Assembly (NCBI RefSeq): GCF_004421105.1
Contig: NZ_CP038033.1
Span: forward strand, 3,801,659-3,865,658
Reading direction: 5' to 3'
Length of the DNA stretch: 64,000 bases
Origin: Nitrosococcus wardiae
GTDB lineage: Bacteria; Pseudomonadota; Gammaproteobacteria; Nitrosococcales; Nitrosococcaceae
Of the stretch, positions 1 through 64,000 are shown in pieces. Positions within the stretch are counted from its first letter, which is position 1. Each line of letters opens with the position of its first letter. The notes beneath the pieces are model-generated. The model saw only the letters and a list, made by a program, of their open reading frames with translations. It did not search any database and was not told the origin of the DNA. A program made the position numbers and the translations under genes.

Positions 1-753
1 TATCTTCCCGATCGGCGGGATCTTAATCGCTCCTTCCCAGGCTCTAAAACCGGCTCCCTAGCCGCCCGCTTAGCCCATCTTTTTATGGAAGAAATCGTCG
101 CCCGCTGTACCCACGGAGTTGATCTGCACACCGCAGCGATTCACCGGGACAATTTGCCCCAGATCCGGGCCTTAGTGGATGATACGGAAACCAAACGGTT
201 AGCCCAGGCCTTCGGCTCCCCCGTCATTCTCAATTCCGATCTGCGGGACGGCTCATTACGCCAAGCGGTGGCCGACCAGGGTATCCCGGTCTTGTTGTAT
301 GAAGCGGGGGAAGCATTACGCTTTAACGAGTTTGCTATCCGCGCCGGCGTGAATGGGATTGTCTCTGTCATGCGGGAATTGGGAATGCTACCCTCACGCC
401 GAAGGAAAAAACCTCGGGCCGAGCCCGTAGTCGCCCGCTCTTCAAGCTGGGTGAGAGCGCCCCAGAGCGGCATTTTGCATTCCCCTACCGCCCTGGGTCA
501 TCATGTCAAAAAAGGGGATACCATAGCAATGATTGCCGATCCCTTTGGGGAAAAGACCGAAGCCGTCATTGCCCCTTTTTCAGGAATTGTAGTGGGATGC
601 ACTAATCTGCCCTTGGTCCACGAAGGCGAAGCCCTCTACCATCTAGCCCGCTTTGGAAAACCGGAAACGGTTGCCGAGGCCCTAGAAGCCTTTCAGTTAG
701 AACATAGTCCGGAAAATAGTCTTCCCCTTCCCGAAGAACCTCCGATTACTTGA
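1..753 (+). CDS. Succinylglutamate desuccinylase/aspartoacylase family protein, 5' end outside window
   Basis: The reading frame is open from base 1, so the gene starts upstream of the window. The visible part begins YLPDRRDLNRSFPG; the NRxFPG segment is typical of the zinc-dependent AstE/aspartoacylase family, which hydrolyses N-acyl amino acids. A later DLHT motif fits the metal-site region. The last ~90 residues (SGILHSP...GEALYHL) resemble the small beta-barrel that ends many of these proteins. Family membership is well supported; the substrate cannot be told. An IS982 element lies directly downstream. Confidence 0.85.
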   Translation, partial: YLPDRRDLNRSFPGSKTGSLAARLAHLFMEEIVARCTHGVDLHTAAIHRDNLPQIRALVDDTETKRLAQAFGSPVILNSDLRDGSLRQAVADQGIPVLLYEAGEALRFNEFAIRAGVNGIVSVMRELGMLPSRRRKKPRAEPVVARSSSWVRAPQSGILHSPTALGHHVKKGDTIAMIADPFGEKTEAVIAPFSGIVVGCTNLPLVHEGEALYHLARFGKPETVAEALEAFQLEHSPENSLPLPEEPPIT

Positions 754-798
754 ACTTCAGCCCCCCGCCAGTGGTGATTTTAGGCAACACCCTAGTTA

Positions 799-1795
799 AC
801 GTCAGTTCTGGATAACTATCTGGGCTTATTCAAGAGCATAAGTTGAGGGTGGGTCAGGTTAAGGGAGGGTTTGAGAGGCTGGTGAGTGTAGGCAATCAGT
901 CCAGCGACTAAATTGACCATGAAATTGCCAATACTGCGATGACGACTATGTTCAATTTGGGAGATATTTTTAAGTTGATCATGGATAGTTTCAATGAGAG
1001 CGCGCCTGCGCAGTAAGAGCTTATCGAATAGAGTCAAGAGCCGATTGTGCATGTTTTTGCGGATGGGGGTCATGAGCTGGAGGCCCTTTTCAAAGAGGGT
1101 CTGAAATAAGCATTTAGAAATATAACCCTTATCGCCGAAGAGTTTTCCGGAAAGGCCCTGGGTGAGATGGGGCACGGGTTGGCGGTCATCGACGTTGCCG
1201 GGGGTCACGTGGAAAGCGAGCAGTTCGCCCCGGTCATTAACCACCAAATGAAGTTTAAAGCCATAAAACCAACCCATGGAGGTTTTGCCCCGCCTGGCGA
1301 TTTTTTTGAATACCCGATGGCGGTTGATGCGCCGATTGTGGCAAACGGTGATGGGCGTAGCGTCAATAAAGGCGATTCCCGTGGCTGGACCCTTACGCTG
1401 CTGGAGATAAGCACATAAGGGAATGAGTACTGAAGGGATCAAGGCCACAAAGCGCTGATAGCTGACTAACCCGGGAAAAGCGCGCTTGAGATGAGGCCGG
1501 ACATAGCCCAGATAATAGCCTTTGAAATGCCGATAATGGGACTGATGGAAATGAATGATGATTGTCATCATTTCACTCACCGACAGGCGGGCGGGGCGCC
1601 GTCGTTGCCGCTCTCCGCAAACCAGCTGCTCTCGTTCCCATTGGGGTAAGAAGACTTGGCAAAAATCATCGACATCGCAAAATAAAGCCTCTAAGCTCAT
1701 CGCAGGTGTCTCCTGGTTGTTTTCTCTTATTCCTTACCAGGAGTCTTTCAGATTCCTGGCCCGGGAGACACCCCTCTCTTATCCAGAACTCAGGT
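799..1795 (-). mobile_element. IS982-family insertion sequence, copy 1
   Basis: The element encodes one transposase and is bounded by imperfect 17-bp inverted repeats (799-815, ACGTCAGTTCTGGATAA; 1779-1795, complement with two mismatches). TAGTTA is present on both outer sides (793-798 and 1796-1801), fitting the short target duplications of this family. It sits between the aspartoacylase-family gene and an MFS gene without breaking either. Confidence 0.85.
816..1700 (-). CDS. IS982-family transposase
   Basis: The 294-residue DDE transposase is about full length for IS982. Visible hallmarks are [12 protein letters not shown] (first Asp), the [11 protein letters not shown] stretch, FGDKGYIS (second Asp) and [24 protein letters not shown] around the last acidic residue. 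The reading frame is intact, so the copy may still be active. A related but clearly different copy (298 residues) lies at 61799-62695 and interrupts a primase gene. Confidence 0.93.
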
Positions 1796-1972
1796 TAGTT
1801 AAGTATCTCAGTAAAAGTTTTGCAGTATTCCTGGAACGAGCCGGTGGCGTGGAGCCAGGGGACAGGGAAGTCCCCGCACCGATTCGCCGGGAGCGAATCG
1901 GGACATCCGCAGGAGGCCCCTCAGGGGGCGCGCCAGGGAGGGCGCGCATCAAACCCGTTTTTCAGGGAGGAA

Positions 1973-2019
1973 AAACGGGTTTGTGGAACACCTCCGGCTC
2001 GCTCCTAAAACACCTCATA
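1973..2019. repeat. Dispersed intergenic repeat, copy 1 (inverted relative to 12814-12867)
   Basis: The complement of this stretch reads ATGAGGTGTTTTAGGAGCGA, then GCCGGAGGTGTTCC and AAACCCGTTTT. The same text with few differences is found on the plus strand at 12814-12867. A local hairpin (AAACCCGTTTTTC / GAAAAACGGGTTT) lies at the gene-proximal end. It is non-coding and near the 3' end of the MFS gene. It may be a REP/MITE-like unit; its function is unknown. Confidence 0.65.
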
Positions 2020-2025
2020 TTTTAT

Positions 2026-3381
2026 TCATAGGTACTTATTCCCCTTTTGCTCATAGGACAAGGAATCGACTAAGTTAGTCCTAGAAAAATTCGACTGGGA
2101 ATCAATTGTGAATTCCTCTTCATGGCCGGCGCCTGGTGTTAGATCCAATTCTGGCTCCAAATCGGCTCCCGGATACATTTCAAGGGCAGCTTGAGAAGTT
2201 CGTACCATGGGAACAAACTCCCCCTGTTCCTCAGCCGGTATAGGAGCACTCCGTCGCGTGCGGTAAAAGCCAAATAGTCCAAGCAATGCTAGGATTGTTG
2301 CCAAATACCCTAGAAAAGTGGGCGCTCCCCAAGCGGCCATACAAAAGCCGGCAACCACCGGCCCTAGGGCAGAACCGGCACCATAGACCAATAAGATACT
2401 TCGGGTCGCCTCAAGTACTTCCCCTGGCTTAAGGTGATCGTTTAAATGGGCCACAGCCAGCGCGTACACCGGAAAAGAAACGCCTCCGTAAAGAAAAGCA
2501 AGCAGCAGCAACACAACCACCGAACCATCTAAGCTCATGAAGGCACCTAAGGCAATCGCGGCACTGGCAAAGCTGACCACGATGAGCACATCACGGCGAT
2601 CCCAGCGATCTGACAAATGCCCCACTGGCCATAACAACAGCGCACCTCCAAAGATAACTGCGCTCATGAAAGCAGAGGTCCCAGAGACTGAGAGCCCAAT
2701 ACTCTGGGCGAAAACGGCCCCCATTCCCCAGAAGGCACTACTCGCAAGACCGGCAACCAAGGCCCCCACGACCCCTAAGGGGGAGACAGAATAAAGGGCT
2801 TTAAGGTTTGATCGAGGTGCGGGAACCGGCTTTGGCTCTACCATTTGAGTCAATGCCACGGGGATCAGCGCCAGAGAAATGAATACTGTGGCCAAAGCAA
2901 AGCGGATAAAACCCCGGCTATCTTCTATTAAGAGGAGGAATTGACTCAGCCCCAAAGCCACCAGGGTGATACTCATATAAATAGCAAAAATCCGACCCCG
3001 ACGATGGTGGGAAGACTGCTCATTGAGCCAACTTTCAACAACCATGTAAAGGCCCACGATGGAGATACCCGAAATAATTCGCAAGATGGCCCACCAAAAG
3101 GGATGAACCCATAGCGCAAAGCCCATCGCTGCTGCTGAGCCTAGGGCCGCCATGGTGGCAAAAACACGGATATGCCCCACTCGTTTAATCAAAGGGGGGC
3201 AAAAGAAGGTTCCAAGCACATAGCCCAGAAAAAAAGCAGATTGGATGAGACCAATAGTCGCCGGACCAAATTGCTCCTGATTGGCTCGTACACCGATTAA
3301 TGTGCCTAACAGGCCCGATCCCAATAGCACAATGGCGATGCCGAAAAGCAGCGAAGAGATTGATTGTAGCTCACGTACCAT
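2026..3381 (-). CDS. MFS transporter (YcaD-like)
   Basis: The 451-residue membrane protein has about twelve hydrophobic segments and an MFS loop signature in both halves. The first half has LIKRVGHIRVF between helices 2 and 3; the second half has GHLSDRWDRRDVL. The start MVRELQSISSLLFGIAI and the layout match the YcaD/UPF0226-type branch. The last ~70 residues are an acidic cytoplasmic tail not needed for transport. The substrate is unknown. It is transcribed leftward, alone. Confidence 0.85.
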   Translation of the reverse strand: MVRELQSISSLLFGIAIVLLGSGLLGTLIGVRANQEQFGPATIGLIQSAFFLGYVLGTFFCPPLIKRVGHIRVFATMAALGSAAAMGFALWVHPFWWAILRIISGISIVGLYMVVESWLNEQSSHHRRGRIFAIYMSITLVALGLSQFLLLIEDSRGFIRFALATVFISLALIPVALTQMVEPKPVPAPRSNLKALYSVSPLGVVGALVAGLASSAFWGMGAVFAQSIGLSVSGTSAFMSAVIFGGALLLWPVGHLSDRWDRRDVLIVVSFASAAIALGAFMSLDGSVVVLLLLAFLYGGVSFPVYALAVAHLNDHLKPGEVLEATRSILLVYGAGSALGPVVAGFCMAAWGAPTFLGYLATILALLGLFGFYRTRRSAPIPAEEQGEFVPMVRTSQAALEMYPGADLEPELDLTPGAGHEEEFTIDSQSNFSRTNLVDSLSYEQKGNKYL

Positions 3382-3442
3382 GTTGCAGCGCTTTACCTGA
3401 TTTGTTCACTGAATACCAACTTTCTTCTAGCTATTTAATTTT

Positions 3443-4327
3443 TCACTTAGCCGATGACCTAGCACCCTGGGAAGATGAAGGCAATTCACTCCCGTCAGCC
3501 CTAAGATAAAGATCCCCAAATTGCAGTATGCGAATTGCTTGCCTCGCAACAGGCGTTAGGAGTGAAACCGTACCGCGGCGAAAATCCACCTTCCGAACGA
3601 TAGCCAATCCCAGCCCCTCCCCTTGAGAATCAGCCAACCCGCAAAGCAGGTGATTAGCAAGCCTAGTGGAAACGACGCCTCGCTGAATCACCAACTGCCT
3701 TAACCGTAAGCGATGCTCTTTGGCATCTTTAAAATAGGTTCGAAAAGCCTGTTCGCGGGCCGCCCTTCTGATGTGAATAGGCTTTGCTTTTGTCTGGGGC
3801 GAGGAACGGAGCCGGATCATATTATAATTGCGGCAAGCCCTAATAATAGGACCCAGCTCCTGTTCTTTTTCTAGCGCCACAATAACCTGGGGGCATAAGG
3901 AATCAATCTGGAAGGCCTTAAGTACCCTGCCACTGCCCGTGACCAAACCCGAAGTATCGATGATCACAAAGGAAGCTTGTGCGGCCTCTACCATTCGTTT
4001 GGTTCCCACCACCACCGGCAGAAAATGCCCTATGGGAGAAACAGCCCCCACAAAATAGAGGGCGGCCAGTGGTGTCTGGCTGAGTTCAAGAGCCTCATCA
4101 AAATAGGCGAGGGAAATGGTCGCTGGTGGGCCAACATCTTTCTGCCCCACATCGGCATCCACAAAGGCCACCTTCAATCCCGCCGCAGACAGGGTCTGCC
4201 CAAGAAAACCACAATAGGTGCTTTTACCCCGATCGGTCGCCCCAATCACCAGGATTCGATGCCATTGCTGCTTTAAGATCTGCTCGGCAGCGGTTCGCCA
4301 AGACGCCGGGATATCGATGGCAGACAT
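3443..4327 (-). CDS. CLP1/GRC3-like P-loop polynucleotide kinase-type protein
   Basis: The 294-residue protein has a Walker A motif, GATDRGKS, at about residue 29 and FVDADVGQKDVGPPATIS soon after. That second motif is typical of the CLP1_P domain of 5'-hydroxyl polynucleotide kinases. VIIDTSGLV fits Walker B. The C-terminal half has no recognised domain. The family phosphorylates RNA 5'-OH ends in eukaryotes and archaea; bacterial members are mostly uncharacterised, so activity is inferred. It lies just downstream of pcm on the same strand. Confidence 0.75.
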   Translation of the reverse strand: MSAIDIPASWRTAAEQILKQQWHRILVIGATDRGKSTYCGFLGQTLSAAGLKVAFVDADVGQKDVGPPATISLAYFDEALELSQTPLAALYFVGAVSPIGHFLPVVVGTKRMVEAAQASFVIIDTSGLVTGSGRVLKAFQIDSLCPQVIVALEKEQELGPIIRACRNYNMIRLRSSPQTKAKPIHIRRAAREQAFRTYFKDAKEHRLRLRQLVIQRGVVSTRLANHLLCGLADSQGEGLGLAIVRKVDFRRGTVSLLTPVARQAIRILQFGDLYLRADGSELPSSSQGARSSAK

Positions 4328-4357
4328 TGCCTATTTTGGGGCCTTTTCACCCCCACA

Positions 4358-5023
4358 CTAGGGGGAATGTTCTTGATGTTCTCCTGTTAAAGGCACAAAA
4401 GATACTCTCAGAACACTGCGCGTATCGATTTCGTTATTTTCCTTCTTTTCTATCACCATAAGCTCTTGATTAAAAACAACCCCCAGGGGAAGCACCAATC
4501 GTGCACCTACCTTGAGTTGCTCAATCAATGGCGCTGGAATAGAAGGTGCCGCCGCCGTCACTATGATTCCATCAAAGGGAGCCTGTTCCGGCCATCCAAA
4601 ATAACCATCGCCGACTCGAGCTTCAAAATTAGTATAACCAAGCCGCTGCAACCGAGCCGCTGCTTGTTGGGCTAATTCCTCAACAACTTCAATAGTGTAA
4701 ACTTTTTTGACTAGTTTAGAGAGAACCGCCGCCTGATAGCCCGAACCTGTGCCTACCTCCAGGATGATATCATTGGGGGTGGGTCCTAAAAGATCAGTCA
4801 TTAAAGCGACAATATAAGGTTGGGAAATGGTCTGACCATGCCCAATGGCGAGGGGGCCATTATCATAGGCATAGGGACGTAGCTCATCCGGCACAAATTC
4901 ATAGCGCGGCACTGCTTTTATAGCTTCCATAACTCGCTCGTCAAGAGCTCCTTTACCAATCCAGCGCTGGGTAATTTCAACTTCCCGTTGAATTTCCTGT
5001 AACATTTGCCGACGAGCTCTCAT
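4358..5023 (-). CDS. pcm: Protein-L-isoaspartate O-methyltransferase
   Basis: Pcm methylates L-isoaspartyl residues of aged proteins with S-adenosylmethionine, starting their repair. The SAM motif LEVGTGSGYQAAVLS and the family-specific GHGQTISQPYIVALM and DGIIVTAAAP are present. I chose ATG at 5023 (MRARRQM) rather than an upstream TTG at 5041. The product is then 221 residues, normal for the family. An isoaspartyl peptidase gene lies about 1.1 kb away, so two ways of handling isoaspartate are close together. Confidence 0.95.
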   Translation of the reverse strand: MRARRQMLQEIQREVEITQRWIGKGALDERVMEAIKAVPRYEFVPDELRPYAYDNGPLAIGHGQTISQPYIVALMTDLLGPTPNDIILEVGTGSGYQAAVLSKLVKKVYTIEVVEELAQQAAARLQRLGYTNFEARVGDGYFGWPEQAPFDGIIVTAAAPSIPAPLIEQLKVGARLVLPLGVVFNQELMVIEKKENNEIDTRSVLRVSFVPLTGEHQEHSP

Positions 5024-5174
5024 TGTGACTAACCTATGCAAAATCCACCCAAAAGGACGCCATAAAATTGAAGTAAAAAAGATGCACCCTATCTAATTGA
5101 AGCAAGGGTCACTAACTATAGCTATACTAGCTAGTTCTATTAATAACATTAATATCGGCAGACGATCCTCTGGG

Positions 5175-6038
5175 ATGAAAGCCACTAAAGAGCGACTTAG
5201 ATCCCATGTCCAAACGCTCGCTAGCGAAATCGGTGAACGTCACCTGTTTCGGCCCCAGGCACTCCACGCTGCAGCAGATTACATTACCCAAGAGTGGCAG
5301 AACCAGGGCTATCAAGTCGCTGCTCAAAATTACGAGGTCAACGGCATATCCTGTGCCAACTTAGAAATTAGCCAACGGGGTCTTATCTTTCCGGAAGACA
5401 TTATTCTCATTGGTGCCCACTATGACTCCGTCGTGGGAAGCCCGGGAGCTAATGATAACGGCAGTGGTATTGCTGCCCTGCTAGAAATCTCACGGCTGTT
5501 TACTACCTTAACGCCCCGTAATACGGTGCGTTTTGTTGCCTTTTCCAATGAGGAACCTCCTTTTTTCACCTCAAAACATATGGGCAGTTTGGTCTATGCA
5601 CAAACCGCCCACCGCCGTCAAGATAAGATTCGCTTGATGGTCTCGCTGGAAACCATTGGCTATTTCAACAGTGCGCCTGGCAGTCAACATTATCCTCCGC
5701 TCTTCAACTTCTTTTACCCTAACCGAGGCGATTTTATTGCTTTTATCTCTAATTTCCGCTCTCGTAAGGTGATGCGTCAGGCCGCTCAAGCTTTCCGTCG
5801 GCATTCTCAATTTCCCCTCGAATATACCGCCACCTTCGCCAACATCCCCGGCGTTAGTTGGAGCGATCACTGGTCCTTTTGGCACCTCGGTTACCGGGCT
5901 TTCATGATCACCGATACCGCGCCTTATCGCTATGCCTACTATCACAGTGCTCAGGATACGCCGGAAAAGGTTTGTTTCGAGGCCCTCACCCACCTCACTG
6001 ATGGTCTTTTCATGGCCTTTGCTGATCTCGCCAATTAA
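5175..6038 (+). CDS. M28-family metallopeptidase
   Basis: The protein is a probable zinc aminopeptidase. Metal-site motifs are IGAHYDSVVGSPGANDNGSG (His and Asp), FSNEEPPFF (catalytic Glu plus ligand Glu) and AYYHSAQDTPEK (final His region). I chose ATG 5175 (MKATKERLRSHVQ), where similarity-like sequence begins. A TTG at 5097 would add 26 residues that do not look like a convincing signal peptide, and neither start has a strong ribosome site. It diverges from pcm. The substrate is unknown. Confidence 0.88.
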   Translation: MKATKERLRSHVQTLASEIGERHLFRPQALHAAADYITQEWQNQGYQVAAQNYEVNGISCANLEISQRGLIFPEDIILIGAHYDSVVGSPGANDNGSGIAALLEISRLFTTLTPRNTVRFVAFSNEEPPFFTSKHMGSLVYAQTAHRRQDKIRLMVSLETIGYFNSAPGSQHYPPLFNFFYPNRGDFIAFISNFRSRKVMRQAAQAFRRHSQFPLEYTATFANIPGVSWSDHWSFWHLGYRAFMITDTAPYRYAYYHSAQDTPEKVCFEALTHLTDGLFMAFADLAN

Positions 6039-6171
6039 TAAAAATAATCCCATCAGGATTTACACAAAAGGCCCAGAGTTGTCCTACCCGCGAAGGTGAA
6101 TATCTTTTTTTTCAGGCAATTATTTAGATTCCCTACTATGGGGGAATAACAAACTGCGTAAGTTCAGCCCA

Positions 6172-7029
6172 TTAAATATCCAGACCCAATTGACCGTCAT
6201 TGGACAACCAACAGACGGGCATATGGAGGGTATTGTGGGCATAGCCCACCCTTCCCTTACGATCAATGACAATAAGACCCGCCTCACTCTGGGTTCCTCT
6301 CACCAGAACAGCCAAGGTGCGTTGAACTGCAACCATGGGATGATAACCCGCCTGTAGATCCCCCATCGCCGTCCGTGCCAAGGCAGTGCGAATAATCGCC
6401 TCCCCAATACCGGTACAAGACACAGCACCGAAGTAATTGGCATAGGTCCCACAACCAATCAAAGCCGAATCGCCGACCCGGCCAGGTAAAGCATCGAATA
6501 AACCACCCGTTGAAGTGGCCGCCGCACTGCGCCCTGCCTGATCTACAGCAGCACACCCCACCGTACCATGCATCTTCTCCCAGCGCTGGCGCTGGTGTTC
6601 CACAGTCAATTCAGCATTAGCGCATAGTTCAATGCCCGCTTTTCTAGCAAAGCTCAAGGCACCCTCTCCGACTAAGAGCACCTCTTGGCTCCTGTCAAGC
6701 ACCTTACGGGCAAGCCGAACAGGATTGCGGATACCATGTATTGCTGCGACTGCTCCAGCAGCCAGGGTGGAGCCCTCCATGATGGAAGCATCCATTTGAA
6801 TTTCCCCAGCAGCATTGAGTGTTGCCCCTGTCCCAGCATTGTAGAGGGGGTTATTTTCTAGACTCTCAACAGCCATCTGGACCGCATCTAGGGCCGAGCC
6901 ACCCTCTAGAAGCAGACGCCAACCGGCGAGCGCCGCTTCTTGGCATCCCACCTGGCTTGCTTCTACCTGGTGATGAGCCACCCGGCCTGCTCCCCCATGG
7001 ACGATGATTGCAGGGAATGTATACTTCAT
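6172..7029 (-). CDS. Isoaspartyl peptidase/L-asparaginase (Ntn hydrolase)
   Basis: The 285-residue precursor is of the IaaA/plant-type asparaginase family, which cleaves beta-aspartyl dipeptides and asparagine. The start IIVHGGAG, ENNPLYNAGTGATLN and MDASIMEG match the alpha subunit. The self-cleavage site with the nucleophile Thr is in HGTVGCAAVD. RVGDSALIGCGTYA and CTGIGEAIIR match the beta subunit. It is slightly shorter than usual (~310). It probably acts on isoaspartyl peptides in the same cluster as Pcm. Confidence 0.93.
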   Translation of the reverse strand: MKYTFPAIIVHGGAGRVAHHQVEASQVGCQEAALAGWRLLLEGGSALDAVQMAVESLENNPLYNAGTGATLNAAGEIQMDASIMEGSTLAAGAVAAIHGIRNPVRLARKVLDRSQEVLLVGEGALSFARKAGIELCANAELTVEHQRQRWEKMHGTVGCAAVDQAGRSAAATSTGGLFDALPGRVGDSALIGCGTYANYFGAVSCTGIGEAIIRTALARTAMGDLQAGYHPMVAVQRTLAVLVRGTQSEAGLIVIDRKGRVGYAHNTLHMPVCWLSNDGQLGLDI

Positions 7030-7055
7030 GTTTTTATCACACTGAGGTATTGAAC

Positions 7056-7463
7056 ATGCGACGGCTGATAGAGTTCCCGACTCATCATCGAGAAGAGTTG
7101 GTAGATATCACTGAAGATGTCAAACGGGCAGTGAAAGAAAGCGGTATTGACAATGGCCTTGCAGCACTGTATGCTCAAGGGGCGACTGCAGCGCTGATGA
7201 TTCAGGAAGGTTGGGATGCCAGCGTACGCACCGATGTGATTCACTGCCTCCAGGAACTAATCCCACGGGGAGTGTGGTTACATGATCGCCAAGACGGCAA
7301 TGGTGATGCTCATCTCAAGGCCGGTTTTATCGGTCCTTCAGAAACTATTCCTATTATCGAGGGGGAACTGGGATTATCAACCTGGCAAAATATCTTTTTT
7401 TGCGAATTCGATGGACCACGGAAAAAGCGAACCCTGATATGCACCCTTATCCGTGATCCCTAA
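7056..7463 (+). CDS. YjbQ/UPF0047 family protein
   Basis: The 135-residue protein is from the small beta-rich family annotated as secondary thiamine-phosphate synthase (YjbQ). Motifs are LVDITEDVKRAVKESGI, the ALMIQEGWDASVRTD stretch and WLHDRQDGNGDAHLKAGFIG. In the last, the conserved His of the family's usual HxxxDxNGxxHL is present. I chose ATG 7056, preceded by TGAGGT; an earlier ATG at 7008 overlaps the divergent iaaA start. The true cellular role of the family is not settled. Confidence 0.88.
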   Translation: MRRLIEFPTHHREELVDITEDVKRAVKESGIDNGLAALYAQGATAALMIQEGWDASVRTDVIHCLQELIPRGVWLHDRQDGNGDAHLKAGFIGPSETIPIIEGELGLSTWQNIFFCEFDGPRKKRTLICTLIRDP

Positions 7464-7499
7464 CCTGCCCTGTTGGGTACCCCGCTCGTCCCTTTTCGA

Positions 7500-8606
7500 T
7501 TACTGTTTGGCCCCCAGGGCCAAGGCCTGTTGGCGGCTTATCTCAGCCGCTTGCGCCACCGCCTCCTGATCCCAAAGCGAACTTGCCTCTGGCCACCCTT
7601 GAATATGCTGCTCAACCACGTCGGCCAAAGCGCGGATATGAGCAGGCTCATCGTTAAGGGCTGGAATGTAATGATATTCTTTCCCTCCCGCCTCTAAAAA
7701 TAACTCCCTATTCCGTTGGTCAATCTCCTCCAGGGTTTCCAAGCAATCGGTCGCAAAACCTGGGCAGACGATGTCCACCCGCTTCACTCCGCCCTCAGCC
7801 CACTCCCGCAAGAGGTGATCGGTATAAGGTTTGAGCCATTCTTCACGGCCAAAACGGGATTGGAAAGCCACTTGCCACTCCCCTTCTTTCAATCCTAGAC
7901 GTTCCGCCAACAGGCGGGCGGTCTTATGGCAGTGGCAATGATAAGGATCGCCGGCCAATAAATAACGCTTCGGCAGACCATGGAAGGAAAAGAGCAAACG
8001 CTCTCCACGCCCTGCTTCCTCCCAACTGCGCCGAATAGTCTCCACCAAGGCCTCCAGATAGCCAGGATGATCATGATAATGGGTGATCATCCGCAGCTCC
8101 GGTATCCAACGCCAAGTGGAAAGGACCTGGGCTACTGCATCAAAGGCGGAACCGGTCGTACTGCCCGAATACTGGGGATAAAGGGGAAAAACCAACAGCC
8201 GCTGGACCCCAGCTTGACGCAATTGTTCCAAAGCTTCTTCAATCGAAGGGGTGCCATGGCGCATTCCCAAGCCCACCTTGAGGGGACCACCCCGGGTATC
8301 TAGTTCCTCCTGCAGAGCACTGCCCACCCGTCGGGCAAAGCTCAGTAACGGAGCCCCATCCTCACGCCAGACACTTTGATAGAGACGCGCCACCCGGGAG
8401 GGGCGGACCCGCAAGATAATGCCATGGAGAATCAACCACCACAGGGGACGAGGTATCTCCACTACCCGAGGATCGGACAAAAATGCCGCCAAAAAGCGCC
8501 GTACCGCAGGAGCCGTCGGGGCTTCAGGAGTCCCTAAGCTAGTCACTAATACGCCTGTGCAACCAGGCACATCATGGCGATAATCCGAATTACCTTTAAA
8601 ATCCAC
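7500..8606 (-). CDS. hemH: Ferrochelatase
   Basis: The enzyme inserts Fe2+ into protoporphyrin IX, the last step of heme synthesis. The 368-residue length is normal. LLFSFHGLPKRYLLAGDPYHCHC contains the catalytic His and the family signature; FQSRFGREEWLKPYTD and CPGFATDCLETLEEID follow, the last with the conserved Glu region. GTG at 8606 gives the start. It is a single gene facing leftward. Confidence 0.96.
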   Translation of the reverse strand: MDFKGNSDYRHDVPGCTGVLVTSLGTPEAPTAPAVRRFLAAFLSDPRVVEIPRPLWWLILHGIILRVRPSRVARLYQSVWREDGAPLLSFARRVGSALQEELDTRGGPLKVGLGMRHGTPSIEEALEQLRQAGVQRLLVFPLYPQYSGSTTGSAFDAVAQVLSTWRWIPELRMITHYHDHPGYLEALVETIRRSWEEAGRGERLLFSFHGLPKRYLLAGDPYHCHCHKTARLLAERLGLKEGEWQVAFQSRFGREEWLKPYTDHLLREWAEGGVKRVDIVCPGFATDCLETLEEIDQRNRELFLEAGGKEYHYIPALNDEPAHIRALADVVEQHIQGWPEASSLWDQEAVAQAAEISRQQALALGAKQ

Positions 8607-8689
8607 GTGTTAACCCCTGCTATCATGGTCGTGAAGTACTCCCCCTAAAGGGAAGATAAAAACATTAATTTTTATATTATACCCACAAC

Positions 8690-9319
8690 TCAAACCGTCT
8701 TATTAATGGTAAGCAGGTCCTCTTTCTTCGCCGTCAGCACCTCACGGTAGGCATCAATCCCGGCATGGGCGGCACCGACCAGCCACCCTCCAGGGCGATG
8801 GCTATATCGCTCATTAGCCGGGGCAATCCCCCGGCTCGGCTCTTGGACAGAGGAGTTTTCCAATCCTGCGGTGAGACTTTCCTCTTGTCCCTGCGATTTA
8901 GCCGGGTTGATATCCAGGGAAGAAGCGGCCATCGGGTGCGTTGATACCACCTTTGGCAAAGCCTCTTCTCTTGACTCCTGGTGCAAGAGAGCGACCACAT
9001 GTCCTTCAATATCATCGCCACTAAAGTGCTCAAGAACCACATTGGCGGCGGCCACCGCTGCCCCAATGGGACCGCCCAATAGGGCACTACCCGCTACCCG
9101 GGAAGCCGGATCAATAGTATCCCCGGAAAGCTCGCGGTAAAGACTGCCAACTACCGGCAAATGATGCAAAGGATTGACCACATCCAGCAGATCACCAAAA
9201 GTCAACCCATCCTCTCCAAAGGGTTTAAATTCCGGATTCGAATAAATCTCCTGGGCGGGCTCCTTGGCCTGGGGAAAAGCGGAAGTGGTGAGCGGGTTCA
9301 TTACGACCGGGATTGGCAT
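8690..9319 (-). CDS. Conserved hypothetical protein
   Basis: About 210 residues, not recognised as a named family. The middle (FGEDGLTFGDLLDVVNPLHHLPVVG, then SALLGGPIGAAVAAANVV) looks conserved. It has a glycine/alanine-rich segment that could be a weak membrane helix or a hydrophobic core. The C-terminal third is Ser/Glu/Pro-rich and probably disordered. I chose ATG 9319, which has GGAG upstream, instead of 9370. It is monocistronic, and the sequence alone gives no functional clue. Confidence 0.6.
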   Translation of the reverse strand: MPIPVVMNPLTTSAFPQAKEPAQEIYSNPEFKPFGEDGLTFGDLLDVVNPLHHLPVVGSLYRELSGDTIDPASRVAGSALLGGPIGAAVAAANVVLEHFSGDDIEGHVVALLHQESREEALPKVVSTHPMAASSLDINPAKSQGQEESLTAGLENSSVQEPSRGIAPANERYSHRPGGWLVGAAHAGIDAYREVLTAKKEDLLTINKTV

Positions 9320-9375
9320 CACGAAATTCTCCGAATGTAACCATAAGGCTATTGGCAAATTACATACCAACTATT

Positions 9376-9480
9376 GTTTTGCCGGATACGCGACGCTTAA
9401 TCCAGCCTACGGGCTGTTTATTAGCGCCTCCTTGTAGGCCGGAATAAGGCCTTGAGGCCGTTTCCGGCAAGGTCATTGCC
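9376..9480. repeat. REP-like palindromic intergenic sequence
   Basis: Between the hypothetical gene and the TonB receptor lie short GC-rich complementary stretches such as GCCGGATACGCGACGC, GTAGGCCGGAATAAGGCC and GGCCGTTTCCGGC. They look like bacterial REP units. I see no open frame here. Confidence 0.4.
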
Positions 9481-9612
9481 CGAAACGGATAGGCTTGCCT
9501 CCCCTTCATTTGCTAAATTCTCCCCATTTAAAACACGGCCCAATCCCCTTTGTCAGCCGAAGAAACAGCCCCTCCTTGGCAAGCAAACCGGCAATTTTTG
9601 CCGCTAAAGCGG

Positions 9613-11544
9613 TCAAAAAGAAAGCTTAATACCGCCAAAACCGGAAATACCCGGTGTGCCGAATCCGAAAACTTCCTGATATTGCTTATCCAGGAGATTA
9701 TTCACCCGGGCAAACAGCTGAAAATTGTCGGTTAAATCGTAGGAAGCAGCCAGATTGACCACCGTATAACTGGATAAGGGAATGTTTCCGACATCTTGCC
9801 GGCTGCCCACATAAAGCACCTGGAGATGAAAATTCGCTTTGCCGAGAAAATGGTAATTCACATTGACAGCCGCCTTGTGTTCAGGACGCCGAACCAAGAA
9901 CTCGCCGGTTTGCTTATTTTTGGTTCGCATCTGGGTATAGTCTCCCCGCACGGTCAGCCCTTCAAGAGGAGTCAAAGCCATAAAAACCTCCCAGCCTTGA
10001 GCTTCGGCCTCGGCGATGTTAATCAACTGGAACTTTTCAGAAGCCACGTGGCTAAATTGGATGAGATCAGTAAATTCACTGTCAAAATAAGTCGCTCCCA
10101 AGACCAGCTGATCGCCCCAAAGGGATTGCTCCACCCCAATTTCCCAAGACTCGCTTTCTTCGGGGCCCAAGTCTGGGTTATTAAATTCAAATTGAGTGCC
10201 CATGGTGGTGGTATTGAAACGATCATCAAACAGTTCGGACAAAGAAGGGGCTCTGAAGCCCGTCCCGTAGCTGCCTCTGAGCTTGGTGCCAAGAGGGTCT
10301 AATACCAGTGCAGCGGTCACCCGCCCGGTGATTTTGGAACCAAAACGATTATGGTCGTCCAGGCGCACCCCTCCAGTAAGGAATAGCCTGTCCCATAAAT
10401 CCAGTTGCTCTTGCAGATAGTACCCGGTGGTGTGGGCGGTTTTCCGAGGAAGTGTCGAAGTTGGTGATTCGATCTCCAGTCGCTCTTCTTCTGTGGTAAT
10501 ACCCAAAGTCAAAGTATGGCCCCTAGACAGATAGACATTGTTTTGCCAATCCACTTTAACTTTCTCACCGTTAAAGGTACCTGGAAAGGGGAAGGGATTC
10601 TGGGGATCCGGCCGATCCTTGTTTTCCCTATCGTGGTGGGTAAAAGAGACCCCTAGCATTTGCTCCCATAATCCCTCAAATAGAGTGAGCCGCCCCTGGC
10701 CTCGAAAAAAGAGCTGCGCCGTATCCAGAGTTGAATTCGGATCATCAATGGGCAAAAAGCGGCCCCTGGCATCGACTGTGGAGCCATCAATTTCCGTATG
10801 TGCATCGTTATAGCGCAAAGTGACATCAAGGGAAAAATTCGGTCTAGGAGCCAGACCCAAGCGCCCTGCAATGGTAGTATTCCGATAGCCATCCTCTTCA
10901 GAATTGCCTAGCCGGGAATCAGCCGCTGAAATGCCTTCACTTTCAAGGCGGGCTAAGGTCAAACTGTAATTAATCAGTTCATCCCCTCCACTGATGCCGC
11001 CGGTCACCTTGAAGGTACTGAAAGAACCGCCTTCGGCACGCGCTGTTAGCTGGGGCTTGCCACTCCCCCTCTTGGTAATAATATTGATCACCCCGCCAAT
11101 GGCATCAGAACCATAAAGGGTGCTTTGCGGCCCTCGCAAAATCTCAATGCGCTCAATATTATCCGTTAGCAAGTTGGCAAAATCGAAGAGTCCGCCGGGA
11201 TTACTGGGATCATTGGCTTCTACTCCATCGATGAGTACCAAAGTATGGTTGGCATTAGCTCCCCGGAGGAATACCGAAGTCTGCTGTCCTAAACCCCCAC
11301 TTTGGACCACATCGACTCCCGGCAAACCCCGCAATACGTCTAATACCGGCATTCTTTGCCGCTGGGCGAGATCTTCGGCGGTGATGATGCTCATGGCGCT
11401 CCCTATCTGGCGCACTGGAGTTTGGGTACGGGTTGCCGTCACCACGATCGGTTCTAATATTTTTTGGGTTGGCAGCTCATCGGCATAGGCAGGGGACCCC
11501 AAAATCACTAAACTGCCTAACCCAAACGCTGAAAATATTTTCAA
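9613..11544 (-). CDS. btuB: TonB-dependent vitamin B12 receptor (BtuB-like)
   Basis: The outer-membrane beta-barrel receptor probably imports cobalamin. A TTG start at 11544 follows AGAGGAGAG and gives a signal peptide MKIFSAFGLGSLVILGSPAYA. A TonB-box-like EPIVVTATR is next. The plug domain has VLDVLRGLPGVDVVQSGG and RGPQSTLYGSDAIGGVINIIT. The barrel ends in a terminal Phe (GGIKLSF), as outer-membrane proteins do. The longer open frame upstream runs through the riboswitch and is unlikely to be translated. The B12 assignment rests on the riboswitch and family style. Confidence 0.88.
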   Translation of the reverse strand: MKIFSAFGLGSLVILGSPAYADELPTQKILEPIVVTATRTQTPVRQIGSAMSIITAEDLAQRQRMPVLDVLRGLPGVDVVQSGGLGQQTSVFLRGANANHTLVLIDGVEANDPSNPGGLFDFANLLTDNIERIEILRGPQSTLYGSDAIGGVINIITKRGSGKPQLTARAEGGSFSTFKVTGGISGGDELINYSLTLARLESEGISAADSRLGNSEEDGYRNTTIAGRLGLAPRPNFSLDVTLRYNDAHTEIDGSTVDARGRFLPIDDPNSTLDTAQLFFRGQGRLTLFEGLWEQMLGVSFTHHDRENKDRPDPQNPFPFPGTFNGEKVKVDWQNNVYLSRGHTLTLGITTEEERLEIESPTSTLPRKTAHTTGYYLQEQLDLWDRLFLTGGVRLDDHNRFGSKITGRVTAALVLDPLGTKLRGSYGTGFRAPSLSELFDDRFNTTTMGTQFEFNNPDLGPEESESWEIGVEQSLWGDQLVLGATYFDSEFTDLIQFSHVASEKFQLINIAEAEAQGWEVFMALTPLEGLTVRGDYTQMRTKNKQTGEFLVRRPEHKAAVNVNYHFLGKANFHLQVLYVGSRQDVGNIPLSSYTVVNLAASYDLTDNFQLFARVNNLLDKQYQEVFGFGTPGISGFGGIKLSF

Positions 11545-11671
11545 CGGTCTCTCTCCTCTGGGACCGTGCACACCCGCACGGTAGTCATTGCAGGCACGGT
11601 GAAGAGGAAGACAACAGGAGGGACTAAAGGGAGTCGCCCAGCACCGTCGCCCTCCGCAACATCGCATGGCA

Positions 11672-11855
11672 CTCTAGGCCGGTCTCCGGGCTCGCAAGTA
11701 ACGGAGATCACCATCTCCGCCAGACTGATCGCCTTCCCGCGAAAATCCGCAGTGGCTTATTAATCAGCCTCAATCTTGCCTACCGTTGCGGGGGCAGCGT
11801 CGGCTTTTGACCGACTTCCCGTTTAACCCTTGGTCAGGATCGGGGCACCTATAGT
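11672..11855 (-). promoter_or_regulatory. Cobalamin riboswitch
   Basis: The minus-strand leader of the TonB receptor has the conserved B12-element pieces in order. The 5' GGTGCCCCGATCCTGACCAAG comes first, then GGTTAAACGGGAAG, CTGCCCCCGCAACGGTA, the B12 box GCCACTG, and CGCGGGAAGGCG. The 3' side (GAGCCCGGAGACCGGCC) ends about 130 bases before the TTG start. It should repress receptor synthesis when adenosylcobalamin is bound. Confidence 0.92.
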
Positions 11856-11938
11856 GAGGTGGGCAATTTAGGGAAATGGTGCCTCACTGTCAACATTTAT
11901 CGCCCATACCGTTATCATGAAAAGAGATTTAGTTCAGG

Positions 11939-12724
11939 ATGAGAGTTAAAAAAACAATGAAACCACCTATTGTTATCATCGGCATTGGCGAAATGGGCGG
12001 AGTATTCGCCCGGGGCTTCCTGCGCTTGGGGCATCCGGTTTACCCCATTCCTCGGAATTTAGCCCTGGAGGAAGTCGCCCAAGAAGTGCCTTACCCAGCC
12101 CTGGTCTTGGTCGCCGTTGCAGAAGGGGATCTCCACCCGGTACTAAAGCAGATACCGGAGTCCTGGCAAAACCGGCTAGCCCTATTGCAAAACGAGCTTC
12201 TACCCCGGGACTGGCAACCCTACCCTTTTGCTGACTTGACCATTATTTCAGTCTGGTTTGAGAAAAAAGCAGGGCAAGATGTCAAAGTTTTGCTCCCTTC
12301 TCCGGCCCATGGCCCGGGAGCCCCCCTGCTGGCCTCGGCCTTAAAGGCATTGGCCATCCCCGCCCAGGTTCTGACCACAGAAGCAGAACTCCTCTTTGAG
12401 CTAGTGCGCAAGAATGTCTATATCTTGACGGTGAACATTGCTGGGCTCATCACCGGAGGCGATGTGGCCACCCTCTGGAATCAGCATCAGGGCCTGGCCA
12501 AAAGGGTAGCGAAGGATGTCCTGGACCTTCAGGAGTGGCTAGCGGGGACCTCCCTTCCCCGAGAACGGCTTATTGAAGGCATGGTAGCCGCTATTGAGGC
12601 GGACCCCCAGCATAAATGTACAGGCCGCTCAGCGCCTGCCCGCCTGGAACGGGCCTTACAATTGGCGGGAGAAGCTGGGCTAGAAGTCGCCACTTTGCGT
12701 GAAATTGCCCACCAGCGAATTTAA
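11939..12724 (+). CDS. NAD(P)-binding dehydrogenase-like protein (ketopantoate reductase/6PGDH-like)
   Basis: The 261-residue protein has an N-terminal Rossmann motif IGIGEMGGVFARGF and an alpha-helical C-terminal half, as in ketopantoate reductase and beta-hydroxyacid dehydrogenases. The canonical catalytic Lys/Asn/Glu set is not obvious: RKNVYILTVNIAGL resembles the K..N region, and the rest is divergent. Substrate and activity are therefore open. ATG 11957 (MKPPIVII) is an alternative start. It diverges from the riboswitch-controlled receptor gene. Confidence 0.6.
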   Translation: MRVKKTMKPPIVIIGIGEMGGVFARGFLRLGHPVYPIPRNLALEEVAQEVPYPALVLVAVAEGDLHPVLKQIPESWQNRLALLQNELLPRDWQPYPFADLTIISVWFEKKAGQDVKVLLPSPAHGPGAPLLASALKALAIPAQVLTTEAELLFELVRKNVYILTVNIAGLITGGDVATLWNQHQGLAKRVAKDVLDLQEWLAGTSLPRERLIEGMVAAIEADPQHKCTGRSAPARLERALQLAGEAGLEVATLREIAHQRI

Positions 12725-12813
12725 CAACCGGTGAGGGGTTGGTTTTCCTGCCTCTCATCCTTCCTCTTCGTGCGCTAAGCGCACGCTACTTGTCGGCTTG
12801 TAATTACCTATGA

Positions 12814-12867
12814 ATGAGGTGTTTTAGGAGCGAGCCGGTGGTGTTCCGCAAACCCGTTTTTCCTCCC
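12814..12867. repeat. Dispersed intergenic repeat, copy 2
   Basis: ATGAGGTGTTTTAGGAGCGA, then GCCGGTGGTGTTCC and AAACCCGTTTTTCCTCCC match the complement of 1973-2019. The repeat lies just past the 3' ends of two converging genes, as REP-type elements often do. Confidence 0.65.
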
Positions 12868-12877
12868 TTCTATTCGG

Positions 12878-13495
12878 CTAAAGGCTAGCCGCATGAAATA
12901 TCAGCTGCGACCCCGCTCTCGGCCCATTACCCCCGATCTGAATCCGGCTGATGCCGGCATTGGGAACATGAATGCGAAAGAGGGTTTCTAGGGGCATGCC
13001 CAGCACATGGCGTATCACCATCCGCATCGCCCCCGCGTGGGCAACCACCAGCAAATGCTCTCCACCATAGCGGCTCAGCAATTCCTCCCAAGCGGCAATA
13101 ACCCGATCTCGAAATCTCAAAAGGGGTTCTGCGCCCGGCGGCGTATGCTGCACGGGATCTTCATAAAAGCGACGAAAAGCCTCGGCCTCCCGTGCCATAA
13201 CTTCAGCAGCGGTGTACCCTTCCCAAGCGCCAAAGCTAATCTCTTTCAACCGCTCCTCCAATTGCAAAGGCCGCCCATGGCGCTGGCTAAGTTCATAAGC
13301 AAATTCTGCACAGCGCTTAAGAGGAGAACTAATGATCCGATCCCAAGGACAATGCTCGCCGACAGCAGCCCGCATTTGGGACCAACCCTTTTCACTCAGA
13401 GGGTCATCCAGATGCCCTCGGTAACGGCGCCCTCCCACCGGCTCGCCATGGCGGATCAGATCAACAAGCGTTGGAATAGAATTTGACTGCAACAC
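12878..13495 (-). CDS. Histidine phosphatase family protein, alpha-ribazole phosphatase-like
   Basis: The 205-residue protein has the RHGEP phosphohistidine motif near residue 15, SPLKRC, the acid residue in LKEISFGAWEG and the second His in LLVVAHAGAMR. Such proteins include phosphoglycerate mutases and CobC, which dephosphorylates alpha-ribazole phosphate in B12 assembly. Closeness to a B12 riboswitch and receptor, and the compact size, favour a CobC role, but this is inference. GTG 13495 follows a strong GGAGGAGG. Confidence 0.75.
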   Translation of the reverse strand: MLQSNSIPTLVDLIRHGEPVGGRRYRGHLDDPLSEKGWSQMRAAVGEHCPWDRIISSPLKRCAEFAYELSQRHGRPLQLEERLKEISFGAWEGYTAAEVMAREAEAFRRFYEDPVQHTPPGAEPLLRFRDRVIAAWEELLSRYGGEHLLVVAHAGAMRMVIRHVLGMPLETLFRIHVPNAGISRIQIGGNGPRAGSQLIFHAASL

Positions 13496-13578
13496 CCCTC
13501 CTCCAGCATTAGGCTCTGTACAGTGTTGGCCTTACTTTATCAAACCATCACGAAAATTACTCCACTATTGGCCAGGAT

Positions 13579-13616
13579 CAAAAAAAAAGCCCCGTCCAAA
13601 GGAACAGGGCTTTTTT
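13579..13616 (-). terminator. Rho-independent terminator
   Basis: A hairpin GCCCCGTCC-AAA-GGAACAGGGC is flanked by an A-run on one side and a T-run on the other, so it can work in both directions. It lies just downstream of the small gene at 13644 and before the phosphatase gene. Confidence 0.85.
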
Positions 13617-13643
13617 GATCAGATTTTTCGTGGGGATAGAAGA

Positions 13644-13847
13644 TTAAGGAAGGTCTTCCCATTCTTTGCCTTCCCCATAGTGAAGCCAGAGTTTGGCGGC
13701 TGTTTCGCCGACTTTCTCACCTAACGCTGCCGCAGTTATCCCTCCCACCAGGCCGCCTATGGCGAGAGACCCTCCTCGCATGCTGGCCATGGTCTTGTTA
13801 TCAAGTTCCTCGTGCCGTTCCAAATCTTGAACAATTAAACATGTCAT
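13644..13847 (-). CDS. Small double-glycine-leader peptide, glycine-zipper-like core
   Basis: The 67-residue product starts at ATG 13847 behind GAGGAGG. The first 26 residues (MTCLIVQDLERHEELD... ending MASMRGG) resemble a leader ending in Gly-Gly. The rest, SLAIGGLVGGITAAALGEKVGETAAKLWL, is a glycine/alanine-rich hydrophobic stretch like bacteriocin-type cores, followed by an acidic tail. The neighbouring gene (13899-14051) has the same leader pattern with a different core. No transporter or modifying enzyme is next to them. A secreted peptide is inferred. Confidence 0.7.
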   Translation of the reverse strand: MTCLIVQDLERHEELDNKTMASMRGGSLAIGGLVGGITAAALGEKVGETAAKLWLHYGEGKEWEDLP

Positions 13848-13898
13848 TGCCGTATCCTCCTCGCTTGGCAAAAATATTCGTTATCTGGGGCCTAGATA

Positions 13899-14051
13899 TC
13901 AAAAAATAGGCCCGGGATTAGGAAACGTGGGTCCCGGACGAGGATAGATGATGCTAGACACTCTCCCTTTACCGCCTTTGATAGCAAGGGCCATTGCTTT
14001 TTTATCAAGTGCTTCGTTCCTCGCTAGGTCTTTGATTACCAAATGAGTCAT
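13899..14051 (-). CDS. Small double-glycine-leader peptide, proline/glycine-rich core
   Basis: A 50-residue gene: ATG 14051 has GGAGG seven bases upstream, and the stop is TGA 13899-13901. The leader MTHLVIKDLARNEALDKKAM aligns residue by residue with that of the next gene: M-T-x-L-(I/V)-(V/I)-x-D-L-x-R-x-E-x-L-D-x-K-x-M-A. It ends in KGG. The predicted core KGRVSSIIYPRPGPTFPNPGPIF is 23 residues, rich in Pro. The conserved leader with unrelated core argues for a real precursor peptide gene. The function is unknown. Confidence 0.7.
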   Translation of the reverse strand: MTHLVIKDLARNEALDKKAMALAIKGGKGRVSSIIYPRPGPTFPNPGPIF

Positions 14052-14481
14052 GATTTGTCCTCCTTAATGGGTGAACATCAAAGCTGTTAACTCAAGCGCC
14101 ATGCTTTGGCTCTCGCCTTTGAAGCCATTGCCCGCACTTACTTGAGATCATAGGCAACCGGTATGCCAACTCCTCCGACTTAAAATTTAACTTTCTGAAT
14201 TGTATTTTTTTATAGAAAAAGCAATGAATCTGTTGCCACAGCGACGCTATTAAAAAGTTGTCTGTCAAAAAACACAGCAGCGCCCCCCTGTTAGCTTTTC
14301 AATAACATAGTGCGATCGGAAGCAGGGATAGCATATAAGGAGAGTAAGGCTCAGATCAGAGCTTGCACCTACTTTGTCTTTGCTCGAATATCAAGCGCAG
14401 AGTTTAACTACTAGTACTTACTAGAGGGCCAGGGTTTAACGCCTGAATGCCCCCCAGCCCTCATTCAGGGAGATGAGATAA
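14052..14481. other. Intergenic stretch without recognised gene
   Basis: About 430 bases hold the promoter region of the two small leader-peptide genes and lead to the membrane-protein gene at 14482. I see no convincing open frame or RNA gene. Confidence 0.5.
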
Positions 14482-14847
14482 GTGATTGAGAAATTAAATA
14501 AAATCGCAGTTTTTATTAGCCCATTAAAATGGCCAGCGCTAATAATTTCAATTGTTTCATTAGTGGCCGCAGTGACTATAACGATCAGTTCGAGCTCGCC
14601 TGATGAAGATATCCTATTGATACCTTCTCTCGTGGGCTTTTTGTGGTTTCTCTGCATCTATGTATTGATAACGAATTTTCAAGAAATTCCAAGAAAGATA
14701 GAACCAGAAGATCGGCTATTTAGCCGAATCAAAGTTCGATTATATCGATTTTGGTTTTTAGTACTTGGGTTGTTATTTATCTTAACCACCGGGTTAGCCT
14801 TATTTATTTCTTACAGACTGATAATGGATTGGTTAAGCCAATATTAG
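14482..14847 (+). CDS. Small membrane protein, function unknown
   Basis: The 121-residue product from GTG 14482 has three or four hydrophobic helices (ALIISIVSLVAAVTITI, LVGFLWFLCIYVLI, FWFLVLGLLFILTTGLALFIS) separated by charged loops. I recognise no family. The frame is more A/T-rich than the preceding genes. It stands alone. Confidence 0.5.
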   Translation: MIEKLNKIAVFISPLKWPALIISIVSLVAAVTITISSSSPDEDILLIPSLVGFLWFLCIYVLITNFQEIPRKIEPEDRLFSRIKVRLYRFWFLVLGLLFILTTGLALFISYRLIMDWLSQY

Positions 14848-15118
14848 CGGTGTTTTACCCAATAAAAACGGGAGAAATGGACGCTAAGAGAAAAAGCTTC
14901 TGGAGGGTGACCTACCCCATCTAGGCGCTCTCGGAGTATTTAACCTTGCTCACCATCCCAATGTTCATGGACCAACCATAGTTAGAAGAAAAATTATATT
15001 GAAAAACCATACTAAAGGACTCAGGTATTAGGACGAAGTACTTTAATGGCTAGAATACACCACCCGGTAGGGATACTGGCTAAGTTGAACCTTTGGATTA
15101 ATTCGGCAGCTGCCAACT

Positions 15119-17638
15119 ATGCAAAATTATCGCAAAAAAAGAAAAACTACCCAGAAAGCGCAGGCATCTGCGAAAGTAGCACAGACGCGACTGCAGCATC
15201 TACTGACCGCCAGCCCCGCTGTTATTTACAGCTGCATGCCCCGGCCTCCCTATGCGACGACTTTTGTCAGCGACAACCTTCAGGTACAGATGGGGTATAG
15301 ACCTGAGGATTTCATAGACACCCCTGATTTCTGGCTTAACCGGGTACATCCGGAGGATCGGGACCGAATCCTCACCGAACTAAAAGCCCTCTTCCAGCAC
15401 GATAAACTCTGCTATGAATACCGTTTCCAGCACCGGGATGGACATTACTGCTGGATGCATGACGAGCAGCGCCTGGTGCGCGCTGCGGATGGACAACCCT
15501 TAGAGATTGTGGGCTATTGGATTGATATTACCGAGCGCAAACAAGCCGAGGTCGCCCTTAAGCAACATCAAGAATTCCTACAAACCATTCTCAACCGTAT
15601 TCCTGTCATGATTGCTCACTTTGATCCCCAAGGCCAACTGCAATGGCTTAACCGGGAAGCTGAGCAAGTGTTGGGCTGGTCTTTGAAAGAAGCCAAACAG
15701 ATAGATATTTTGGCCGCATGCTATCCTGACCCCCATGATTATCAGAAAGCGCTCGCCTTCATTCAGAGCGCCCACGCCCAGTGGGGGGATTTTCGCATCC
15801 GTTTGCGCAGTGGGCGGAGGCTAGAAACCCGCTGGGCCAATGTCAGGCTCTCCGATGGCAGCCGGATTGGGATTGGAAAAGATGTGACCGAACGCAAGGC
15901 CTATGAGGCCCAACTGGAGCGCCAAGTCAATTACGATACCCTGACTGGGCTGCCGAACCGAAATCTTCTCCAAGATCGGCTCTCTCATGCCCTTGCCCGT
16001 GCCCACCGGACTCGCCGGTGGATTGCCGTCCTAGGGTTGGATCTGGATCGCTTCAAGTTAATCAACGACAGCCTGGGCCATTCTATCGGTGACGCCCTCC
16101 TTCAAGTCATCGCCACCCGTTTAAGCGCCTGCCTCCGAGAGGGGGATACAGCCGCCCGCCTTGGCGGGGATGAGTTTGTCTTGGTGCTGGAGGACCTGCC
16201 GGAGAAAGCGGCGGTGGAACCCACTATCCAACGGATATTTGACACTCTGGAGGCGCCTTTTCAGTTAGAGAATCGAGAATTTTTTATCAGCGCCAGTATC
16301 GGCGTGAGTTTCTTTCCCCAGGATGGGAAAAAAGCCCGCACGTTGTTAAACCAGGCCGACATCGCCCTCCACCAGGCCAAAACCCAAGGCGGGCGCGGTC
16401 TACAATACTATACCCCGGCGCTGAGCACGGAAACCACCCGGCGCTTATCTCTAGAAAACAGCTTGCGCTATGCTTTAGATCGAGGGGAGCTAGAACTCCA
16501 CTACCAACCCCAAGTCAGTCTGGAAAGTGGCCGGGTAACGGGGGTGGAGGCCTTGCTACGCTGGCGGCACCCGCACCGGGGGTGGATTTCCCCCGCCCAG
16601 TTTATCCCCCTAGCCGAAGAAAACGGCTTGATTGTGCCTATCGGCGAGTGGGTGCTCAACACCGCCTGCGCCCAGGCAAAAACTTGGCGGACCACAGAAG
16701 GGCTGCCCCTGACCATTGCCGTCAATCTTTCAGCCCGACAATTTCTACAGGCCAATTTCATTGCACAAATCGACCAAATCTTAGGCCAGTGCGATCTGGC
16801 AGCCACGGCCCTAAAACTGGAAATCACCGAAAGTCTCTTGATGCAGGATCTCAAAAGGGCGATTACTACTTTGCACGCCCTCAAGGAGCGAGGGCTCCAG
16901 TTGGCCATCGATGATTTTGGCACCGGCTACTCCTCGCTCAATTACCTCAAACGCTTTCCGCTGGACCAGTTAAAAATTGACCGCGCTTTTATCCGCGATA
17001 TCACTCGGGAACCGGATGATGCGGCCATCGCCCAGGCTATTATTGCCTTAGCCCATAGTCTGAAGCTGGAAGTAATGGCCGAAGGCGTGGAGAGCGAAGC
17101 CCAAGTGGCCTTCCTGCGGACAAAATTCTGCCATGCCATTCAGGGCTATTATGTGAGCCGCCCCCTACCGCCAGAGCAGCTTGCCCATTGGGTACGGGAA
17201 AATAGATGCTTGGTGCAAGTGCCTGACAATGGCGCTAGCCATACCCCCACTCTCCTGCTGGTGGACGACGACCCCCTGGCGATAGCCACTGTGCAACGGC
17301 TGTTGCGCGAGGAGCCTTACCGCTTGTTGACCTGCCACGATGCTTTGGAAGGCCTGGATTTGCTCGCTCGCTATCCGGTTGACGTCGTGATGGCAGACCA
17401 GCGCATGCCTAAGATGGAGGGCACTGAGTTCCTCCGCCGGGCACGGGAAATTTACCCTCAAACCGTACGCATTTTGCTCACTCACCAAAGCAGTAAAACC
17501 ACCCAGGTAGAGGCCATCAATCAGGGAGCTATCTTTAAATTTATCGACAAACCGATCTCAGAAAAAAATTTAAAGGCAGCCCTTCGGGTAGCCTTCTTAT
17601 TCCACGACATCCTACGGCAACGGGCGAAAAACGGGTAA
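15119..17638 (+). CDS. PAS-PAS-GGDEF-EAL-REC cyclic-di-GMP signalling protein
   Basis: The 839-residue cytoplasmic protein has no membrane helix. Two PAS domains (about 35-140 and 155-260) each end in a D(I/V)TERK linker. The diguanylate cyclase domain has GGDEF at 349-353 with an inhibitory RxxD (REGD) site at 340-343. The phosphodiesterase domain has EAL at 477-479 and DDFGTGYSSL. A C-terminal receiver (VDDDP, MADQRMP, DKP) is unusual in that position. Both catalytic motifs are intact, so it may make and degrade c-di-GMP. The first in-frame ATG is used; a stop lies seven codons upstream. Confidence 0.92.
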   Translation: MQNYRKKRKTTQKAQASAKVAQTRLQHLLTASPAVIYSCMPRPPYATTFVSDNLQVQMGYRPEDFIDTPDFWLNRVHPEDRDRILTELKALFQHDKLCYEYRFQHRDGHYCWMHDEQRLVRAADGQPLEIVGYWIDITERKQAEVALKQHQEFLQTILNRIPVMIAHFDPQGQLQWLNREAEQVLGWSLKEAKQIDILAACYPDPHDYQKALAFIQSAHAQWGDFRIRLRSGRRLETRWANVRLSDGSRIGIGKDVTERKAYEAQLERQVNYDTLTGLPNRNLLQDRLSHALARAHRTRRWIAVLGLDLDRFKLINDSLGHSIGDALLQVIATRLSACLREGDTAARLGGDEFVLVLEDLPEKAAVEPTIQRIFDTLEAPFQLENREFFISASIGVSFFPQDGKKARTLLNQADIALHQAKTQGGRGLQYYTPALSTETTRRLSLENSLRYALDRGELELHYQPQVSLESGRVTGVEALLRWRHPHRGWISPAQFIPLAEENGLIVPIGEWVLNTACAQAKTWRTTEGLPLTIAVNLSARQFLQANFIAQIDQILGQCDLAATALKLEITESLLMQDLKRAITTLHALKERGLQLAIDDFGTGYSSLNYLKRFPLDQLKIDRAFIRDITREPDDAAIAQAIIALAHSLKLEVMAEGVESEAQVAFLRTKFCHAIQGYYVSRPLPPEQLAHWVRENRCLVQVPDNGASHTPTLLLVDDDPLAIATVQRLLREEPYRLLTCHDALEGLDLLARYPVDVVMADQRMPKMEGTEFLRRAREIYPQTVRILLTHQSSKTTQVEAINQGAIFKFIDKPISEKNLKAALRVAFLFHDILRQRAKNG

Positions 17639-17758
17639 TGCATATAAACCAGCCATAAGTTTTGCTGCTGCTCTTCGTACGCTTTCACGCCGAGTGCATT
17701 TTCTTCCAAAAAGTAGAAACAGGAGCTCCGATCCCGTATCCAGCGCCTGACCTTACTC

Positions 17759-18484
17759 CTAATCCCAATGTTCATGGGCCAATGGCCCTTGGTTCAACTC
17801 CTCATGCCGCAGGCGCCAGGAGGGAAGAAATTGGTCCATCAAATGCCGAAAGCGGTCGTTATGGTATCGCTCCAGCAGATGTACCATCTCATGAACAAGG
17901 ATATACTCCAGGCACCGGAAGGGGTGCTTAGCCAGGTCCAGGTTAAGCCAAACCCGCCGCGCAGCGATATTGCAAGTCCCCCATTTAGTCTTCATTTTTT
18001 TTACACCCCATTCGGCCACCTGAACGCCTATCACCGGTTCCCACTGGATAATGAGATTCGGCACTAAGGCTTTCAGCTCCCGGCGATACCATTCATTGAG
18101 AATCGCTCGGCGCTTGGTGGCATCGCTCCCAGGCCGCACGTACAATTCCAGGGCGGTATTCCCTTTTAACTGCACCCTAGGGGCAGCATTTTCCTCGACA
18201 ACGTGGAGACGATAGCGCCGCCCCTGAAAGTAGTGGCTTTCGCCGGTGACCATCTGCCGCGGGGACTGGCGCGGCTGCTCGAGAAAACGGGCCTGCTGGC
18301 GACGAATCCAACCTAGCTTAGAGATCACCGCCAGGCGAACAGCCTCGTCATCCACTCGCAGGGGCGCCGCTACCCGGACCCGGCCAACCGGCGGATAGAC
18401 GCCCAGGTGCAGATTTTTGATGGCCTTGCGGACCACTTCCACCCGAAGGCCGCTGACCTCAATAAAATGGCGTTTAGTATTCAC
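17759..18484 (-). CDS. YgjP/SprT-like zinc metallopeptidase (M48-type, DUF45)
   Basis: The 241-residue protein has a zinc-protease motif HEMVHLLERYH near the C-terminus and KTKWGTCN upstream, both standard for YgjP-like proteins. Its GTG start overlaps the 3' end of hsdR by 11 bases. This hsdR-peptidase gene order is common in type I restriction loci, so it was probably part of one operon now cut off from its promoter. Confidence 0.88.
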   Translation of the reverse strand: MNTKRHFIEVSGLRVEVVRKAIKNLHLGVYPPVGRVRVAAPLRVDDEAVRLAVISKLGWIRRQQARFLEQPRQSPRQMVTGESHYFQGRRYRLHVVEENAAPRVQLKGNTALELYVRPGSDATKRRAILNEWYRRELKALVPNLIIQWEPVIGVQVAEWGVKKMKTKWGTCNIAARRVWLNLDLAKHPFRCLEYILVHEMVHLLERYHNDRFRHLMDQFLPSWRLRHEELNQGPLAHEHWD

Positions 18485-19661
18485 GCTGATTTTTCACCAG
18501 TTCAAAGATCTCGGGTGTTTTCATTGCATACTCGCCGAGTTCTTCCCGAATAGCGTTTTCCACTTCCCGCTCCTTGAAGCGGTTGCCCCGCCAGTCGTCC
18601 TTCTTAGTGTAGCGCACCGCGGTGTCGATCTTGACCGCCAATGCCTCATTGTAGTCAAGATTATCGTAAAGGGCCCGCCTGGCCGGGGTGTTCAGGGAGG
18701 TGGGATAGGCGGTAGTCGCGGTAGGCTTTTTCACTTTGCCGGACAGTTCCACCAGCTTTTTAAGATATTCCTGGTATGCCAACGCCTGGGCCTTGCGCTC
18801 CTGAATCAAAGCATCCAGCAATTGGGACATTTTCTCGTAATATTTGGGATTCACCGGCTGCTCATCGATAATCAACTTGCGCACGTTGTGCTCGATGGTT
18901 TCGGCCATGGCCTCGGGGTTGTCGCGAATCCCTTTGGGCAGCTTATCCAAGGCCCCTAGCCCCTGCTCCACAATCAGCTCCACCAGGCCCAGATCATCGA
19001 AAGCGGAAATCACTTCACTGTCCTCGGCCTGGAGATAGGTATCCAGCAGATGGCGCATGGCGGGCTCGAATACTTTCATGTCCACGTAGTCGCCGCTGCC
19101 AAGCTTCACCTCATGGCGGACTTTCTCGTAGTGGTCCACCTCTTGCCGAATGGCCTCGATTTCAGTATTGCGGTAACCTGCGTCCGGCATCTCGTTGGCC
19201 AGATTGGCAAAGGCCCGCACCAGAGCAGATACGGCTTTGTAGAGGGCGATCCGCTTGGGCTCGTTGTCCTTGAGGGCCGCCTGGTCAAGAGTATCAGCGG
19301 CGCAGAAATAATGCAGATAAGCCCCCGTGTCTTTGGGAGGCGCTACCGGTTCACAAAGGGCCTTAACCGCCTCCCGGGCTTCTTCTAGTCGTTCCCGCCC
19401 CTTCTCCAGGCGATTTTCCAGCAGGCCCGCCACATCCGCCCGGTCATAGCCCTCCAGGGCGCCGCCGGTGTAGTCGCCAATGGCCCCCTCCAAGGACTTG
19501 AACAGGTCCTTGTAATCGATGATATAGCCGTATTCCTTGTCCTCCCCATCCAGCCGGTTCACCCGGCAGATGGCCTGGAACAGGCCATGGTCCTGCATCT
19601 TTTTGTCAATATAAAGATAGATGGCCGAGGGGGCGTCGAAGCCGGTCAAGAGCTTGTCCAC
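18474..19661 (-). pseudogene. hsdR: Type I restriction enzyme HsdR, C-terminal fragment
   Basis: About 395 residues remain. The opening VDKLLTGFDAPSAIYLY and GLFQAICRVNRL are the last helicase motifs (V-VI) of an HsdR motor subunit, followed by its helical C-terminal domain. The nuclease domain and most of the helicase are missing, and no hsdM or hsdS is in view. The break at 19660 coincides exactly with the terminal repeat of an IS701-like element, so insertion followed by deletion removed the 5' part. The product cannot cut DNA. Confidence 0.9.
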
Positions 19662-19765
19662 ACGACTTGGAAAGTTAACTGCTTAAGAGGGATGATAGGG
19701 GGAAGAACAACTGAAGAAAATGCATAGAGATGTGGCTACCGTTAGTCGGTGTTCCCAGCCTAATA
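19660..19765 (-). mobile_element. IS701-like element, 106-bp end remnant
   Basis: The sequence is the complement of 45424-45529, the right end of the full IS701-like copy, with no differences that I see. It starts with the terminal repeat ACACGACTTGGAAAGTTA. It is cut at TA 19764-19765 by an IS630 insertion, and no continuation of the IS701-like element exists on the other side. Confidence 0.9.
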
Positions 19766-19783
19766 TAGCGGTTCTCGCTTAAG

Positions 19784-20347
19784 TTAGGGACAGAGTCTGC
19801 AATGTTTAAAATAGGCTTGACAGTCTTGGGGGGAAATTAGCGTGAGCGCTTCGCTGAGGGCGTGATAAAGTGGCTCTTTTGTCCGGGCGGCTTTTTTCTT
19901 TAGGACATGTTTTAGCTTGGACCAGGCGTATTCAATGGGATTGAGTTCAGGAGGATAGGGCGGTAAAAAGACCACTTTGGCGCCGGTCTGCTCGATTCGC
20001 TCAATCGCCTCTTCATCTCGGTGAGCGGCGGCATTGTCTAAAATGACCACCTTCCCTTCGTGGAGGTGAGGCCAGAGGAAATGCTCGACATCATAGAGGA
20101 AAACCGGGCCATTGAGCGTGCCTTCAAAACACATCGCAGGCAGGACTCCGTCCCTGGATAGGGCCCCGATGGTGCTAATGCGTTCGCCTTGGGTCGTCGG
20201 TTTTTTTCCATAGGCTCTTTGCCCTTGAGGGGCCCGGCCATACGCCGGGGTCAGATTCAACACCGCTCCGGTTTCCTCGAGCACAATGAAGTCTTCGGGG
20301 GAACACAGGCTCACTTCGACCCAATACTCAAGCCAGCGTTGTTTCAC
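19784..20347 (-). CDS. IS630 transposase, catalytic part (orfB)
   Basis: The 187 residues hold the DDE domain: VLEETGAVLNL (first Asp position replaced by Glu-Glu context), VILDNAAAHRDEEA (second Asp) and FLPPYPPELNPIEYAWSKLK (Glu). It has no ribosome site of its own and would be reached by frameshifting from the upstream frame near an A9 run. In this copy the frame offset is +1, whereas the second IS630 copy (34584-35619) needs -1 at an A8 run, so this copy may carry an indel. Confidence 0.88.
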   Translation of the reverse strand: MKQRWLEYWVEVSLCSPEDFIVLEETGAVLNLTPAYGRAPQGQRAYGKKPTTQGERISTIGALSRDGVLPAMCFEGTLNGPVFLYDVEHFLWPHLHEGKVVILDNAAAHRDEEAIERIEQTGAKVVFLPPYPPELNPIEYAWSKLKHVLKKKAARTKEPLYHALSEALTLISPQDCQAYFKHCRLCP

Positions 20348-20735
20348 CCGGGGCGTGTGTTTTTTGGGATCGTAGAACGTTTTTTTTTCGAGTGATCCGG
20401 TGCTTTTTCAGCCCTCGATCCATGGCCGAGGTGCTTATCGTTTCACCAAAGCGGGCTTCAAATCGCTGGCACAATTCGTGGAGCGTGAGATCGGGCGCTC
20501 CCTGGAGAACCTCGGTCAAATACTGGGCCCTTGGCTCATCAATTTTTGCCGGATGCCCCACCCCTTCTCGGCGCTTGGGATGGACCGTCCCCGTCTCCCG
20601 AAAGCGCCTCAGAAAACCGCTGACCGTGTTCTTCGAGAGTTTAAACCGTTGCGCTAACTGACGGATTGATCCTTCTTTGTTCGCATAGGCTTCAATGACT
20701 TTTTGGCGTAGGTCTAATGAATACGGCGCAGGCAT
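20328..20735 (-). CDS. IS630 transposase, DNA-binding part (orfA)
   Basis: The 135 residues start MPAPYSLDLRQKVIEAY and hold a helix-turn-helix (IRQLAQRFKLSKNTVSGFLRRF), then a second winged-helix-like region (LTLHELCQRFEARFG). This is the normal N-terminal half of IS630 transposases. It overlaps orfB by 20 bases. The A-rich slip region lies at the end of the conserved part. Confidence 0.88.
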   Translation of the reverse strand: MPAPYSLDLRQKVIEAYANKEGSIRQLAQRFKLSKNTVSGFLRRFRETGTVHPKRREGVGHPAKIDEPRAQYLTEVLQGAPDLTLHELCQRFEARFGETISTSAMDRGLKKHRITRKKNVLRSQKTHAPGETTLA

Positions 20736-20952
20736 CGCATTTAAACCCCTTCAATCGGGTTGAAGAAAACAAGCTATTTTAATATTGTGCCTAATGAAAA
20801 CGGGAATTGCTATACAGTGCACGCTTAACAGACTAGGGAGGAACCAAAGAGGGCATAGAGGACATTTTGCAGATAAACGGTCAATTATCAGCTTCTGGGA
20901 TAATCGTCACGGCTACCCCTTTCTTTAACGAAACCCGCCAAAGTATACCCAG

Positions 20953-21042
20953 AAAATAAAAAAGGCCTACCACATAATGGTAAGCCTTTGATTTCCTTGG
21001 TGGGCCATCAAGGACTCGAACCTTGAACCTACTGATTAAGAG
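20953..21042 (-). repeat. Attachment-site repeat A: partial tRNA-Lys(CUU) 3' end plus terminator
   Basis: This 90-bp block is repeated at 56675-56764 with three mismatches. Read on the minus strand, 21042-20998 gives the anticodon loop CTCTTAA, the T-arm GGTTCAAGGTTCGAGTCC and an acceptor end GGCCCACCA of a tRNA-Lys(CUU). The tRNA terminator hairpin (GGCTTACCA...TGGTAGGCC plus T-run) follows. The 5' half of the tRNA is absent, so it is an att copy, not a working tRNA. Confidence 0.88.
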
Positions 21043-21718
21043 ACTGTGAGGAAAACCCTAATAAATCAACTGCTTAAGCTGCTATTTTGCCAAATATCAC
21101 CTTCGACACTAAATCTTATAAATCAATAGGTTACAAAAGCATTTGGCGCAATATTTGGAATTTTTTTGGCTCGTTCGAGGAGCGATGGTTGACACTCCCT
21201 TCCTCTCCACTGGCGCTCTGCAAGACTATCGGGAGTGTGGCCAGAAAGGCAGTATGCCCTCCCCGGCCTGGATGAGTTGGCCGCGCACATTCTCCCAAAT
21301 CAGTCACGGGGTCATCCACGCTTCCTTTATCTCACTCATTATCAGGTACATCAAAATTTGTTGGGCTTTACTTTATTAGTAAATATTGCAAACCCCCCTA
21401 ATAAAGAGTAGCCTCCTAGAGGTTTCCTCCCAAGATATTGGGGAAAACGAGTGGGCCTGGTATCAAAAAATGGGATTTAAGGGCTCTAATTGATAAAGTA
21501 AGCACAGCCGGTCCTGAGGCACCGAATACTTTATCAGCTAAGGAGACTGTAATGTTATTAGAGAGGCATGCCTGGAGTGGCCTCTCCCACGTGCTCTGCA
21601 GTCAGGGTGGGCCCGTTATCGCCCCGCTCACTACCGCGCACACTCACCTCCGCTCCGGCTAGTAAGAGGCGGCTTTTAATCCCTTCAGTCAAACTTCACC
21701 TTAGCGCGGAGGTGTTCC
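21043..21718. other. Intergenic stretch inside left island border
   Basis: About 675 bases between the att repeat and the response-regulator gene. Short open frames exist, but none has a believable protein or ribosome site. I see no RNA gene or clear repeat. Confidence 0.45.
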
Positions 21719-22444
21719 ATGAGCGAGTCCTATCCAAAACCCATCATCGACCTTACTCAGTACCGACGGGGCTTGGCCGATGCCCCGGAAGCTGTGAGTC
21801 TACCGGCCACTGTCTTTATTGTTAGTGGCGATAACGGGATGAACCAGGCGCTACGCCGAATCAGTGAATCCCTGGGCGCCCCCTGTTCTATCTATACCAC
21901 GGCTGAAGCATTTTTAGCGGACTTTGACCCCACCCTCCCCGGTTGCCTGCTGCTCGATGTGCACGTCCCTCATATGGGCGGCTTACTACTGCAGCAACAA
22001 CTCCAGCATCGGGATAGTCGCCTTCCGCTGCTCTTCATCTCAGCAGAAGCGACGGTCCCTGAAGCCGTCCAGGCCATGCAGGCGGGGGCCGTGGACTTTA
22101 TTATCCAGCCCTTCGATGGCACCGAATTACTTGAGATGCGCCTTGGAACCTGTCTCGCCCAAGCCTTGAAAAACCAAATCGCACAAAAAAAAGAGGCGGA
22201 AATCGCCGCTCGGCTGGCCCAGTTAACCCGGCGTGAATGGGAAGTCATGGAAGGGATGATAGCGGGCAAACTGAACAAGCAGATGGCCTTTGAGTGGAAC
22301 ATTAGTTCCAAAACCGTGGAAATCCATCGGGCGCAGGTGATGAAAAAACTCCAGGCCAGAAATTGCGCCGAGCTCATTAACCTTATGCTTTCTCAGAGAG
22401 AAAGGCTTCAAGAGTTCCCCCCAACAAAAGACCGTGCCTCTTAG
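21719..22444 (+). CDS. FixJ/LuxR-type response regulator with degenerate receiver
   Basis: The 241-residue protein has a receiver domain at about 30-145 and a LuxR helix-turn-helix at about 165-225 (LTRREWEVMEGMIAGKLNKQMA, then KTVEIHRAQVMKKL). The phospho-acceptor Asp is there (LLLDVHVPHMGG). The acidic pair that binds Mg is reduced to SGD in VFIVSGDNGM, and the conserved Lys is Gln (IIQPFDG). Phosphorylation may be weak or absent. GGAGGTGTTCC precedes ATG 21719. No partner kinase is adjacent. Confidence 0.88.
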   Translation: MSESYPKPIIDLTQYRRGLADAPEAVSLPATVFIVSGDNGMNQALRRISESLGAPCSIYTTAEAFLADFDPTLPGCLLLDVHVPHMGGLLLQQQLQHRDSRLPLLFISAEATVPEAVQAMQAGAVDFIIQPFDGTELLEMRLGTCLAQALKNQIAQKKEAEIAARLAQLTRREWEVMEGMIAGKLNKQMAFEWNISSKTVEIHRAQVMKKLQARNCAELINLMLSQRERLQEFPPTKDRAS

Positions 22445-22556
22445 GGAGAGTGGTGGGTTCCCTTCTTCCGGCACAAGTCAGTGCCGATGCCCTCTGGCGG
22501 TCATGGGAGGTTTCCCTTGCCGTCTTTTTTTGGCCTGTCGGCCAGGGTAGGCTTCC

Positions 22557-22664
22557 TCAGTACTTCTCTGGGAGCCTGATATTTAGCCTGATACAGGAAT
22601 GGTGATTACAAGTGGTTTATAAGCCGGGTATTAGCGCAAACCCGCAAGTGGCAAGGCTTGATCC
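22557..22664. repeat. Dispersed island repeat, copy 1
   Basis: A non-coding ~108-bp stretch beginning CAGTACTTCTCTGGGAG, with ACAGGAATGGTGATTACAAG in the middle and CAAGTGGCAAGGCTTGATCC at the end. Related copies are at 24954-25062 and 26977-27029 (shortened). It lies at the 3' side of nhaA. Confidence 0.65.
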
Positions 22665-22669
22665 CTAGA

Positions 22670-23998
22670 TTACTTGCCACGAAGCGCCCATCTACTCAAC
22701 AGCGCAATACCCGCTGCCGCGGAAAAAACCGATGCTGACAAGATGCCTAATTTGGCGGCGTTGATTAGGCTGGAACTGAAAGCCAGGTTGGCAATAAACA
22801 GCGCCATCGTGAAGCCGATGCCAGCGAGTAGACCGCCGGCGGCCAGAAACATCCAATCAAGATCCGGAGGACGTATTGCAATGCCGGTACGCACCGCTAA
22901 CCAACTAAAGACAAAAACTCCCACCGGTTTGCCAAGCGCAAATCCCACAAACACAGCCACGGTGACAGAGTTTCCAAGGTCAGCGAAAGATATCGGCACC
23001 CCAGCGTTGGCAAATGCAAAAAGCGGCATGATCACGAATCCAACCCAGGGGTGCAATATCATCTCAAGCCGCTCAACTGGCGACAGCGCTTCACGCGCCG
23101 CAACCTCCGCCATTCGTAATGCCTTGCGATCCTCAGAGTCACCACTCCAGTGTTCACCGGGTGGATACGCCACAACCTGATCTAAAATAGCACGCAAACG
23201 CTTATCGCTTACCCATGTGCTGACCGGTGTCATTAGGCCGAGGATCACTCCGGTAACGGTTGCATGAATCCCAGATGCATCCACCGCAAGCCAAATCAGG
23301 CCACCTACAAGGAAATAGATCATAATGTTGCGTACGCCAAGCAGAGCTATTCCGCGTACGAGGGCGATACCCACTACGGCCAAAGCGAGCGCTTCCCAAC
23401 GGAGGTGACCACCATAGCCAATAGCCACCACCAGAATAGCACCAATGTCATCCACAATTGCCAACGACAGCATAAACACGCGCAGACTCTGAGGAATACG
23501 CGATCCCAGTAGCGCCAGACACCCAATGACAAACGCGGTGTCGGTTGCCATCACTGTGCCCCAACCATTTTGACCAGGCTGGCCTAGCTGTAATATTAAG
23601 TAGAGGACAGCAGGCACGAACATACCACCCAAAGCAGCCGCGATGGGCAACGCAGCCATCCGGGGACGTCGCAATTCGCCAAGCACCAGTTCCCGCTTGA
23701 GTTCTAGGGCGATAAGAAAAAAAAACAAGGTCATTAAAGCCTCATTGATCCATTCACGTAGAGAGCGGGTGAATTCCAGCGAACCAATCTGAATACCCAC
23801 CGGTGTTTCCCAAACCCCCAAGAAAGGATGGCTCCATGGTGAATTGGATAGCACCAACGCAACAATAGTAAACAGTAGAAGAACTAAGCCAGCAGCAGCC
23901 TCAATGTACAAAAATCGCCCAATTGGCTTAGTCAGCCAATCAATGAGCTCTGCAGGAAGACGAGGGCTTCCTGTACCTGCTTGCTGTTCTTCATTCAT
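22670..23998 (-). CDS. nhaA: Na+/H+ antiporter NhaA
   Basis: The 442-residue inner-membrane antiporter exports Na+ in exchange for H+. The diagnostic MATDTAFVIGCLALLG and LSLAIVDDIGAILVVA segments are intact; the latter has the two adjacent Asp used for ion binding. The C-terminal VGFALGKPVGVF segment has the conserved Lys. EWINEALMTLFFFLIALELKRE is typical of the N-terminal dimer region. It is a full-length single gene on an island, useful to a marine or halophilic host. Confidence 0.95.
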   Translation of the reverse strand: MNEEQQAGTGSPRLPAELIDWLTKPIGRFLYIEAAAGLVLLLFTIVALVLSNSPWSHPFLGVWETPVGIQIGSLEFTRSLREWINEALMTLFFFLIALELKRELVLGELRRPRMAALPIAAALGGMFVPAVLYLILQLGQPGQNGWGTVMATDTAFVIGCLALLGSRIPQSLRVFMLSLAIVDDIGAILVVAIGYGGHLRWEALALAVVGIALVRGIALLGVRNIMIYFLVGGLIWLAVDASGIHATVTGVILGLMTPVSTWVSDKRLRAILDQVVAYPPGEHWSGDSEDRKALRMAEVAAREALSPVERLEMILHPWVGFVIMPLFAFANAGVPISFADLGNSVTVAVFVGFALGKPVGVFVFSWLAVRTGIAIRPPDLDWMFLAAGGLLAGIGFTMALFIANLAFSSSLINAAKLGILSASVFSAAAGIALLSRWALRGK

Positions 23999-24125
23999 AA
24001 TTTGCTGCTACTGGAAAATATTCCATTGTAAAATTTTCTGCAGATCACTACGGGTATATTTCAAGCTGATCCGCCTAATTTTGCTGAACCAGGATTTTCG
24101 CCTGCTTTTTGATTATATTAATCTT

Positions 24126-24210
24126 ACCATTATCCTTAATTCTCCAAGGCAGTTGACAACCCCCCTACTTTCCGCTACTTCTAGCCCTGCAACGGCAAGA
24201 TTTGTTGAGG
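24126..24210. repeat. Composite upstream repeat with TTGACA, copy 1
   Basis: The first half (TACCATTATCCTTAATTCTC, then CAAGGCAGTTGACA) is shared with 26863-26896. The second half (GTTGACA..CCCCTACTTTCCGCTA... CAACGGCAA) is shared with 28593-28653. It lies directly upstream of the hicB-like gene and could hold its -35 box (TTGACA). Confidence 0.55.
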
Positions 24211-24218
24211 TATAGCTT

Positions 24219-24434
24219 ATGGCCCTTCAGTTTGATGTCATTATTGAACGCGATGAGGAAGGCTATTTCATAGCCTCCGTGCCTTCGTTACCAGGTTGTC
24301 ATACGCAAGCAAAATCACTGGATACGCTTATGGAACGTATCCGTGAGGCCATCGAGCTTTGCCTAGAAGTTGAAGGCATACCACCCGAGCCGCTTAACTT
24401 TGTCGGGGTTCAGCGGGTGACAGTTAATGCATGA
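24219..24434 (+). CDS. hicB: HicB-family antitoxin (short type)
   Basis: The 71-residue protein has the HicB fold signature FDVIIERDEEGYFIASVPSLPGCHTQ and EAIELCLEVEG. Short HicB proteins of this kind neutralise HicA mRNA-cleaving toxins and are normally followed by hicA. Here the next gene overlaps by ATGA but keeps only a HicA-like start. A ribosome site (TGAGG) precedes ATG 24219. Confidence 0.85.
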   Translation: MALQFDVIIERDEEGYFIASVPSLPGCHTQAKSLDTLMERIREAIELCLEVEGIPPEPLNFVGVQRVTVNA

Positions 24435-24658
24435 GTAAGCTCCCTAGCATCACAGGCAAGAAGCTTATAGTAGTTGTGGAAGAATATCCGGATTATCCAA
24501 AGGGCCCATGTGCCCTGCTATTGCAGAAAGACCGCTCAGGTCAGCCCGTTCATGTGGTGTGGGGTATCCCGAAAGGATATGGCAAACCAGCCGTTTTGGT
24601 CACAGCGTACCGGCCGGATCCGGAGCGGTGGGATGAAAGCTTCCTGCAGAGACAATAG
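24431..24658 (+). CDS. Chimeric small protein: HicA-like N-terminus joined to DUF4258-like C-terminus
   Basis: The 75-residue product begins MSKLPSITGKKLI, which matches the first residues of HicA toxins (the other HicA at 29838-30065 starts MSKVPSLPYEKVV). From about residue 14 it reads VEEYPDYPKGPCALLLQKDRSG, then VHVVWGIPKG and AYRPDPERWDESF. That is the second half of a DUF4258 protein, lacking its N-terminal His motif. The catalytic His of HicA is gone. It overlaps hicB by four bases. It is probably a fusion made by deletion between two TA-like loci, and activity is doubtful. Confidence 0.65.
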   Translation: MSKLPSITGKKLIVVVEEYPDYPKGPCALLLQKDRSGQPVHVVWGIPKGYGKPAVLVTAYRPDPERWDESFLQRQ

Positions 24659-24705
24659 CTATAATACTTACACAAGTTCAATAATTGTCCAGTGTAATAA
24701 TTACG

Positions 24706-24924
24706 ATGAAACGGCGAAAGAAAACCAAATACGTGCATGAAGGGCGGTACGTGGCCGAAGTAGACGTCGAACTGATAGAGGATGAGAGTGAGTGGTCTCC
24801 CTATCTTAGTGTGGATGACGCCTACAAGCTGGATGATGCACGCGGTGCGCTCCGTCGAGGTGATTTAGCTTTGGCCTCGCGATATGGCCGAATCTATGAG
24901 CTTCGGCCCGTGGCACATCAATAG
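24706..24924 (+). CDS. Small protein typically paired with DUF4258
   Basis: The 72-residue product from ATG 24706 reads MKRRKKTKYVHEGRYVAEVDVELIED..WSPYLSVDDAYKLDD..ALRRGDL. From familiarity, such proteins are usual neighbours of DUF4258 genes and are presumed antitoxin-like partners. That supports the idea that the preceding gene's C-terminal half came from a DUF4258 gene. No DNA-binding motif is evident. Function is inferred from context only. Confidence 0.65.
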   Translation: MKRRKKTKYVHEGRYVAEVDVELIEDESEWSPYLSVDDAYKLDDARGALRRGDLALASRYGRIYELRPVAHQ

Positions 24925-24953
24925 ACTAAATAATTATCGGGAAGGGTCTTGTT

Positions 24954-25062
24954 CAGTGCTTCCCTAGGAACTTGATACTTACCTGAGGCAGGAATGGTGG
25001 TTAAAGTGCGGCTCGTGAGCTGGATATTGCCGTAAACCACAAGTGGCAGTAGGCAAGGATTG
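24954..25062. repeat. Dispersed island repeat, copy 2
   Basis: Starts CAGTGCTTCCCTAGGAAC, with GGCAGGAATGGTGGTTAAAG and CCACAAGTGGCAGTAGGCAAGG further in. Same order of blocks as 22557-22664, with small indels. No open frame. Confidence 0.6.
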
Positions 25063-25161
25063 TTTCCGTGAATATTTGCAATCAGATTGGGGTATATCGG
25101 AGCTGAGCATTTGAACGCCGGCGAGTTGGCCACACGCAATTGATAACCATGAGCCTCAATG

Positions 25162-26791
25162 CTAGGCACAATTTCTTACTAAGTTCTTGCACTTGCCGGC
25201 GTTCTTAAATAAAGTGCCTAACATACTATCTGGATAATTATTTTCTAAATAATGGAAGACTATCCCTGTTACATCCCCCGCCGATTCTTTAATCTGATCC
25301 TGATCAGGCTTGAATTCCGAGTCCTTTGCTTTAGTCTCTAATCCTAACTTTAGGATTACCAGCATAGCCACCATACGATTTCCATGCACCAGCAACCCGT
25401 ACCAACGACCGCTTTTTTTCTGCAGCTTACGTATTTCATTTTCCAAGAATTCGTCAACAATACGTACTATGCGGACCATATTGTAAACGTAAACTCCTAC
25501 AACACCAGTGTTGAAGAGCCGTCGGTACAGATTTCCAGATAAATCCTCGTAGAATTTACCGATTTCCCTTTTCGCTTGTACCGCGTATACCGCATCTCCG
25601 GTACCGCATGCTAATGCTACTGTTGCTTCTTGCAAGTCAAATGATTTTGCTGAACTCTTAAAGGTTTCGGAACGAACAATATTATATTCAATGCCATCAA
25701 TTGCCAACTCGGTTTTGATTCGAATCTGCTCCTGATCCTGGGAAACAAAGTCTCGACTCGCAATCCTGTTTTGACGGTTGTTATTGCGGGTTACTTGCAG
25801 GCCAAATCCCGCGGGTGCCTCTTCCAAAGAAATAACTCGGGCGCTAAGCCATACTTCGTCCAGTCCGTCACCACCGCTTTCGTAGTATCTTCCGATGGAA
25901 CTTACAGTCTGTGCGCCGTTCACAATTTGAGCACCTTGAAGAGAGAAGATTCCTTGTCCTCGGCTACTACCCCCTACCATAGATTTTTGTACTCGATTGG
26001 CTACAATGGTGATTCCGTTGTTGAAATACCAAAAGTTTGAAGGATTGGTTGCAAGCGTTTGACGAATCTCTTCATTGACGTCCGTGGGACCTAATACTTG
26101 TCGAATGTTGCGCTCAAACAGCCGGCGACCATACTTCATCCACCATTGCGCTACTTCTTCTCCAGCGAGCATACCGTAATAAGCCATGTGCGGCTGTTCC
26201 ATTCTGCCCCACTGGCTGAGTCCCATCTCAACGTCTATTGGATCTGACGCTACCGACAATGCCAAGGAAGAATGGAGGCGCCCCTGATTTGAGCAAATCA
26301 TCTATTCGACGTTGTGCGTGAACGGAAAGCTCGCGATCGCCAGTGTCAGCCAAAATCAGAAGATACCGCGTATCGTACTCCCCAAGTGCACGTTCTATCG
26401 CTGCCCTATTATTATTGACTTTATAGTTAAAGCGGTCAAAGGCTAAATTAAATAGGTCCTTGACCCCATCGCAAAATTTGCTAACACCAGCGCTATCAGG
26501 TTCTCCGGATCCCGACTGCATCCATTTGGATTGTACAATAATTAATTGATTTTGAATGGGCGAATAAAAAATCGCATCAATACCATTATCGTCTGCTCCA
26601 TCAGTGACTGCAGCCGCGGCTTCTTTCATAGAACAATCTACTGTGGTGTACACCGCGTACGCTGCTAAGCAACGGGTCAGTATTTTTTTATCTCGTGCTA
26701 AGTCCGTTCTCGAGATATCACTATTATCAACTAGGACAGAAAAAAGCTCTTCAATTTTACGCTGAATTTGTTGTACATGAAGAATGCTCAT
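25162..26791 (-). pseudogene. AIPR-family (abortive phage infection) protein, frameshifted
   Basis: The gene is in two frames. The 5' frame (26791-26228) gives MSILHVQQIQRKIEELF and GADDNGIDAIFYSPIQNQLI, a PD-(D/E)XK-like N-terminus ending with VQSKW. The 3' frame (26301-25162) gives NPSNFWYFNNGITIVANRV, IVNGAQTVSSIG and TRNNNRQNRIASRDFVSQD, the conserved AIPR core. The two join near 26270 (APPFF / LALSVASDP) if one base is gained or lost. AIPR proteins are linked to phage defence; this copy is probably inactive unless the shift is a sequencing error. Confidence 0.85.
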
Positions 26792-26862
26792 ACTGTCCTC
26801 ACATTATATCTAATATTAAGTAGATTTTTTACAAACTCAAACATGCTTACCTATCCACATTC

Positions 26863-26896
26863 TACCATCCCCCTTAACTCTCCAAGGCAGTTGACA
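26863..26896. repeat. Composite upstream repeat with TTGACA, copy 2 (partial)
   Basis: TACCATCCCCCTTAACTCTC and CAAGGCAGTTGACA repeat the first half of 24126-24210. It is followed by unrelated sequence, and the copy-3 dispersed repeat lies about 80 bases on. The span 26792-27111 holds only these repeats. Confidence 0.5.
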
Positions 26897-26976
26897 TCCT
26901 CCTGATTGCAAGCAGCTTGGGGTGTAGCAGCGCAGATACCCCTTGGATCCCCACGAGGTGAATGGCTGGCTTTATT

Positions 26977-27029
26977 CAGTGCTTCTCTGGGGGTTTGATA
27001 TTTAGGTAGCAACAGACAAGGCTTGATCC
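26977..27029. repeat. Dispersed island repeat, copy 3 (internally deleted)
   Basis: Begins CAGTGCTTCTCTGGGGGTTT and ends ACAAGGCTTGATCC, like the two ends of 22557-22664, with the middle ~55 bases missing. Confidence 0.55.
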
Positions 27030-27111
27030 TTTTTGAGGCGCCTGTTGACCACTGGGATGGACCTCAAGGACGTGCATGTGATCGTTAGATCAACTTCTTG
27101 CGTACCAAATT

Positions 27112-28038
27112 CTAATAATGTGCGCCGAGCACAGTTAGCTTGCAGCCAGTAGAATTCATTGCTGCATAATACATATGCTCTTCATCTATTGGTTTCACTA
27201 GATTTATACGGTTGTACTTCTGTAGCAATGAAAAAGTTTCGGTATTCTGCTCATTTGGCACATCAGCAGTAGGTTCAAAGCTTGGATCAAGTGGGAAGTT
27301 ATATGTTGGGTCAGGAAATAGCTTATCTATCTGCCTTAATTCTTCCAGTGCTATTGGTGGCTGTACCTCTCGTAACGATATAAATCTCTTAACGTTTGTC
27401 TTGAAAATTGGTCTTTGTTCCCAAGGCCCAAGGGATTGGTCGATATGAGCATAAACACTACCTGGTGTAATATCGCCAACAAGATTTGCGGCGCTACCAT
27501 TCAAAGCATCAACAAATAATGTGGTGAAAACACCAGACCCACCCGATTCGAGTGAATACTGATCCCTTGCCGATGCTGTGAGAATTGTTACACCTTCACT
27601 TAAGAAAGCCTTATCCTGAGTGTTTGCTGGACTTCCGGCCATTCCAGAGTGACAGCAGTCTAAAATAACAACTTTGTTTTTTGCTTGGGAGGAATTTGCA
27701 ATAGTAAGAAGTTCATCCATTGAAAATCCATCGTCTCCATCAGTGCATTCTGATGTAATTAGATACCCACCTGTTGATTCGATATATCCATGCCCAGAAA
27801 AGTAAAAGAGGGCAATATCAGCATCATCTTTAAATAGTTCGATGATCATATCTTTAAATTGCCTTCTTTCTATTTTCGATGCTGCATCTGATGCGACAAT
27901 TGCATTAACTCCAAAGTTAGGCGAACCGTCTCCATGTCTTTCAAGTACATTTTTTACGGCATACGCATCGTTTACACATCCATGTAAACGGCCAACTCTT
28001 TCGTAATAATCAATTCCAATAACTAATGCTTTTTTCAC
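27112..28038 (-). CDS. Caspase-like protease (peptidase C14) partner of TIR protein
   Basis: The 308-residue protein starts at GTG 28038, behind AGGTGG. The caspase fold occupies about 1-215: VIGIDYYERVGRLHGCVNDA, the catalytic His83 in FYFSGHGY and the catalytic Cys in LDCCHSG (about 128-129). ILTASARDQYSLE follows. About 90 residues remain for a C-terminal region with no known domain, possibly the ligand-sensing part. It follows the TIR gene by seven bases in one operon. TIR plus caspase is the layout described for a Thoeris variant (type IV), where a TIR-made nucleotide signal activates the protease. All catalytic residues are intact. Confidence 0.88.
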   Translation of the reverse strand: MKKALVIGIDYYERVGRLHGCVNDAYAVKNVLERHGDGSPNFGVNAIVASDAASKIERRQFKDMIIELFKDDADIALFYFSGHGYIESTGGYLITSECTDGDDGFSMDELLTIANSSQAKNKVVILDCCHSGMAGSPANTQDKAFLSEGVTILTASARDQYSLESGGSGVFTTLFVDALNGSAANLVGDITPGSVYAHIDQSLGPWEQRPIFKTNVKRFISLREVQPPIALEELRQIDKLFPDPTYNFPLDPSFEPTADVPNEQNTETFSLLQKYNRINLVKPIDEEHMYYAAMNSTGCKLTVLGAHY

Positions 28039-28045
28039 ATGCCAC

Positions 28046-28462
28046 CTAAACTGAATGATTTCGAATTGCATTTACAATTGATGAGCTTTGCCATTTAACA
28101 ATGGAATCGGCATTATCTTTGACGATTTTTGATGTTTTTTCCGACACCCAAGGTTCAATTGCGATTAGCGGCTTTGAAAAGACCTGTTTTGCTATTTCAA
28201 TTTCCTTGTTTATCCATTTTGAATATGTGCTATATACACCAGCCAATATCACAACACAATTTGCGAATCTCATCTGATTCTTGATTGCCTCGTATAGTGC
28301 CTTATCGTTAGGAGCATTATGGATTGGATCATTCTTTGGCACAGAATAGTCTACCCATTGAAAGTTCGAGTGCTTTTTGAAGAATGAAACCAACTTGTCA
28401 TATGCATCACCATATGCCCATGAGTGGCTAATAAATAACCGATATATTTTTACCTGAGGCAT
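28046..28462 (-). CDS. TIR-domain protein, ThsB-like
   Basis: The 138-residue protein is a single TIR/ThsB domain (PF08937-like). It opens RLFISHSWAYGDAYDKLV, has VDYSVPKNDPIHN and closes the sheet with CVVILAGVYSTYSKWINKEIEIA. The Glu of WINKE sits where TIR NADases have the catalytic acid. In Thoeris systems ThsB senses phage and makes a cyclic ADP-ribose-type signal. Here the downstream gene is a caspase. The codons are A/T-richer than the chromosomal flank, in keeping with transfer. Confidence 0.87.
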   Translation of the reverse strand: MPQVKIYRLFISHSWAYGDAYDKLVSFFKKHSNFQWVDYSVPKNDPIHNAPNDKALYEAIKNQMRFANCVVILAGVYSTYSKWINKEIEIAKQVFSKPLIAIEPWVSEKTSKIVKDNADSIVKWQSSSIVNAIRNHSV

Positions 28463-28592
28463 AAATTTCTCTCCTTAATTAGCGGTGTTATCCTGTGTTA
28501 TCCCGATCTAGAAAGTAGACGTCCTAAACGACGCTTTTTATGCTAAAAACAAGCTAATTCAGGAAGTCATCGACACCTCTCCTCCATCCTTG

Positions 28593-28653
28593 AGTTGACA
28601 TACCCCCTACTTTCCGCTAGTTTTAAAAGCGCAACGGCAAAATCCGTTGCCGG
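28593..28653. repeat. Composite upstream repeat with TTGACA, copy 3 (partial)
   Basis: GTTGACATACCCCCTACTTT and CCGCTAGTTTTAAAAGCGCA, then ACGGCAA repeat the second half of 24126-24210. It runs straight into the ash-like leader of the BRO gene. Confidence 0.5.
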
Positions 28654-28867
28654 GCTTGGCATCCCGAGATCTACAGGCGGACATACCGCCACCAGTGCGG
28701 TTTTTTTGTGTCCGGCGCATGGCAACCCTTTATGGGCGAGCCGTGCGGGGCTCCTTCGGGAGCGCCGGTTTCCTGTAGGCCGGTATGCCAACCCGTACGG
28801 TTCCGCCCGCCCTAATTGGCATTGGGGAAGCGGAAAGATAACCCGCTATTACAGGATATTGCCATGA
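28595..28867 (+). CDS. Ash/Icd-like small phage protein (doubtful coding)
   Basis: The 90-residue frame contains AKSVAGLGIPRSTGGHT, CPAHGNPLWASRAG and GRYANPYGSARPNWHW. These are the recognisable pieces of the ash family found upstream of phage antirepressor genes, where the DNA (GGCGCATGGCAACCC... GGTATGCCAACCCGTACGG) is strongly conserved and GC-palindromic. The conservation may reflect an RNA or DNA element more than a protein. The frame overlaps the BRO gene start. Phage P4 ash is the reference member. Confidence 0.45.
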   Translation: MTYPLLSASFKSATAKSVAGLGIPRSTGGHTATSAVFLCPAHGNPLWASRAGLLRERRFPVGRYANPYGSARPNWHWGSGKITRYYRILP

Positions 28868-29777
28868 CCGCAACAGCACTCACCTTTCGTAATACTACCT
28901 TTCATCCCGTCATCCGCGATGGCCAACCCTGGCTTACCGCTGCTGAAATTGCTCAAGCATTAGGTTACAGCCGTGCCGACAAGGTAACGGAAATTTACAC
29001 TCGGAATAAAGACGAATTTACTGACTCGATGACCTTGACCACCAAATTGAGGGTCAAGGGGTTTGGTGCCGGTAATAGCGAGAAATTAGTCCGCATCTTC
29101 TCCCTACGGGGCGCTCACCTTATCGGCATGTTCGCCCGCACTAAACTGGCCGCTGAATTCCGCCGCTGGGTATTGGATATCCTCGATTGGATATCCTCGA
29201 TCAGTACACCGCACAACTGCCAAACAATGCAGAAGAAACCCTCACCCCCTCCGAACAGCAAACCCTCTCTGAAATCGTCCACAAACGGGCGGAGGGATAT
29301 GGCGAGCTTCAAGGCAAAGTCCTCGCCGAAATCTGGAGCCGGGTTCATCGTAAATTCCGGGTGGCCCGCTACAGCCAACTACCCCGCACCCAACTCACCG
29401 AAGCCATCCTCTATGTGACGGGGATGGAAATCAGAACAGGAAAGCGCCAAACCACCGAGAAAGCCATTTCCCACACCCAATACTACGAACTCAAGCGCCT
29501 GGTCTATCTGATTGGCGCGTGCTTCCACTACCAAAACGCCGCCCAATGGACCGCCTGGGCGACGCTACGGGAAAAGCTCTTTGCCGAGTCCGCGGCCAAA
29601 ATTCCCGCCAGCCGCTACGAACAAGCCAGGGCAATCCTCAATGATATCCAGGAAGCCGCCTCAGCGTTCAAGTCCGCCGTGATGGAGCTAGAGACAGGGT
29701 TCTTCGAGCGGCGTTTCAGCGCCATCCCGCTGGAGATTCAGGAGTTAGAGAGGTTATTGAGCGAAGAGGAGGAGTAG
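28864..29777 (+). pseudogene. BRO-N/antirepressor-like phage protein, disrupted by a 14-bp duplication
   Basis: The first frame gives a BRO N-terminal domain (FRNTTFHPVIRDGQPWLTA, AQALGYSRADKVTEIY, VRIFSLRGAHLIGMFA, AAEFRRWVLDILD). At 29174-29187 the 14-mer TGGATATCCTCGAT is tandemly repeated (29188-29201), shifting the frame. Deleting one unit restores LDILDQYTAQLPNNAEETL and the rest of a ~300-residue protein, seen as the second frame to 29777. Such proteins act as prophage antirepressors. This copy is inactive as written. Confidence 0.85.
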
Positions 29778-29837
29778 TTCTTGAATTAATCACCATAGGC
29801 AGGGGTGTCTGGCTGATGGGCACCCCGCCTGATTGAG

Positions 29838-30065
29838 CTACAGCAAATCCTGAAACGCCTCCACAGAGAGATCGGCCTGTTTGAGAATATGCGATAGGGT
29901 AGAGCGCTTGATTGGCCGATGTGCCGGCACTGTGAGTTTCAATATCTCGGTACGTGTATGTTTCTGGAGCCGAATATGACTTCCCCGCTGACGGACAACC
30001 ACCCAACCGTCTCTTTTCAGCGCGGCGACCACCTTCTCATAGGGCAGGCTCGGAACCTTGCTCAT
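29838..30065 (-). CDS. hicA: HicA-family toxin (mRNA interferase)
   Basis: The 75-residue protein is of the YcfA/HicA type. VAALKRDGWVVVRQRGSHIRLQK contains the catalytic His in GSH, and TVPAHRPIKRSTLSHILKQA follows. It binds and cuts mRNA and is held by HicB. Its ATG overlaps the hicB stop by four bases, so both are co-translated. The pair lies between the BRO gene's 3' end and a duplicate scrap of that 3' end. Confidence 0.92.
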   Translation of the reverse strand: MSKVPSLPYEKVVAALKRDGWVVVRQRGSHIRLQKHTRTEILKLTVPAHRPIKRSTLSHILKQADLSVEAFQDLL

Positions 30066-30265
30066 AGAGCGACTTCTGCAATTTCCGAGTCCGGGCCGTA
30101 GTCCATATCATCTTCCACAGGCTCAAGGTAAAGTTCGATAGCCTCTTTAATATTGAGTAGCGCTTCCTCTTTGCTGTCACCTTCGCTAATACAGCCAGGA
30201 AGACTGGGAACGTATACGGTGTAACCCCCTTCCTCGCTGGGTTCAAGAATAACCGTCAATTTCAT
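30062..30265 (-). CDS. hicB: HicB-family antitoxin
   Basis: The 67-residue protein from ATG 30265 (GGAGG upstream) reads MKLTVILEPSEEGGYTVYVP, SLPGCISEGDSKEEAL and EAIELYLEPVEDD, the short HicB form without a separate DNA-binding domain. It should neutralise the overlapping HicA. It is intact and in the usual antitoxin-first order for this type. Confidence 0.9.
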   Translation of the reverse strand: MKLTVILEPSEEGGYTVYVPSLPGCISEGDSKEEALLNIKEAIELYLEPVEDDMDYGPDSEIAEVAL

Positions 30266-30355
30266 ACCATCCTCCATAGACACTCACGAGCACTGCATCA
30301 TATTACCAGCCCTTATCTTATTTATAAGCACTAGCGAGCTAAGATTAAGGGCCAA

Positions 30356-30425
30356 GCAATCCTTCCGCTGGAGATTCAAGAATTGAAAAGGCTGCTGAGC
30401 GAGGAGGAAGAGGAGGAGAAGTAGA
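30356..30425 (+). pseudogene. Duplicate 3' scrap of the BRO-type gene
   Basis: The frame LPLEIQELKRLLSEEEEEEK and stop copies the end of the BRO gene at 29725-29777 (IPLEIQELERLLSEEEE). The hicAB pair thus lies between two copies of this tail. This suggests the pair came in by recombination or that a second BRO gene was lost. Confidence 0.65.
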
Positions 30426-30845
30426 AATCATCAAAACGCCCCCGCTGCTAAGGTGGCGGGGCTAATGCCATCAAGCAATCAGCCAAAATGTGAACGAGTT
30501 CTCAAAAATTTGAGCCCTCAGCGTCTATTGTTTTCTATAAATTTAAAAAGCGTTTCCCTTTTGAGGGCCGCCACTTTCCTCTTCTATCTGCGCAATGAAG
30601 TGTTTCTGGTGGCCCTCACCTTTTATCTACTCAAACCCATTCCAGAATATAATCACCAAAAACTTTATATATCACCAACAAGCAGTCGAGACACTCTCGT
30701 AAAATCTACAAGAAAATGCCAACGTACTCCCTATTAATTAAAACCAATAAAAAATTTGGCTACAGATGATAATCCCCAGCTGTTGGTTATTCCTAAGCTA
30801 TTGATACAACGTTGTAAAAACTTCAGATAAAGGAGAAGTTTTCCA
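30426..30845. other. Intergenic stretch before the MscS gene
   Basis: About 420 bases. A hairpin near 30440-30465 (GCCCCCGC...GTGGCGGGGC) may end transcription of the BRO region. The rest is A/T-rich with no believable gene and probably holds the mscS promoter. Confidence 0.45.
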
Positions 30846-32567
30846 ATGGGATATTGGCGGATCTTGTTACTCATTGCCATTTTTTTGACGATGGCAAATA
30901 GTCAGGCTGAAGAGTCCCTAACCTCCCCGAAGGCGGTAACAAAAGCGGGGACTTCTCCGACGGTCACGGCAGTTAAACCCAATCCCGTTATCGGCGCTCA
31001 GCAACGGCAATGGATCAGGATCATCGGCTCAGGCTTCAGCTCGGGCTCAAGGGTTACGCTGCAGCTTGGGGAGCGAATTTTCCCCATCCCTCCTGAACGA
31101 ACGAAATGGCTTAACGATGAGGAGTTGGCGATTTACGCCAACGTCTCCACGGGACCCTCTACTTGGAAAGGGCAAGTGACCCACCCAGATGGCCAAAACT
31201 CCGCCCCCTTCAGCTTTAAAGTCAAACCTCCTGCCGCAATAGGGCAGGAAAAACAGGCAGTAGAAGCACAGGGAAGAAAAGCTGAAGTGGAGACACTAGA
31301 AAAGAAAGCGGAAGAAACCAACGGAAAAATAGAACAGGCCAAAAAAGCCGCTGAGAAAGCTAAACGGGAAGCCACACAAGCGGCCACCGGGAAAGCAGCG
31401 CTACAAAAGGAGGTGGAAAAAAAAGCACAAGCGGCCATGGCCGCCAAGCAACAATTAGAGGCAGCAAAAGCCAAGGCTCAGGCGACGGGAGATTTCGCGG
31501 ACCAAGAAGACGTTGAAAAACTCGCGCAAGCCGCAGAAAAACTTGAACAAGCCGCCGCCACTGAGAAAAAAAGGCTGGCCGCCCTGGAGGCTAAAGAGCA
31601 AGCCGCCCAAGAAAAGGCGACGGTTACTGAAACTGAAATTGAAAAACTCCGCAAAGAATTTGCTGAATTAAGGAAGCAAAGAGCCGCAAGCCGGACTTTT
31701 CTTGAGAAAGCAACGACTGCAGCCTGGATTATTTTAGTGGCCCTGATTGTTTGGTTTCTAAAAAGACTCGCCGTCAATCGGTTTGAAAGCGCTGCGGCTA
31801 AAAAAGAGGAAGTCCAAGAAGGCAGCTCCAGATTGAGAACCTTGGTATTGTTGCTCAATTGGCTAGGCACCATTCTCATTATTCTTACCGCCGGTTATCT
31901 TATCCTGGATGAATTCGGGATTAATATGGCGCCAGTTTTGGCCAGCGTCGGCATTGTAGGTCTTGCTCTTGGCTTTGGGGGACAATACCTGATCCGAGAT
32001 ATCATTAACGGCATTTTTATTCTGATAGAAGGGCAATACAACGTGAATGACATCGTTCAGATCGGTGAGTTTGTGGGAATCGTCGAGAGGGTGAACTTAC
32101 GCCATACCCAATTACGGGATCTGGAGGGACGAGCCATCTATATTCCCAACGGGGAAATTAAAACCGTGGTTAATTTTACCAAAGGTTATGGACGGATGGT
32201 TCTCGACATTGGCGTCGCCTATAAAGAAAATGTTGACCAGGTCATGGAAGTGATGAAAGCGGTGGCGGAGGAAATGCGCCAGATTACAAAATATGGGCGG
32301 CTAATCAAGGAATTTGAAATGTTTGGCCTAGAAAACTTTGGAGAATCAGCCATCACTATTCGCTGCCGTTTTAAAACCCTAGCCAGTAAACAGTGGGAAG
32401 TGGCTCGGGAATACCGGCGGCGGCTCAAAAACCGTTTTGATGAACTCGGGATTGAAATTCCATTCCCCCAAAGAACATTAAATTGGAGAACGCCCCCTCA
32501 ATCCCATGATGCCGATAAGTTTGAACAAACCAGAACCCAGAACTTAGAAGCTATTCTCAGCAAATAG
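30846..32567 (+). CDS. MscS-family mechanosensitive channel with IPT-like and coiled-coil N-terminus
   Basis: The 573-residue protein has a signal peptide (ILLLIAIFLTMANSQAEE). An IPT/TIG-like periplasmic domain follows at about 35-130 (PNPVIGAQQRQWIRIIGSGF), then a ~150-residue Ala/Lys/Glu-rich coiled coil (about 135-280). Two or three membrane helices and the MscS core come last: VLASVGIVGLALGFGGQYLIRDIINGIFILIE is TM3, and YIPNGEIKTVVNF is the beta domain. It protects against osmotic downshock by releasing solutes. The sensor-like N-terminus is unusual. GGAGAAG precedes ATG. Confidence 0.9.
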   Translation: MGYWRILLLIAIFLTMANSQAEESLTSPKAVTKAGTSPTVTAVKPNPVIGAQQRQWIRIIGSGFSSGSRVTLQLGERIFPIPPERTKWLNDEELAIYANVSTGPSTWKGQVTHPDGQNSAPFSFKVKPPAAIGQEKQAVEAQGRKAEVETLEKKAEETNGKIEQAKKAAEKAKREATQAATGKAALQKEVEKKAQAAMAAKQQLEAAKAKAQATGDFADQEDVEKLAQAAEKLEQAAATEKKRLAALEAKEQAAQEKATVTETEIEKLRKEFAELRKQRAASRTFLEKATTAAWIILVALIVWFLKRLAVNRFESAAAKKEEVQEGSSRLRTLVLLLNWLGTILIILTAGYLILDEFGINMAPVLASVGIVGLALGFGGQYLIRDIINGIFILIEGQYNVNDIVQIGEFVGIVERVNLRHTQLRDLEGRAIYIPNGEIKTVVNFTKGYGRMVLDIGVAYKENVDQVMEVMKAVAEEMRQITKYGRLIKEFEMFGLENFGESAITIRCRFKTLASKQWEVAREYRRRLKNRFDELGIEIPFPQRTLNWRTPPQSHDADKFEQTRTQNLEAILSK

Positions 32568-32667
32568 GCCTTCTCAAAGGGATTGGTTTTAATTTATTTG
32601 GTTTATAATCGCTCTTCATCAAATTGTCCAACAGTTTTTTATCTTTAACAGCGAAGAAAGAATGAGT

Positions 32668-32808
32668 TTAACTCCCCATCAACGCAAACCGCACCTCCCG
32701 CTCTAATCCCTGCAGGCTCTTGGAAAGGATGATCCCATGCTGCACCTGCCCAGATGCCCGCACCCATGCCTTCAGTGCCTTCTTCAAGGCCTTCGAGGGA
32801 ATAGCCAC
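32668..32808 (-). CDS. Small hypothetical phage-region protein
   Basis: A 46-residue frame from GTG 32808: the start reads AIPSKALKKALKAWVRASG and the end LEREVRFALMGS. It is basic, helical and in the same direction as the tail genes above it. The frame is open further upstream without another start codon, so the 5' end is uncertain. I do not recognise it. Confidence 0.4.
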   Translation of the reverse strand: MAIPSKALKKALKAWVRASGQVQHGIILSKSLQGLEREVRFALMGS

Positions 32809-32825
32809 CGTTGGGTTCTTACCCT

Positions 32826-32850
32826 CAACCCCAACTAGCGGGGTTTTTAT
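32826..32850 (+). terminator. Possible rho-independent terminator
   Basis: AACCCC-AACTAGC-GGGGTT followed by TTTATTT on the plus strand. No gene reads into it from the left except mscS, about 260 bases away, so its role is uncertain. Confidence 0.45.
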
Positions 32851-32858
32851 TTCGCTTC

Positions 32859-33281
32859 CTAGCCAGACACAATAATCTCAGGCGGGGCCACTAATTGCGA
32901 GGTCGGCACCGGGCAAATCTTGTCCATGTCAATGGAGTCCCTTCATTGGGAAAGCTAAAATTCACCGAGCCCTGGCCGCCTGTGAATGTCACCGATAGCA
33001 GTAAAGCGGTATTACCCGACACATCCAGCACCGGCACATAGTAGGTGCCGGTTTTATCTACCAGTTGACCATCTTGACGGATCTCCGCCGTTGCAGTAAT
33101 TGTCTCCCCTGTCGTTGCTAGAGTTTTATCTAGGGTAATCGTCAGAATAGCCGGGCTCGGTGGTGGCGCCGGAGGACTAATTGGTGATATTAACCAGGGA
33201 TTCGCCGGGAATGGAGAAACTAGGATCAGCAATGATCACGTTTTTTACTGCGTTGTTTTTGATAATTGCAAACTGTGCCAT
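32859..33281 (-). pseudogene. Phage tail-fibre-associated protein with two frameshifts
   Basis: ATG 33281 has GGAG upstream and gives AQFAIIKNNAVKNVIIAD, a start common to tail-fibre accessory proteins, but stops after NITN. The adjacent frame continues ISPPAPPPSPAILTITLDK, a big-immunoglobulin-like domain (GETITATAEI, VTFTGGQGSVNF). A third frame ends DMDKICPVPTSQLVAPPEII. Two one-base shifts near 33180 and 32940 would restore one protein of ~140 residues. It follows the glycine-rich fibre gene by three bases. Confidence 0.7.
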
Positions 33282-33284
33282 AAC

Positions 33285-33923
33285 TTACTCCATCCAAAAG
33301 ACATAAGCGCGGCCTGAGCCGCCAGCGCCGGAACTATTCCCATTGCCGCCTGCACCCGTGCCGCCGCCTGAGTTGTCCGCCGCATTGCTTGAACTCGTCG
33401 TGGAAGCATCAGTACCATCCCCCCCGGAAGCGCCTCCGCCGCCGAGAGAACTATTGGCGTTGGCCCCCCCGTTGCCGAATCCAGGGATGCTTTCTCCGCC
33501 ATTATTCGAGGAGTCCCCGCCTTTGGCCATGAGACCGCAGAAAGCCCACGGGGCGGCGCTGAACCGGGCGCTAGTATTGTTGCCGCCCAATCCCCCGCGA
33601 GCGGTCGCCAGCGATCCAAAGGTCGTGTCTCCGCCATCATTGCCATAGCCGCCGCCCGATTTGGAAGCGCCCCCCGCGCCAATGGTGACGGTCACATCCC
33701 CGGTCACGCGCACCGGAAGAAACACGATCTCACCCCCATGGGCACCGGCGGCGTTGGTGCTTCCGACTGAAACCGAACCTGAACCACCTCCGCCCACCAA
33801 TAGTACCCAGACCCAATTCACCCCGCGAGGGCGGGTCCAGGTGCCGGAACTGAGGAACTCTTCGGACTTCGCCCCCTTATTCATTAATTCACCATAAATT
33901 GGGGCAATTAATGTGGAGCTCAT
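33285..33923 (-). CDS. Glycine-rich phage tail-tip/adhesin protein
   Basis: The 212-residue protein has an N-terminal part ending SGTWTRPRGVNWVWVLLVGGGGSG. From there it is dominated by Gly/Ser/Asn runs, many of the GGxG type, closing with GRAYVFWME. The pattern (a Trp-rich start, then polyglycine loops) matches the distal receptor-binding proteins of tailed phages. Its ATG overlaps the upstream gene's TGA. Codon use is GC-rich because of the glycine codons. Confidence 0.75.
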   Translation of the reverse strand: MSSTLIAPIYGELMNKGAKSEEFLSSGTWTRPRGVNWVWVLLVGGGGSGSVSVGSTNAAGAHGGEIVFLPVRVTGDVTVTIGAGGASKSGGGYGNDGGDTTFGSLATARGGLGGNNTSARFSAAPWAFCGLMAKGGDSSNNGGESIPGFGNGGANANSSLGGGGASGGDGTDASTTSSSNAADNSGGGTGAGGNGNSSGAGGSGRAYVFWME

Positions 33924-34525
33924 GGCGCATCTCCTTCGGTTGAACTCATACCAGTAACCTTCTTCCCAGAATAAGATAAGGTTTCCACTCTCTGTCTTCC
34001 TGCCACGGTAATCGTTGCGGTATTCACCGTCCCATCTCCGTTGTAAGCATACTCAACCGTTCGAGCCCCATAATTTAGTGTTTCTGTGATCGTATCTACC
34101 CGATCATTACCATCATAAGTGATCGAAAAATCCGTCACATCATCAAAAAGATTATTGAGAATAAAACCCCAGTCAGAATTTCCAGCAGCAGGTTCAGAAG
34201 CTGTGACGTCCGCCAAGTCATTCAGCAACATCCAATAAATATTGTCATGCCTTACCGCCGCTGGAACACTAAGCGAACCCGTTAAATCGGCCCACTCTCC
34301 CTCAAAGTTAGCGACGGCTAATGCGGCATCGCGGGAAGCGGTAGCCTCACTAGCAGCATTCTCGGCAGTCGTTCCTTTATCCTCAACGTGTTCGCTTACG
34401 GTATTGGTCTCGCTAACGAATGTTGATAAGGCATCAACAAAACTATTAGCCTTAGATGTGAATGTAGAAAACGACTCCCCCCTCTCGGGTGCATCAGGGA
34501 GCGCGGTTATTGTTGGCGCGGCCAT
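33920..34525 (-). CDS. Phage tail-fibre-like protein
   Basis: The 201-residue protein starts MAAPTITALPDAPERGES behind GGAGGG. FSTFTSKANSFVDALSTFV and the Ala-rich helix ENAASEATASRDAALAVANF are typical of the stalk region of tail fibres. The second half (ITYDGNDRVDTITETLNYG, VEYAYNGDGTVNTATITVAG) has beta-strand repeats like a short fibre. Upstream on its own strand, an IS630 element breaks the operon. Confidence 0.65.
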   Translation of the reverse strand: MAAPTITALPDAPERGESFSTFTSKANSFVDALSTFVSETNTVSEHVEDKGTTAENAASEATASRDAALAVANFEGEWADLTGSLSVPAAVRHDNIYWMLLNDLADVTASEPAAGNSDWGFILNNLFDDVTDFSITYDGNDRVDTITETLNYGARTVEYAYNGDGTVNTATITVAGRQRVETLSYSGKKVTGMSSTEGDAP

Positions 34526-34658
34526 AGTTAGAATCCCTCCACTTGTAACGTCACGTCGCTGTATTTCGGATTGGATATTGCTATGCGCGTTTAAGTTGAC
34601 ACGACAAGGGGGAGAGGTTAGCTTTTTATCTATTGAATACCCAGTGACCTAGGAGGAA

Positions 34659-35111
34659 GTGAAAATGCCCGCCCCTTACTCGAATGATTTACGTCAAAAA
34701 CTGATCACCTGCTATGAGCAGGGAGAACTGAGCCAGGAGGCGGTGGCGAAACGGTTTTTGGTTTCGGTGAGGACCTTCAAGCGGTGGTGGAAGCGCTACC
34801 AGGAACGTGAGCGCATTGCTCCGGAGCCGATGGGGGGCTGGGTGGAGCCGAAGGTCGATGAAGCCGGGGGGGCTCAAATCCGAGCGTGGCTCAAGGCGCG
34901 GCCGGAGTTAACGCTGGTGCAGCTGTGTGAACGCTATGAGCGCCACTTTGGGGTATCGATGAGCCGAAGTGCTATGGACCGCGCGTTGAAGCGGCTGAAC
35001 CTCACGCGAAAAAAAAGACGTTCTATGAGCCCACGCGCGAGAGCGAGCCGGTCCAACGACAGCGGGCCGCCCATCAAGAACGCCTCTGCGCGTATGCCCC
35101 CGAAGAGCTGA
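34659..35111 (+). CDS. IS630 transposase, DNA-binding part (orfA)
   Basis: 150 residues, of which about 115 are conserved: MPAPYSNDLRQKLITCYEQG and the HTH EAVAKRFLVSVRTFKRWWKRY, then LTLVQLCERYERHFGVSMS and NLTRKKRR. After an A8 run (35009-35016) the sequence is out of frame and probably not used. A ribosomal -1 slip at this run would make the full transposase. Confidence 0.88.
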   Translation: MKMPAPYSNDLRQKLITCYEQGELSQEAVAKRFLVSVRTFKRWWKRYQERERIAPEPMGGWVEPKVDEAGGAQIRAWLKARPELTLVQLCERYERHFGVSMSRSAMDRALKRLNLTRKKRRSMSPRARASRSNDSGPPIKNASARMPPKS

Positions 35112-35125
35112 TTTTTCTCGATGAA

Positions 35126-35614
35126 ATGGGGGCGGTGTTAAACCTGACTTTAGAATACGGTTGGGCTCCCAAAGGTCAGCGGGCCTATGGGGAAAAACCC
35201 ACTTCTCGGGGGCAACGCATTAGCACCCTCGGGGCGCTTTCCTCCCCGGGGCTGGTCACGGCCATGTGCTTTGAGGGCACTTTAAACGGGGCCGTCTTTC
35301 TCTATTTCTTAGAGCATTTCTTGTGCCCCCAACTCAAACCAGGCCAGTGTGTGATTTTGGATAATGCCGCCGCCCATCACGTCGAGGGGGTCGCTGAACT
35401 CATTGAGCAAACCGGTGCTGAACTCCTTTATTTACCTCCCTACTCCCCTGATCTTAACCCCATTGAAATGGCCTGGTCCCAGGTGAAACACCGGCTCCGA
35501 AAAGCCCAAGCGCGAACCAAAAAAGCCTTATATGAGGCCCTCGCTCAGGCCCTCCACACCCTTACGCCAGAGCAGGCCAAAGCCTATTTGGGGCATGTGG
35601 GCATCCGGGACTAA
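35126..35614 (+). CDS. IS630 transposase, catalytic part (orfB)
   Basis: The frame is open from the A8 run (KKTFYEPTRESEPVQRQR), so the real product is orfA-orfB joined by a -1 frameshift; the first ATG is internal. DDE residues are in FLDEMGAVL, VILDNAAAHH and LPPYSPDLNPIEMAWSQVK. About 60% similar by eye to copy 1. The frame is intact. Confidence 0.88.
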   Translation: MGAVLNLTLEYGWAPKGQRAYGEKPTSRGQRISTLGALSSPGLVTAMCFEGTLNGAVFLYFLEHFLCPQLKPGQCVILDNAAAHHVEGVAELIEQTGAELLYLPPYSPDLNPIEMAWSQVKHRLRKAQARTKKALYEALAQALHTLTPEQAKAYLGHVGIRD

Positions 35615-35930
35615 CCTCATACGCAAAGGCGCGATGGGCTTCTTTATTCTCCAGACTAAAGTGTCGACCTAAACGGGAAATGCTGTAAATATTGCTACCT
35701 TGATGGTTGCCATTACGCCGCCTTTTGATCGCAATATAACCCTCAGCCTCTAGGGACTTGATATGCTTAATCACAGCCCTGCGCGACATTCCGCATTTCT
35801 CGGCAACACCTTCATAACCCGGCCAGCAAGTTCCTTCCCCATCGGCATGATCGGCAATCGCAAGCAAAACCAGTTTCTCTCCTGGTTTCAGCGGTTGCTC
35901 CCATGCCCATGAAATGGCTTTAACACTCAT
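35562..35930 (-). pseudogene. Helix-turn-helix phage protein, 3' end replaced by IS630
   Basis: The N-terminal ~108 residues are genuine. GEKLVLLAIADHADGEGTCW and YEGVAEKCGMSRRAVIKHIK match the winged HTH_36 fold of phage replication/regulatory proteins. After FAYE the frame reads through the end of the IS630 element, giving an artificial tail. It starts at ATG 35930, 20 bases after the small membrane gene. It may still bind DNA. Confidence 0.75.
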
Positions 35931-35949
35931 AATTTATCTCTCACGATGC

Positions 35950-36090
35950 CTAATTGCCGCGCCCGTGCCTGGACCTCAACAGCTTCCAAACCCACGCACA
36001 AAGCCCTACCACGCCAATAACGGCAACGGCCTTCACGCCCCATAACATGGCGCCCTCAACAATCGCTTCTTGTATGCCCATGTGGCCCAT
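35950..36090 (-). CDS. Small single-helix membrane protein (phage region)
   Basis: A 46-residue gene from ATG 36090, with GAGGAC upstream. It reads MGHMGIQEAIVEGAML, then a hydrophobic helix (AVAVIGVVGLCAWVW) and a basic end LLRSRHGRGN. Tightly packed between same-strand genes (20 and 8 bases). I do not recognise a family. Confidence 0.55.
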   Translation of the reverse strand: MGHMGIQEAIVEGAMLWGVKAVAVIGVVGLCAWVWKLLRSRHGRGN

Positions 36091-36098
36091 ATTCGTCC

Positions 36099-36458
36099 TC
36101 AAAAAATCAGCCTAAAAACAACTCCCCAAAACAAAGCGCAGCCCAACAGCAGCGCCAGTAAATTTCGTTTTTCCTCTCGGTCCCTCGCCGCCTGTACGGG
36201 CCTCCTCCGCTCCCGGGTCTCCTCGATACGCTTATCCCAGCCTTCAGCGAACTCCCGGCGCGCGATGTCGTTCAGGTTGGGCCCGAACACATAAGAAGCC
36301 CGCATTCCCGAATGGGGTCGCTCGGAATGGGGTAAAATGTCTCGCCACATCCCCTCCTGCCATTGCTTGCAGACGGTGTAACCGACTTGGCACATGAAGT
36401 CGTTGCGTCGAGTGTCGAGGGTGGGCGGGTCAACGAGGTGATGGTCTGCTAATAGCAT
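36099..36458 (-). CDS. Hypothetical phage protein with C-terminal membrane helix
   Basis: The 119-residue product from ATG 36458 (AGGAGG upstream) starts MLLADHHLVDPPTLDTRRND. It has a charged middle (FAEGWDKRIEETRERRRP) and ends in a hydrophobic helix LLALLLGCALFWGVVFRLIF. Its ribosome site overlaps the end of the rha gene, so they are probably co-translated. Function unknown. Confidence 0.6.
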   Translation of the reverse strand: MLLADHHLVDPPTLDTRRNDFMCQVGYTVCKQWQEGMWRDILPHSERPHSGMRASYVFGPNLNDIARREFAEGWDKRIEETRERRRPVQAARDREEKRNLLALLLGCALFWGVVFRLIF

Positions 36459-36475
36459 TTCTTTTCCTCCTGGAA

Positions 36476-37177
36476 TCATTGAGTCAGCTTGGCAATGTTG
36501 TTACTTTCAATTGCTGGACGCCCCAGAATTGTTGCTAACTCCTCTACCTTGGCTATGGCGATTTTGTAGATATCCGTGTAGTGAGCGCCTGTCTCCATCC
36601 CTTCGGCGATGTGCTTCTGGGCAATGAACTCGGCGGTTGCCAGCTGATTGAGTTCTAGGCTCGATAAGCGCTCACGAAATCCCTTCCACTTTCCGCCCTG
36701 CTCCAACATGAACAGCGCTTTGTAAGTGCCCTTGGTGATGTTGGTGTAATAGAACCGGGCGTTTTTGCTGCCCTGGGATTCGGCGTAAGAGACAAACCTT
36801 TGGATAGTGTCGGTGACTTCACGGCGGGCGAGCTTTCCTTGCTCACGAGCAATCTTCCAAAGCTTGGCATCCAACTCCGGGGTTAATTGCCCAGCTTCGA
36901 GCTCTAACCAGCGATCAACAATCGCCGCTCTCAATTTGGCGTTGTAGCCGCTGACTAAAATCATGCATTCCCTTTTGGGGAGGTGATAGCAAGGCTCTTT
37001 CCTTGCTCCACCCCGGGGCCCTTTTACCTGGTATGTGCCACCAAATTTGGAGGCACATAAAATTCCCTGCTTATCAATCTCCTTAATATCCCTCATCACA
37101 TGGCCATGCTGCTTCTTGCACAGCTTGGCAATCTCAAGGGAACTCATCGTCAAATGGGTTCTGGTTAATTCTTTCAC
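36476..37177 (-). CDS. Phage regulatory protein, Rha family
   Basis: The 233-residue protein has an N-terminal Rha domain: MSSLEIAKLCKKQHGHVMRDIKEI, the YHLPKRECMILVSGYNAKLRAAIVDRW stretch and LELEAGQ. A C-terminal half of ~130 residues is helical. Rha-type proteins regulate phage growth. It follows a strong hairpin/terminator (37192-37227) in the phage leftward operon, which suggests control by attenuation or antitermination. Confidence 0.88.
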   Translation of the reverse strand: MKELTRTHLTMSSLEIAKLCKKQHGHVMRDIKEIDKQGILCASKFGGTYQVKGPRGGARKEPCYHLPKRECMILVSGYNAKLRAAIVDRWLELEAGQLTPELDAKLWKIAREQGKLARREVTDTIQRFVSYAESQGSKNARFYYTNITKGTYKALFMLEQGGKWKGFRERLSSLELNQLATAEFIAQKHIAEGMETGAHYTDIYKIAIAKVEELATILGRPAIESNNIAKLTQ

Positions 37178-37294
37178 CTACACCCCTCCACAAAAAAAAC
37201 GGGCCTGGCCACTCCTGCCAAGCCCAAAGGTCCCGTCGGTGTCCCCGGCATTGCCGCCCCGGGGATGGCGGTGAGTAATCTGTAATCTGTTCAT
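37178..37294 (-). CDS. Small ORF coupled to CII-like gene (doubtful)
   Basis: The 38-residue frame begins at an ATG overlapping the preceding TGA (ATGA at 37291-37294). It reads MNRLQITHRHPRGGNAGD, then GLGRSGQARFFCGGV. The DNA is dominated by GC palindromes and contains the terminator at 37192-37227, so the conserved unit may be a regulatory RNA instead. Confidence 0.3.
   Translation of the reverse strand: MNRLQITHRHPRGGNAGDTDGTFGLGRSGQARFFCGGV
37192..37227 (-). terminator. Intrinsic terminator/attenuator upstream of rha
   Basis: On the minus strand GGGCTTGGCAGGAGTGGCCA, then GGCCCG and eight Ts. It lies between the CII-like gene and rha and would reduce read-through into rha. Confidence 0.75.
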
Positions 37295-37572
37295 CCGAGC
37301 GCCTTCCTCGCCAACGTGCGCATGGCTTCGTATTCCTCCCTGGGCACACTGACCATATCCCCTTCCCTCTCGATGACCTCGTAGCCTATGGCGCAGAGAA
37401 AAGGCACCACCTTGCCCAACGTCAACCCCGACTGGCTGGAGACTATCCGGTTGACTTGGCTGTCGCTCAAGCCCGTGCGCTCCGAGATGACGTTCTGGCG
37501 AGTCATGGCGATCCGGCGCAGCAAATCCGCCTCGGTAATAAATCCCGCGCGATCCCCTGTCATCCCCCCCAT
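37291..37572 (-). CDS. CII-like phage transcriptional regulator
   Basis: The 93-residue protein reads LLRRIAMTRQNVISERTGLSD and QVNRIVSSQSGLTLGKVVPF, a short helix-turn-helix of the lambda CII type, followed by VIEREGDMVSVPREEYEAM. The position just after the cro-like gene on the early operon is that of cII in lambda. It overlaps the cro-like gene by 13 bases. Confidence 0.75.
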   Translation of the reverse strand: MGGMTGDRAGFITEADLLRRIAMTRQNVISERTGLSDSQVNRIVSSQSGLTLGKVVPFLCAIGYEVIEREGDMVSVPREEYEAMRTLARKALG

Positions 37573-37991
37573 CCATGGGCTTTAATTCGTGCGTGTGAAA
37601 CATCAGGAGACTCCAATGACTTGCGTTCAAACTGCCCACACTGCCGCTCAATATCCCAGGCATAGCCCCGCTCGTCTTTGGCCAGGCATTCGACGTGGAC
37701 CCCGCCATGGACAAGCCAGGGCTTGGCGTGGCGGCAGTGCTGGCAGGTGGGAGTCATGCGGCTTGGTCTCTGGAACGCTGGTAGAAAGTGATCGAGAATG
37801 TCATTGAAAGACAGTTGCCCGTTGCTAGCCTCTGCCAAGCCCTTCAGCAACGGGGGCCTAGGAACTCTGCGTGGCGGCTTAGAAATCAAGTGCACGCGGA
37901 TGTAGTACGCGGTTGTTCCAGCCCGCTTGGCATATTCTTCTTGCGCATCTCCAGGCAGACCCAAGAAAAATTGTCTGAATTTAGTATCCAT
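37560..37991 (-). CDS. Cro/YdaS-like early phage regulator with zinc-ribbon tail
   Basis: The 143-residue protein has an N-terminal HTH (FRQFFLGLPGDAQEEYAKRAG, then TTAYYIRVHLISKPPRRVPRP). Its C-terminal half has CQHCRHAKPWLVHGGVHVEC and a later RQCGQF, a Cys4-like zinc site. It is divergent from the cI-like gene, with palindromic operators between them (38002-38064), as in lambdoid cro. The fusion with a Cys-rich tail is less common. Confidence 0.7.
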   Translation of the reverse strand: MDTKFRQFFLGLPGDAQEEYAKRAGTTAYYIRVHLISKPPRRVPRPPLLKGLAEASNGQLSFNDILDHFLPAFQRPSRMTPTCQHCRHAKPWLVHGGVHVECLAKDERGYAWDIERQCGQFERKSLESPDVSHARIKAHGWGG

Positions 37992-38001
37992 AGAGAGATA
38001 A

Positions 38002-38064
38002 ATTACTGAAATGGTAATTCATAGTCAACAAATATTACCAAAGAGAGCATTTACCAAAAAGGTA
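38002..38064. promoter_or_regulatory. Phage switch operator region
   Basis: Palindromes lie between the divergent cro- and cI-like genes: ATTACTGAAATGGTAAT (38002-38018) and TACCAAAAAGGTA (38052-38064), with a further ATTACC at 38034-38039. The same 17-mer, with two changes, recurs in the promoter at 42318-42334. These are probably the binding sites of the repressor and Cro. Confidence 0.75.
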
Positions 38065-38088
38065 GTTGTCCTGTTAGATAGGCACATG

Positions 38089-38688
38089 GATGTGTACGAA
38101 GTCCGCCGGATAAATGCCAGGATGCTATCAGCGATAGCAGGAGGCCCAGTTGCGTTCGGAGAACAGCTGGATAAACCTCAGTCTTTGGTAAGTAGATGGA
38201 TCGGGGAAACAAAAAGCCCGAAGAATATTGGCAATAATGCGGCGCGAGAGATTGAGGGTGCTTTCAGTAAACCGCACGGCTGGCTAGATCAAAAGCACCA
38301 GCAGTTATGGGCGCAGCATGGGGTTGGCCCAAAAGCTCGGGTCAGGCGAAAGGAGGATGGCGAAGAAGAGGGAGAGGTTGTTTACCTGCCTCAGAACGTT
38401 ATTCGTCTAGCCCAGGCTATTGCAGAGGCACCGCCAGAAAGAATTAAGGCGATGCTAACCCTGCTTGGGATAGACAAAAAATTAAGCGAGAAAATTAAGG
38501 AGGTTGCGCCTGATCGCCGTAACCATTCAAGTGACAGACGGAAAAATGTCCATGAAGTGGACTTTGAGCGCAGGAGTGGACTAGACCGTAGAGACGATGA
38601 AGGTGTAATCCTTGGCCCTGGAGAATCCTTGGAGGACATTTTTGGAGAAGAAGACGGTCAGCAAAGCCAAAATAACGACTTTGAATGA
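38089..38688 (+). CDS. CI-like phage repressor without peptidase domain
   Basis: About 199 residues from ATG 38089 (MDVYEVRRINARMLSAIAGG). The HTH core AFGEQLDKPQSLVSRWIGE and IGNNAAREIEGAFSKPHGWLD is typical of CI-like repressors. In place of an S24 autoproteolysis domain, it has a charged ~110-residue tail with repeats of DRR (PDRRNHSSDRRKN, GLDRRDD). It is divergent from the cro-like gene. An in-frame ATG at 38011 would place coding over the operators and is less likely. Confidence 0.78.
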   Translation, partial: DVYEVRRINARMLSAIAGGPVAFGEQLDKPQSLVSRWIGETKSPKNIGNNAAREIEGAFSKPHGWLDQKHQQLWAQHGVGPKARVRRKEDGEEEGEVVYLPQNVIRLAQAIAEAPPERIKAMLTLLGIDKKLSEKIKEVAPDRRNHSSDRRKNVHEVDFERRSGLDRRDDEGVILGPGESLEDIFGEEDGQQSQNNDFE

Positions 38689-38690
38689 GC

Positions 38691-38909
38691 AACATAGATC
38701 AGAAGGAACCGTTGATACCCTAAAAAAACTTCTTAAAGCTGCAGAACAGGGGCGTATTATAGGAATTGCTTTTATTAGGAGTTGCGAGAGGGCGACGAGT
38801 AGTGAAGGGTTGGTCCGGCTATGCTGGGCAAGACCCCAATTTTGCCCTGGGCGCTCTCCGGCAGCTTGATCAAGAGCTATTAATGCATGCCAGGAGAAAG
38901 AGACAATAA
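38691..38909 (+). pseudogene. Small phage protein, frameshifted
   Basis: One frame reads TVDTLKKLLKAAEQGRIIGIAFI and the +1 frame continues GWSGYAGQDPNFALGALRQLDQ. Together they parallel the intact gene at 39010-39210 (LRYLEDRVRSGECVGIAFAA... GYAGAVTKQPEMATGTLSAL). So this is a paralogue broken by one base near 38810. The start codon is unclear. Confidence 0.6.
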
Positions 38910-39009
38910 GGGCGCGCTTGAGGGGAATTATGATGTCTGAGAATGACCAAAAAGATCTGAAGATCACCAAGAAATTTAATGGCAAATACGAAAAATCACC
39001 TCCAATGAT

Positions 39010-39210
39010 ATGATCGCGGCACTTCGTTACCTGGAGGACAGGGTCCGCTCAGGTGAGTGCGTGGGTATTGCTTTTGCAGCTATTTACAAAGGAGAGCGAA
39101 CTGCGCGCGGGTATGCCGGTGCCGTTACAAAACAGCCCGAAATGGCCACGGGCACCTTATCAGCATTGACATACGATATCCTTGAGGATACGAGGGGAGA
39201 GATGGAGTAA
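39010..39210 (+). CDS. Small phage-region protein, function unknown
   Basis: The 66-residue product reads MIAALRYLEDRVRSGECVGI, then GERTARGYAGAVTKQPEM. Similar small proteins sit in many prophage early operons; no function is known to me. A broken paralogue precedes it. A stop lies upstream in frame, so the ATG at 39010 is close to the only choice. Confidence 0.6.
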   Translation: MIAALRYLEDRVRSGECVGIAFAAIYKGERTARGYAGAVTKQPEMATGTLSALTYDILEDTRGEME

Positions 39211-39270
39211 TATCCTCATAATCCAATTCTAAGACAGTCAGAGTCCGGCGCCACAAAGCGCCGAGGGCGG

Positions 39271-39513
39271 GTGGTGAAGGGATTGCAAGAACAGAGCCCG
39301 CGGGGGCTTTTGTTTTATTCACAGCTGCTGATAATAGATCCCTTTAAAGAGAAGGGGGAGTATATACTCCACTCCCTGGAAGAGCTACTCAGCAAATCCA
39401 AGTTCCCGGATTGCACGCACTACCCAGGGGAAAGCGCGGCTGATTTCCTGCTAGAGGGAATTAAACGGGAAATGAACGGGATTTTGAATAAACTGGAAGA
39501 GGCGGAGGATTAA
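39271..39513 (+). CDS. Small hypothetical phage-region protein
   Basis: 80 residues if GTG 39271 is used. The credible part is the latter ~60: DPFKEKGEYILHSLEELLSK, then GIKREMNGILNKLEEAED, charged and helical. A hairpin (GAGCCCGCGGGGGCTTTT, 39294-39311) lies inside the first codons, so a TTG near 39310 may be the true start. It is four bases before the next gene. Confidence 0.5.
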   Translation: MVKGLQEQSPRGLLFYSQLLIIDPFKEKGEYILHSLEELLSKSKFPDCTHYPGESAADFLLEGIKREMNGILNKLEEAED

Positions 39514-39516
39514 ATC

Positions 39517-39726
39517 ATGCAAGTATCGGTGAAAGTGTTAGAGGATAGGGTTAGGAGAGCATTGGCGCTTGACGGTGAAATGCTGCACAAGAACCCCAAA
39601 GGGCACTTGAAGCTAGGAGAATATTACATAACTGATGAGAATAATTTTGTTATAGCAAGCAATTGCATAATTGATGAATTGGCCGAGGATCTTGCGGTTT
39701 TGAGGACAGGAGAGACGATAGAGTAA
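39517..39726 (+). CDS. Small hypothetical phage-region protein
   Basis: A 69-residue frame: MQVSVKVLEDRVRRALALDG, then YYITDENNFVIASNCIIDEL. It starts three bases after the previous stop and is followed by a terminator (39741-39772). No recognised family. Confidence 0.5.
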   Translation: MQVSVKVLEDRVRRALALDGEMLHKNPKGHLKLGEYYITDENNFVIASNCIIDELAEDLAVLRTGETIE

Positions 39727-39740
39727 GTTTAACCCACATA

Positions 39741-39772
39741 CCCCGCTATGGTCCCGCCCTGGCGGGGTTTTC
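39741..39772 (+). terminator. Intrinsic terminator, repeated motif 1
   Basis: CCCCGC-TATGGTCCCGCCCTG-GCGGGG followed by TTTTC. Nearly the same sequence is at 40131-40165, so the two terminators are duplicates. Confidence 0.8.
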
Positions 39773-39796
39773 AATTATAAGACGGAGGGTTAATAG

Positions 39797-40120
39797 GTGA
39801 TTACAGATATATCCACACGGATAAACCAAAAGCGTGAGTCAGAAAAGCGCTACGAGCAACAGCGTAGCCATGAAGATTTGATGGCGAAAATAACGCTAAC
39901 TGAGAAAACTATTCTAGTGCTAGATGATTTGTTAGGCAGCAATCAAGATATTCACCTTGCGAGGACAAAGATCAACAAAATGTCTAAAAAGTTTGAAGGT
40001 TTTGGGTCAGTCTATCGATGCCCGGATGATATCAAGGGGGCCTTTCTGAGGGTTGCTATTCAAGAAGAGAAAAACCGCTTGGAGGTTATGAAAAGAGAGT
40101 TAGCCGAGACGGAAGCCTAA
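39797..40120 (+). CDS. Hypothetical coiled-coil phage-region protein
   Basis: The 107-residue product from GTG 39797 (GGAGGG upstream) is rich in Lys/Glu: NQKRESEKRYEQQRSHEDLM, then KITLTEKTILVLDDLLGSNQ. It is probably helical. It stands between two copies of the same terminator, as a separate transcription unit or module. No family recognised. Confidence 0.5.
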   Translation: MITDISTRINQKRESEKRYEQQRSHEDLMAKITLTEKTILVLDDLLGSNQDIHLARTKINKMSKKFEGFGSVYRCPDDIKGAFLRVAIQEEKNRLEVMKRELAETEA

Positions 40121-40130
40121 AACCCACACG

Positions 40131-40165
40131 CCCCGCTACGGTTCGCCCTGGCGGGGGTTTCTTTT
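40131..40165 (+). terminator. Intrinsic terminator, repeated motif 2
   Basis: CCCCGC-TACGGTTCGCCCTG-GCGGGG followed by GTTTCTTTT, a duplicate of 39741-39772 with few changes. Confidence 0.8.
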
Positions 40166-40176
40166 GTAGAGGTACC

Positions 40177-40732
40177 ATGAAGAAAACACTAGCCTTGTTT
40201 CTATTTCTCCCCCTTACTACCCTAGCCGACTAGCCGAGATCGACACACCCGAGAAGCGGCAGCCCTACGGCACCCGCTCCCGGCAGGTCCTTTCCGACTT
40301 AGCCTTTAAGAAGCAAGCCCGCGTGGAGGTGCAGGATGTGGACCGCTATGGGCGCACCGTGGGCCGGGTATATGTGGGTGATATCTATGTGAATAGAGAG
40401 ATGATACGCCAGGGCGCTGCCTGGGTATATCGGCAATACCTACAGGATAGGACATTGCTAGAGGTAGAGGCAGAAGCTAGATCGGCTAAGCGTGGCCTGT
40501 GGTCCCTGCCCGAGGCGCAACGGGTACCGCCTTGGGAATGGCGGCGGCAAGGTAAGAAGCAAAGGGCATCACCCCAGCTCCAGAAATCATCACAGACCTC
40601 CACCTGTGGTGCCAAGCGCTATTGCAAGCAGATGGCACATTGCGCGGAGGCCCGGTTTTACTTGGACAGTGTGGCCTCACCAGGTTGGATGGCGATGGGG
40701 ACGGAGTGCCGTGTGAGGCGCTATGTAGGTAA
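40177..40732 (+). pseudogene. Thermonuclease (SNase)-Excalibur protein, decayed
   Basis: A signal peptide KKTLALFLFLPLTTLAD is followed at once by a stop. In the next frame LAEIDTPEKRQPYGTRSRQV, RYGRTVGRVYV and GLWSLPEAQRVPPWEWRR are an SNase core that lacks its first ~35 residues. The C-terminal Excalibur calcium motif appears only in a third frame (CGLTRLDGDGDGVPCEALC), one base off near 40668. The 8-mer CTAGCCGA occurs twice in tandem at the N-terminal break. It is non-functional as written. Confidence 0.8.
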
Positions 40733-40738
40733 TAAGCT

Positions 40739-40927
40739 ATGAGAAAACCATGGAGAAATATTATTGGGTGGACGGTCTTATCGGCAGTAGCAATAGCAGC
40801 CAGTCAGGAAGTTTTATATAAAACAGTAGCCCGTGTTGGAGAGAGAATGGGGGAACACGCTATTGAAAATGCCCGTCGCATTCAGTCTCAGGCGCAACAG
40901 GCTCTTGTCAGACCTCATAAAATTTAA
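40739..40927 (+). CDS. Small hypothetical membrane-anchored protein
   Basis: The 62-residue product begins MRKPWRNIIGWTVLSAVAIA, an N-terminal hydrophobic anchor, and has a helical amphipathic rest (ERMGEHAIENARRIQSQAQQ). It follows the nuclease remnant by six bases. Unknown function. Confidence 0.45.
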   Translation: MRKPWRNIIGWTVLSAVAIAASQEVLYKTVARVGERMGEHAIENARRIQSQAQQALVRPHKI

Positions 40928-40942
40928 CCTGTTGAACCTGCT

Positions 40943-41161
40943 ATGACAGATGCAGAGCGGTCAGAGGTGCGCCGCAAGGAAGAATTTGAGAATGCATTTA
41001 TGGCTGCTTATAAACCTCCTGAAGAATGTGAGCACTGGAAATCAGATAAGCATATGGTCGAGTGCGTGAACCATCGGATACGTGCTAGAAGAGCATTCCA
41101 GAAGGCATACAGCGCGGATCTCGAAATAGATGAGCGTATCAACAATAATTGGGTAAGATAG
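40943..41161 (+). CDS. Small hypothetical protein
   Basis: 72 residues: MTDAERSEVRRKEEFENAFM, then CEHWKSDKHMVECVNHRIRA. The two Cys/His pairs (CEHW, ECVNH) could be a metal site or CHCH-like helix pair. It converges with the hicAB genes. Family not recognised. Confidence 0.45.
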   Translation: MTDAERSEVRRKEEFENAFMAAYKPPEECEHWKSDKHMVECVNHRIRARRAFQKAYSADLEIDERINNNWVR

Positions 41162-41165
41162 GCTT

Positions 41166-41510
41166 TCACTTTGGACGGCTATCCTCGATATACTCCCGCA
41201 AAGCCTTAGCCACCAAATCATTGAGGCTCACATCCAACGCCGCCGCCTTTTCCTGAGCCCTGCGGTGTAAGTTTGGATCGATGCGCACGTTAAATTTGCC
41301 CGAGGCGGGCTTATCTGGCAGCTCTTCAAGCTCGGCGCACATCTGTAAATAGCCTTCCACGGCCTCCACAAAGCTGGCCTTAATTTCGGATACTGTTATG
41401 CCTTCATAGGTCACGATATCGTTGATATTGAGCACGCGCCCATGGAGCACATCATCCTCGGTGCTGTATTCCACACTCCCGTAATAACCTTTATGAAAAA
41501 GCCTGTTCAT
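41166..41510 (-). CDS. hicB: HicB-family antitoxin with ribbon-helix-helix domain
   Basis: About 114 residues. An N-terminal HicB domain (YYGSVEYSTEDDVLHGRVLN, then IVTYEGITVSEIKASFVEAV) is followed by a DNA-binding ribbon-helix-helix (SGKFNVRIDPNLHRRAQEKA, then LNDLVAKALREYI). This is the long HicB type that represses its own operon. It lies directly after hicA, toxin first. The ATG three bases into the longer frame is used. A perfect palindrome upstream of hicA is the likely operator. Confidence 0.92.
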   Translation of the reverse strand: MNRLFHKGYYGSVEYSTEDDVLHGRVLNINDIVTYEGITVSEIKASFVEAVEGYLQMCAELEELPDKPASGKFNVRIDPNLHRRAQEKAAALDVSLNDLVAKALREYIEDSRPK

Positions 41511-41514
41511 CAAC

Positions 41515-41790
41515 TTACCTCACTGTGGCCGGCGTGATGCCCGCTGCCTCTAACAAATGCCTAACCGCTTTGACTTGGTAGGCCTTGACCTCTTTATGAG
41601 GATGGGGGCGATGCAAATAAGCGCGCCGTTCGCCTAATACCAAGCGCACCGCCGAACCGCTCCCTCCTAACACTCTCCCACCGCAGGCCAGTATCAGCTG
41701 TTCAATATCCTGCCAGACAATCTGTAGATGGGGAGTTGGGCGAGCAAAGATAGCCTCAAGCGTTCGTTTTTGTTTCTTATTGAGCTTCAT
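41515..41790 (-). CDS. hicA: HicA-family toxin
   Basis: The 91-residue protein reads MKLNKKQKRTLEAIFARPTP, WQDIEQLILACGGRVLGGSGSAVRLVLG and LHRPHPHKEVKAYQVKAV, the HicA form that precedes a long HicB. The residues SGSAVR stand where GSH is in most HicA proteins, so the usual catalytic His is not at that place. HRPHPHKE offers others. Third hicA-type locus of the island. Confidence 0.85.
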   Translation of the reverse strand: MKLNKKQKRTLEAIFARPTPHLQIVWQDIEQLILACGGRVLGGSGSAVRLVLGERRAYLHRPHPHKEVKAYQVKAVRHLLEAAGITPATVR

Positions 41791-41802
41791 AGCACTGCTT
41801 AA

Positions 41803-41829
41803 ATTCAGTACTAAATTATAGTACTGAAT
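41803..41829. promoter_or_regulatory. Perfect palindrome upstream of hicA (likely HicB operator)
   Basis: ATTCAGTAC-TAAATTATA-GTACTGAAT has nine-base arms without mismatch, 13 bases upstream of the hicA start. The A/T-rich centre could also hold the -10 box. Self-repression by the RHH domain of HicB is the expected control. Confidence 0.75.
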
Positions 41830-41938
41830 AGAGGCTTTAACAAAACTCTACCCTCTAAACCCCTCACCCCCCTTCCCGGCCCGGTAGCGGCTAGGGTGAA
41901 CCCCTAGATATTGTGGAGCCTTAGAAGGTAAGTAGGCT

Positions 41939-42030
41939 GTCGCTAAATAGCGACCTAATACTAAATAGCGGTTTATGACTAAATAGCAGCACGATCTTAT
42001 TTAGTCTTTACTCGTAAACCGCTATTTAGT
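41939..42030. repeat. Nested palindrome/iteron-like array (ACTAAATAGCGG)
   Basis: The motif CTAAATAGCG occurs at 41942, 41961 and (variant) 41979 on the plus strand and inverted at 41998-42005 and 42021-42029. The outer arms ACTAAATAGCGGTTTA (41960-41975) and TAAACCGCTATTTAGT (42015-42030) are a perfect 16-bp inverted repeat. Within them ACTAAATA (41978-41985) pairs TATTTAGT (41998-42005). It could be a replication-initiator site or a phage regulatory hairpin. Confidence 0.75.
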
Positions 42031-42056
42031 ATGCGGCGTGGCTGGGGTGAGCCCGC

Positions 42057-42221
42057 TTAGACGGGCTCTATGGCTTGCCGGGTCTGTTTACGGATGCCCC
42101 AAGGTTCTAAGGCCCCTACCTTCTCCCAATTAGGATTAGGCTCGAGCACCACAGCTAGATAAAGCTGATCATTATTCTTGCTGGAAACGGCGCTTTCCTC
42201 TTCTTTTAATTCGGCGAGGAT
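42057..42221 (-). pseudogene. C-terminal remnant of an unknown protein
   Basis: An open frame without start reads ILAELKEEESAVSSKNNDQL, LAVVLEPNPNWEKVGAL and GIRKQTRQAIEPV, then TAA. The composition is clearly protein-like, but it is preceded by a stop, so only the end of a gene is left. It lies between the palindrome array and the phage promoter. Confidence 0.45.
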
Positions 42222-42294
42222 TTATTGAGCTTTAATTGAGAGATGTTTGGCTGAGGCCTAGTTGGGTGGAGTTGGCGTGTCTTTTTGCTCAATT

Positions 42295-42339
42295 ATTACC
42301 ATTTTAGTGTTGACAATATTACCATAACAGTAATAATCT
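42295..42339 (+). promoter_or_regulatory. Phage promoter with two repressor-operator sites
   Basis: TTGACA (42310-42315) and TAATCT (42334-42339), 18 bases apart, form a good sigma70 promoter. ATTACCATAACAGTAAT (42318-42334) is the complement of the switch operator at 38002 with two changes. ATTACCATTTTAGTGTT (42295-42311) matches its complement at 14 of 17 positions. The operon starting at 42403 is therefore likely under the cI-like repressor. Confidence 0.75.
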
Positions 42340-42402
42340 CTTCCTATCGACGCACCACAAAGACACCCGCCTGGCAGTAGCGTGCCTGGAAGGAGAAGAA
42401 AA

Positions 42403-42648
42403 ATGATGGAAAAAGAAGGCCCACCCACTTTCAAGCAACGATGTAAACAAGTCATCGCCGAGGCCCGCGAGCTTAACCCAAATAGTGAGGCCATGATCGG
42501 TTGCCTGGCGGCCCGTTTGGTGATGACCCAAAACGCCATGACGCTGCACATTCAGCGCATGAAAAAGTTACTGCAAGACATGGAGGCAGATTTATGTCAG
42601 CCAAAACCCGAAACGAAAGAATCCAACAGCTTCTCTCTGAGGGACTGA
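42403..42648 (+). CDS. Small hypothetical phage early protein
   Basis: The 81-residue protein starts at ATG 42403 behind AAGGAGAAG, about 60 bases after the phage promoter. It is charged and helical (FKQRCKQVIAEARELNPNSE, AARLVMTQNAMTLHIQRMKK). First gene of a four-gene operon ending in the RecE-like nuclease; its 3' end overlaps the next gene by 55 bases. No family recognised. Confidence 0.6.
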   Translation: MMEKEGPPTFKQRCKQVIAEARELNPNSEAMIGCLAARLVMTQNAMTLHIQRMKKLLQDMEADLCQPKPETKESNSFSLRD

Positions 42649-43007
42649 AAGAAGCCCGGAAAATCGGGATAAAGAAACCCCAGGAGGGTGACGGCTGTGC
42701 CGTCTATTTAGCGAAAAAAATGGCGCGTTCAGAGCGGGGCTACAAAGTTATTCCCCAAACCAATATTGAGTTTCAGAAGTGGGTGAGGAATACGCCTGAA
42801 ATCGTTTTTGATGTCCTCCATGACATGGACAGCCGCAAGCTTGCAGACCTTCTATTTACCCCCGAGAAATTGGGTCAATTCATAATTGATGCTCTGGCAG
42901 AAGCCTATGAAGATTATAAGTCCATGGAGAGCGAGCCGGACAAGGAGGACGAGCATGACCTGCGGGATCGGATCAATGGCTATCGGTTGGATATGTGGGG
43001 GGTGTGA
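42594..43007 (+). CDS. Hypothetical phage early protein
   Basis: The 137-residue protein from ATG 42594 (GGAGG upstream) begins MSAKTRNERIQQLLSEGLKE. It is acidic towards the end (SMESEPDKEDEHDLRDRING) with a helical centre. It overlaps the gene before it and ends two bases before the next one. Function unknown; the operon position suggests a recombination or replication accessory role. Confidence 0.55.
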   Translation: MSAKTRNERIQQLLSEGLKEARKIGIKKPQEGDGCAVYLAKKMARSERGYKVIPQTNIEFQKWVRNTPEIVFDVLHDMDSRKLADLLFTPEKLGQFIIDALAEAYEDYKSMESEPDKEDEHDLRDRINGYRLDMWGV

Positions 43008-43009
43008 TT

Positions 43010-43255
43010 ATGAATGCAAGATTACCCGTCGTTGATATGGATGAGATCCCCCAGAGCGAGGTGGAGCGGATTTATCAGCACACCATCGAGGAGCTACTGC
43101 GGGCAATCAACACGATACCGACAGAAGGGGATACCCTCCGAGTCCAGGATATCGACAGCTACTTTGTTAAGACACGTATCACGTTAGACGCGATGCGCTG
43201 TCTTTGTGAAGCGGCGCCAGAGATCACCGAGAGGAAACAAAACTTTCAGAGTTAG
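43010..43255 (+). CDS. Small hypothetical phage early protein
   Basis: 81 residues from ATG 43010: MNARLPVVDMDEIPQSEVER, then INTIPTEGDTLRVQDIDSYF. Acidic, with two amphipathic helices. It sits between the previous hypothetical and the RecE-like nuclease in the same operon. Not recognised. Confidence 0.55.
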   Translation: MNARLPVVDMDEIPQSEVERIYQHTIEELLRAINTIPTEGDTLRVQDIDSYFVKTRITLDAMRCLCEAAPEITERKQNFQS

Positions 43256-43342
43256 GCGACGGTAGAGTCAATGCAGTCAGCGACACCATGGACGAGATCG
43301 CCTCGCTTTGTATTCTTGCATTGCACGGCGGAGAGAAAGCCC

Positions 43343-44113
43343 ATGTTGAATAATGAATTCAGCCCAGGGCTCTATGCCGATATCCCCTTCGAAGAATACC
43401 TGCAGGGGCCCGGCATGAGTAAGCACGGGCTGGACCTTATTGCCAAAAGCCCTTTTCACTTTATCAACAAAGAAGATGCAGATACCCAATCCTTGAGAAT
43501 GGGGCGAGCGCTGCACTGTGCGGTCCTGGAGCCTCATCGCTTCGCAGAGGACTATGCACCGCTTATCACGGTAGACCGACGCACCAAGGAAGGTAAAGCG
43601 CGATGGGAGGCCTACATAGAAGAAAACGAAGGGAAAATCCTGCTCAATCCGGATGAACATGAAAAGGTGAGACGCATGGCCGAGGGCGTGTGCACACACC
43701 CTGCGGCCTCCGCCCTACTCACCGGCGGACATCGAGAAGTTACCGCCTATTGGGAAGACCGGGACACGGGCCTCCTTTGCCGGTGCCGGCCGGATTTCCT
43801 GAACGAGGAGATGACGCTGGTCGCGGACCTGAAAACCTGCGCCAGTGCCAGCCCTGGGGCGTTTGCCCGTGCCGTGAACAACTACCGCTATCACGTCCAA
43901 GACGGATGGTACCGAGATGGACTGAAAGCACTCGGTTGCCCAGTGGAACACTTTGTCTTTATTTGCGTGGAGAACACCCCGCCCCATGCCGTGGCCTGCT
44001 ATGTCCTGGAGCCCGCCGCGGTGGATTTGGGCCGGGAACTCTACCGGCGAGATCTGAACACTTACACGACTTGGAACGTTACCCTCCCCATGCTGAGAGC
44101 GGGCTTGATTTAG
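43343..44113 (+). pseudogene. RecE/DUF3799-like PD-(D/E)XK exonuclease, C-terminus truncated by IS701
   Basis: ATG 43343 gives NEFSPGLYADIPFEEYLQGP, MSKHGLDLIAKSPFHF and LRMGRALHCAVLEP, the start of exodeoxyribonuclease VIII-like proteins. The nuclease core CRCRPDFL and LVADLKTCA carries the metal-binding Asp and Asp-x-Lys. After RRDLNTY at 44063 the frame enters the IS701-like terminal repeat and ends within 17 codons, so the family's final ~15-20 residues are lost. It would make 3' overhangs for phage annealing recombination. The active site is complete, so activity may persist. Confidence 0.8.
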
Positions 44114-45529
44114 ACGGACATGAGTCGCTCCAAAACCTGTTGATAAGATTGCCCCTGAGCGAAGAGGCCCTGTGCCAACTGCACCCACTGACTCAAGGCA
44201 TCACGGGTGAGGGTATAGAGCTTCTGAGCGACGGTTTGCTGATTATCTTCAGCAAAGGCAAATCGTTCTGATTTTCTGCCACCCGCCGGGGTCCGCTGAA
44301 GCAACGACTGCGCTACGCCACTCAAGCGGAAGTGGCGTTTGAGCGCTTCCTCCTTACGTACCTGAGACGCTTCCAGGCCCACGGCTTGTTTGCAGAACTC
44401 ATGAAAGATCTCCACCGGCCAGCGATCGCTCCAGACCCGAATCACCCGGCCTGCTTCCCAGTGCAGGGCATCGGTGAGTAGAAACCGAGGAGTATCACTG
44501 AGATCGGCTTGCTCATGAACAATGACCAGGCGTTTGCGCCCATAGCGCTTCAACCGCACCGTCTTGGTAAAGGCCCAGAACGCTTTTTCCTCACCGCTAC
44601 GCCGCTTCACGTTGACGCGACGAAAGCTCTCGGGATGCTGCTGACGCAACTCGGCGGCGATCTCATCGACCCGCCGCCATTGCCCCTGCCATTGAATGAG
44701 CCGAGAGCTTTCCAGCTCCGAAACCCAATGCTTCCCCTGCTGTTCAATGAGCTGGATTAACGGTAACGAGAGCACCCCATTATCAAAGGCATAAGGTGCC
44801 TGCGGAAAATGGCCCTCGGCTTCGAGTTGGCGCACCATCTCCACAGCGATTTCGGTGCGTTTGCGATACGACAGACGGTTCTTCTGATAATGCAGCAAGT
44901 CGATAAATCGCTCTCGCGCCTGCTCCAGAGCGGTGTAGTCCTCTTGGGCCGTCATGTTCAAATAGCCTAACTCTTCGGCTTGAGAGTTGGGAAACTGAAC
45001 CTCTAGCGCTAAACCATCGACCCTATCGGCATGGGCCACTACCGCCGTGACCAGCGTCGGGTAGGTACTCATCCGACCTTCGACGGGGTCATAAGCCCGC
45101 TTGGTGGCGTAAATCTCAGGTCCCCGGTCATGATGTACGTAGGTCCAATCCAGAACCATGACTTCCAAGCCCCGTCCTCGATGCTCGCCTGCGACCACCG
45201 CTCGATGGCGCGCCAGCAACCCCTCACTATCCCCGCCGGCTTCAAACACCGCCGCATGCATCGCTCGTCGGCTCACCCCTCCAGCCTTCGCCCAAACCTG
45301 CTGGGCGTCAATCCCTTGCAGCGTCTTATTGGGACTGAGCAACAATCCCGTGATATAGCGACTCACATGCTCAAACCCGGCGTCCCGACAAAAGAACTCT
45401 CGGTAAGGCTCAAGACCCTCCTTTATTAGGCTGGGAACACCGACTAACGGTAGCCACATCTCTATGCATTTTCTTCAGTTGTTCTTCCCCCTATCATCCC
45501 TCTTAAGCAGTTAACTTTCCAAGTCGTGT
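44064..45529 (-). mobile_element. IS701-like insertion sequence, full copy
   Basis: 18-bp inverted ends with one mismatch: ACACGACTTGGAACGTTA (44064-44081) and the complement of ACACGACTTGGAAAGTTA (45512-45529). The flanks (CACTT / ATTGA) show no target duplication, so later rearrangement is likely. Its right end is repeated at 19660-19765. Confidence 0.85.
44110..45459 (-). CDS. IS701-like transposase
   Basis: The 449-residue DDE transposase has the frame intact. The first acidic motif lies in LEVMVLDWTYVHHDRG, the second region in ALEVQFPNSQAEELGYLNM, APYAFDNGVLSLPLI and FLLTDALHWEAGR, and the last in RWPVEIFHEFCKQAVGLEAS (Glu). The layout fits the IS701 group; other DDE families with long N-termini are less likely. 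It may be active. Confidence 0.85.
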   Translation of the reverse strand: MWLPLVGVPSLIKEGLEPYREFFCRDAGFEHVSRYITGLLLSPNKTLQGIDAQQVWAKAGGVSRRAMHAAVFEAGGDSEGLLARHRAVVAGEHRGRGLEVMVLDWTYVHHDRGPEIYATKRAYDPVEGRMSTYPTLVTAVVAHADRVDGLALEVQFPNSQAEELGYLNMTAQEDYTALEQARERFIDLLHYQKNRLSYRKRTEIAVEMVRQLEAEGHFPQAPYAFDNGVLSLPLIQLIEQQGKHWVSELESSRLIQWQGQWRRVDEIAAELRQQHPESFRRVNVKRRSGEEKAFWAFTKTVRLKRYGRKRLVIVHEQADLSDTPRFLLTDALHWEAGRVIRVWSDRWPVEIFHEFCKQAVGLEASQVRKEEALKRHFRLSGVAQSLLQRTPAGGRKSERFAFAEDNQQTVAQKLYTLTRDALSQWVQLAQGLFAQGQSYQQVLERLMSV

Positions 45530-45645
45530 ATTGAAGACTCTATGGCACTCTTACGAACAAAGCCCATGGGCATGCGCGACAAAATTTTTTTGCAATTTTG
45601 GGAGTCTATATATATAGGGTGTTTTTTATTCTGGACTGGAATCCT

Positions 45646-46008
45646 ATGTTCGACAGAGACAAGATCTTAGAATACGTGAAAGTGCTCTCAGCGCAGAACT
45701 CAAAGCCCTCCACGGTGGATATGGTAGAAACCCTAAACAAACTAGGGTTTACGGATCAGAATGGCTTTGAGTTCACTGAAGACACTCTTAATTCATTGAT
45801 AAATCCAAAGCCCATCAAGCCATTTGATACTAACGTCACAATAGACACTATTAATGCCCTCCTGCGGAAAGGATACAACCGTTATGACATAGTCGGTCTC
45901 TTGAATAATGATGGTTACCGTACTGATGAGGGTTTAGAGTGGAACAAGCAAAGTCTCGATGACTTTATGACTAAACATAAATTAGGGGCAAGTGAAAAAC
46001 CCTTATAA
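45646..46008 (+). CDS. Hypothetical protein with two recombinase-like repeats
   Basis: 120 residues from ATG 45646. Two segments have the same pattern: DMVETLNKLGFTDQNGFEF-TEDTLNSLI and DIVGLLNNDGYRTDEGLEW-NKQSLDDFM. This pattern (helix, Gly-aromatic turn, strand, helix) is that of the DNA-binding 'Recombinase' domain in large serine recombinases. No catalytic domain is present. It may be a small DNA-binding protein. It lies between the IS701 and ISKra4 elements. Confidence 0.5.
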   Translation: MFDRDKILEYVKVLSAQNSKPSTVDMVETLNKLGFTDQNGFEFTEDTLNSLINPKPIKPFDTNVTIDTINALLRKGYNRYDIVGLLNNDGYRTDEGLEWNKQSLDDFMTKHKLGASEKPL

Positions 46009-46034
46009 CCCGATACGGTAGATATAGGAGAGCG

Positions 46035-46950
46035 CTAAAAAGTGGGGGGTCCGACCTCCTGTGGCTGTGATTGGCGTGAATCTGGCGGCCGGAATCCCGG
46101 ATACCAGCCCCGGCAGACATCCCCCAGATCGTCATCCAGCACGCGGGTGCGGACCTGCAGCAGCAGATGCGCGCCCCGCTCGCTCCACTGCATTTGCTGC
46201 TTTTTCACCACCCGCTTGCTGACCACCTGGTTGACGGTCGATTCGACGAACGCCGTGGAGAGGGTCTCGCCCTGGCGAAACCTCTCTCCGTAGTTGGGAA
46301 TGAAGGGGCGGTTGTTCTGGAGGTATGTGTCGAATTCCTCGAACATTTTCAGTAGCTTGCGTGCGGTTCCGTTCTGGCTGTCGAACGTTGCTGCCTCCAT
46401 GTCCATCTCGACGGATTGGTCTCTTGCAGCGCCCGGAAGACATTGCCGTGCCAGAGAGACCCTTTGATGCTCTCGAGCGCGTCCGGCACCTCATCCCGCA
46501 GCTCGAGTGCCTCCGCGCCCTCGCCGAAGGTTGCCGGCAGTCCCTTGGCCGTCTGGGTCATCGTGGTGAGGCGCATCGTCACAGGGAACCCATCGAGGAT
46601 ATGCTCGGCCTGGGGGTTCAGGTAGAGCGGCAGGTTGCGGACGTCCTCGCCGCCGTCAGAGAGAAAAGTCACCTGCGGGTTCGCCTGCAGGTCCTGCGAC
46701 CGCAGCACCTCAACTACCCGCCGTTTGGGCTGGGTGTCGAAGGTTCGAACGAAGGCAAACCGCTTTCCGGCCGGCGCTGGCGCGCCTTCTTCCTGGTCGC
46801 GTTCGAAGGCCAATACACTCTTGTCGGCAATGACTTCGAAGTGCCCCTGTTTATGCCGGGCACGATAGATTCCCTTTTGCCTCTGCCCCAAGCATCATTC
46901 TTCTCAATCATGGGAACCAACCCGTGTGCGCCGACTAGCGGCGCGGTCAG
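46035..46950 (-). mobile_element. ISKra4-family transposase remnant
   Basis: The middle of the transposase is in one frame (FEVIADKSVLAFERDQEEG, VRTFDTQPKRRVVEVL, VTFLSDGGEDVRNLPLYLNP). The end is in another (LSTAFVESTVNQVVSKRVVK, then GAHLLLQVRTRVLDDDLGD). At least one frameshift near 46400 and a missing N-terminus make it inactive. Terminal repeats were not found. Confidence 0.75.
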
Positions 46951-46954
46951 ATCG

Positions 46955-47542
46955 TCAATCTTGCTGCGCCCAACGATACTCCTCGGCGCTGATCAGACCG
47001 TTACCGTCGATATCAAGGCTGTCGAAATTATCGGCGATGAAAGGGTTGTTTTTGGCCTCATCCCTGTCGAGCACGCCATCTTTATCCTGATCGAACTCCG
47101 AGAGCTGCGTGTCCTTAAGCAGATTAACCGTCGCAGCGCGATACTCGCTCTGGCTTACGCCACCATCATTATCTGCATCGACGCGATCGAAAGCCTCCTT
47201 GAGGGAAGGTCCCACGGCGTTAGCTTCGCGCTCGCTGATGGCACCATCTCCGTTAAAGTCGGCGCGGCTGAATTCAATGGCGGTGAGCCTCGTGGTTAAT
47301 GCTTTGAATTCTGCCTTGCTGAGATTGTTGTCCTGGTCGGTATCTGCCCGTGAAAACGAAGTGTACAACGCCGGAAGCTTCAGGGCCTCTTGCTCGCTGA
47401 TGACGCCGTCGCCATCTGCGTCCAGCTTGTTGAATGCCGTGTCACGCCCGATGAATCCTGTAATGTTGCGCGTGGTCGTGCATCCTGTTGCAAGCAGGCC
47501 AAGGATGGCTGCCAACGCGATAATCCTGTTTGAGAGCTTCAT
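46955..47542 (-). CDS. EF-hand calcium-binding lipoprotein
   Basis: The 195-residue protein has a lipoprotein signal (IIALAAILGLLATGC), so it should be attached to a membrane in the periplasm. Five EF-hand loops follow in order: DADGDGVISEQE, DTDQDNNLSKAE, DFNGDGAISERE, DADNDGGVSQSE and DIDGNGLISAEE, plus DQDKDGVLDRDE. All have regular D-x-D-x-(D/N)-G spacing. It is probably a calcium buffer or sensor. It is unrelated to the transposons around it. Confidence 0.9.
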   Translation of the reverse strand: MKLSNRIIALAAILGLLATGCTTTRNITGFIGRDTAFNKLDADGDGVISEQEALKLPALYTSFSRADTDQDNNLSKAEFKALTTRLTAIEFSRADFNGDGAISEREANAVGPSLKEAFDRVDADNDGGVSQSEYRAATVNLLKDTQLSEFDQDKDGVLDRDEAKNNPFIADNFDSLDIDGNGLISAEEYRWAQQD

Positions 47543-47659
47543 CTGCAGTCCTTTTTTGGAATTGTTGGGCCTAATTACCTAATTATAGAGCGTTCGCGTC
47601 GGGAAGGTGGGGATGAATCAAGGTATCTCTTGGGGAAAGAGCCCCTATTGATAGTCCAC

Positions 47660-47905
47660 GCTCATTCCGCGGGGCTTGGCTGTTCAAGGGTAATATCCTG
47701 AATGGCGATATTCTCCGGGCCTTCGGCATGTGCCTCGCACGCGGCCCAGCATGAGAGAAGTACGCAGCGGGCCGAGATGGCGGCCATGCACGGCAAACAG
47801 ATTGCCCGTGTTGCAATGGATGACCAGCAAAGTTGATTCCGGGCTGGTGACGGTCTCCATGACCTGGTGATAGGGCAGCGCGTACACGGCACCGTTCGGT
47901 AGAAA
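47660..47905 (-). pseudogene. Remnant of a small conserved protein
   Basis: A frame without start reads VEIFLPNGAVYALPYHQVME, then PESTLLVIHCNTGNLFAVHG and GPLRTSLMLGR. A second frame ends AEGPENIAIQDITLEQPSPA. It is a broken gene whose 5' end meets a serine-recombinase scrap at about 47905. Function not known to me. Confidence 0.45.
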
Positions 47906-48190
47906 AATTTCCACGCCGGGGCCGCCGCCCTGGCAGAGTTTGAACGGGAGTTGATGCGGGAACGTACCAAGGCCGGTTTGGCGGCTGCTCGCGCTCGTGG
48001 GCGCAAAGGTGGACGAAAGTTTGAGCTGGCCAAGGCCCAAATCCGGCTGGCTTAGGCAGCCATGGGAAACCGTGATACTAAAGTCAGTGACCTCTGCAAA
48101 GAACTAGGGATCACCCGAACGACACTCTATCGCTACATCGGTCCCAATGGGGATCTCAGAGAGAACGGCAAGCAAGTGCTTAAGGCTTAG
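47905..48190 (+). pseudogene. Serine recombinase (resolvase) C-terminal remnant with internal stop
   Basis: The open frame ALAEFERELMRERTKAGLAA, then RARGRKGGRKFELAKAQIRLA is followed by TAG, then AAMGNRDTKVSDLCKELGIT and TTLYRYIGPNG. This is the E-helix and the DNA-binding HTH of Tn3-type resolvases. The TAG replaces the usual Gln codon CAG. The catalytic domain is lost. It is a trace of a transposon or integrative plasmid. Confidence 0.8.
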
Positions 48191-48248
48191 CGTGTAATAT
48201 TTTCCGTTCTATGGAGTGACCCCAGATATGCTACTGGATTCACTTCCT

Positions 48249-49205
48249 TTATAGGCCATATTTATTGGGTATCACGGTATTTATAATTTTCGCAATCAGC
48301 GGGATAAACTGAATGAATAACAGCACCCCCAGGAGATTAAAGAGTACTTGAGCATTAGCTACTTGCCTAGGTAGGCTCGCATCGAGTGAAATCCACTCAA
48401 CCAACTCTAAAAATGGAAAGAAAAACAAGATTCCCAAGGTCACGGTAGAAATATTAAAGAATAGATGAAAAATACCTGCCCTTACCGCTTCCCGCGATCT
48501 ACCTATGGTGGCCAAAAGCGTATCTGAACACGTGGCGATTTCCGCTCCGAGTATTGCCGCAACAGCGCCTGACAGGGTAATCAATCCCTGGTCTGCTAAG
48601 GAAATGATGATTCCCAAGGTGGCCGATGAAGACTGGATCATCAGCGTTACCAATCCTCCCGATAGTACGCCCCAGAATGGATCCTCGAGTTTGGACAGGG
48701 ATTCAATCAGTGGCGGATAATCTCTTAAGGGGTTAAGGGAGCCACTCATGACTGCAAGTCCAAAAAATATCAAGCCCATCCCAAGAAGGCTTATTCCAAC
48801 TTGCCTTATTCTGGTCTTTTTAGCACGAAGTATGAGGCCTCCGATCAACAGCATGGGAATCGCTAAATAGGTGGTAATATCGAGGGCGATAATCTCAGTT
48901 CCAATAGTTGTCCCGATGTTGGCACCCAGTATGACTCCCAATGACTGTTCGAAAGTAAGAAGCCCTGCATTGACTAAGGCAATGACCATAATGATGGTCA
49001 CAGAAGAGGACTCTAAAACGACGGTGGCTAGTGCTCCGGTGAGCACACCCATAAAAGCATTTCTCGTTGATGTGGCAAGAATATTTTTCATCCTTGCACT
49101 ACCGACTGCCCTTAAGCCCCTAGAGGTAAGAGTCACACCATAGATAAACGACGCAATCCCTGTGAGGAAACCCAAGGTAATTAGAATAAATTCTATTTTG
49201 TTCAT
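48249..49205 (-). CDS. Na+/phosphate cotransporter family protein (NptA-like)
   Basis: The 318-residue membrane protein has two repeats of the Na/Pi signature, each with a serine triplet: VVLESSSVTIIMVIALVNAG and LMIQSSSATLGIIISLADQG. Each is followed by GxxxGAxIGT-like segments (VILGANIGTTIGTE; AILGAEIATCSDTL). The PhoU-like C-terminal domain of longer members is absent. I chose ATG 49205 over GTG 49235. It probably moves phosphate or a similar anion. Confidence 0.9.
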   Translation of the reverse strand: MNKIEFILITLGFLTGIASFIYGVTLTSRGLRAVGSARMKNILATSTRNAFMGVLTGALATVVLESSSVTIIMVIALVNAGLLTFEQSLGVILGANIGTTIGTEIIALDITTYLAIPMLLIGGLILRAKKTRIRQVGISLLGMGLIFFGLAVMSGSLNPLRDYPPLIESLSKLEDPFWGVLSGGLVTLMIQSSSATLGIIISLADQGLITLSGAVAAILGAEIATCSDTLLATIGRSREAVRAGIFHLFFNISTVTLGILFFFPFLELVEWISLDASLPRQVANAQVLFNLLGVLLFIQFIPLIAKIINTVIPNKYGL

Positions 49206-49235
49206 CCACAGCATCGGGGCTATTCTGGAAGGCAC

Positions 49236-49593
49236 TCTCTCAAAGCCAGGACAATCTCTAGGGCTAACGTATGGAGTAGCTTTTGAAATCTTTAATCCAT
49301 AATTTTGGATATGTGGTGACGATGACCAAATGCTTTTACATTTAAATATAATTCATTAATGTATTTGGAGCCGGAATTTTCATATGTTAACGGTTTTGTT
49401 CCAATAAAAGTACGAAACGCGACACAAGATATTTGATAAGCTTATGATGAAATTATATTTTCAGCCATTTTGTCATTCCTAAATTTTAACCATATTTTGC
49501 GGCCAAAATTGGGGGGCTGAGATAAATCAAAATTTCTACAAATTTTAGTTACCTAGAGAAATTTCTATGTCGCGTTACGTACCTTTGTTGGCA
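49236..49593. other. Intergenic stretch, A/T-rich
   Basis: About 360 bases between two leftward genes. Strongly A/T-rich, especially 49300-49560, with no open frame of note. It probably contains the promoter of the Na/Pi gene. It differs in base use from the GC-rich genes to its right, which may mark an insertion border. Confidence 0.5.
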
Positions 49594-50684
49594 TCAACCC
49601 CATAGAGGACGCCCTAGGGCTGTCGAATCCACCCGCAGGGTCTGGCCTGCATTGAGACTGCCCTTGAGGGCAATTTCATGGCCGGCTTCATCCGCCACTA
49701 TCCAACCCGTCAAATCCACACGCCGGGGGCTCACATTCTTGAGCTCGATCCACTCCCCTGCCAGGTGGTGATTATCATTGCCCGGCGCATCGGGATGCAC
49801 ACAAACTATTGCCAGCATGGCCTTTCTATCGGGGGAAGCGGGGGGGTGTCCCTCCTCTAAGGCTTCTGGTGGAGAAACCGGCTCACCCAGGGCCATTACC
49901 GCCGGAGCGTGGTCACTGACCGTCTTTCGCGCCCGCTGATGGCTGATTCCAAGGCGCTGAGGGAAACGATCGATCCAAGCTTCCTGGATTTTCAAGGCTT
50001 CTGGCCGGTACCAGAGATTATCGTAGAGATGGGCATACCGGCCCTCTTTAGTCGATAAAGTGCTCGCCCCCTCCTGGATAGCCGGCTTTAGAACGCCGGC
50101 CAGTTCTCGGAATCCCGCCGAGCCCGGGGGCAAATTGAAATCCCCCATCAGTAATGACTGGATCCCCCTCGGCGACGGCTTCTTCCAGCCAGCGGACATA
50201 CTCATCCAGCTGTCGCGCTTCTCGACGGCGCCCATTCCGGCTCTTTCCATAGATGACGTGGACGGTGGCCGCCGTCCAGCGGTACTGTCCATCGTCGCTT
50301 TGAAAGCGTGCGGCGAAAGGCTCCCGGGCAAAGAGATCACCCGGGTCCAAATAGACCACGGCGCCGCCTCTATAGTCGACGGTCTCTTCACGCCAAATGA
50401 AAGCATAAAATTCTTGGTAGCGCTTGGATCGCCCGACGCTGGTCTCCGAAACCAGTGAAGACCAATCCGTCCCGGTGTGTTGCTCCAGAATTTCAACCAA
50501 ATGCTGGACGGCCGCCTCGTTCATCACTTCCTGGAGGGCAACGAAATCATAGGGCGCCACCACGGCGGCCGTGGCCGCCCAGTCCCGCTGGTTCCCCCAT
50601 CCCAAATGTTTGGCATTCCAGCTCGCCATGGGCTGAGGTCCCGAGTAGGCCAAGAAAAAAGAGCAGGAAGAGTCGTTGACCCAT
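49594..50684 (-). pseudogene. Endonuclease/exonuclease/phosphatase protein with lamin-tail domain, frameshifted
   Basis: A signal peptide GQRLFLLFFLGLLGTSA starts at ATG 50684 in one frame. The EEP domain runs in a second frame (MASWNAKHLGWGN, YDFVALQEVMN with the catalytic Glu, YQEFYAFIWREE, WTAATVHVIYG). The last part is in a third frame (LLMGDFNLPPGSAGFREL and VSDHAPAVMA, the final Asp-His). An LTD follows (LAGEWIELKNVSPRRVDLTG, then W). Two small indels break a secreted nuclease of about 360 residues. Confidence 0.82.
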
Positions 50685-50739
50685 CGGCGCTGTCCTTTAG
50701 TGTGAGTTTTAATTTAGAAATAGCGGGCGCGAGGCGGTG

Positions 50740-50988
50740 ACTCTGAAGGACTTCCCCGAGGCCGCGGTCGGCTTTATCGAGCCGATTTCAAGGGAAAAGC
50801 ATTTCAAATCCGCAGGATAGCACGCCTTAAGGGGTGCAATAGGGCTCGCGTTTTACCGGGCCGAATCATCCCGGAGAACCCCCCCTACGCCGCTCACGGA
50901 AGTCCATGAGCTGGCAGGATTGAAGAAAACGGGCCTGAAGCCGACAACAAGAAAGTCTTACCCAATCTAGTGGAAGCCCGATGGACCT
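50740..50988. other. Intergenic stretch with possible gene scrap
   Basis: About 250 bases with no intact gene. On the minus strand around 50900-50985 a frame reads LDWVRLSCCRLQARFLQS, loosely like the KLGWIRRQQARFLEQ piece of YgjP proteins. This is too short to call. Confidence 0.3.
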
Positions 50989-51388
50989 ATGAAAGACTAT
51001 CGATGGCTGGGAGGCCTGCCGCTCCTCTTGTGGGGGGGTACTGGCCACTCCCCGTGTAGCCAGTGAGGATACCCTTGATCAGGGCGGGTTTCTGAATGCC
51101 TGCCAACAGGCTCTCACCCCAAAGGCAGACACCCCCCAAACGGCCTTGACCAGCGGCTATTGCTATGGCTATCTCGAAGGCCTGCGGCATGCGGGCGAAG
51201 TCGCCAATGATTTGGTCACGCGGCCGGAACTCTGGGGCCGCCAGCTCTGGTGTATTCCCCAAGAGGAAAGCCTTGAAGCCGTAACGCGGGGCGTGGTCGA
51301 GGCCCTGAAAGCTCACCCGCAGAGCCCTCAGGCTGGCTACCCCGGAGCCGTCATGAAGATTTTAAGACACCATTATCCTTGTCCCTAG
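50989..51388 (+). pseudogene. Rap1a/Tai-like immunity protein with homopolymer frameshift
   Basis: ATG 50989 gives KDYRWLGGLPLLLWGG, a signal-peptide-like start, then goes out of frame at a run of seven G (51033-51039). With one G less it continues VLATPRVASEDTLDQGG, FLNACQQAL, GYCYGYLEGLRHAGEVAND and LWCIPQEESLEAVTRGVVEA, to HHYPCP. The paired Cys and the final PCP are typical of Rap1a/Tai proteins, some of which protect against type VI amidase toxins. No effector is adjacent. Confidence 0.75.
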
Positions 51389-51397
51389 GGAGTTGTG

Positions 51398-52948
51398 ATG
51401 CCTTTTTCTGCTTACCCTTCGGCCCACTCCGCGACCTTCTTTGACAGAGAGGAGCGGCGGACGAATCCCCCACCCGCTAAGACTCCGATGACGGCAAGCG
51501 TCGAAGTCTCGGTACAGCGCTTTACCGCGCTCTTTGAGAATGCAACGCTGCCCCTGGCGATCGACAGTTATCAGCGGCCTTTTGTCTGGGAGACGAACAA
51601 GATCGCACAGTTGGTCACCGATTTGCGGGACTACAGCCGGGAGCGTCAGGAGAACCCTTCTCTGGAGTATTATATGGGCACGGTGCTGCTCCACAGGAAT
51701 CGGAAAGAGGGCCGGCTTTTCGTGATTGATGGTCAGCAGCGTCTCACCGCGTTGTCGGTACTGCATCATGTCCTGAGGGGAGAGTTACCCCCCCATCATG
51801 CGCTCCGCTATGGATCCTTCCAGTCGGTCACCCATATCCAACGGGCCCAGGCCTATTTGGCCGACGCGGATCTAAATGCCCTGGTCCGTGATGTATTCGA
51901 ACGGATCTGTTTCACCGTAATCGTGGTGGCATCAGAAGATCTGGCCTTTACCTTCTTCGATACCCAAAACCATCGGGGGGTCCCCTTAAATGCCACCGAT
52001 CTCTTGAAAGCCTATCACCTCCGGGCCATTCCAGGAGAGCACAGTCGTACCGAGCGCTTGCAAGAGGACTGTGCTGGGCGCTGGGAGCGCTTGCAGCGGA
52101 CTCCGCCGATCCTTGGCCATGGGGCCGATTTCGCCCCGACCCTCTTTCATGAGTTTCTGTGGCGGGCGCGGCGTTGGACCGGGCAGAAGTTGATTGCCCA
52201 CGAATCCTATGAGGATATCCTCCAGGAGTTTCAGGAGGACACCCTCCCCCCCGAGACGCCGGAGCAGGTCCCCCTCTATCCCACACGTTACAACTGCCTG
52301 GGTGCGGCGCTCGCGGTAACGCCCCAGGGGGAGCTTCGCTTGTTGCCCCACTCTTTGGCGCTCACCACTCATCCTGCGGAACTGCCCTTTGCGCTTCGTC
52401 AGCCGATCAGCAAAGGCCTGGGTTTTTTCCTCTATGCCGATAAATACACCCGCATGCTGACGCAGCTACTCAAGGAAGAGGATCACCCGGCGGAGGTGCA
52501 AGCCTTCAGGAAGCTGTATGAAGCGGTGATCGCCCACCTATCGCTATACCTGCGCGAGTTGTTCCTGCTGGCCAGTGTGATGTATGTGGATCAATTCGGG
52601 TATCGCCAATTGCTGCATTTTGCCCTGTGGCTCGAGCATGTGTTGGGGGCCATCCGGTTTGAAAAGCGCGCGATTTTTGCCCAAGCGCCCCTGATTTACC
52701 TGCGGGACAACCCCCTCAACCTATTGGATGTAATCGCCAGCGCCTTTCGGCCCGAGCAAGTGATCGATTATCTCAAGGCGGATCCACCGACGATCTATGA
52801 GCGCGAGGAGGTGGAGGACATCAACCCGGGAGAGGGCGTGCGGGGCCGCTACAAAGAACGGGTGCTGGAATATTACGGCAGGCAGGGCAGCCTGAAAGGC
52901 AAAGCGACATGGATCACCGAAGACTTTATTCGGGAGCAGTTGTCATGA
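51398..52948 (+). CDS. DUF262 protein (GmrS/ParB-like), first gene of a two-gene locus
   Basis: The 516-residue protein starts at ATG 51398 (AGGGAG upstream). Its DUF262 domain has PLAIDSYQRPFVW, YYMGTVLLHR and the nucleotide-binding motif FVIDGQQRLTAL, then FFDTQNHRGVPLNATDLLKAYHL. The C-terminal half is helical and lacks the HNH (DUF1524) domain. It overlaps the next gene by ATGA. In GmrSD-type restriction, DUF262 proteins use NTP and sense modified DNA. The paired arrangement recalls two-gene GmrSD-family systems. Confidence 0.88.
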   Translation: MPFSAYPSAHSATFFDREERRTNPPPAKTPMTASVEVSVQRFTALFENATLPLAIDSYQRPFVWETNKIAQLVTDLRDYSRERQENPSLEYYMGTVLLHRNRKEGRLFVIDGQQRLTALSVLHHVLRGELPPHHALRYGSFQSVTHIQRAQAYLADADLNALVRDVFERICFTVIVVASEDLAFTFFDTQNHRGVPLNATDLLKAYHLRAIPGEHSRTERLQEDCAGRWERLQRTPPILGHGADFAPTLFHEFLWRARRWTGQKLIAHESYEDILQEFQEDTLPPETPEQVPLYPTRYNCLGAALAVTPQGELRLLPHSLALTTHPAELPFALRQPISKGLGFFLYADKYTRMLTQLLKEEDHPAEVQAFRKLYEAVIAHLSLYLRELFLLASVMYVDQFGYRQLLHFALWLEHVLGAIRFEKRAIFAQAPLIYLRDNPLNLLDVIASAFRPEQVIDYLKADPPTIYEREEVEDINPGEGVRGRYKERVLEYYGRQGSLKGKATWITEDFIREQLS

Positions 52949-54797
52949 CCCTCCGTTCTCGCTTGCTGACCCTGCAGGACATTGACGAGCACCGTTACTT
53001 TTTTACGGTGCCCCTCTATCAGCGCCTCTATGTGTGGAGCGAGGACCAGATAGACACTCTACTGGAGGATGTGCTGGCGGCTTACCAGCAGGGAGAAGAG
53101 ATGCTCTATCTGGGCACGACCCTCGTGGTGGAGCGGGAGAGCAACGAAACCGGCACCACCTTTGATCTCATCGATGGACAGCACACCCTATGGATGATGA
53201 GCCTGGTGTGGCGGGAGCAGGAGGCGATGCAGCGGTTTTTGTACCACCAGGACAGTTCTAAAGGCCCTGCCAAACGGCCCCGCATCACTTTTGCCATTCG
53301 ACAAGACATCAACACCTTCTTTGCCGAGCGCATCGAGGGCAAGGAGAGCAGGTGTGTCGGCAGCCCCCCCATCGAGGATGCGCTCGCCACCCTCGAGTCC
53401 TTTGTCGAGGCGCGAGAGCCAGGGCTCGATCTCCCTCGTTTCACTCGGTTTCTGTTTGAGAAGGTGAAACTGGTGCTCACTCAGGTCCCTCCCCACACGG
53501 ATCTCAACAAGCTATTCGAGGTGATCAATCACCGGGGCCTTCAATTACAGCACCACCAGATTCTCAAGGCCCGCCTGTTGAGTTGGTTGGACACCACGGA
53601 GCGGCAACGCTATGCCTTGCTCTGGGAGGCCTGTGCGGATATGGGTCGCTATGTGGAGAAAAACCTCAAGGACCTCACCCAGGACAACCCCTCCTTTAAG
53701 GTTTCCGCCCTCTATGAGGATAAGGCGGGGGCCGAGGGTCGGGAAGACTTGGCCAGCGCCGAGAAAGTGCTCGAGGCACTCGCCGGTCCCCAGGCCACCG
53801 CGGAAGAGGACGAGCCGTTGAGTTTGGCTGCCATCCTTGAAGGCCCCACGGGGTCGCGCCAAAATAAGGACAGTGCCCCGCCGGCCGTGGATGATGAACA
53901 CTATGAGTCGGATGAGGTGCGCAGCATCATCAGTTTTCCCCTGCTGCTCCAGCATACCTTGAGAATTTGGCTTCAGCGTCAGGGTAAGGCCGATTTACCG
54001 AGGATTTTGGATAAAGAGCTATTAAGGCTGTTTGACGCCCATTTTCTGCAAGAGGGCGCCTCGGGAGCCCAGGTCAAGTCGTTTATCGAGCTGCTCTGGG
54101 AGATCCGTTACTGCTTTGACCAGTCGGTGATCAAATGGGTGAATACCGGCGAGGAGGAACGACAGCTCATTTGCGGCTACGGAAAAGTCCAGGCCCGTCC
54201 TGCAGCTTAGTGCGAGATCAGCCCGAGGGGAATGAGGGCTTTGCCCTGCTGCAAAGCATGCTCTACCATTCCCAGCAAATTACTACCCATTATTGGCTAA
54301 CCCCGCTGCTGGCGTGGCTCCATCGTCACCCGGGCAAGCCGTCGCAGCATTATGCTTACCTGCGCCATCTGGATAACCATCTGCTTTGCGCCGCCGATGA
54401 GCGTTCCCTGATTGAGCGCACCCGGGACTTTCTGGACAATCCCTGGCACCGCAATCCCCTGGATTGCCGTCTTCTAGAAGAAAACCTGGGCACTCGTTTT
54501 CCCCATTATTGGTTCTACAAAATGGAGTTTGTGCTGTGGTATCTGAAATCTCCCCAGATGAAGGAGAAGGATCCCAGGTGGGATAACTTCCGCATGACGG
54601 CGAAGAACTCGGTGGAACATATCTCGCCCCAGACTGCCCAGGAGGTGGATTCCAACACCGTATCCGAGGAGGTATTGGACACCTTTGGCAATCTGGCACT
54701 GGTCTCACGGAGCATAAACTCGGAATATGGCAACAAGCCCTTCAGGGAGAAGCGTGAGAGGTTTCGGGAAAGAAATAATACCATTCCTAATAATTAG
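52945..54797 (+). pseudogene. DUF262-DUF1524 (GmrSD-like) nuclease, frameshifted; altered DGQ motif
   Basis: ATG 52945 overlaps the first gene. The DUF262 part has FTVPLYQRLYVWSEDQIDTL, YLGTTLVVE, then FDLIDGQHTLWMM, where QR of the usual DGQQR is HT, and LFEVINHRGLQLQHHQILKAR. Near 54140-54190 the frame shifts. The next frame holds HYWLTPLLAWLHRHPG and the HNH domain, TAKNSVEHISPQTAQEVDS and LDTFGNLALVSRSINSEYGN. Corrected, it is about 615 residues. The nuclease residues are intact, and a single indel silences it. Confidence 0.82.
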
Positions 54798-55342
54798 GGC
54801 TCCAAAGTCGCCCACGAGCGCGTGCCCAATCGTTGGAGCGTACCGGGGAGAGCCGTGAACGCATTCCATGCCTCGCAACAGGCCTGCACAAGGTCCTCAT
54901 TATCCTTAAAGCACCGGTTAGCGAGGTCACGCTGGCGAAGGTGTTGCCACAGCAACTCCACGGGGTTGAGTTCCGGCGAAGCGGGCGGAAGTTTTAGCAG
55001 CGAAAGGTTGTTCCTCCCCTCGGCCGCCCGCTCACCATGCCAGCCCGCCCCATCGACCACAACGACCGCATGACGACCTTCAGCTACCCGCTCCGAAATC
55101 GCCTGCAAGGGGAGGGCCATCGCCTCGGTGTTTGCCACCGGCAACACGAGCCCCACGGCTTCATCACGGGCCGGGCACATCGCGCCAAAGACATAGGTGT
55201 AAGCGGACTGCTGTTGACGGACCACCCGCGGGCGGGTGCCACGGGGCGCCCAAAGGCGGGTGAGCGTGCCTTGCTGGCCTACCCGCATCTCATCCTGAAA
55301 CCCAATATCGACCTGGGTCCGTTCCACACCCTCGGGCAGCAC
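54794..55342 (-). CDS. IS630 transposase, catalytic part (orfB)
   Basis: The 182 residues begin in frame further upstream (FKKNFAEQVAAVLPEGVERT). They hold the DDE motifs IGFQDEMRVGQQG, VVVVDGAGWHGE and KLPPASPELNPVELLWQHLR. The upstream part is reached by -1 frameshifting from orfA at A AAA AAC. The type is unlike the other two IS630 copies in the window. Confidence 0.87.
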   Translation of the reverse strand: MLPEGVERTQVDIGFQDEMRVGQQGTLTRLWAPRGTRPRVVRQQQSAYTYVFGAMCPARDEAVGLVLPVANTEAMALPLQAISERVAEGRHAVVVVDGAGWHGERAAEGRNNLSLLKLPPASPELNPVELLWQHLRQRDLANRCFKDNEDLVQACCEAWNAFTALPGTLQRLGTRSWATLEP

Positions 55343-55347
55343 CGCGG

Positions 55348-55851
55348 CTACCTGCTCAGCGAAGTTTTTTTAAACCTCTCTTGTGCCTGGGGATTTCGCT
55401 GGGGGTGCTTGGAGCGGGCGCTGATCCAGGACAACCCGGCCCGATGCAGTACCACATACACCCCGCTAAGCGAGTACTCCACTCCAAAGTGTTCAGCAAG
55501 TAAGGCCCGGATCTCCTCTCCCCTCAGCCGTCCGCCTGAGCGCTTCGCCTGCGCTTGGGCAAGAAGCGCCTTCAATTGGGGCTCCTGCTCGGCTTTCAAC
55601 CGCCGTTTTGCTCCACCACCCGGCTGCTCGGCCAGTCCTTCTACACCCCCGGCCCTAAAACGCCTGAGCCATTTTAGCACCGTCTTCTCATGGACCTTGA
55701 GCATCATCCCCACTTCCCGAGGGCTTCGCCCCTCCTGAAGATGCGCCAAGGCCAACCATCGTACCCGGACCCGACCGTCCAACTCCCCTCGAGCCAATTC
55801 AGCAAAATCGTGCGCATATAATCTCTCAGGCAACTCTATCAAAGCAGGCAT
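55348..55851 (-). CDS. IS630 transposase, DNA-binding part (orfA)
   Basis: 167 residues. A long two-HTH region has WLALAHLQEGRSPREVGMML, then TVLKWLRRFRAGGVEGL and RLRGEEIRALLAEHFGVEYSLSGVY, then LSWISARSKHPQRNPQAQERFKK just before the slip site. The few residues after KK are an out-of-frame tail. Confidence 0.87.
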   Translation of the reverse strand: MPALIELPERLYAHDFAELARGELDGRVRVRWLALAHLQEGRSPREVGMMLKVHEKTVLKWLRRFRAGGVEGLAEQPGGGAKRRLKAEQEPQLKALLAQAQAKRSGGRLRGEEIRALLAEHFGVEYSLSGVYVVLHRAGLSWISARSKHPQRNPQAQERFKKTSLSR

Positions 55852-55939
55852 CGTTCTAGGTCTCCAGTTCCTCCTCCCTTTGTCCTACCACAATACCTTG
55901 TCACCACCCTCCTTGGAACTACAAAATTTAGAATTGGTA

Positions 55940-56137
55940 TTACTCCCCCTTTGCCCGGCCATCCAGCCAGGCCTCAATGTCCGACTCGCGGAAGCCTTTG
56001 GCACCGCCGGGCGTGAGTTCAATAGGTTGGGGAAACTTGCCCGCCTGCACCCAACGCCACAAGGTTGAGCGGGAGACTCCTAGGCATTTACAGGTTTGGC
56101 CAATACGGCGAATTTTGAGTGGATCTACACTCGGCAT
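55940..56137 (-). CDS. AlpA-family regulator/excisionase
   Basis: The 65-residue protein from ATG 56137 (TGAGGAT upstream) reads KIRRIGQTCKCLGVSRSTLW, RWVQAGKFPQPIELTPGGAK and GFRESDIEAWLDGRAKG, the AlpA winged helix. AlpA proteins activate integrase genes and promote excision of P4-type islands. It lies beside the decayed integrase on the left side of att repeat B, so it probably belonged to that island. Confidence 0.9.
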   Translation of the reverse strand: MPSVDPLKIRRIGQTCKCLGVSRSTLWRWVQAGKFPQPIELTPGGAKGFRESDIEAWLDGRAKGE

Positions 56138-56397
56138 GATAAAAATCCTCATGCTAAGTGCGTAAGGAGGTGACCCCATACGCACAGGATATTTCACCTC
56201 AAGGAGAGGTGGCCTATGCGCTGGGGGGTGCGCTTCCCTAAGAGGGCTGGCCGCCTAGGCGGAGTTCGCGCATCGGGAATACCACAACCACAGGAGAGGG
56301 GCTCCCGACTTCCCTTGCCAGCGGACTAAACGCCCCCGTTACCGGGTGACGTTAGTGCTCTAGCCTTTGTCCATAAAAGCGTCTTAATAAAATATTA
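56138..56397. other. Non-coding stretch between alpA and integrase scrap
   Basis: About 260 bases. I see no gene. A CCTC-rich part near 56190-56280 and an A/T-rich part near 56380 are likely regulatory leftovers of the alpA region. Confidence 0.4.
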
Positions 56398-56576
56398 TCA
56401 TATTCTGTCGCTTGTCAAGCGCGAGAATAGTAGTGCCACTATGTTGCTGCTTTGCTTGCCATCTACTATTTCCCTAAGCCGATACTTCCACGCTTCCAGG
56501 GCTTGTCGCTTTTCGGAGTCATAACTGTGGCGATCATAGATGCCGCCAAAGAAGGTTCCAACCAACACTTGGTATT
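56398..56576 (-). pseudogene. C-terminal remnant of a tyrosine integrase
   Basis: The minus-strand frame reads GGIYDRHSYDSEKRQALEAW, KYRLREIVDGKQSSNIVAL, then TGA. This is close to the end of the intact integrase at 56937-58139 (AVYDRHSYDPEKRQALEAW, KKLEAIIRGKES) and includes the catalytic Tyr region. Everything upstream of it is lost. It faces away from att repeat B and should be the former integrase of the island to the left. Confidence 0.85.
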
Positions 56577-56674
56577 GGTTGAGTATTAAATAATTAAACC
56601 ACTTTGTGCTGAGTAATTATGAGGCAAAGCTATACGGGTATCTTTCACCAAAATGCTAGCCATACTGCTAGCCA

Positions 56675-56764
56675 AAAATAAAAAAGGCCTACCACATGAT
56701 GGTAAGCCTTTGATTTCTCTGGTGGGCCATCAAGGACTCGAACCTTGAACCTACTGATTAAGAG
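56675..56764 (-). repeat. Attachment-site repeat B: partial tRNA-Lys(CUU) 3' end plus terminator
   Basis: Same 90 bp as 20953-21042 (three mismatches). On the minus strand the tRNA part runs from the anticodon stem CTGA (56768-56765) through CTCTTAATCAG to CCA at 56720. The 5' part of the tRNA is missing here also. It separates the old island (left) from the one with the intact integrase (right). Confidence 0.88.
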
Positions 56765-56893
56765 TCAGGCCTAAACCCTTTTCACCCTGTTTCAGGACTC
56801 TTCAAAGATATCAGTGTAAACATATATATAACAGCAATTTATCTTGATTTCTGTTCCACAGTGATTCAGACTATTTCATCTGTTGCTAAGTAC

Positions 56894-56916
56894 AAAAGTA
56901 TACCCAAAGTATACCC
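56894..56916. repeat. Tandem AAAGTATACCC sites before the integrase
   Basis: AAAGTATACCC occurs twice in a row (56895 and 56906), and once at 20937-20948 beside att repeat A. They may be integrase arm-binding sites or part of the integrase promoter. Confidence 0.45.
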
Positions 56917-56936
56917 AAGCAGAGGAATAGTTGTAT

Positions 56937-58139
56937 ATGAATTTTACCGATCGCGCCATCCGGGCGCTAAAATCACAGGATCAACGATATGAAGTACTCG
57001 AGGATGGGCGCACAGGGCTACGTCTGCGAGTATCGACAGCGGGACGCAAATCCTGGCTCTTCACCTACCGCAAGGGCGGTAAACTCAATCGAATTACCTT
57101 AGGGGTTTATCCCGAGATGAGCCTTGCCCAGGCGCGTGAAGAAGTCAGTCAGCGCCGATCCCTTCTCAACCGAGGGCTTGACCCCGCGCACATTGAGCGG
57201 ACCCACAAAGAGGAGGAACGCCAAGCTCCAACAATGGCGCAGCTTGCTGAACTCTACCTTGAGCGCTACGCTAAGGCAAAGAAACGCTCCTGGCGCGAGG
57301 ACGAGCGCCTACTAAAGAAAGATGTCCTTCCCCGCTGGGGTCACCGCAAAGCGAAGGATATTGTCCGGCGCGACGTGGTAATGCTGCTCGATGACATCAT
57401 CGACCGGGGCTCTCCCATTGTCGCCAATCGAACGCTTGCCTGCGTACGTAAGATGTTTAATTATGCCCTTGAGCGCAGTCTCATTGAGATGAATCCCTGC
57501 TCTGCCGTCAAAATGCCCGGTAAGGAACGAAAACGTGATCGGGTATTAAATGAAGAGGAGATTCGAACCTTTTGGCATGGACTCAAGGAAGCTCGAATAT
57601 TACTCCCGATCCGGCTTGCCCTGCAGCTGCAGCTTGTCACTGCACAGCGCAAAGGAGAGCTTATCAGGGCGGAGTGGTCACATTTTGATTTCGCCTCAGG
57701 CTGGTGGACGATCCCCGCCGAGAGAACGAAAAATCACCTGGCACACCGAGTGCCACTCTCCCCCCTCGCCCTTGAATCGATCGAGGGACTCCGGGGATTC
57801 CATCCTCTTTTCCTGTTTCCCTCCAGAAATGGAGAGAAGCCTCTCTTGGATACCTCTATTGACCATGCGGTTCGTAAAAACCTTGATGTGCTTGGAATCA
57901 CTCCCTTTACTCCCCACGACCTGCGCCGTACTGCCGCCAGCCACATGACCGGTATGGGGATTTCGCGTCTAGTCGTCTCCAAAATCCTCAATCATGCGGA
58001 AAACGGCGTCACGGCGGTCTATGATCGCCATAGCTACGACCCAGAAAAACGGCAGGCACTGGAGGCTTGGGGGAAGAAATTAGAAGCCATTATCAGGGGT
58101 AAGGAAAGCAATCCTGCCTCACTCGCCGCAGTGCGATGA
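56937..58139 (+). CDS. int: Tyrosine recombinase, P4-type island integrase
   Basis: About 400 residues. The N-terminal arm-binding DUF4102 domain has MNFTDRAIRALKSQDQRYEV, then GLRLRVSTAGRKSWLFTYR and LAQAREEVSQRRSLL. The catalytic domain has the first Arg in TAQRKGELIRAEW, HDLRRTAASHM, then LNHAENGVTAVYDRHSY with His and the nucleophile Tyr. All catalytic residues are present. It lies 170 bases from a tRNA-Lys-derived att repeat, its expected target. A TTG at 56931 is an alternative start. It overlaps the next gene by ATGA. Confidence 0.94.
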   Translation: MNFTDRAIRALKSQDQRYEVLEDGRTGLRLRVSTAGRKSWLFTYRKGGKLNRITLGVYPEMSLAQAREEVSQRRSLLNRGLDPAHIERTHKEEERQAPTMAQLAELYLERYAKAKKRSWREDERLLKKDVLPRWGHRKAKDIVRRDVVMLLDDIIDRGSPIVANRTLACVRKMFNYALERSLIEMNPCSAVKMPGKERKRDRVLNEEEIRTFWHGLKEARILLPIRLALQLQLVTAQRKGELIRAEWSHFDFASGWWTIPAERTKNHLAHRVPLSPLALESIEGLRGFHPLFLFPSRNGEKPLLDTSIDHAVRKNLDVLGITPFTPHDLRRTAASHMTGMGISRLVVSKILNHAENGVTAVYDRHSYDPEKRQALEAWGKKLEAIIRGKESNPASLAAVR

Positions 58140-58408
58140 ACAATTGGTACAGTCATCGATTCAAGCGCCAAGTATGGTTAACTAACCATGCCATTGAATC
58201 CATGGCCAAGCGCGGTGTCGTGCTCGATTCGGTGCTTGATTTGATAGAAACGGGAGAGATTAAGCCCCAGGAAGGCGCCCACGCTTGGATATTCAAAGGC
58301 TATCCAGAGCGTACTGATAATTTGATCTGTGCTGCCGTAATCGTGGAACAAGCAGTCATTGTGAAAACCATCATGGTGAATTGGACGTTAAGAGAGAAAG
58401 CCCCATGA
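58136..58408 (+). CDS. DUF4258-domain protein
   Basis: The 90-residue protein reads VWLTNHAIESMAKRGVVLDS, VLDLIETGEIKPQEGAHAWI and AVIVEQAVIVKTIMVNW. The N-terminal His-Ala and the Arg-Gly after it are the DUF4258 pattern of presumed toxins related to RelE-like folds. Its ATG overlaps the integrase TGA. The DUF2283 gene follows with a four-base overlap, a frequent pair. Confidence 0.85.
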   Translation: MNNWYSHRFKRQVWLTNHAIESMAKRGVVLDSVLDLIETGEIKPQEGAHAWIFKGYPERTDNLICAAVIVEQAVIVKTIMVNWTLREKAP

Positions 58409-58605
58409 AGATTACCTACTACGAGGATGATGACATCCTTTTTATTGAGCTGAGCAAGGGGAAAATTGTTAGAGATGAATCCGTAAACTGGAATATCAAT
58501 ATTGGCTATACCCGAGATGGCATCGGTGAGATTACCATTTTGGAAGCCCGCAAGGCGGGCTACTATCCCGTCCAGTTTGATAAGGTCGAAACCCACATCG
58601 CTTAG
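58405..58605 (+). CDS. DUF2283-domain protein, presumed partner of DUF4258
   Basis: 66 residues: MKITYYEDDDILFIELSKGK, then DESVNWNINIGYTRDGIGEI and TILEARK. This is a complete DUF2283 domain, which is often next to DUF4258 and treated as its antitoxin. Translational overlap with both neighbours means integrase, toxin-like and antitoxin-like proteins come from one message. Confidence 0.85.
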   Translation: MKITYYEDDDILFIELSKGKIVRDESVNWNINIGYTRDGIGEITILEARKAGYYPVQFDKVETHIA

Positions 58606-58777
58606 AGCTCTTCATCCAAGCCTAAACGCTCCTGAAAAGCCGCTTTTTTTGGTTTTTTCACTGATGTAGTGAAGAGATACCGCCGTTCAATTCTGCCATG
58701 TTCTTAAAAATCGTAAACTTCTGCCGATATCTCCATCCACATGAACCATCTTTAATCCCATCTCCAAGATTGGCCTA

Positions 58778-59518
58778 ATGCAAGAAAAATCGACCTTCCA
58801 CTCTTCCGCCGATACCCTTTGGCATAACGAGTCCCAATCGCTATCAGACCAAACTTTCTCTATTAAGCGAATCATCGAAGCATGGGCTCGCGAGGTTCAG
58901 GGAGAGGCGGATATCATGACGGTCATACTATATCTAGATGCTCGGGGGGACTTTATCGAATACGACCCTAATGTGGCGCGCTTTTTTACTCCCATGAATA
59001 GGCCCGAATCGAATGCTCGCGTCAGGGAACTTCATGAGGCCGAGTTTTATTCTGCAAGATTCCTCCCAGATGGGTTCGCTCAACATGAAATCGCTCTAGA
59101 GCAGGTCCTCGATTTTTGCGAGCGCCACCAGGTGCCTTATCCGGCCTGTCTCCCTCCCAAAAGCACCTTCGAACGACAGGCACGGCAACAGGGTCCGGAG
59201 CCCCGGGCCGGTTCGCCTCGCAATGCTGCCGCGATTCAGGCCAGGCAAACCACTAAGGCTGAGCGTAGGCAAAAACTCCGAGAGTTCTTTGAGGAAGCCC
59301 AAAAGCGGGCGGAGGAAAAGGGGCATCGTCCGATTCGAGAGGACGATATTCCGGTGACGAAGAAGGACTTCCTTGATGTCTTCTTCCGAGTCCACCCCAA
59401 GATATCCCGACGAAAAGAAAGCACGCTTGCCGACGATTTACATGCCATTGGCCTCCGCTTCCAGCCCGGCACAAGATCCCGAAAAAACAATACCTTAGAG
59501 CAACTTTTCCCCGTCTAA
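58778..59518 (+). CDS. Hypothetical protein of the P4-like island
   Basis: The 246-residue product is not recognised. Residues 1-110 look folded (LYLDARGDFIEYDPNVARFF, HEAEFYSARFLPDGFAQHEI). A Gln/Ala/Pro linker follows, then a charged helix (AERRQKLREFFEEAQKRAEE) and a final ~60 residues (KKDFLDVFFRVHPKISRRKE). It lies between the integrase operon and alpA, where islands of this kind carry unique genes. Confidence 0.5.
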   Translation: MQEKSTFHSSADTLWHNESQSLSDQTFSIKRIIEAWAREVQGEADIMTVILYLDARGDFIEYDPNVARFFTPMNRPESNARVRELHEAEFYSARFLPDGFAQHEIALEQVLDFCERHQVPYPACLPPKSTFERQARQQGPEPRAGSPRNAAAIQARQTTKAERRQKLREFFEEAQKRAEEKGHRPIREDDIPVTKKDFLDVFFRVHPKISRRKESTLADDLHAIGLRFQPGTRSRKNNTLEQLFPV

Positions 59519-59672
59519 AATAGGGGTAACCAGGTTACGATTTCCCCCTATTTTACGCTCTATTTACCTGAATTTACTCCCATTTTCTTTTCTGCGGGGT
59601 CGTGTATGCTTATGGCTGTAGTTGATTGGAATCAACTGCAAACAATTGGAATTTATTGAAAAGGAGCTTCAT

Positions 59673-59894
59673 ATGCAACGATATCTTCGATTCCCCGAAG
59701 TCTCGAAACGGACTGCCCGCAGCCGCACCTCCATCTGGCGAGATGTGAGGGCCAACCGCTTTCCAGCGCCTCGGAAAATTGGACCCAATGCGGTGGCGTG
59801 GCTAGAGGAAGAAATCGAGGCCTGGTGCGCCTCTCGACCTATCGTCTCTTATCACAGTGAAGAGACTGTTCCCTTAAAGTGTAATCAAAAGTAA
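59673..59894 (+). CDS. AlpA-family regulator
   Basis: The 73-residue protein from ATG 59673 (AAGGAG upstream) reads MQRYLRFPEVSKRTARSRTS, then IWRDVRANRFPAPRKIGPNA and VAWLEEEIEAWCAS, a standard AlpA HTH. It comes just before the primase gene, as in P4-type elements. It probably controls the integrase or the replication genes of the right-hand island. Confidence 0.9.
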   Translation: MQRYLRFPEVSKRTARSRTSIWRDVRANRFPAPRKIGPNAVAWLEEEIEAWCASRPIVSYHSEETVPLKCNQK

Positions 59895-59911
59895 CACGGA
59901 GATTTTTTCGT

Positions 59912-60484
59912 ATGGATACGAAACTTAGTCATGCTATTACCTATGCTCAACAGGGCTATCGCCTCTTACCCGTTAAGCCTAACAGCAAGGTGCCTTTCCT
60001 GAAGGAATGGACAAAAAAAGCCACGCGGGATCCGGCAATTCTTGAAGACTATTGGCGACAGTATCCCCAGGCCAATATTGGTCTGGCCACCGGGGAAGAC
60101 AGTGGTTGCTTCGTCCTGGATGTGGACGTCAAGAAGGACGCGCCGGGGGAGCAATCTCTTGAGGAACTAGAATCGGAATATGGAGTACTTCCCGAAACGT
60201 TAAAGGCCAAAACACCGACCGGGGGCTTCCATTACTTTTTCCGGCATCCGGGCGGGCGGCTCGGCAACCGCGCCAATTTTCGTCCCGGCCTTGATATTCG
60301 GGGTGATGGGGGGTATGTGCTGGTGGCGCCTTCCATAGTGGAAGGGAAGGCCTATGGCTGGCTGAATGAAGGCACGCCTCTGGCAGAGGCCCCGGATTGG
60401 CTGCTGGAACTCCTCCATGAGGGGCCAAAGCCGACGGTACCAGGGGATGGACCTCGAAGAGGCAAAGCTTCTTGTGCTCCATAA
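59912..60484 (+). pseudogene. Prim-pol domain of a P4-type primase-helicase (5' part of broken gene)
   Basis: The 190-residue frame holds a complete bifunctional primase/polymerase domain: HAITYAQQGYRLLPVKPNSK, ANIGLATGEDSGCFVLDVDV with the paired Asp, then TPTGGFHYFFRHPGG and NRANFRPGLDIRGDGGYVLV with the catalytic His region. After LLELLHEGPKPT the frame slips; the helicase part is in the +1 frame. In the intact family the two are one protein. Confidence 0.88.
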
Positions 60485-61781
60485 AGCGGGGGATTGCAAA
60501 CCGCCCCTGCCAGAGGATGAGGCCCTTCGGTGCCTCGACTCGGCCTATGGGCGCTACTCTTCCACTCCCCAAAGGCCACTGACGGAGTTAGGCAATGCGG
60601 AGCGGCTCGTGGACCGCTTTGGGGAAGAGATTCGCTACGTCCCTGCCTATCACCACTGGCTCCTATGGAATGGTACCCACTGGCAGATGTCCGAAAAGGG
60701 GGAAATTGAGCGGTTGGCCCACGCTGTGGTCCGAGGGATCAAAGTGGAAGCCGACGCTGAGACCGACGACGCCCGGAAAGAAAGTCTGATAAAACACGGG
60801 CGGAACTCGGAGCGAAAGACGGCGATCAGCAACATGCTCAGCCTAACCGCTACCCTGGAGGGCATCGCCCTCGCCCCCCACCAATTGGATGCGGACCCCT
60901 ACGCTTTTGGCGTGGAGAACGGCGTGGTGAACCTCAGAATGGGGCAGCTGCGCCCGCCCAATCCGGCTGATTACCTGACGAAATACGGGCACGTGGTCTT
61001 CCAGCCCGAGGCCCAATGCCCCCGGTGGGAGCACTTCGTTCTGGAAGTCATGGGCGAGGATAAGGAACTGGTGTCATTCCTGCAACGGGCGGTGGGAACC
61101 ACCCTGGTGGCGGGCAACCCGGACCAAGTACTATTGATACTCCATGGGCAGGGGGCCAACGGGAAGTCCACCCTCCTTAGGATTATCCAGACCTTGATGG
61201 GCTCCTATGCGCGAGCAGCGGAAAACGCGCTGTTTACCGTCAACCGGTTCCAAAATCAGGGAGGCCCCCGGGAGGATATTGTCCGGCTCAAGGACGCCCG
61301 CATGGTGTTGACCACCGAACTGGGGGAAGGCGAAATCCTAAATGAGGACCTGGTCAAGCGGATGACCGGCGATGATACCCTTACGGGACGGGTGCCCTAT
61401 GGCAAAGCGAGCATTGAGTTTCGGCCTCAATTCACGCCTTGGATGGCAACCAACCATAAACCCATCATCCGCGGGGATGACCATGCCATCTGGCGGCGAG
61501 TCAAGCTGATTCCCTTTGAGCAGACGTTTGCGGGAAAAAAGCAGGACAAGGGACTTAGCCATGCCCTGCTGCAGGAATTGCCCGGGATTCTGAACTGGGC
61601 CATCCAGGGGTGCCTCGACTGGCAGAAAGAGGGTCTTAACTCCCCGCAGGTGGTTGAGGAAGCGACGCGGGAGTACCGGAGCGAGATGGACCTCTTGGGA
61701 GAGTGGTTAGAGGAGCGCTGTGTGCAGGGAGCGGAGCATAAAGCCAAAACCGCTGACCTCTATCAGGATTACTTAGATTGA
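60424..61781 (+). pseudogene. Primase-helicase, D5/SF3 helicase part, cut by IS982
   Basis: The frame continues from about GMDLEEAKLLVLHKAGDCKP (end of the PriCT-1 linker, whose start is missing) through a D5_N region (YVPAYHHWLLWNGTHW). The SF3 helicase has Walker A in ILHGQGANGKSTLLRII, Walker B in DARMVLTTELGEG and MATNHKPIIRGDDHAIWRRV. It stops at TGA 61779 inside the target repeat of an IS982 element, with the rest at 62785-62984. The ATPase motifs are intact, but the gene as a whole is not. Confidence 0.88.
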
Positions 61782-62784
61782 CGTCAGTTCGACATAAGCT
61801 AGATCCCGATGGGTAAGGATTGATCGGGGTGAAAGCGAAGGTGAAGAGAGGGTTTTTTGTCCTGATAGGTGTAGGCAATCAGGGCGGCCACTAGATTGAC
61901 CATAAAATTAGCGATGCTGCGATGGCGGGTGTGCTCAATTTGGGAGATATTTTTGAGCTGATCGTTGACCGTTTCAATGAGGGCCCGTTTTCGGGTGAGG
62001 ATCTTATCAAACAAGGGAAGAAGTTTGTTTTTCATGTTTTTCTTGAGCTTGGTGATAAGTTGTAAGTCCTGCTCAAACAAGAGGTCGAAGAGGGGCTGAG
62101 AAATATACCCCTTATCCCCGAAGAGCTTTCCAAACATCCCTCGGGTCATCTCGGGAACGGGTTGGCGCTCATCGACATTCGCCGGGGTCAGCTTGAAGGC
62201 GAGCAGTTCCCCTTCATCGTTGATGATCAAATGCAGCTTAAATCCATAAAACCATCCCATGGAATGCTTGCCCCAGTGGGACTTTTTTCTAAAGAGTTGA
62301 TGGGTAGGAGCCCGTTGGCGATGGCAGACGATAATGGGCGTAGAATCAATAAAACCAATACCGCTGACCTGGCCTTTACGGGTGTGCAGATAACTGCACA
62401 AGGGAATCAACGCCGAGCTCATCAGTTCCACAAAGCGGGGATAACTGACCAGCATAGGAAAGGCTCCCCGCCAGTATTTCGCCACATAGCCGGTGTAATA
62501 GTGCTTAAAGGTGCGATAGTTCGAGCGATGGAAAGCAATGATAATCGTCATCACCTCACTCAGTGACAGGCTTGAGGTTTTTCGCCGCTTTCTCTCGCCT
62601 GAGTGTAGAAGCTGCTGATGCCACTGGGGTTCAAACGCTTGGCAGAAATCATCGACCTCACAAAAAACCCGCTCTAAATCTATCATGACCCTCACCTGCT
62701 TCTTTGAATAACCCTCTGAACAGGCACATCCTATCTCCTACCCAGGACTATGAAAACAGCCCCCCGCTTATGTCGAACTGACGT
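61781..62784 (-). mobile_element. IS982-family insertion sequence, copy 2
   Basis: Perfect 18-bp inverted repeats ACGTCAGTTCGACATAAG at 61781-61798 and 62767-62784 (complement), flanked by TAGATTG on both sides (61774-61780; 62785-62791). A clean 1004-bp insertion into the helicase gene. Confidence 0.95.
61799..62695 (-). CDS. IS982-family transposase
   Basis: 298 residues, frame intact. Motifs are [58 protein letters not shown] and [20 protein letters not shown]. Similar to the transposase at 816-1700 but with many changes, so the two copies are different IS982 members and not a recent duplication. Confidence 0.93.
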   Translation of the reverse strand: MRVMIDLERVFCEVDDFCQAFEPQWHQQLLHSGERKRRKTSSLSLSEVMTIIIAFHRSNYRTFKHYYTGYVAKYWRGAFPMLVSYPRFVELMSSALIPLCSYLHTRKGQVSGIGFIDSTPIIVCHRQRAPTHQLFRKKSHWGKHSMGWFYGFKLHLIINDEGELLAFKLTPANVDERQPVPEMTRGMFGKLFGDKGYISQPLFDLLFEQDLQLITKLKKNMKNKLLPLFDKILTRKRALIETVNDQLKNISQIEHTRHRSIANFMVNLVAALIAYTYQDKKPSLHLRFHPDQSLPIGI

Positions 62785-62984
62785 TAGATTGGAGCGAGGA
62801 TCAATATGGGATTAAAGGGAGAAAGCACTGCCTTGACCATCGGATCTTTGGGCGAAAACTCGCGGCCAAGGGGTTTAACCGCATTAAGATCCAAGGAGGA
62901 CGCGGCTTTCAAGGCATCGCCCGCAAAAACTTAGACCCCGGGGAGAGGAGCTTTTTCCGCAACGCCCGGAAGGGGGCGGCCTAG
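62785..62984 (+). pseudogene. Primase-helicase, C-terminal end after the IS982 element
   Basis: With the IS and one target copy removed, the frame runs YQDYLD-WSEDQYGIKGRKHCLDH, RIFGRKLAAKGFNRIKIQGG, RGFQGIARKN and ends ARKGAA at TAG 62982. This is a normal winged C-terminal end of the D5 helicases. The exact restoration shows the insertion happened in an otherwise open 3' part. Confidence 0.88.
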
Positions 62985-63004
62985 CCTCTTTGAGTTGTCC
63001 AGTC

Positions 63005-63122
63005 GGGGGGTGTAACCCCCCCATTGGACATTAAGGACATCAAAGGGGCTTTTTAAGAACTTTTTGGTGGTTAATTTCACTAGAGAAAGTTTTTAAAAAG
63101 GGGTTTAATGTCCTTAATGTCC
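63005..63122. repeat. Palindromes downstream of the primase gene
   Basis: GGGGGGT-GTA-ACCCCCC (63005-63021) is a short hairpin. GGACATTAAGGACAT (63026-63040) and ATGTCCTTAATGTCC (63108-63122) are perfect 15-bp inverted repeats about 67 bases apart, with partly complementary T/A-rich stretches inside. They may be replication-related sites of the P4-like island. Confidence 0.65.
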
Positions 63123-63557
63123 ACAACCCTCAAAAAGGCAAAGTAGAAAACGGTCTCCTCCCCCCGCGGCATAATGAAGACCCCCTGTTTGCCTCAGTAA
63201 AGCATGTTAAGCGTAGGGTTTGGATTTATTCTCCCCAATGTGAAGCCCAAAAGGGGGGGGTTTGGGATTTTTGCTCCTCAAAACGAGGGACGGGGTCGCT
63301 GGGGGCGAGGATACATTTTCTTGCTTATTGCTACTGGCAGATCGGTCTATTATGTTAGTTGTAGTTTAGGGTTAATATTATTATTTTTCTCAAGAATGCC
63401 ACTGATCCATGTTCCCGATACTGACCAGATAGAGACCTTGTGTCTGCCTTCCTAGTCCATGCCCATCCTTCCAACCAACTAATAGCTCCTCAAACCACAT
63501 TGTCAGATCTTTCCACGCTAAAATCCCCATTTTACTCTGCATTCAGTAGTTCCAAGT
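63123..63557. other. Stretch without recognised gene
   Basis: About 430 bases. An open frame at 63204-63455 has a start and GGTTTGGATTT... context but no recognisable protein pattern. I leave it uncalled. Confidence 0.4.
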
Positions 63558-64000
63558 TCATACTGTAGCTGAATAGGATTGCTCAACGATCACAACGTCA
63601 ATGATTTCCAATGTTTCTTGAGCAAGGTCAGCCAGCCACATCAGCAAAGTTCTAAAGGGCAGCTTGCCGAGATTGAGCCGCCGCCCGCCGCGCCGAGGCG
63701 TTGCCAGAGAGGACCAGTGAACCCAGACCCAGAGATTACGTAGCTACAGTGCGATACCGACAAATAACAAGTGCAAGGCCGGATGACGGGTGGTGGTTTT
63801 GATGCAGGCTTCATTGACTTGCCGATAGCTCGTTTCAATCCCAAACCGAAGCCGGTAGGTTTGATAGACCCATGGGGTGGTTTTCGGTCGGATCCCCCAG
63901 AAGGCATAGAGCAATGTTTGTCGGCCACGGCGCCGGCGACGACCTTGCCCGTTACGACAGTGAATGCAGATCGAGATACGGATTTTTCGCTGAGCGGCAT
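63558..64000 (-). pseudogene. DDE transposase remnant (IS4-like), runs off the window edge
   Basis: The minus-strand frame reads GRQTLLYAFWGIRPKTTPWV, YQTYRLRFGIETSYRQVNEA, then TTTRHPALHLLFVGIAL, a TAG stop at a Leu-Ile-Leu position, and LRNLWVWVHWSSLATPRRGG, down to TGA at 63558. YRLRFGIETSYRQ is the Y-(2)-R-(3)-E-(6)-Q/K type motif near the last catalytic Glu of IS4-like transposases. The internal stop makes it non-functional. Confidence 0.7.

Follow-up and report, generated by a model that had tools for sequence, protein, structure and literature searches.

Two tiny neighbouring genes in the genome of Nitrosococcus wardiae, whose predicted products share a leader ending in Gly-Gly and then diverge into unlike cores, raise the question of whether such short reading frames are genes at all and, if so, which machinery would handle their products and for what end. 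Both of them are encoded on the reverse strand of the window, that is, the whole stretch of 64,000 nucleotides that was analysed, where the following features are found:

14153 to 14168, reverse strand: predicted -24/-12 promoter of the sigma-54 type (score 10 of 11), 117 bp ahead of the start codon of gene 2
14059 to 14063, reverse strand: GGAGG ribosome-binding site of gene 2, read from the sequence
13899 to 14051, reverse strand: gene 2, a 50-residue precursor with an ATG start
13971 to 14051, reverse strand: leader of gene 2, residues 1-27
13902 to 13970, reverse strand: core of gene 2, 23 residues, rich in Pro and Gly
13856 to 13860, reverse strand: GGAGG ribosome-binding site of gene 1, read from the sequence
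13644 to 13847, reverse strand: gene 1, a 67-residue precursor with an ATG start at 13847
13770 to 13847, reverse strand: leader of gene 1, residues 1-26
13647 to 13769, reverse strand: core of gene 1, 41 residues, rich in Gly and Ala
13589 to 13605, reverse strand: weak terminator-like stem followed by a T run, directly past gene 1

Gene 2 lies upstream of gene 1 and the two are 51 bp apart, a spacing compatible with a single transcript for both, while a scan for terminator-like sites found two in the region against a mean of 1.6 in shuffled sequences. The mechanical list of ORFs started gene 1 at an upstream TTG, although the ATG at 13847 is preferred because it matches both the leader register and the ribosome-binding site. 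A sequence-only reading of this locus had pointed to strong GGAGG sites on both genes, a common Gly-Gly leader and unrelated cores, and all three observations stand: besides the two sites listed above, the leaders align at M1, D8, L9, L15, D16, M20 and the GG, with one extra residue ahead of the GG in gene 2, and Gly plus Ala account for 34% of core 1 as opposed to the 39% of Pro plus Gly in the 23 residues of core 2. The related species N. halophilus has this pair too, with order and setting unchanged, which allowed the coding status to be assessed. Gene 1 shows 11 synonymous and 2 non-synonymous codon changes between the species, both of the latter in leader residues, and the 41 codons of its core show 7 and 0, respectively, the encoded core being identical; gene 2 shows 8 and 2. 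These counts, together with shuffled and other-locus controls, rule out chance ORFs, and both genes, intact in N. wardiae, are real. The gene 2 orthologue of N. halophilus is longer (76 residues; L018, G001:C2:1038570-1038797) and has a core of 49 residues compared to the 23 in the window, a difference owed to the number of PGPTFP-like repeats, which is expanded in N. halophilus. Pfam matches of the window proteins to C19orf12 and Abhydrolase_9 (E 0.04-0.05) were below the cut-off and were taken as noise, and the gene 1 protein had no match among 72,556 plasmid records.

The leader turned out to belong to a family. A profile of 26 columns was built from 14 Nitrosococcus leaders, the two of the window included, among which D8, L9, L15, D16 and M20 are invariant. 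This profile has exactly two matches in the 64 kb window, genes 1 and 2, and none in 1.6 Mb of triplet-shuffled DNA or around 40 other ABC-transporter loci, the latter a far smaller test set (196 kb). At E<=0.0015, it detects 16 leader genes in N. wardiae (a 17th match of 12 residues, E 0.1, was left out of the count), 16 in N. halophilus, and none in two other Nitrosococcus genomes (G002 and G003). The earlier reading had proposed to search relatives for the leader and count the genes per genome, with a lack of homologous leaders elsewhere as the sign that it was wrong; matches were found in N. halophilus as well as in the loci, mostly from Burkholderiales, described below. It had also taken a conserved leader followed by a variable core as the mark of exported or modified peptides; this pattern is present among paralogues of unlike core type, where the leader is the sole common part, but not in the comparison between species. 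Over 12 gene pairs of N. wardiae and N. halophilus, the 313 leader codons differ by 33 synonymous and 27 non-synonymous changes, and the 705 core codons by 121 and 42 (raw counts, not normalised for sites), figures that indicate purifying selection on the leader genes and cores conserved no less strictly than leaders. Such conservation does not look like that of a toxin in an arms race.

Most Nitrosococcus cores of the family are of two types, A and B, both rich in Asn and Gln (N+Q of 25-26% in one example of each), which by eye account for 11 of the 16 genes of N. wardiae and 10 of the 16 of N. halophilus and often sit as neighbouring pairs. Unlike these main cores, those of the window are not N/Q-rich, and each of them occurs in one copy per genome. 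No model scored above the cut-off in NCBIfam (11 members tested) or Pfam (7 members tested). A fold prediction for a B-type precursor reached a mean pLDDT of 44 and was set aside. In several of the loci L142-L221, genes near the exporter have yet another type of core, rich in Arg, behind leaders like MATIVIKDLPENMDLDR; the 50911 gene of N. wardiae is similar to these.

The next question is which machinery could act on these leaders. Inspection by eye of the ORFs beside the window pair recognised no transporter or modifying enzyme, as the earlier reading had stated, and the C39 domains of the N. wardiae genome lie elsewhere. That reading had suggested looking for a C39-peptidase ABC exporter in the rest of the genome, and one is indeed there, distant from the pair: PF03412 (C39) domains occur in N. 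wardiae and N. halophilus and in neither of the two other Nitrosococcus genomes. The N. halophilus exporter, a protein of 1016 residues, combines two cyclic-nucleotide-binding stretches with C39, ABC membrane and ABC ATPase domains, and retains what we take to be the Cys and His motifs of the C39 peptidase. Around it are genes for HlyD, PpiC-type, outer-membrane efflux, FHA and PP2C proteins and for two sigma-54 activators. To extend this picture, exporter relatives were collected by scanning a species-genome collection, and the best 80 of 252 were kept (71-74% identical); they come mostly from Paraburkholderia, Caballeronia, Cupriavidus, Noviherbaspirillum and Aromatoleum, with Paraburkholderia xenovorans LB400 and Cupriavidus necator among them, plus the proteobacterial MAGs L150 and L153. 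Sixty-eight of these loci were available with both flanks, and all 68 contain the exporter and a sigma-54 activator (PF00158; median identity to the N. halophilus protein, 69%), 67 a PpiC-type gene, 61 each a channel, an FHA and a HlyD gene, and 60 a PP2C gene. Median offsets match the Nitrosococcus order and orientation is the same except for two PP2C genes; matches to the second activator (FHA445) fell on the first and were not counted. The scanned conserved genes of the locus include no known modifying enzyme and no receptor gene. Of the exported or modified peptides initially envisaged, export is the likely purpose, and there is no sign of modification. A caspase-like protein (PF00656) with Sel1 repeats adjoins the exporter in Nitrosococcus (L045:404-3073; L038:15769-18770) and elsewhere in just one of the 68 loci.

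Leaders and exporter are found together. The profile, built on Nitrosococcus and blind to these other loci, gave 170 matches in 70 of the 80 exporter loci at E<=0.001 with no length limit, or 163 in 68 when open stretches above 250 residues were skipped, and the 131 distinct leaders obtained show the same pattern as those of Nitrosococcus. Whole-genome searches in 18 of the 80 genomes found leader genes in all 18, from 1 to 16 each; the 10 genomes lacking a match at the locus, all among these 18, have 1-16 of them elsewhere, some just past the fetched stretch. In a sample of the class (369 genomes), a close exporter is present in three, all of them with leaders, compared to one genome with leaders (E<=0.001) among the 366 without a close exporter (Fisher 4.8e-7); six genomes at E 0.017-0.05 were dropped as partial matches, in longer frames or near a contig end. 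In a sample of the phylum (398 genomes), which shares genomes with the former and is not independent of it, exporter and leaders occur in exactly the same three, G000 (N. wardiae), G658 and G724. Within Nitrosococcus, both are present in two of four genomes and both missing in the other two. Near-full-length but more distant relatives of the exporter (35-37% identity), in seven genomes of the class sample and five of the phylum sample, come without leaders, which indicates that the pairing is specific to the close exporter clade. The one exception, G241, an assembly of 190 contigs, has two leader genes (L056 and L066) and no close exporter was found in it, a case explained either by an assembly gap or by a different exporter. 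One of these two genes has a sigma-54 site and a Pro-rich core.

A second feature shared by the leader genes is their predicted sigma-54 promoter. In the 80 loci, a -24/-12 site lies 56-112 bp upstream of 114 of the 123 leader genes that are first in a run, whereas such a site occurs in front of 42 of 869 control genes and in 128 of 2980 sequences shuffled by dinucleotide; these counts, and those of half-sites in the same loci, use the set of 163 matches, 14 of which lack a Met start or 150 bp of upstream sequence and were omitted. In Nitrosococcus, a site scoring at least 9 of 11 precedes 19 of 23 first genes, the remaining four having no good promoter, and none of nine second genes; three later-added N. 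halophilus genes, two of them with the promoter, are included here. Seen from the genome side, 6 of the 29 strict matches in N. wardiae sit 98-105 bp before leader genes, and 8 of the 29 in N. halophilus 98-115 bp before them, where far less than one would be expected. Moreover, the 111 upstream regions taken from the 80 loci contain 181 CCAACA/TGTTGG half-sites (shuffles have 12 on average), and 171 of them fall 100-160 bp before the -24 site; the Nitrosococcus figures are 15 against 3 in 17 regions. The promoter of the window pair is less typical: its last base departs from the strict pattern and an enhancer-like half-site is absent at the expected place, whereas the N. halophilus counterpart, 115 bp upstream, is a strict match and has one. 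A C-terminal MNRSHLQ-x-LLKKH helix is alike in the activators of the eight loci inspected and of both Nitrosococcus species, and the activator encoded next to the exporter is likely to be the one reading the leader-gene promoters. One strict leader-type match of N. halophilus (G001:C2:2066039-2066054) has no detected leader gene behind it, possibly because a cargo gene was lost or displaced there.

Altogether, the two genes of the window very probably encode precursors of small exported proteins and form one operon of a dispersed sigma-54 regulon. RNA polymerase with sigma-54, turned on by the exporter-adjacent activator, would transcribe the pair from 14153-14168; the leader of 26-27 residues would be recognised by the C39 domain of one dedicated type I exporter and cut after the Gly-Gly, and the core would leave through the exporter, the HlyD adaptor and the outer-membrane channel with the help of the PpiC-type protein. 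Cleavage after the Gly-Gly and export are proposed because both are described for C39 exporters in the parts of the literature available to us (PMC10986499, PMC4997328). As expected of substrates of this class, both window genes have leaders of 26-27 residues ending in GG, and a cognate C39-ABC exporter is encoded in the genome, intact in N. halophilus and disrupted in N. wardiae. Against the proposal, the pair lies far from the exporter and its promoter is not a strict match.

The state of the exporter in N. wardiae deserves attention, since the idea of a machinery acting in trans is borne out by its presence elsewhere in the genome and yet this machinery looks broken. Compared to N. halophilus, where exporter, adaptor and PpiC copies are intact, the exporter gene of N. 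wardiae is out of frame from the C39 domain into the membrane part, owing to two indels of one base each, and also contains a nonsense substitution; a single nonsense substitution falls within the protein in each of the HlyD adaptor and PpiC genes, and the FHA and caspase-like genes are frameshifted, while the activator, PP2C and channel genes are open. Two further stops, one of the two in HlyD and that of the barrel protein, lie ahead of a plausible start and were excluded from the lesions. With 210 synonymous and 35 non-synonymous differences between the two exporters, the loss looks recent. We also considered that the exporter is intact and that stops and frameshifts are errors of the assembly, the D1FHS genome having been obtained from PacBio reads of MDA-amplified DNA according to the accessible part of its report (PMC4830845), a route that would fit the single-base indels of the exporter, FHA and caspase-like genes. 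This explanation seems improbable to us, given that the lesions of exporter, adaptor and PpiC include nonsense substitutions, that the reads amount to around 560 times the genome from the figures in that same part of the report, and that disruptions gather at this locus: one test flagged six of its 10 genes, five of which were retained as disrupted, whereas at six other loci, L049 being left out, it found 4 disrupted among the 38 orthologues covered to 60% or more. The leader genes themselves show damage in 4 of 16 cases in N. wardiae (two without the second Gly, one without a start codon and one without a core) and in none of 16 in N. halophilus (Fisher 0.05, with classes set after looking). 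The trans machinery of N. wardiae is thus probably dead, and the species may produce the precursors while having lost this way of exporting them.

Peptides with GG leaders and C39 exporters are an already known kind, and several characterised systems offer a comparison. Class II microcins and colicin V with CvaB combine a GG leader with a C39 ABC exporter, a HlyD-type adaptor and an outer-membrane channel; our system differs in that no immunity gene was recognised, in its many conserved N/Q-rich cores and in its sigma-54 regulon. The Fap/Fil functional amyloids are similar in their small, N/Q-rich exported subunits and C39 peptidase, and a relative occurs in the same genome, but Fap subunits are secreted by way of a Sec signal and a pore in the outer membrane, and are not known to rely on an ABC exporter. 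A further likeness is offered by the EbfG1-4 proteins and PteB of Synechococcus elongatus PCC 7942, described in the accessible portions of two reports as small GG-motif proteins that a C39-peptidase transporter exports and that biofilm formation requires (PMC4997328, PMC9981879), with EbfG1-3 forming amyloid (PMC9981879) and PteB having a HetC-like domain layout (PMC4997328). Set side by side by these descriptions, both systems have small GG-motif proteins in several paralogues and a C39-peptidase transporter, although EbfG genes are co-transcribed beside the transporter gene and the leader genes studied here are dispersed under predicted sigma-54 promoters. HetC of Nostoc PCC 7120, as described in the available part of its report, also joins a cyclic-nucleotide-binding domain, which binds ppGpp in vitro, to a C39 peptidase and an ABC exporter in one chain, its substrate being stated to be unknown, with no GG-leader or adaptor gene nearby (PMC10986499). 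The exporter described here shares this one-chain architecture, judged by description, but it has a second nucleotide-binding domain and is accompanied by an adaptor, a channel and candidate substrates. Both elements of an EbfG-like system, a GG leader and a C39 exporter of HetC-like layout, are found, the PteB/HetC layout being taken from what those reports describe.

What the cores would do outside the cell is the least certain step. The role we tentatively consider most likely, at slightly less than an even chance, is that of extracellular matrix or adhesive proteins in the manner of EbfG, by analogy with that precedent and from the N/Q-rich and nearly Cys-free cores (N 13.7%, Q 6.3%, C 0.2%, with a median length of 68 residues over the 80 exporter loci), the multiple paralogues and their conservation. 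Since the window cores are not N/Q-rich, a matrix role fits this pair less well, and they may have an accessory or separate job. The same export pathway could also serve bacteriocins or class II microcins used against competitors, a reading encouraged by the Gly/Ala-rich nature of core 1 and by GG leaders being called typical of secreted bacterial antibiotics in the available part of PMC4997328. It is unlikely, however, given the strict conservation of cores between species, down to the absence of any non-synonymous change in core 1, the N/Q-richness of most family cores, the failure of any bacteriocin or microcin model to pass the cut-off among the members tested, and the fact that no immunity gene was recognised by eye at the window pair or at the Nitrosococcus leader loci. 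Somewhat less likely still is that the exported cores are signals sensed by neighbours: their small size, the sigma-54 control and a nucleotide-binding exporter would match regulated release, and a signalling peptide has been proposed as the cargo of HetC, whose layout is similar (PMC10986499), but up to 16 different precursors per genome, with cores of that median length, and the lack of a receptor gene among the conserved locus genes argue otherwise.

Two further readings concern other ways of processing the precursors. That the peptides are modified RiPP precursors is very unlikely, despite one member weakly matching the radical-SAM RiPP leader TIGR04149 (E 0.016, below the cut-off), as the conserved locus genes are transporter parts and regulators with no modifying enzyme, and the cores are nearly devoid of Cys. 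We give even less credit to maturation by a stand-alone C39 peptidase of the FapD/FilB type; this protein is intact in N. wardiae, but it belongs to its own Fap/Fil-like locus, where the small signal-peptide-like proteins share a different motif, MDxVTA, and the leader genes track the ABC exporter across genomes. The Fap/Fil-like locus (L047:5835-9595 in N. halophilus, L040:11555-15204 in N. wardiae) is open in both species; its stand-alone peptidase matches NF050078 and NF058616, both below the cut-off, a weakly FapF/FilC-like protein accompanies it, and it is possibly a second matrix system.

Within the literature covered (top-ranked matches, by title and start of the abstract, with subscription papers mostly outside coverage), there was no description of this leader family. 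What is new in that scope is the family itself and its close tie to an exporter clade, along with the dispersal of its sigma-54 regulon and the cargo left orphaned in N. wardiae. Leader genes are also present in three large Caballeronia records of the plasmid collection (NZ_CP049317.1, NZ_CP049157.1 and NZ_CP071130.1; 1.3-2.0 Mb), which list no feature at the leader match in a gene table that is incomplete. These unlisted genes and the lack of Pfam and NCBIfam matches indicate that leader genes are easily overlooked. For an exporter of HetC-like layout, candidate cargo can here be listed across the genome along with a promoter code, in a system that also occurs in culturable soil bacteria such as P. 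xenovorans LB400 and C. necator, and N. wardiae is a natural example in which cargo genes persist after their exporter. In the broadest reading, for which our confidence stays a little below the halfway mark, Burkholderiales and some Gammaproteobacteria would have an unnamed secretion-and-matrix system, where sigma-54 would govern a regulon of scattered genes for as many as 16 small proteins with one leader and several types of core, and these proteins would pass through one nucleotide-gated peptidase exporter flanked by FHA and PP2C genes and assemble extracellularly; N. wardiae would then show us such a system with its decay in progress, the pump lost first and the cargo and the switch left behind.
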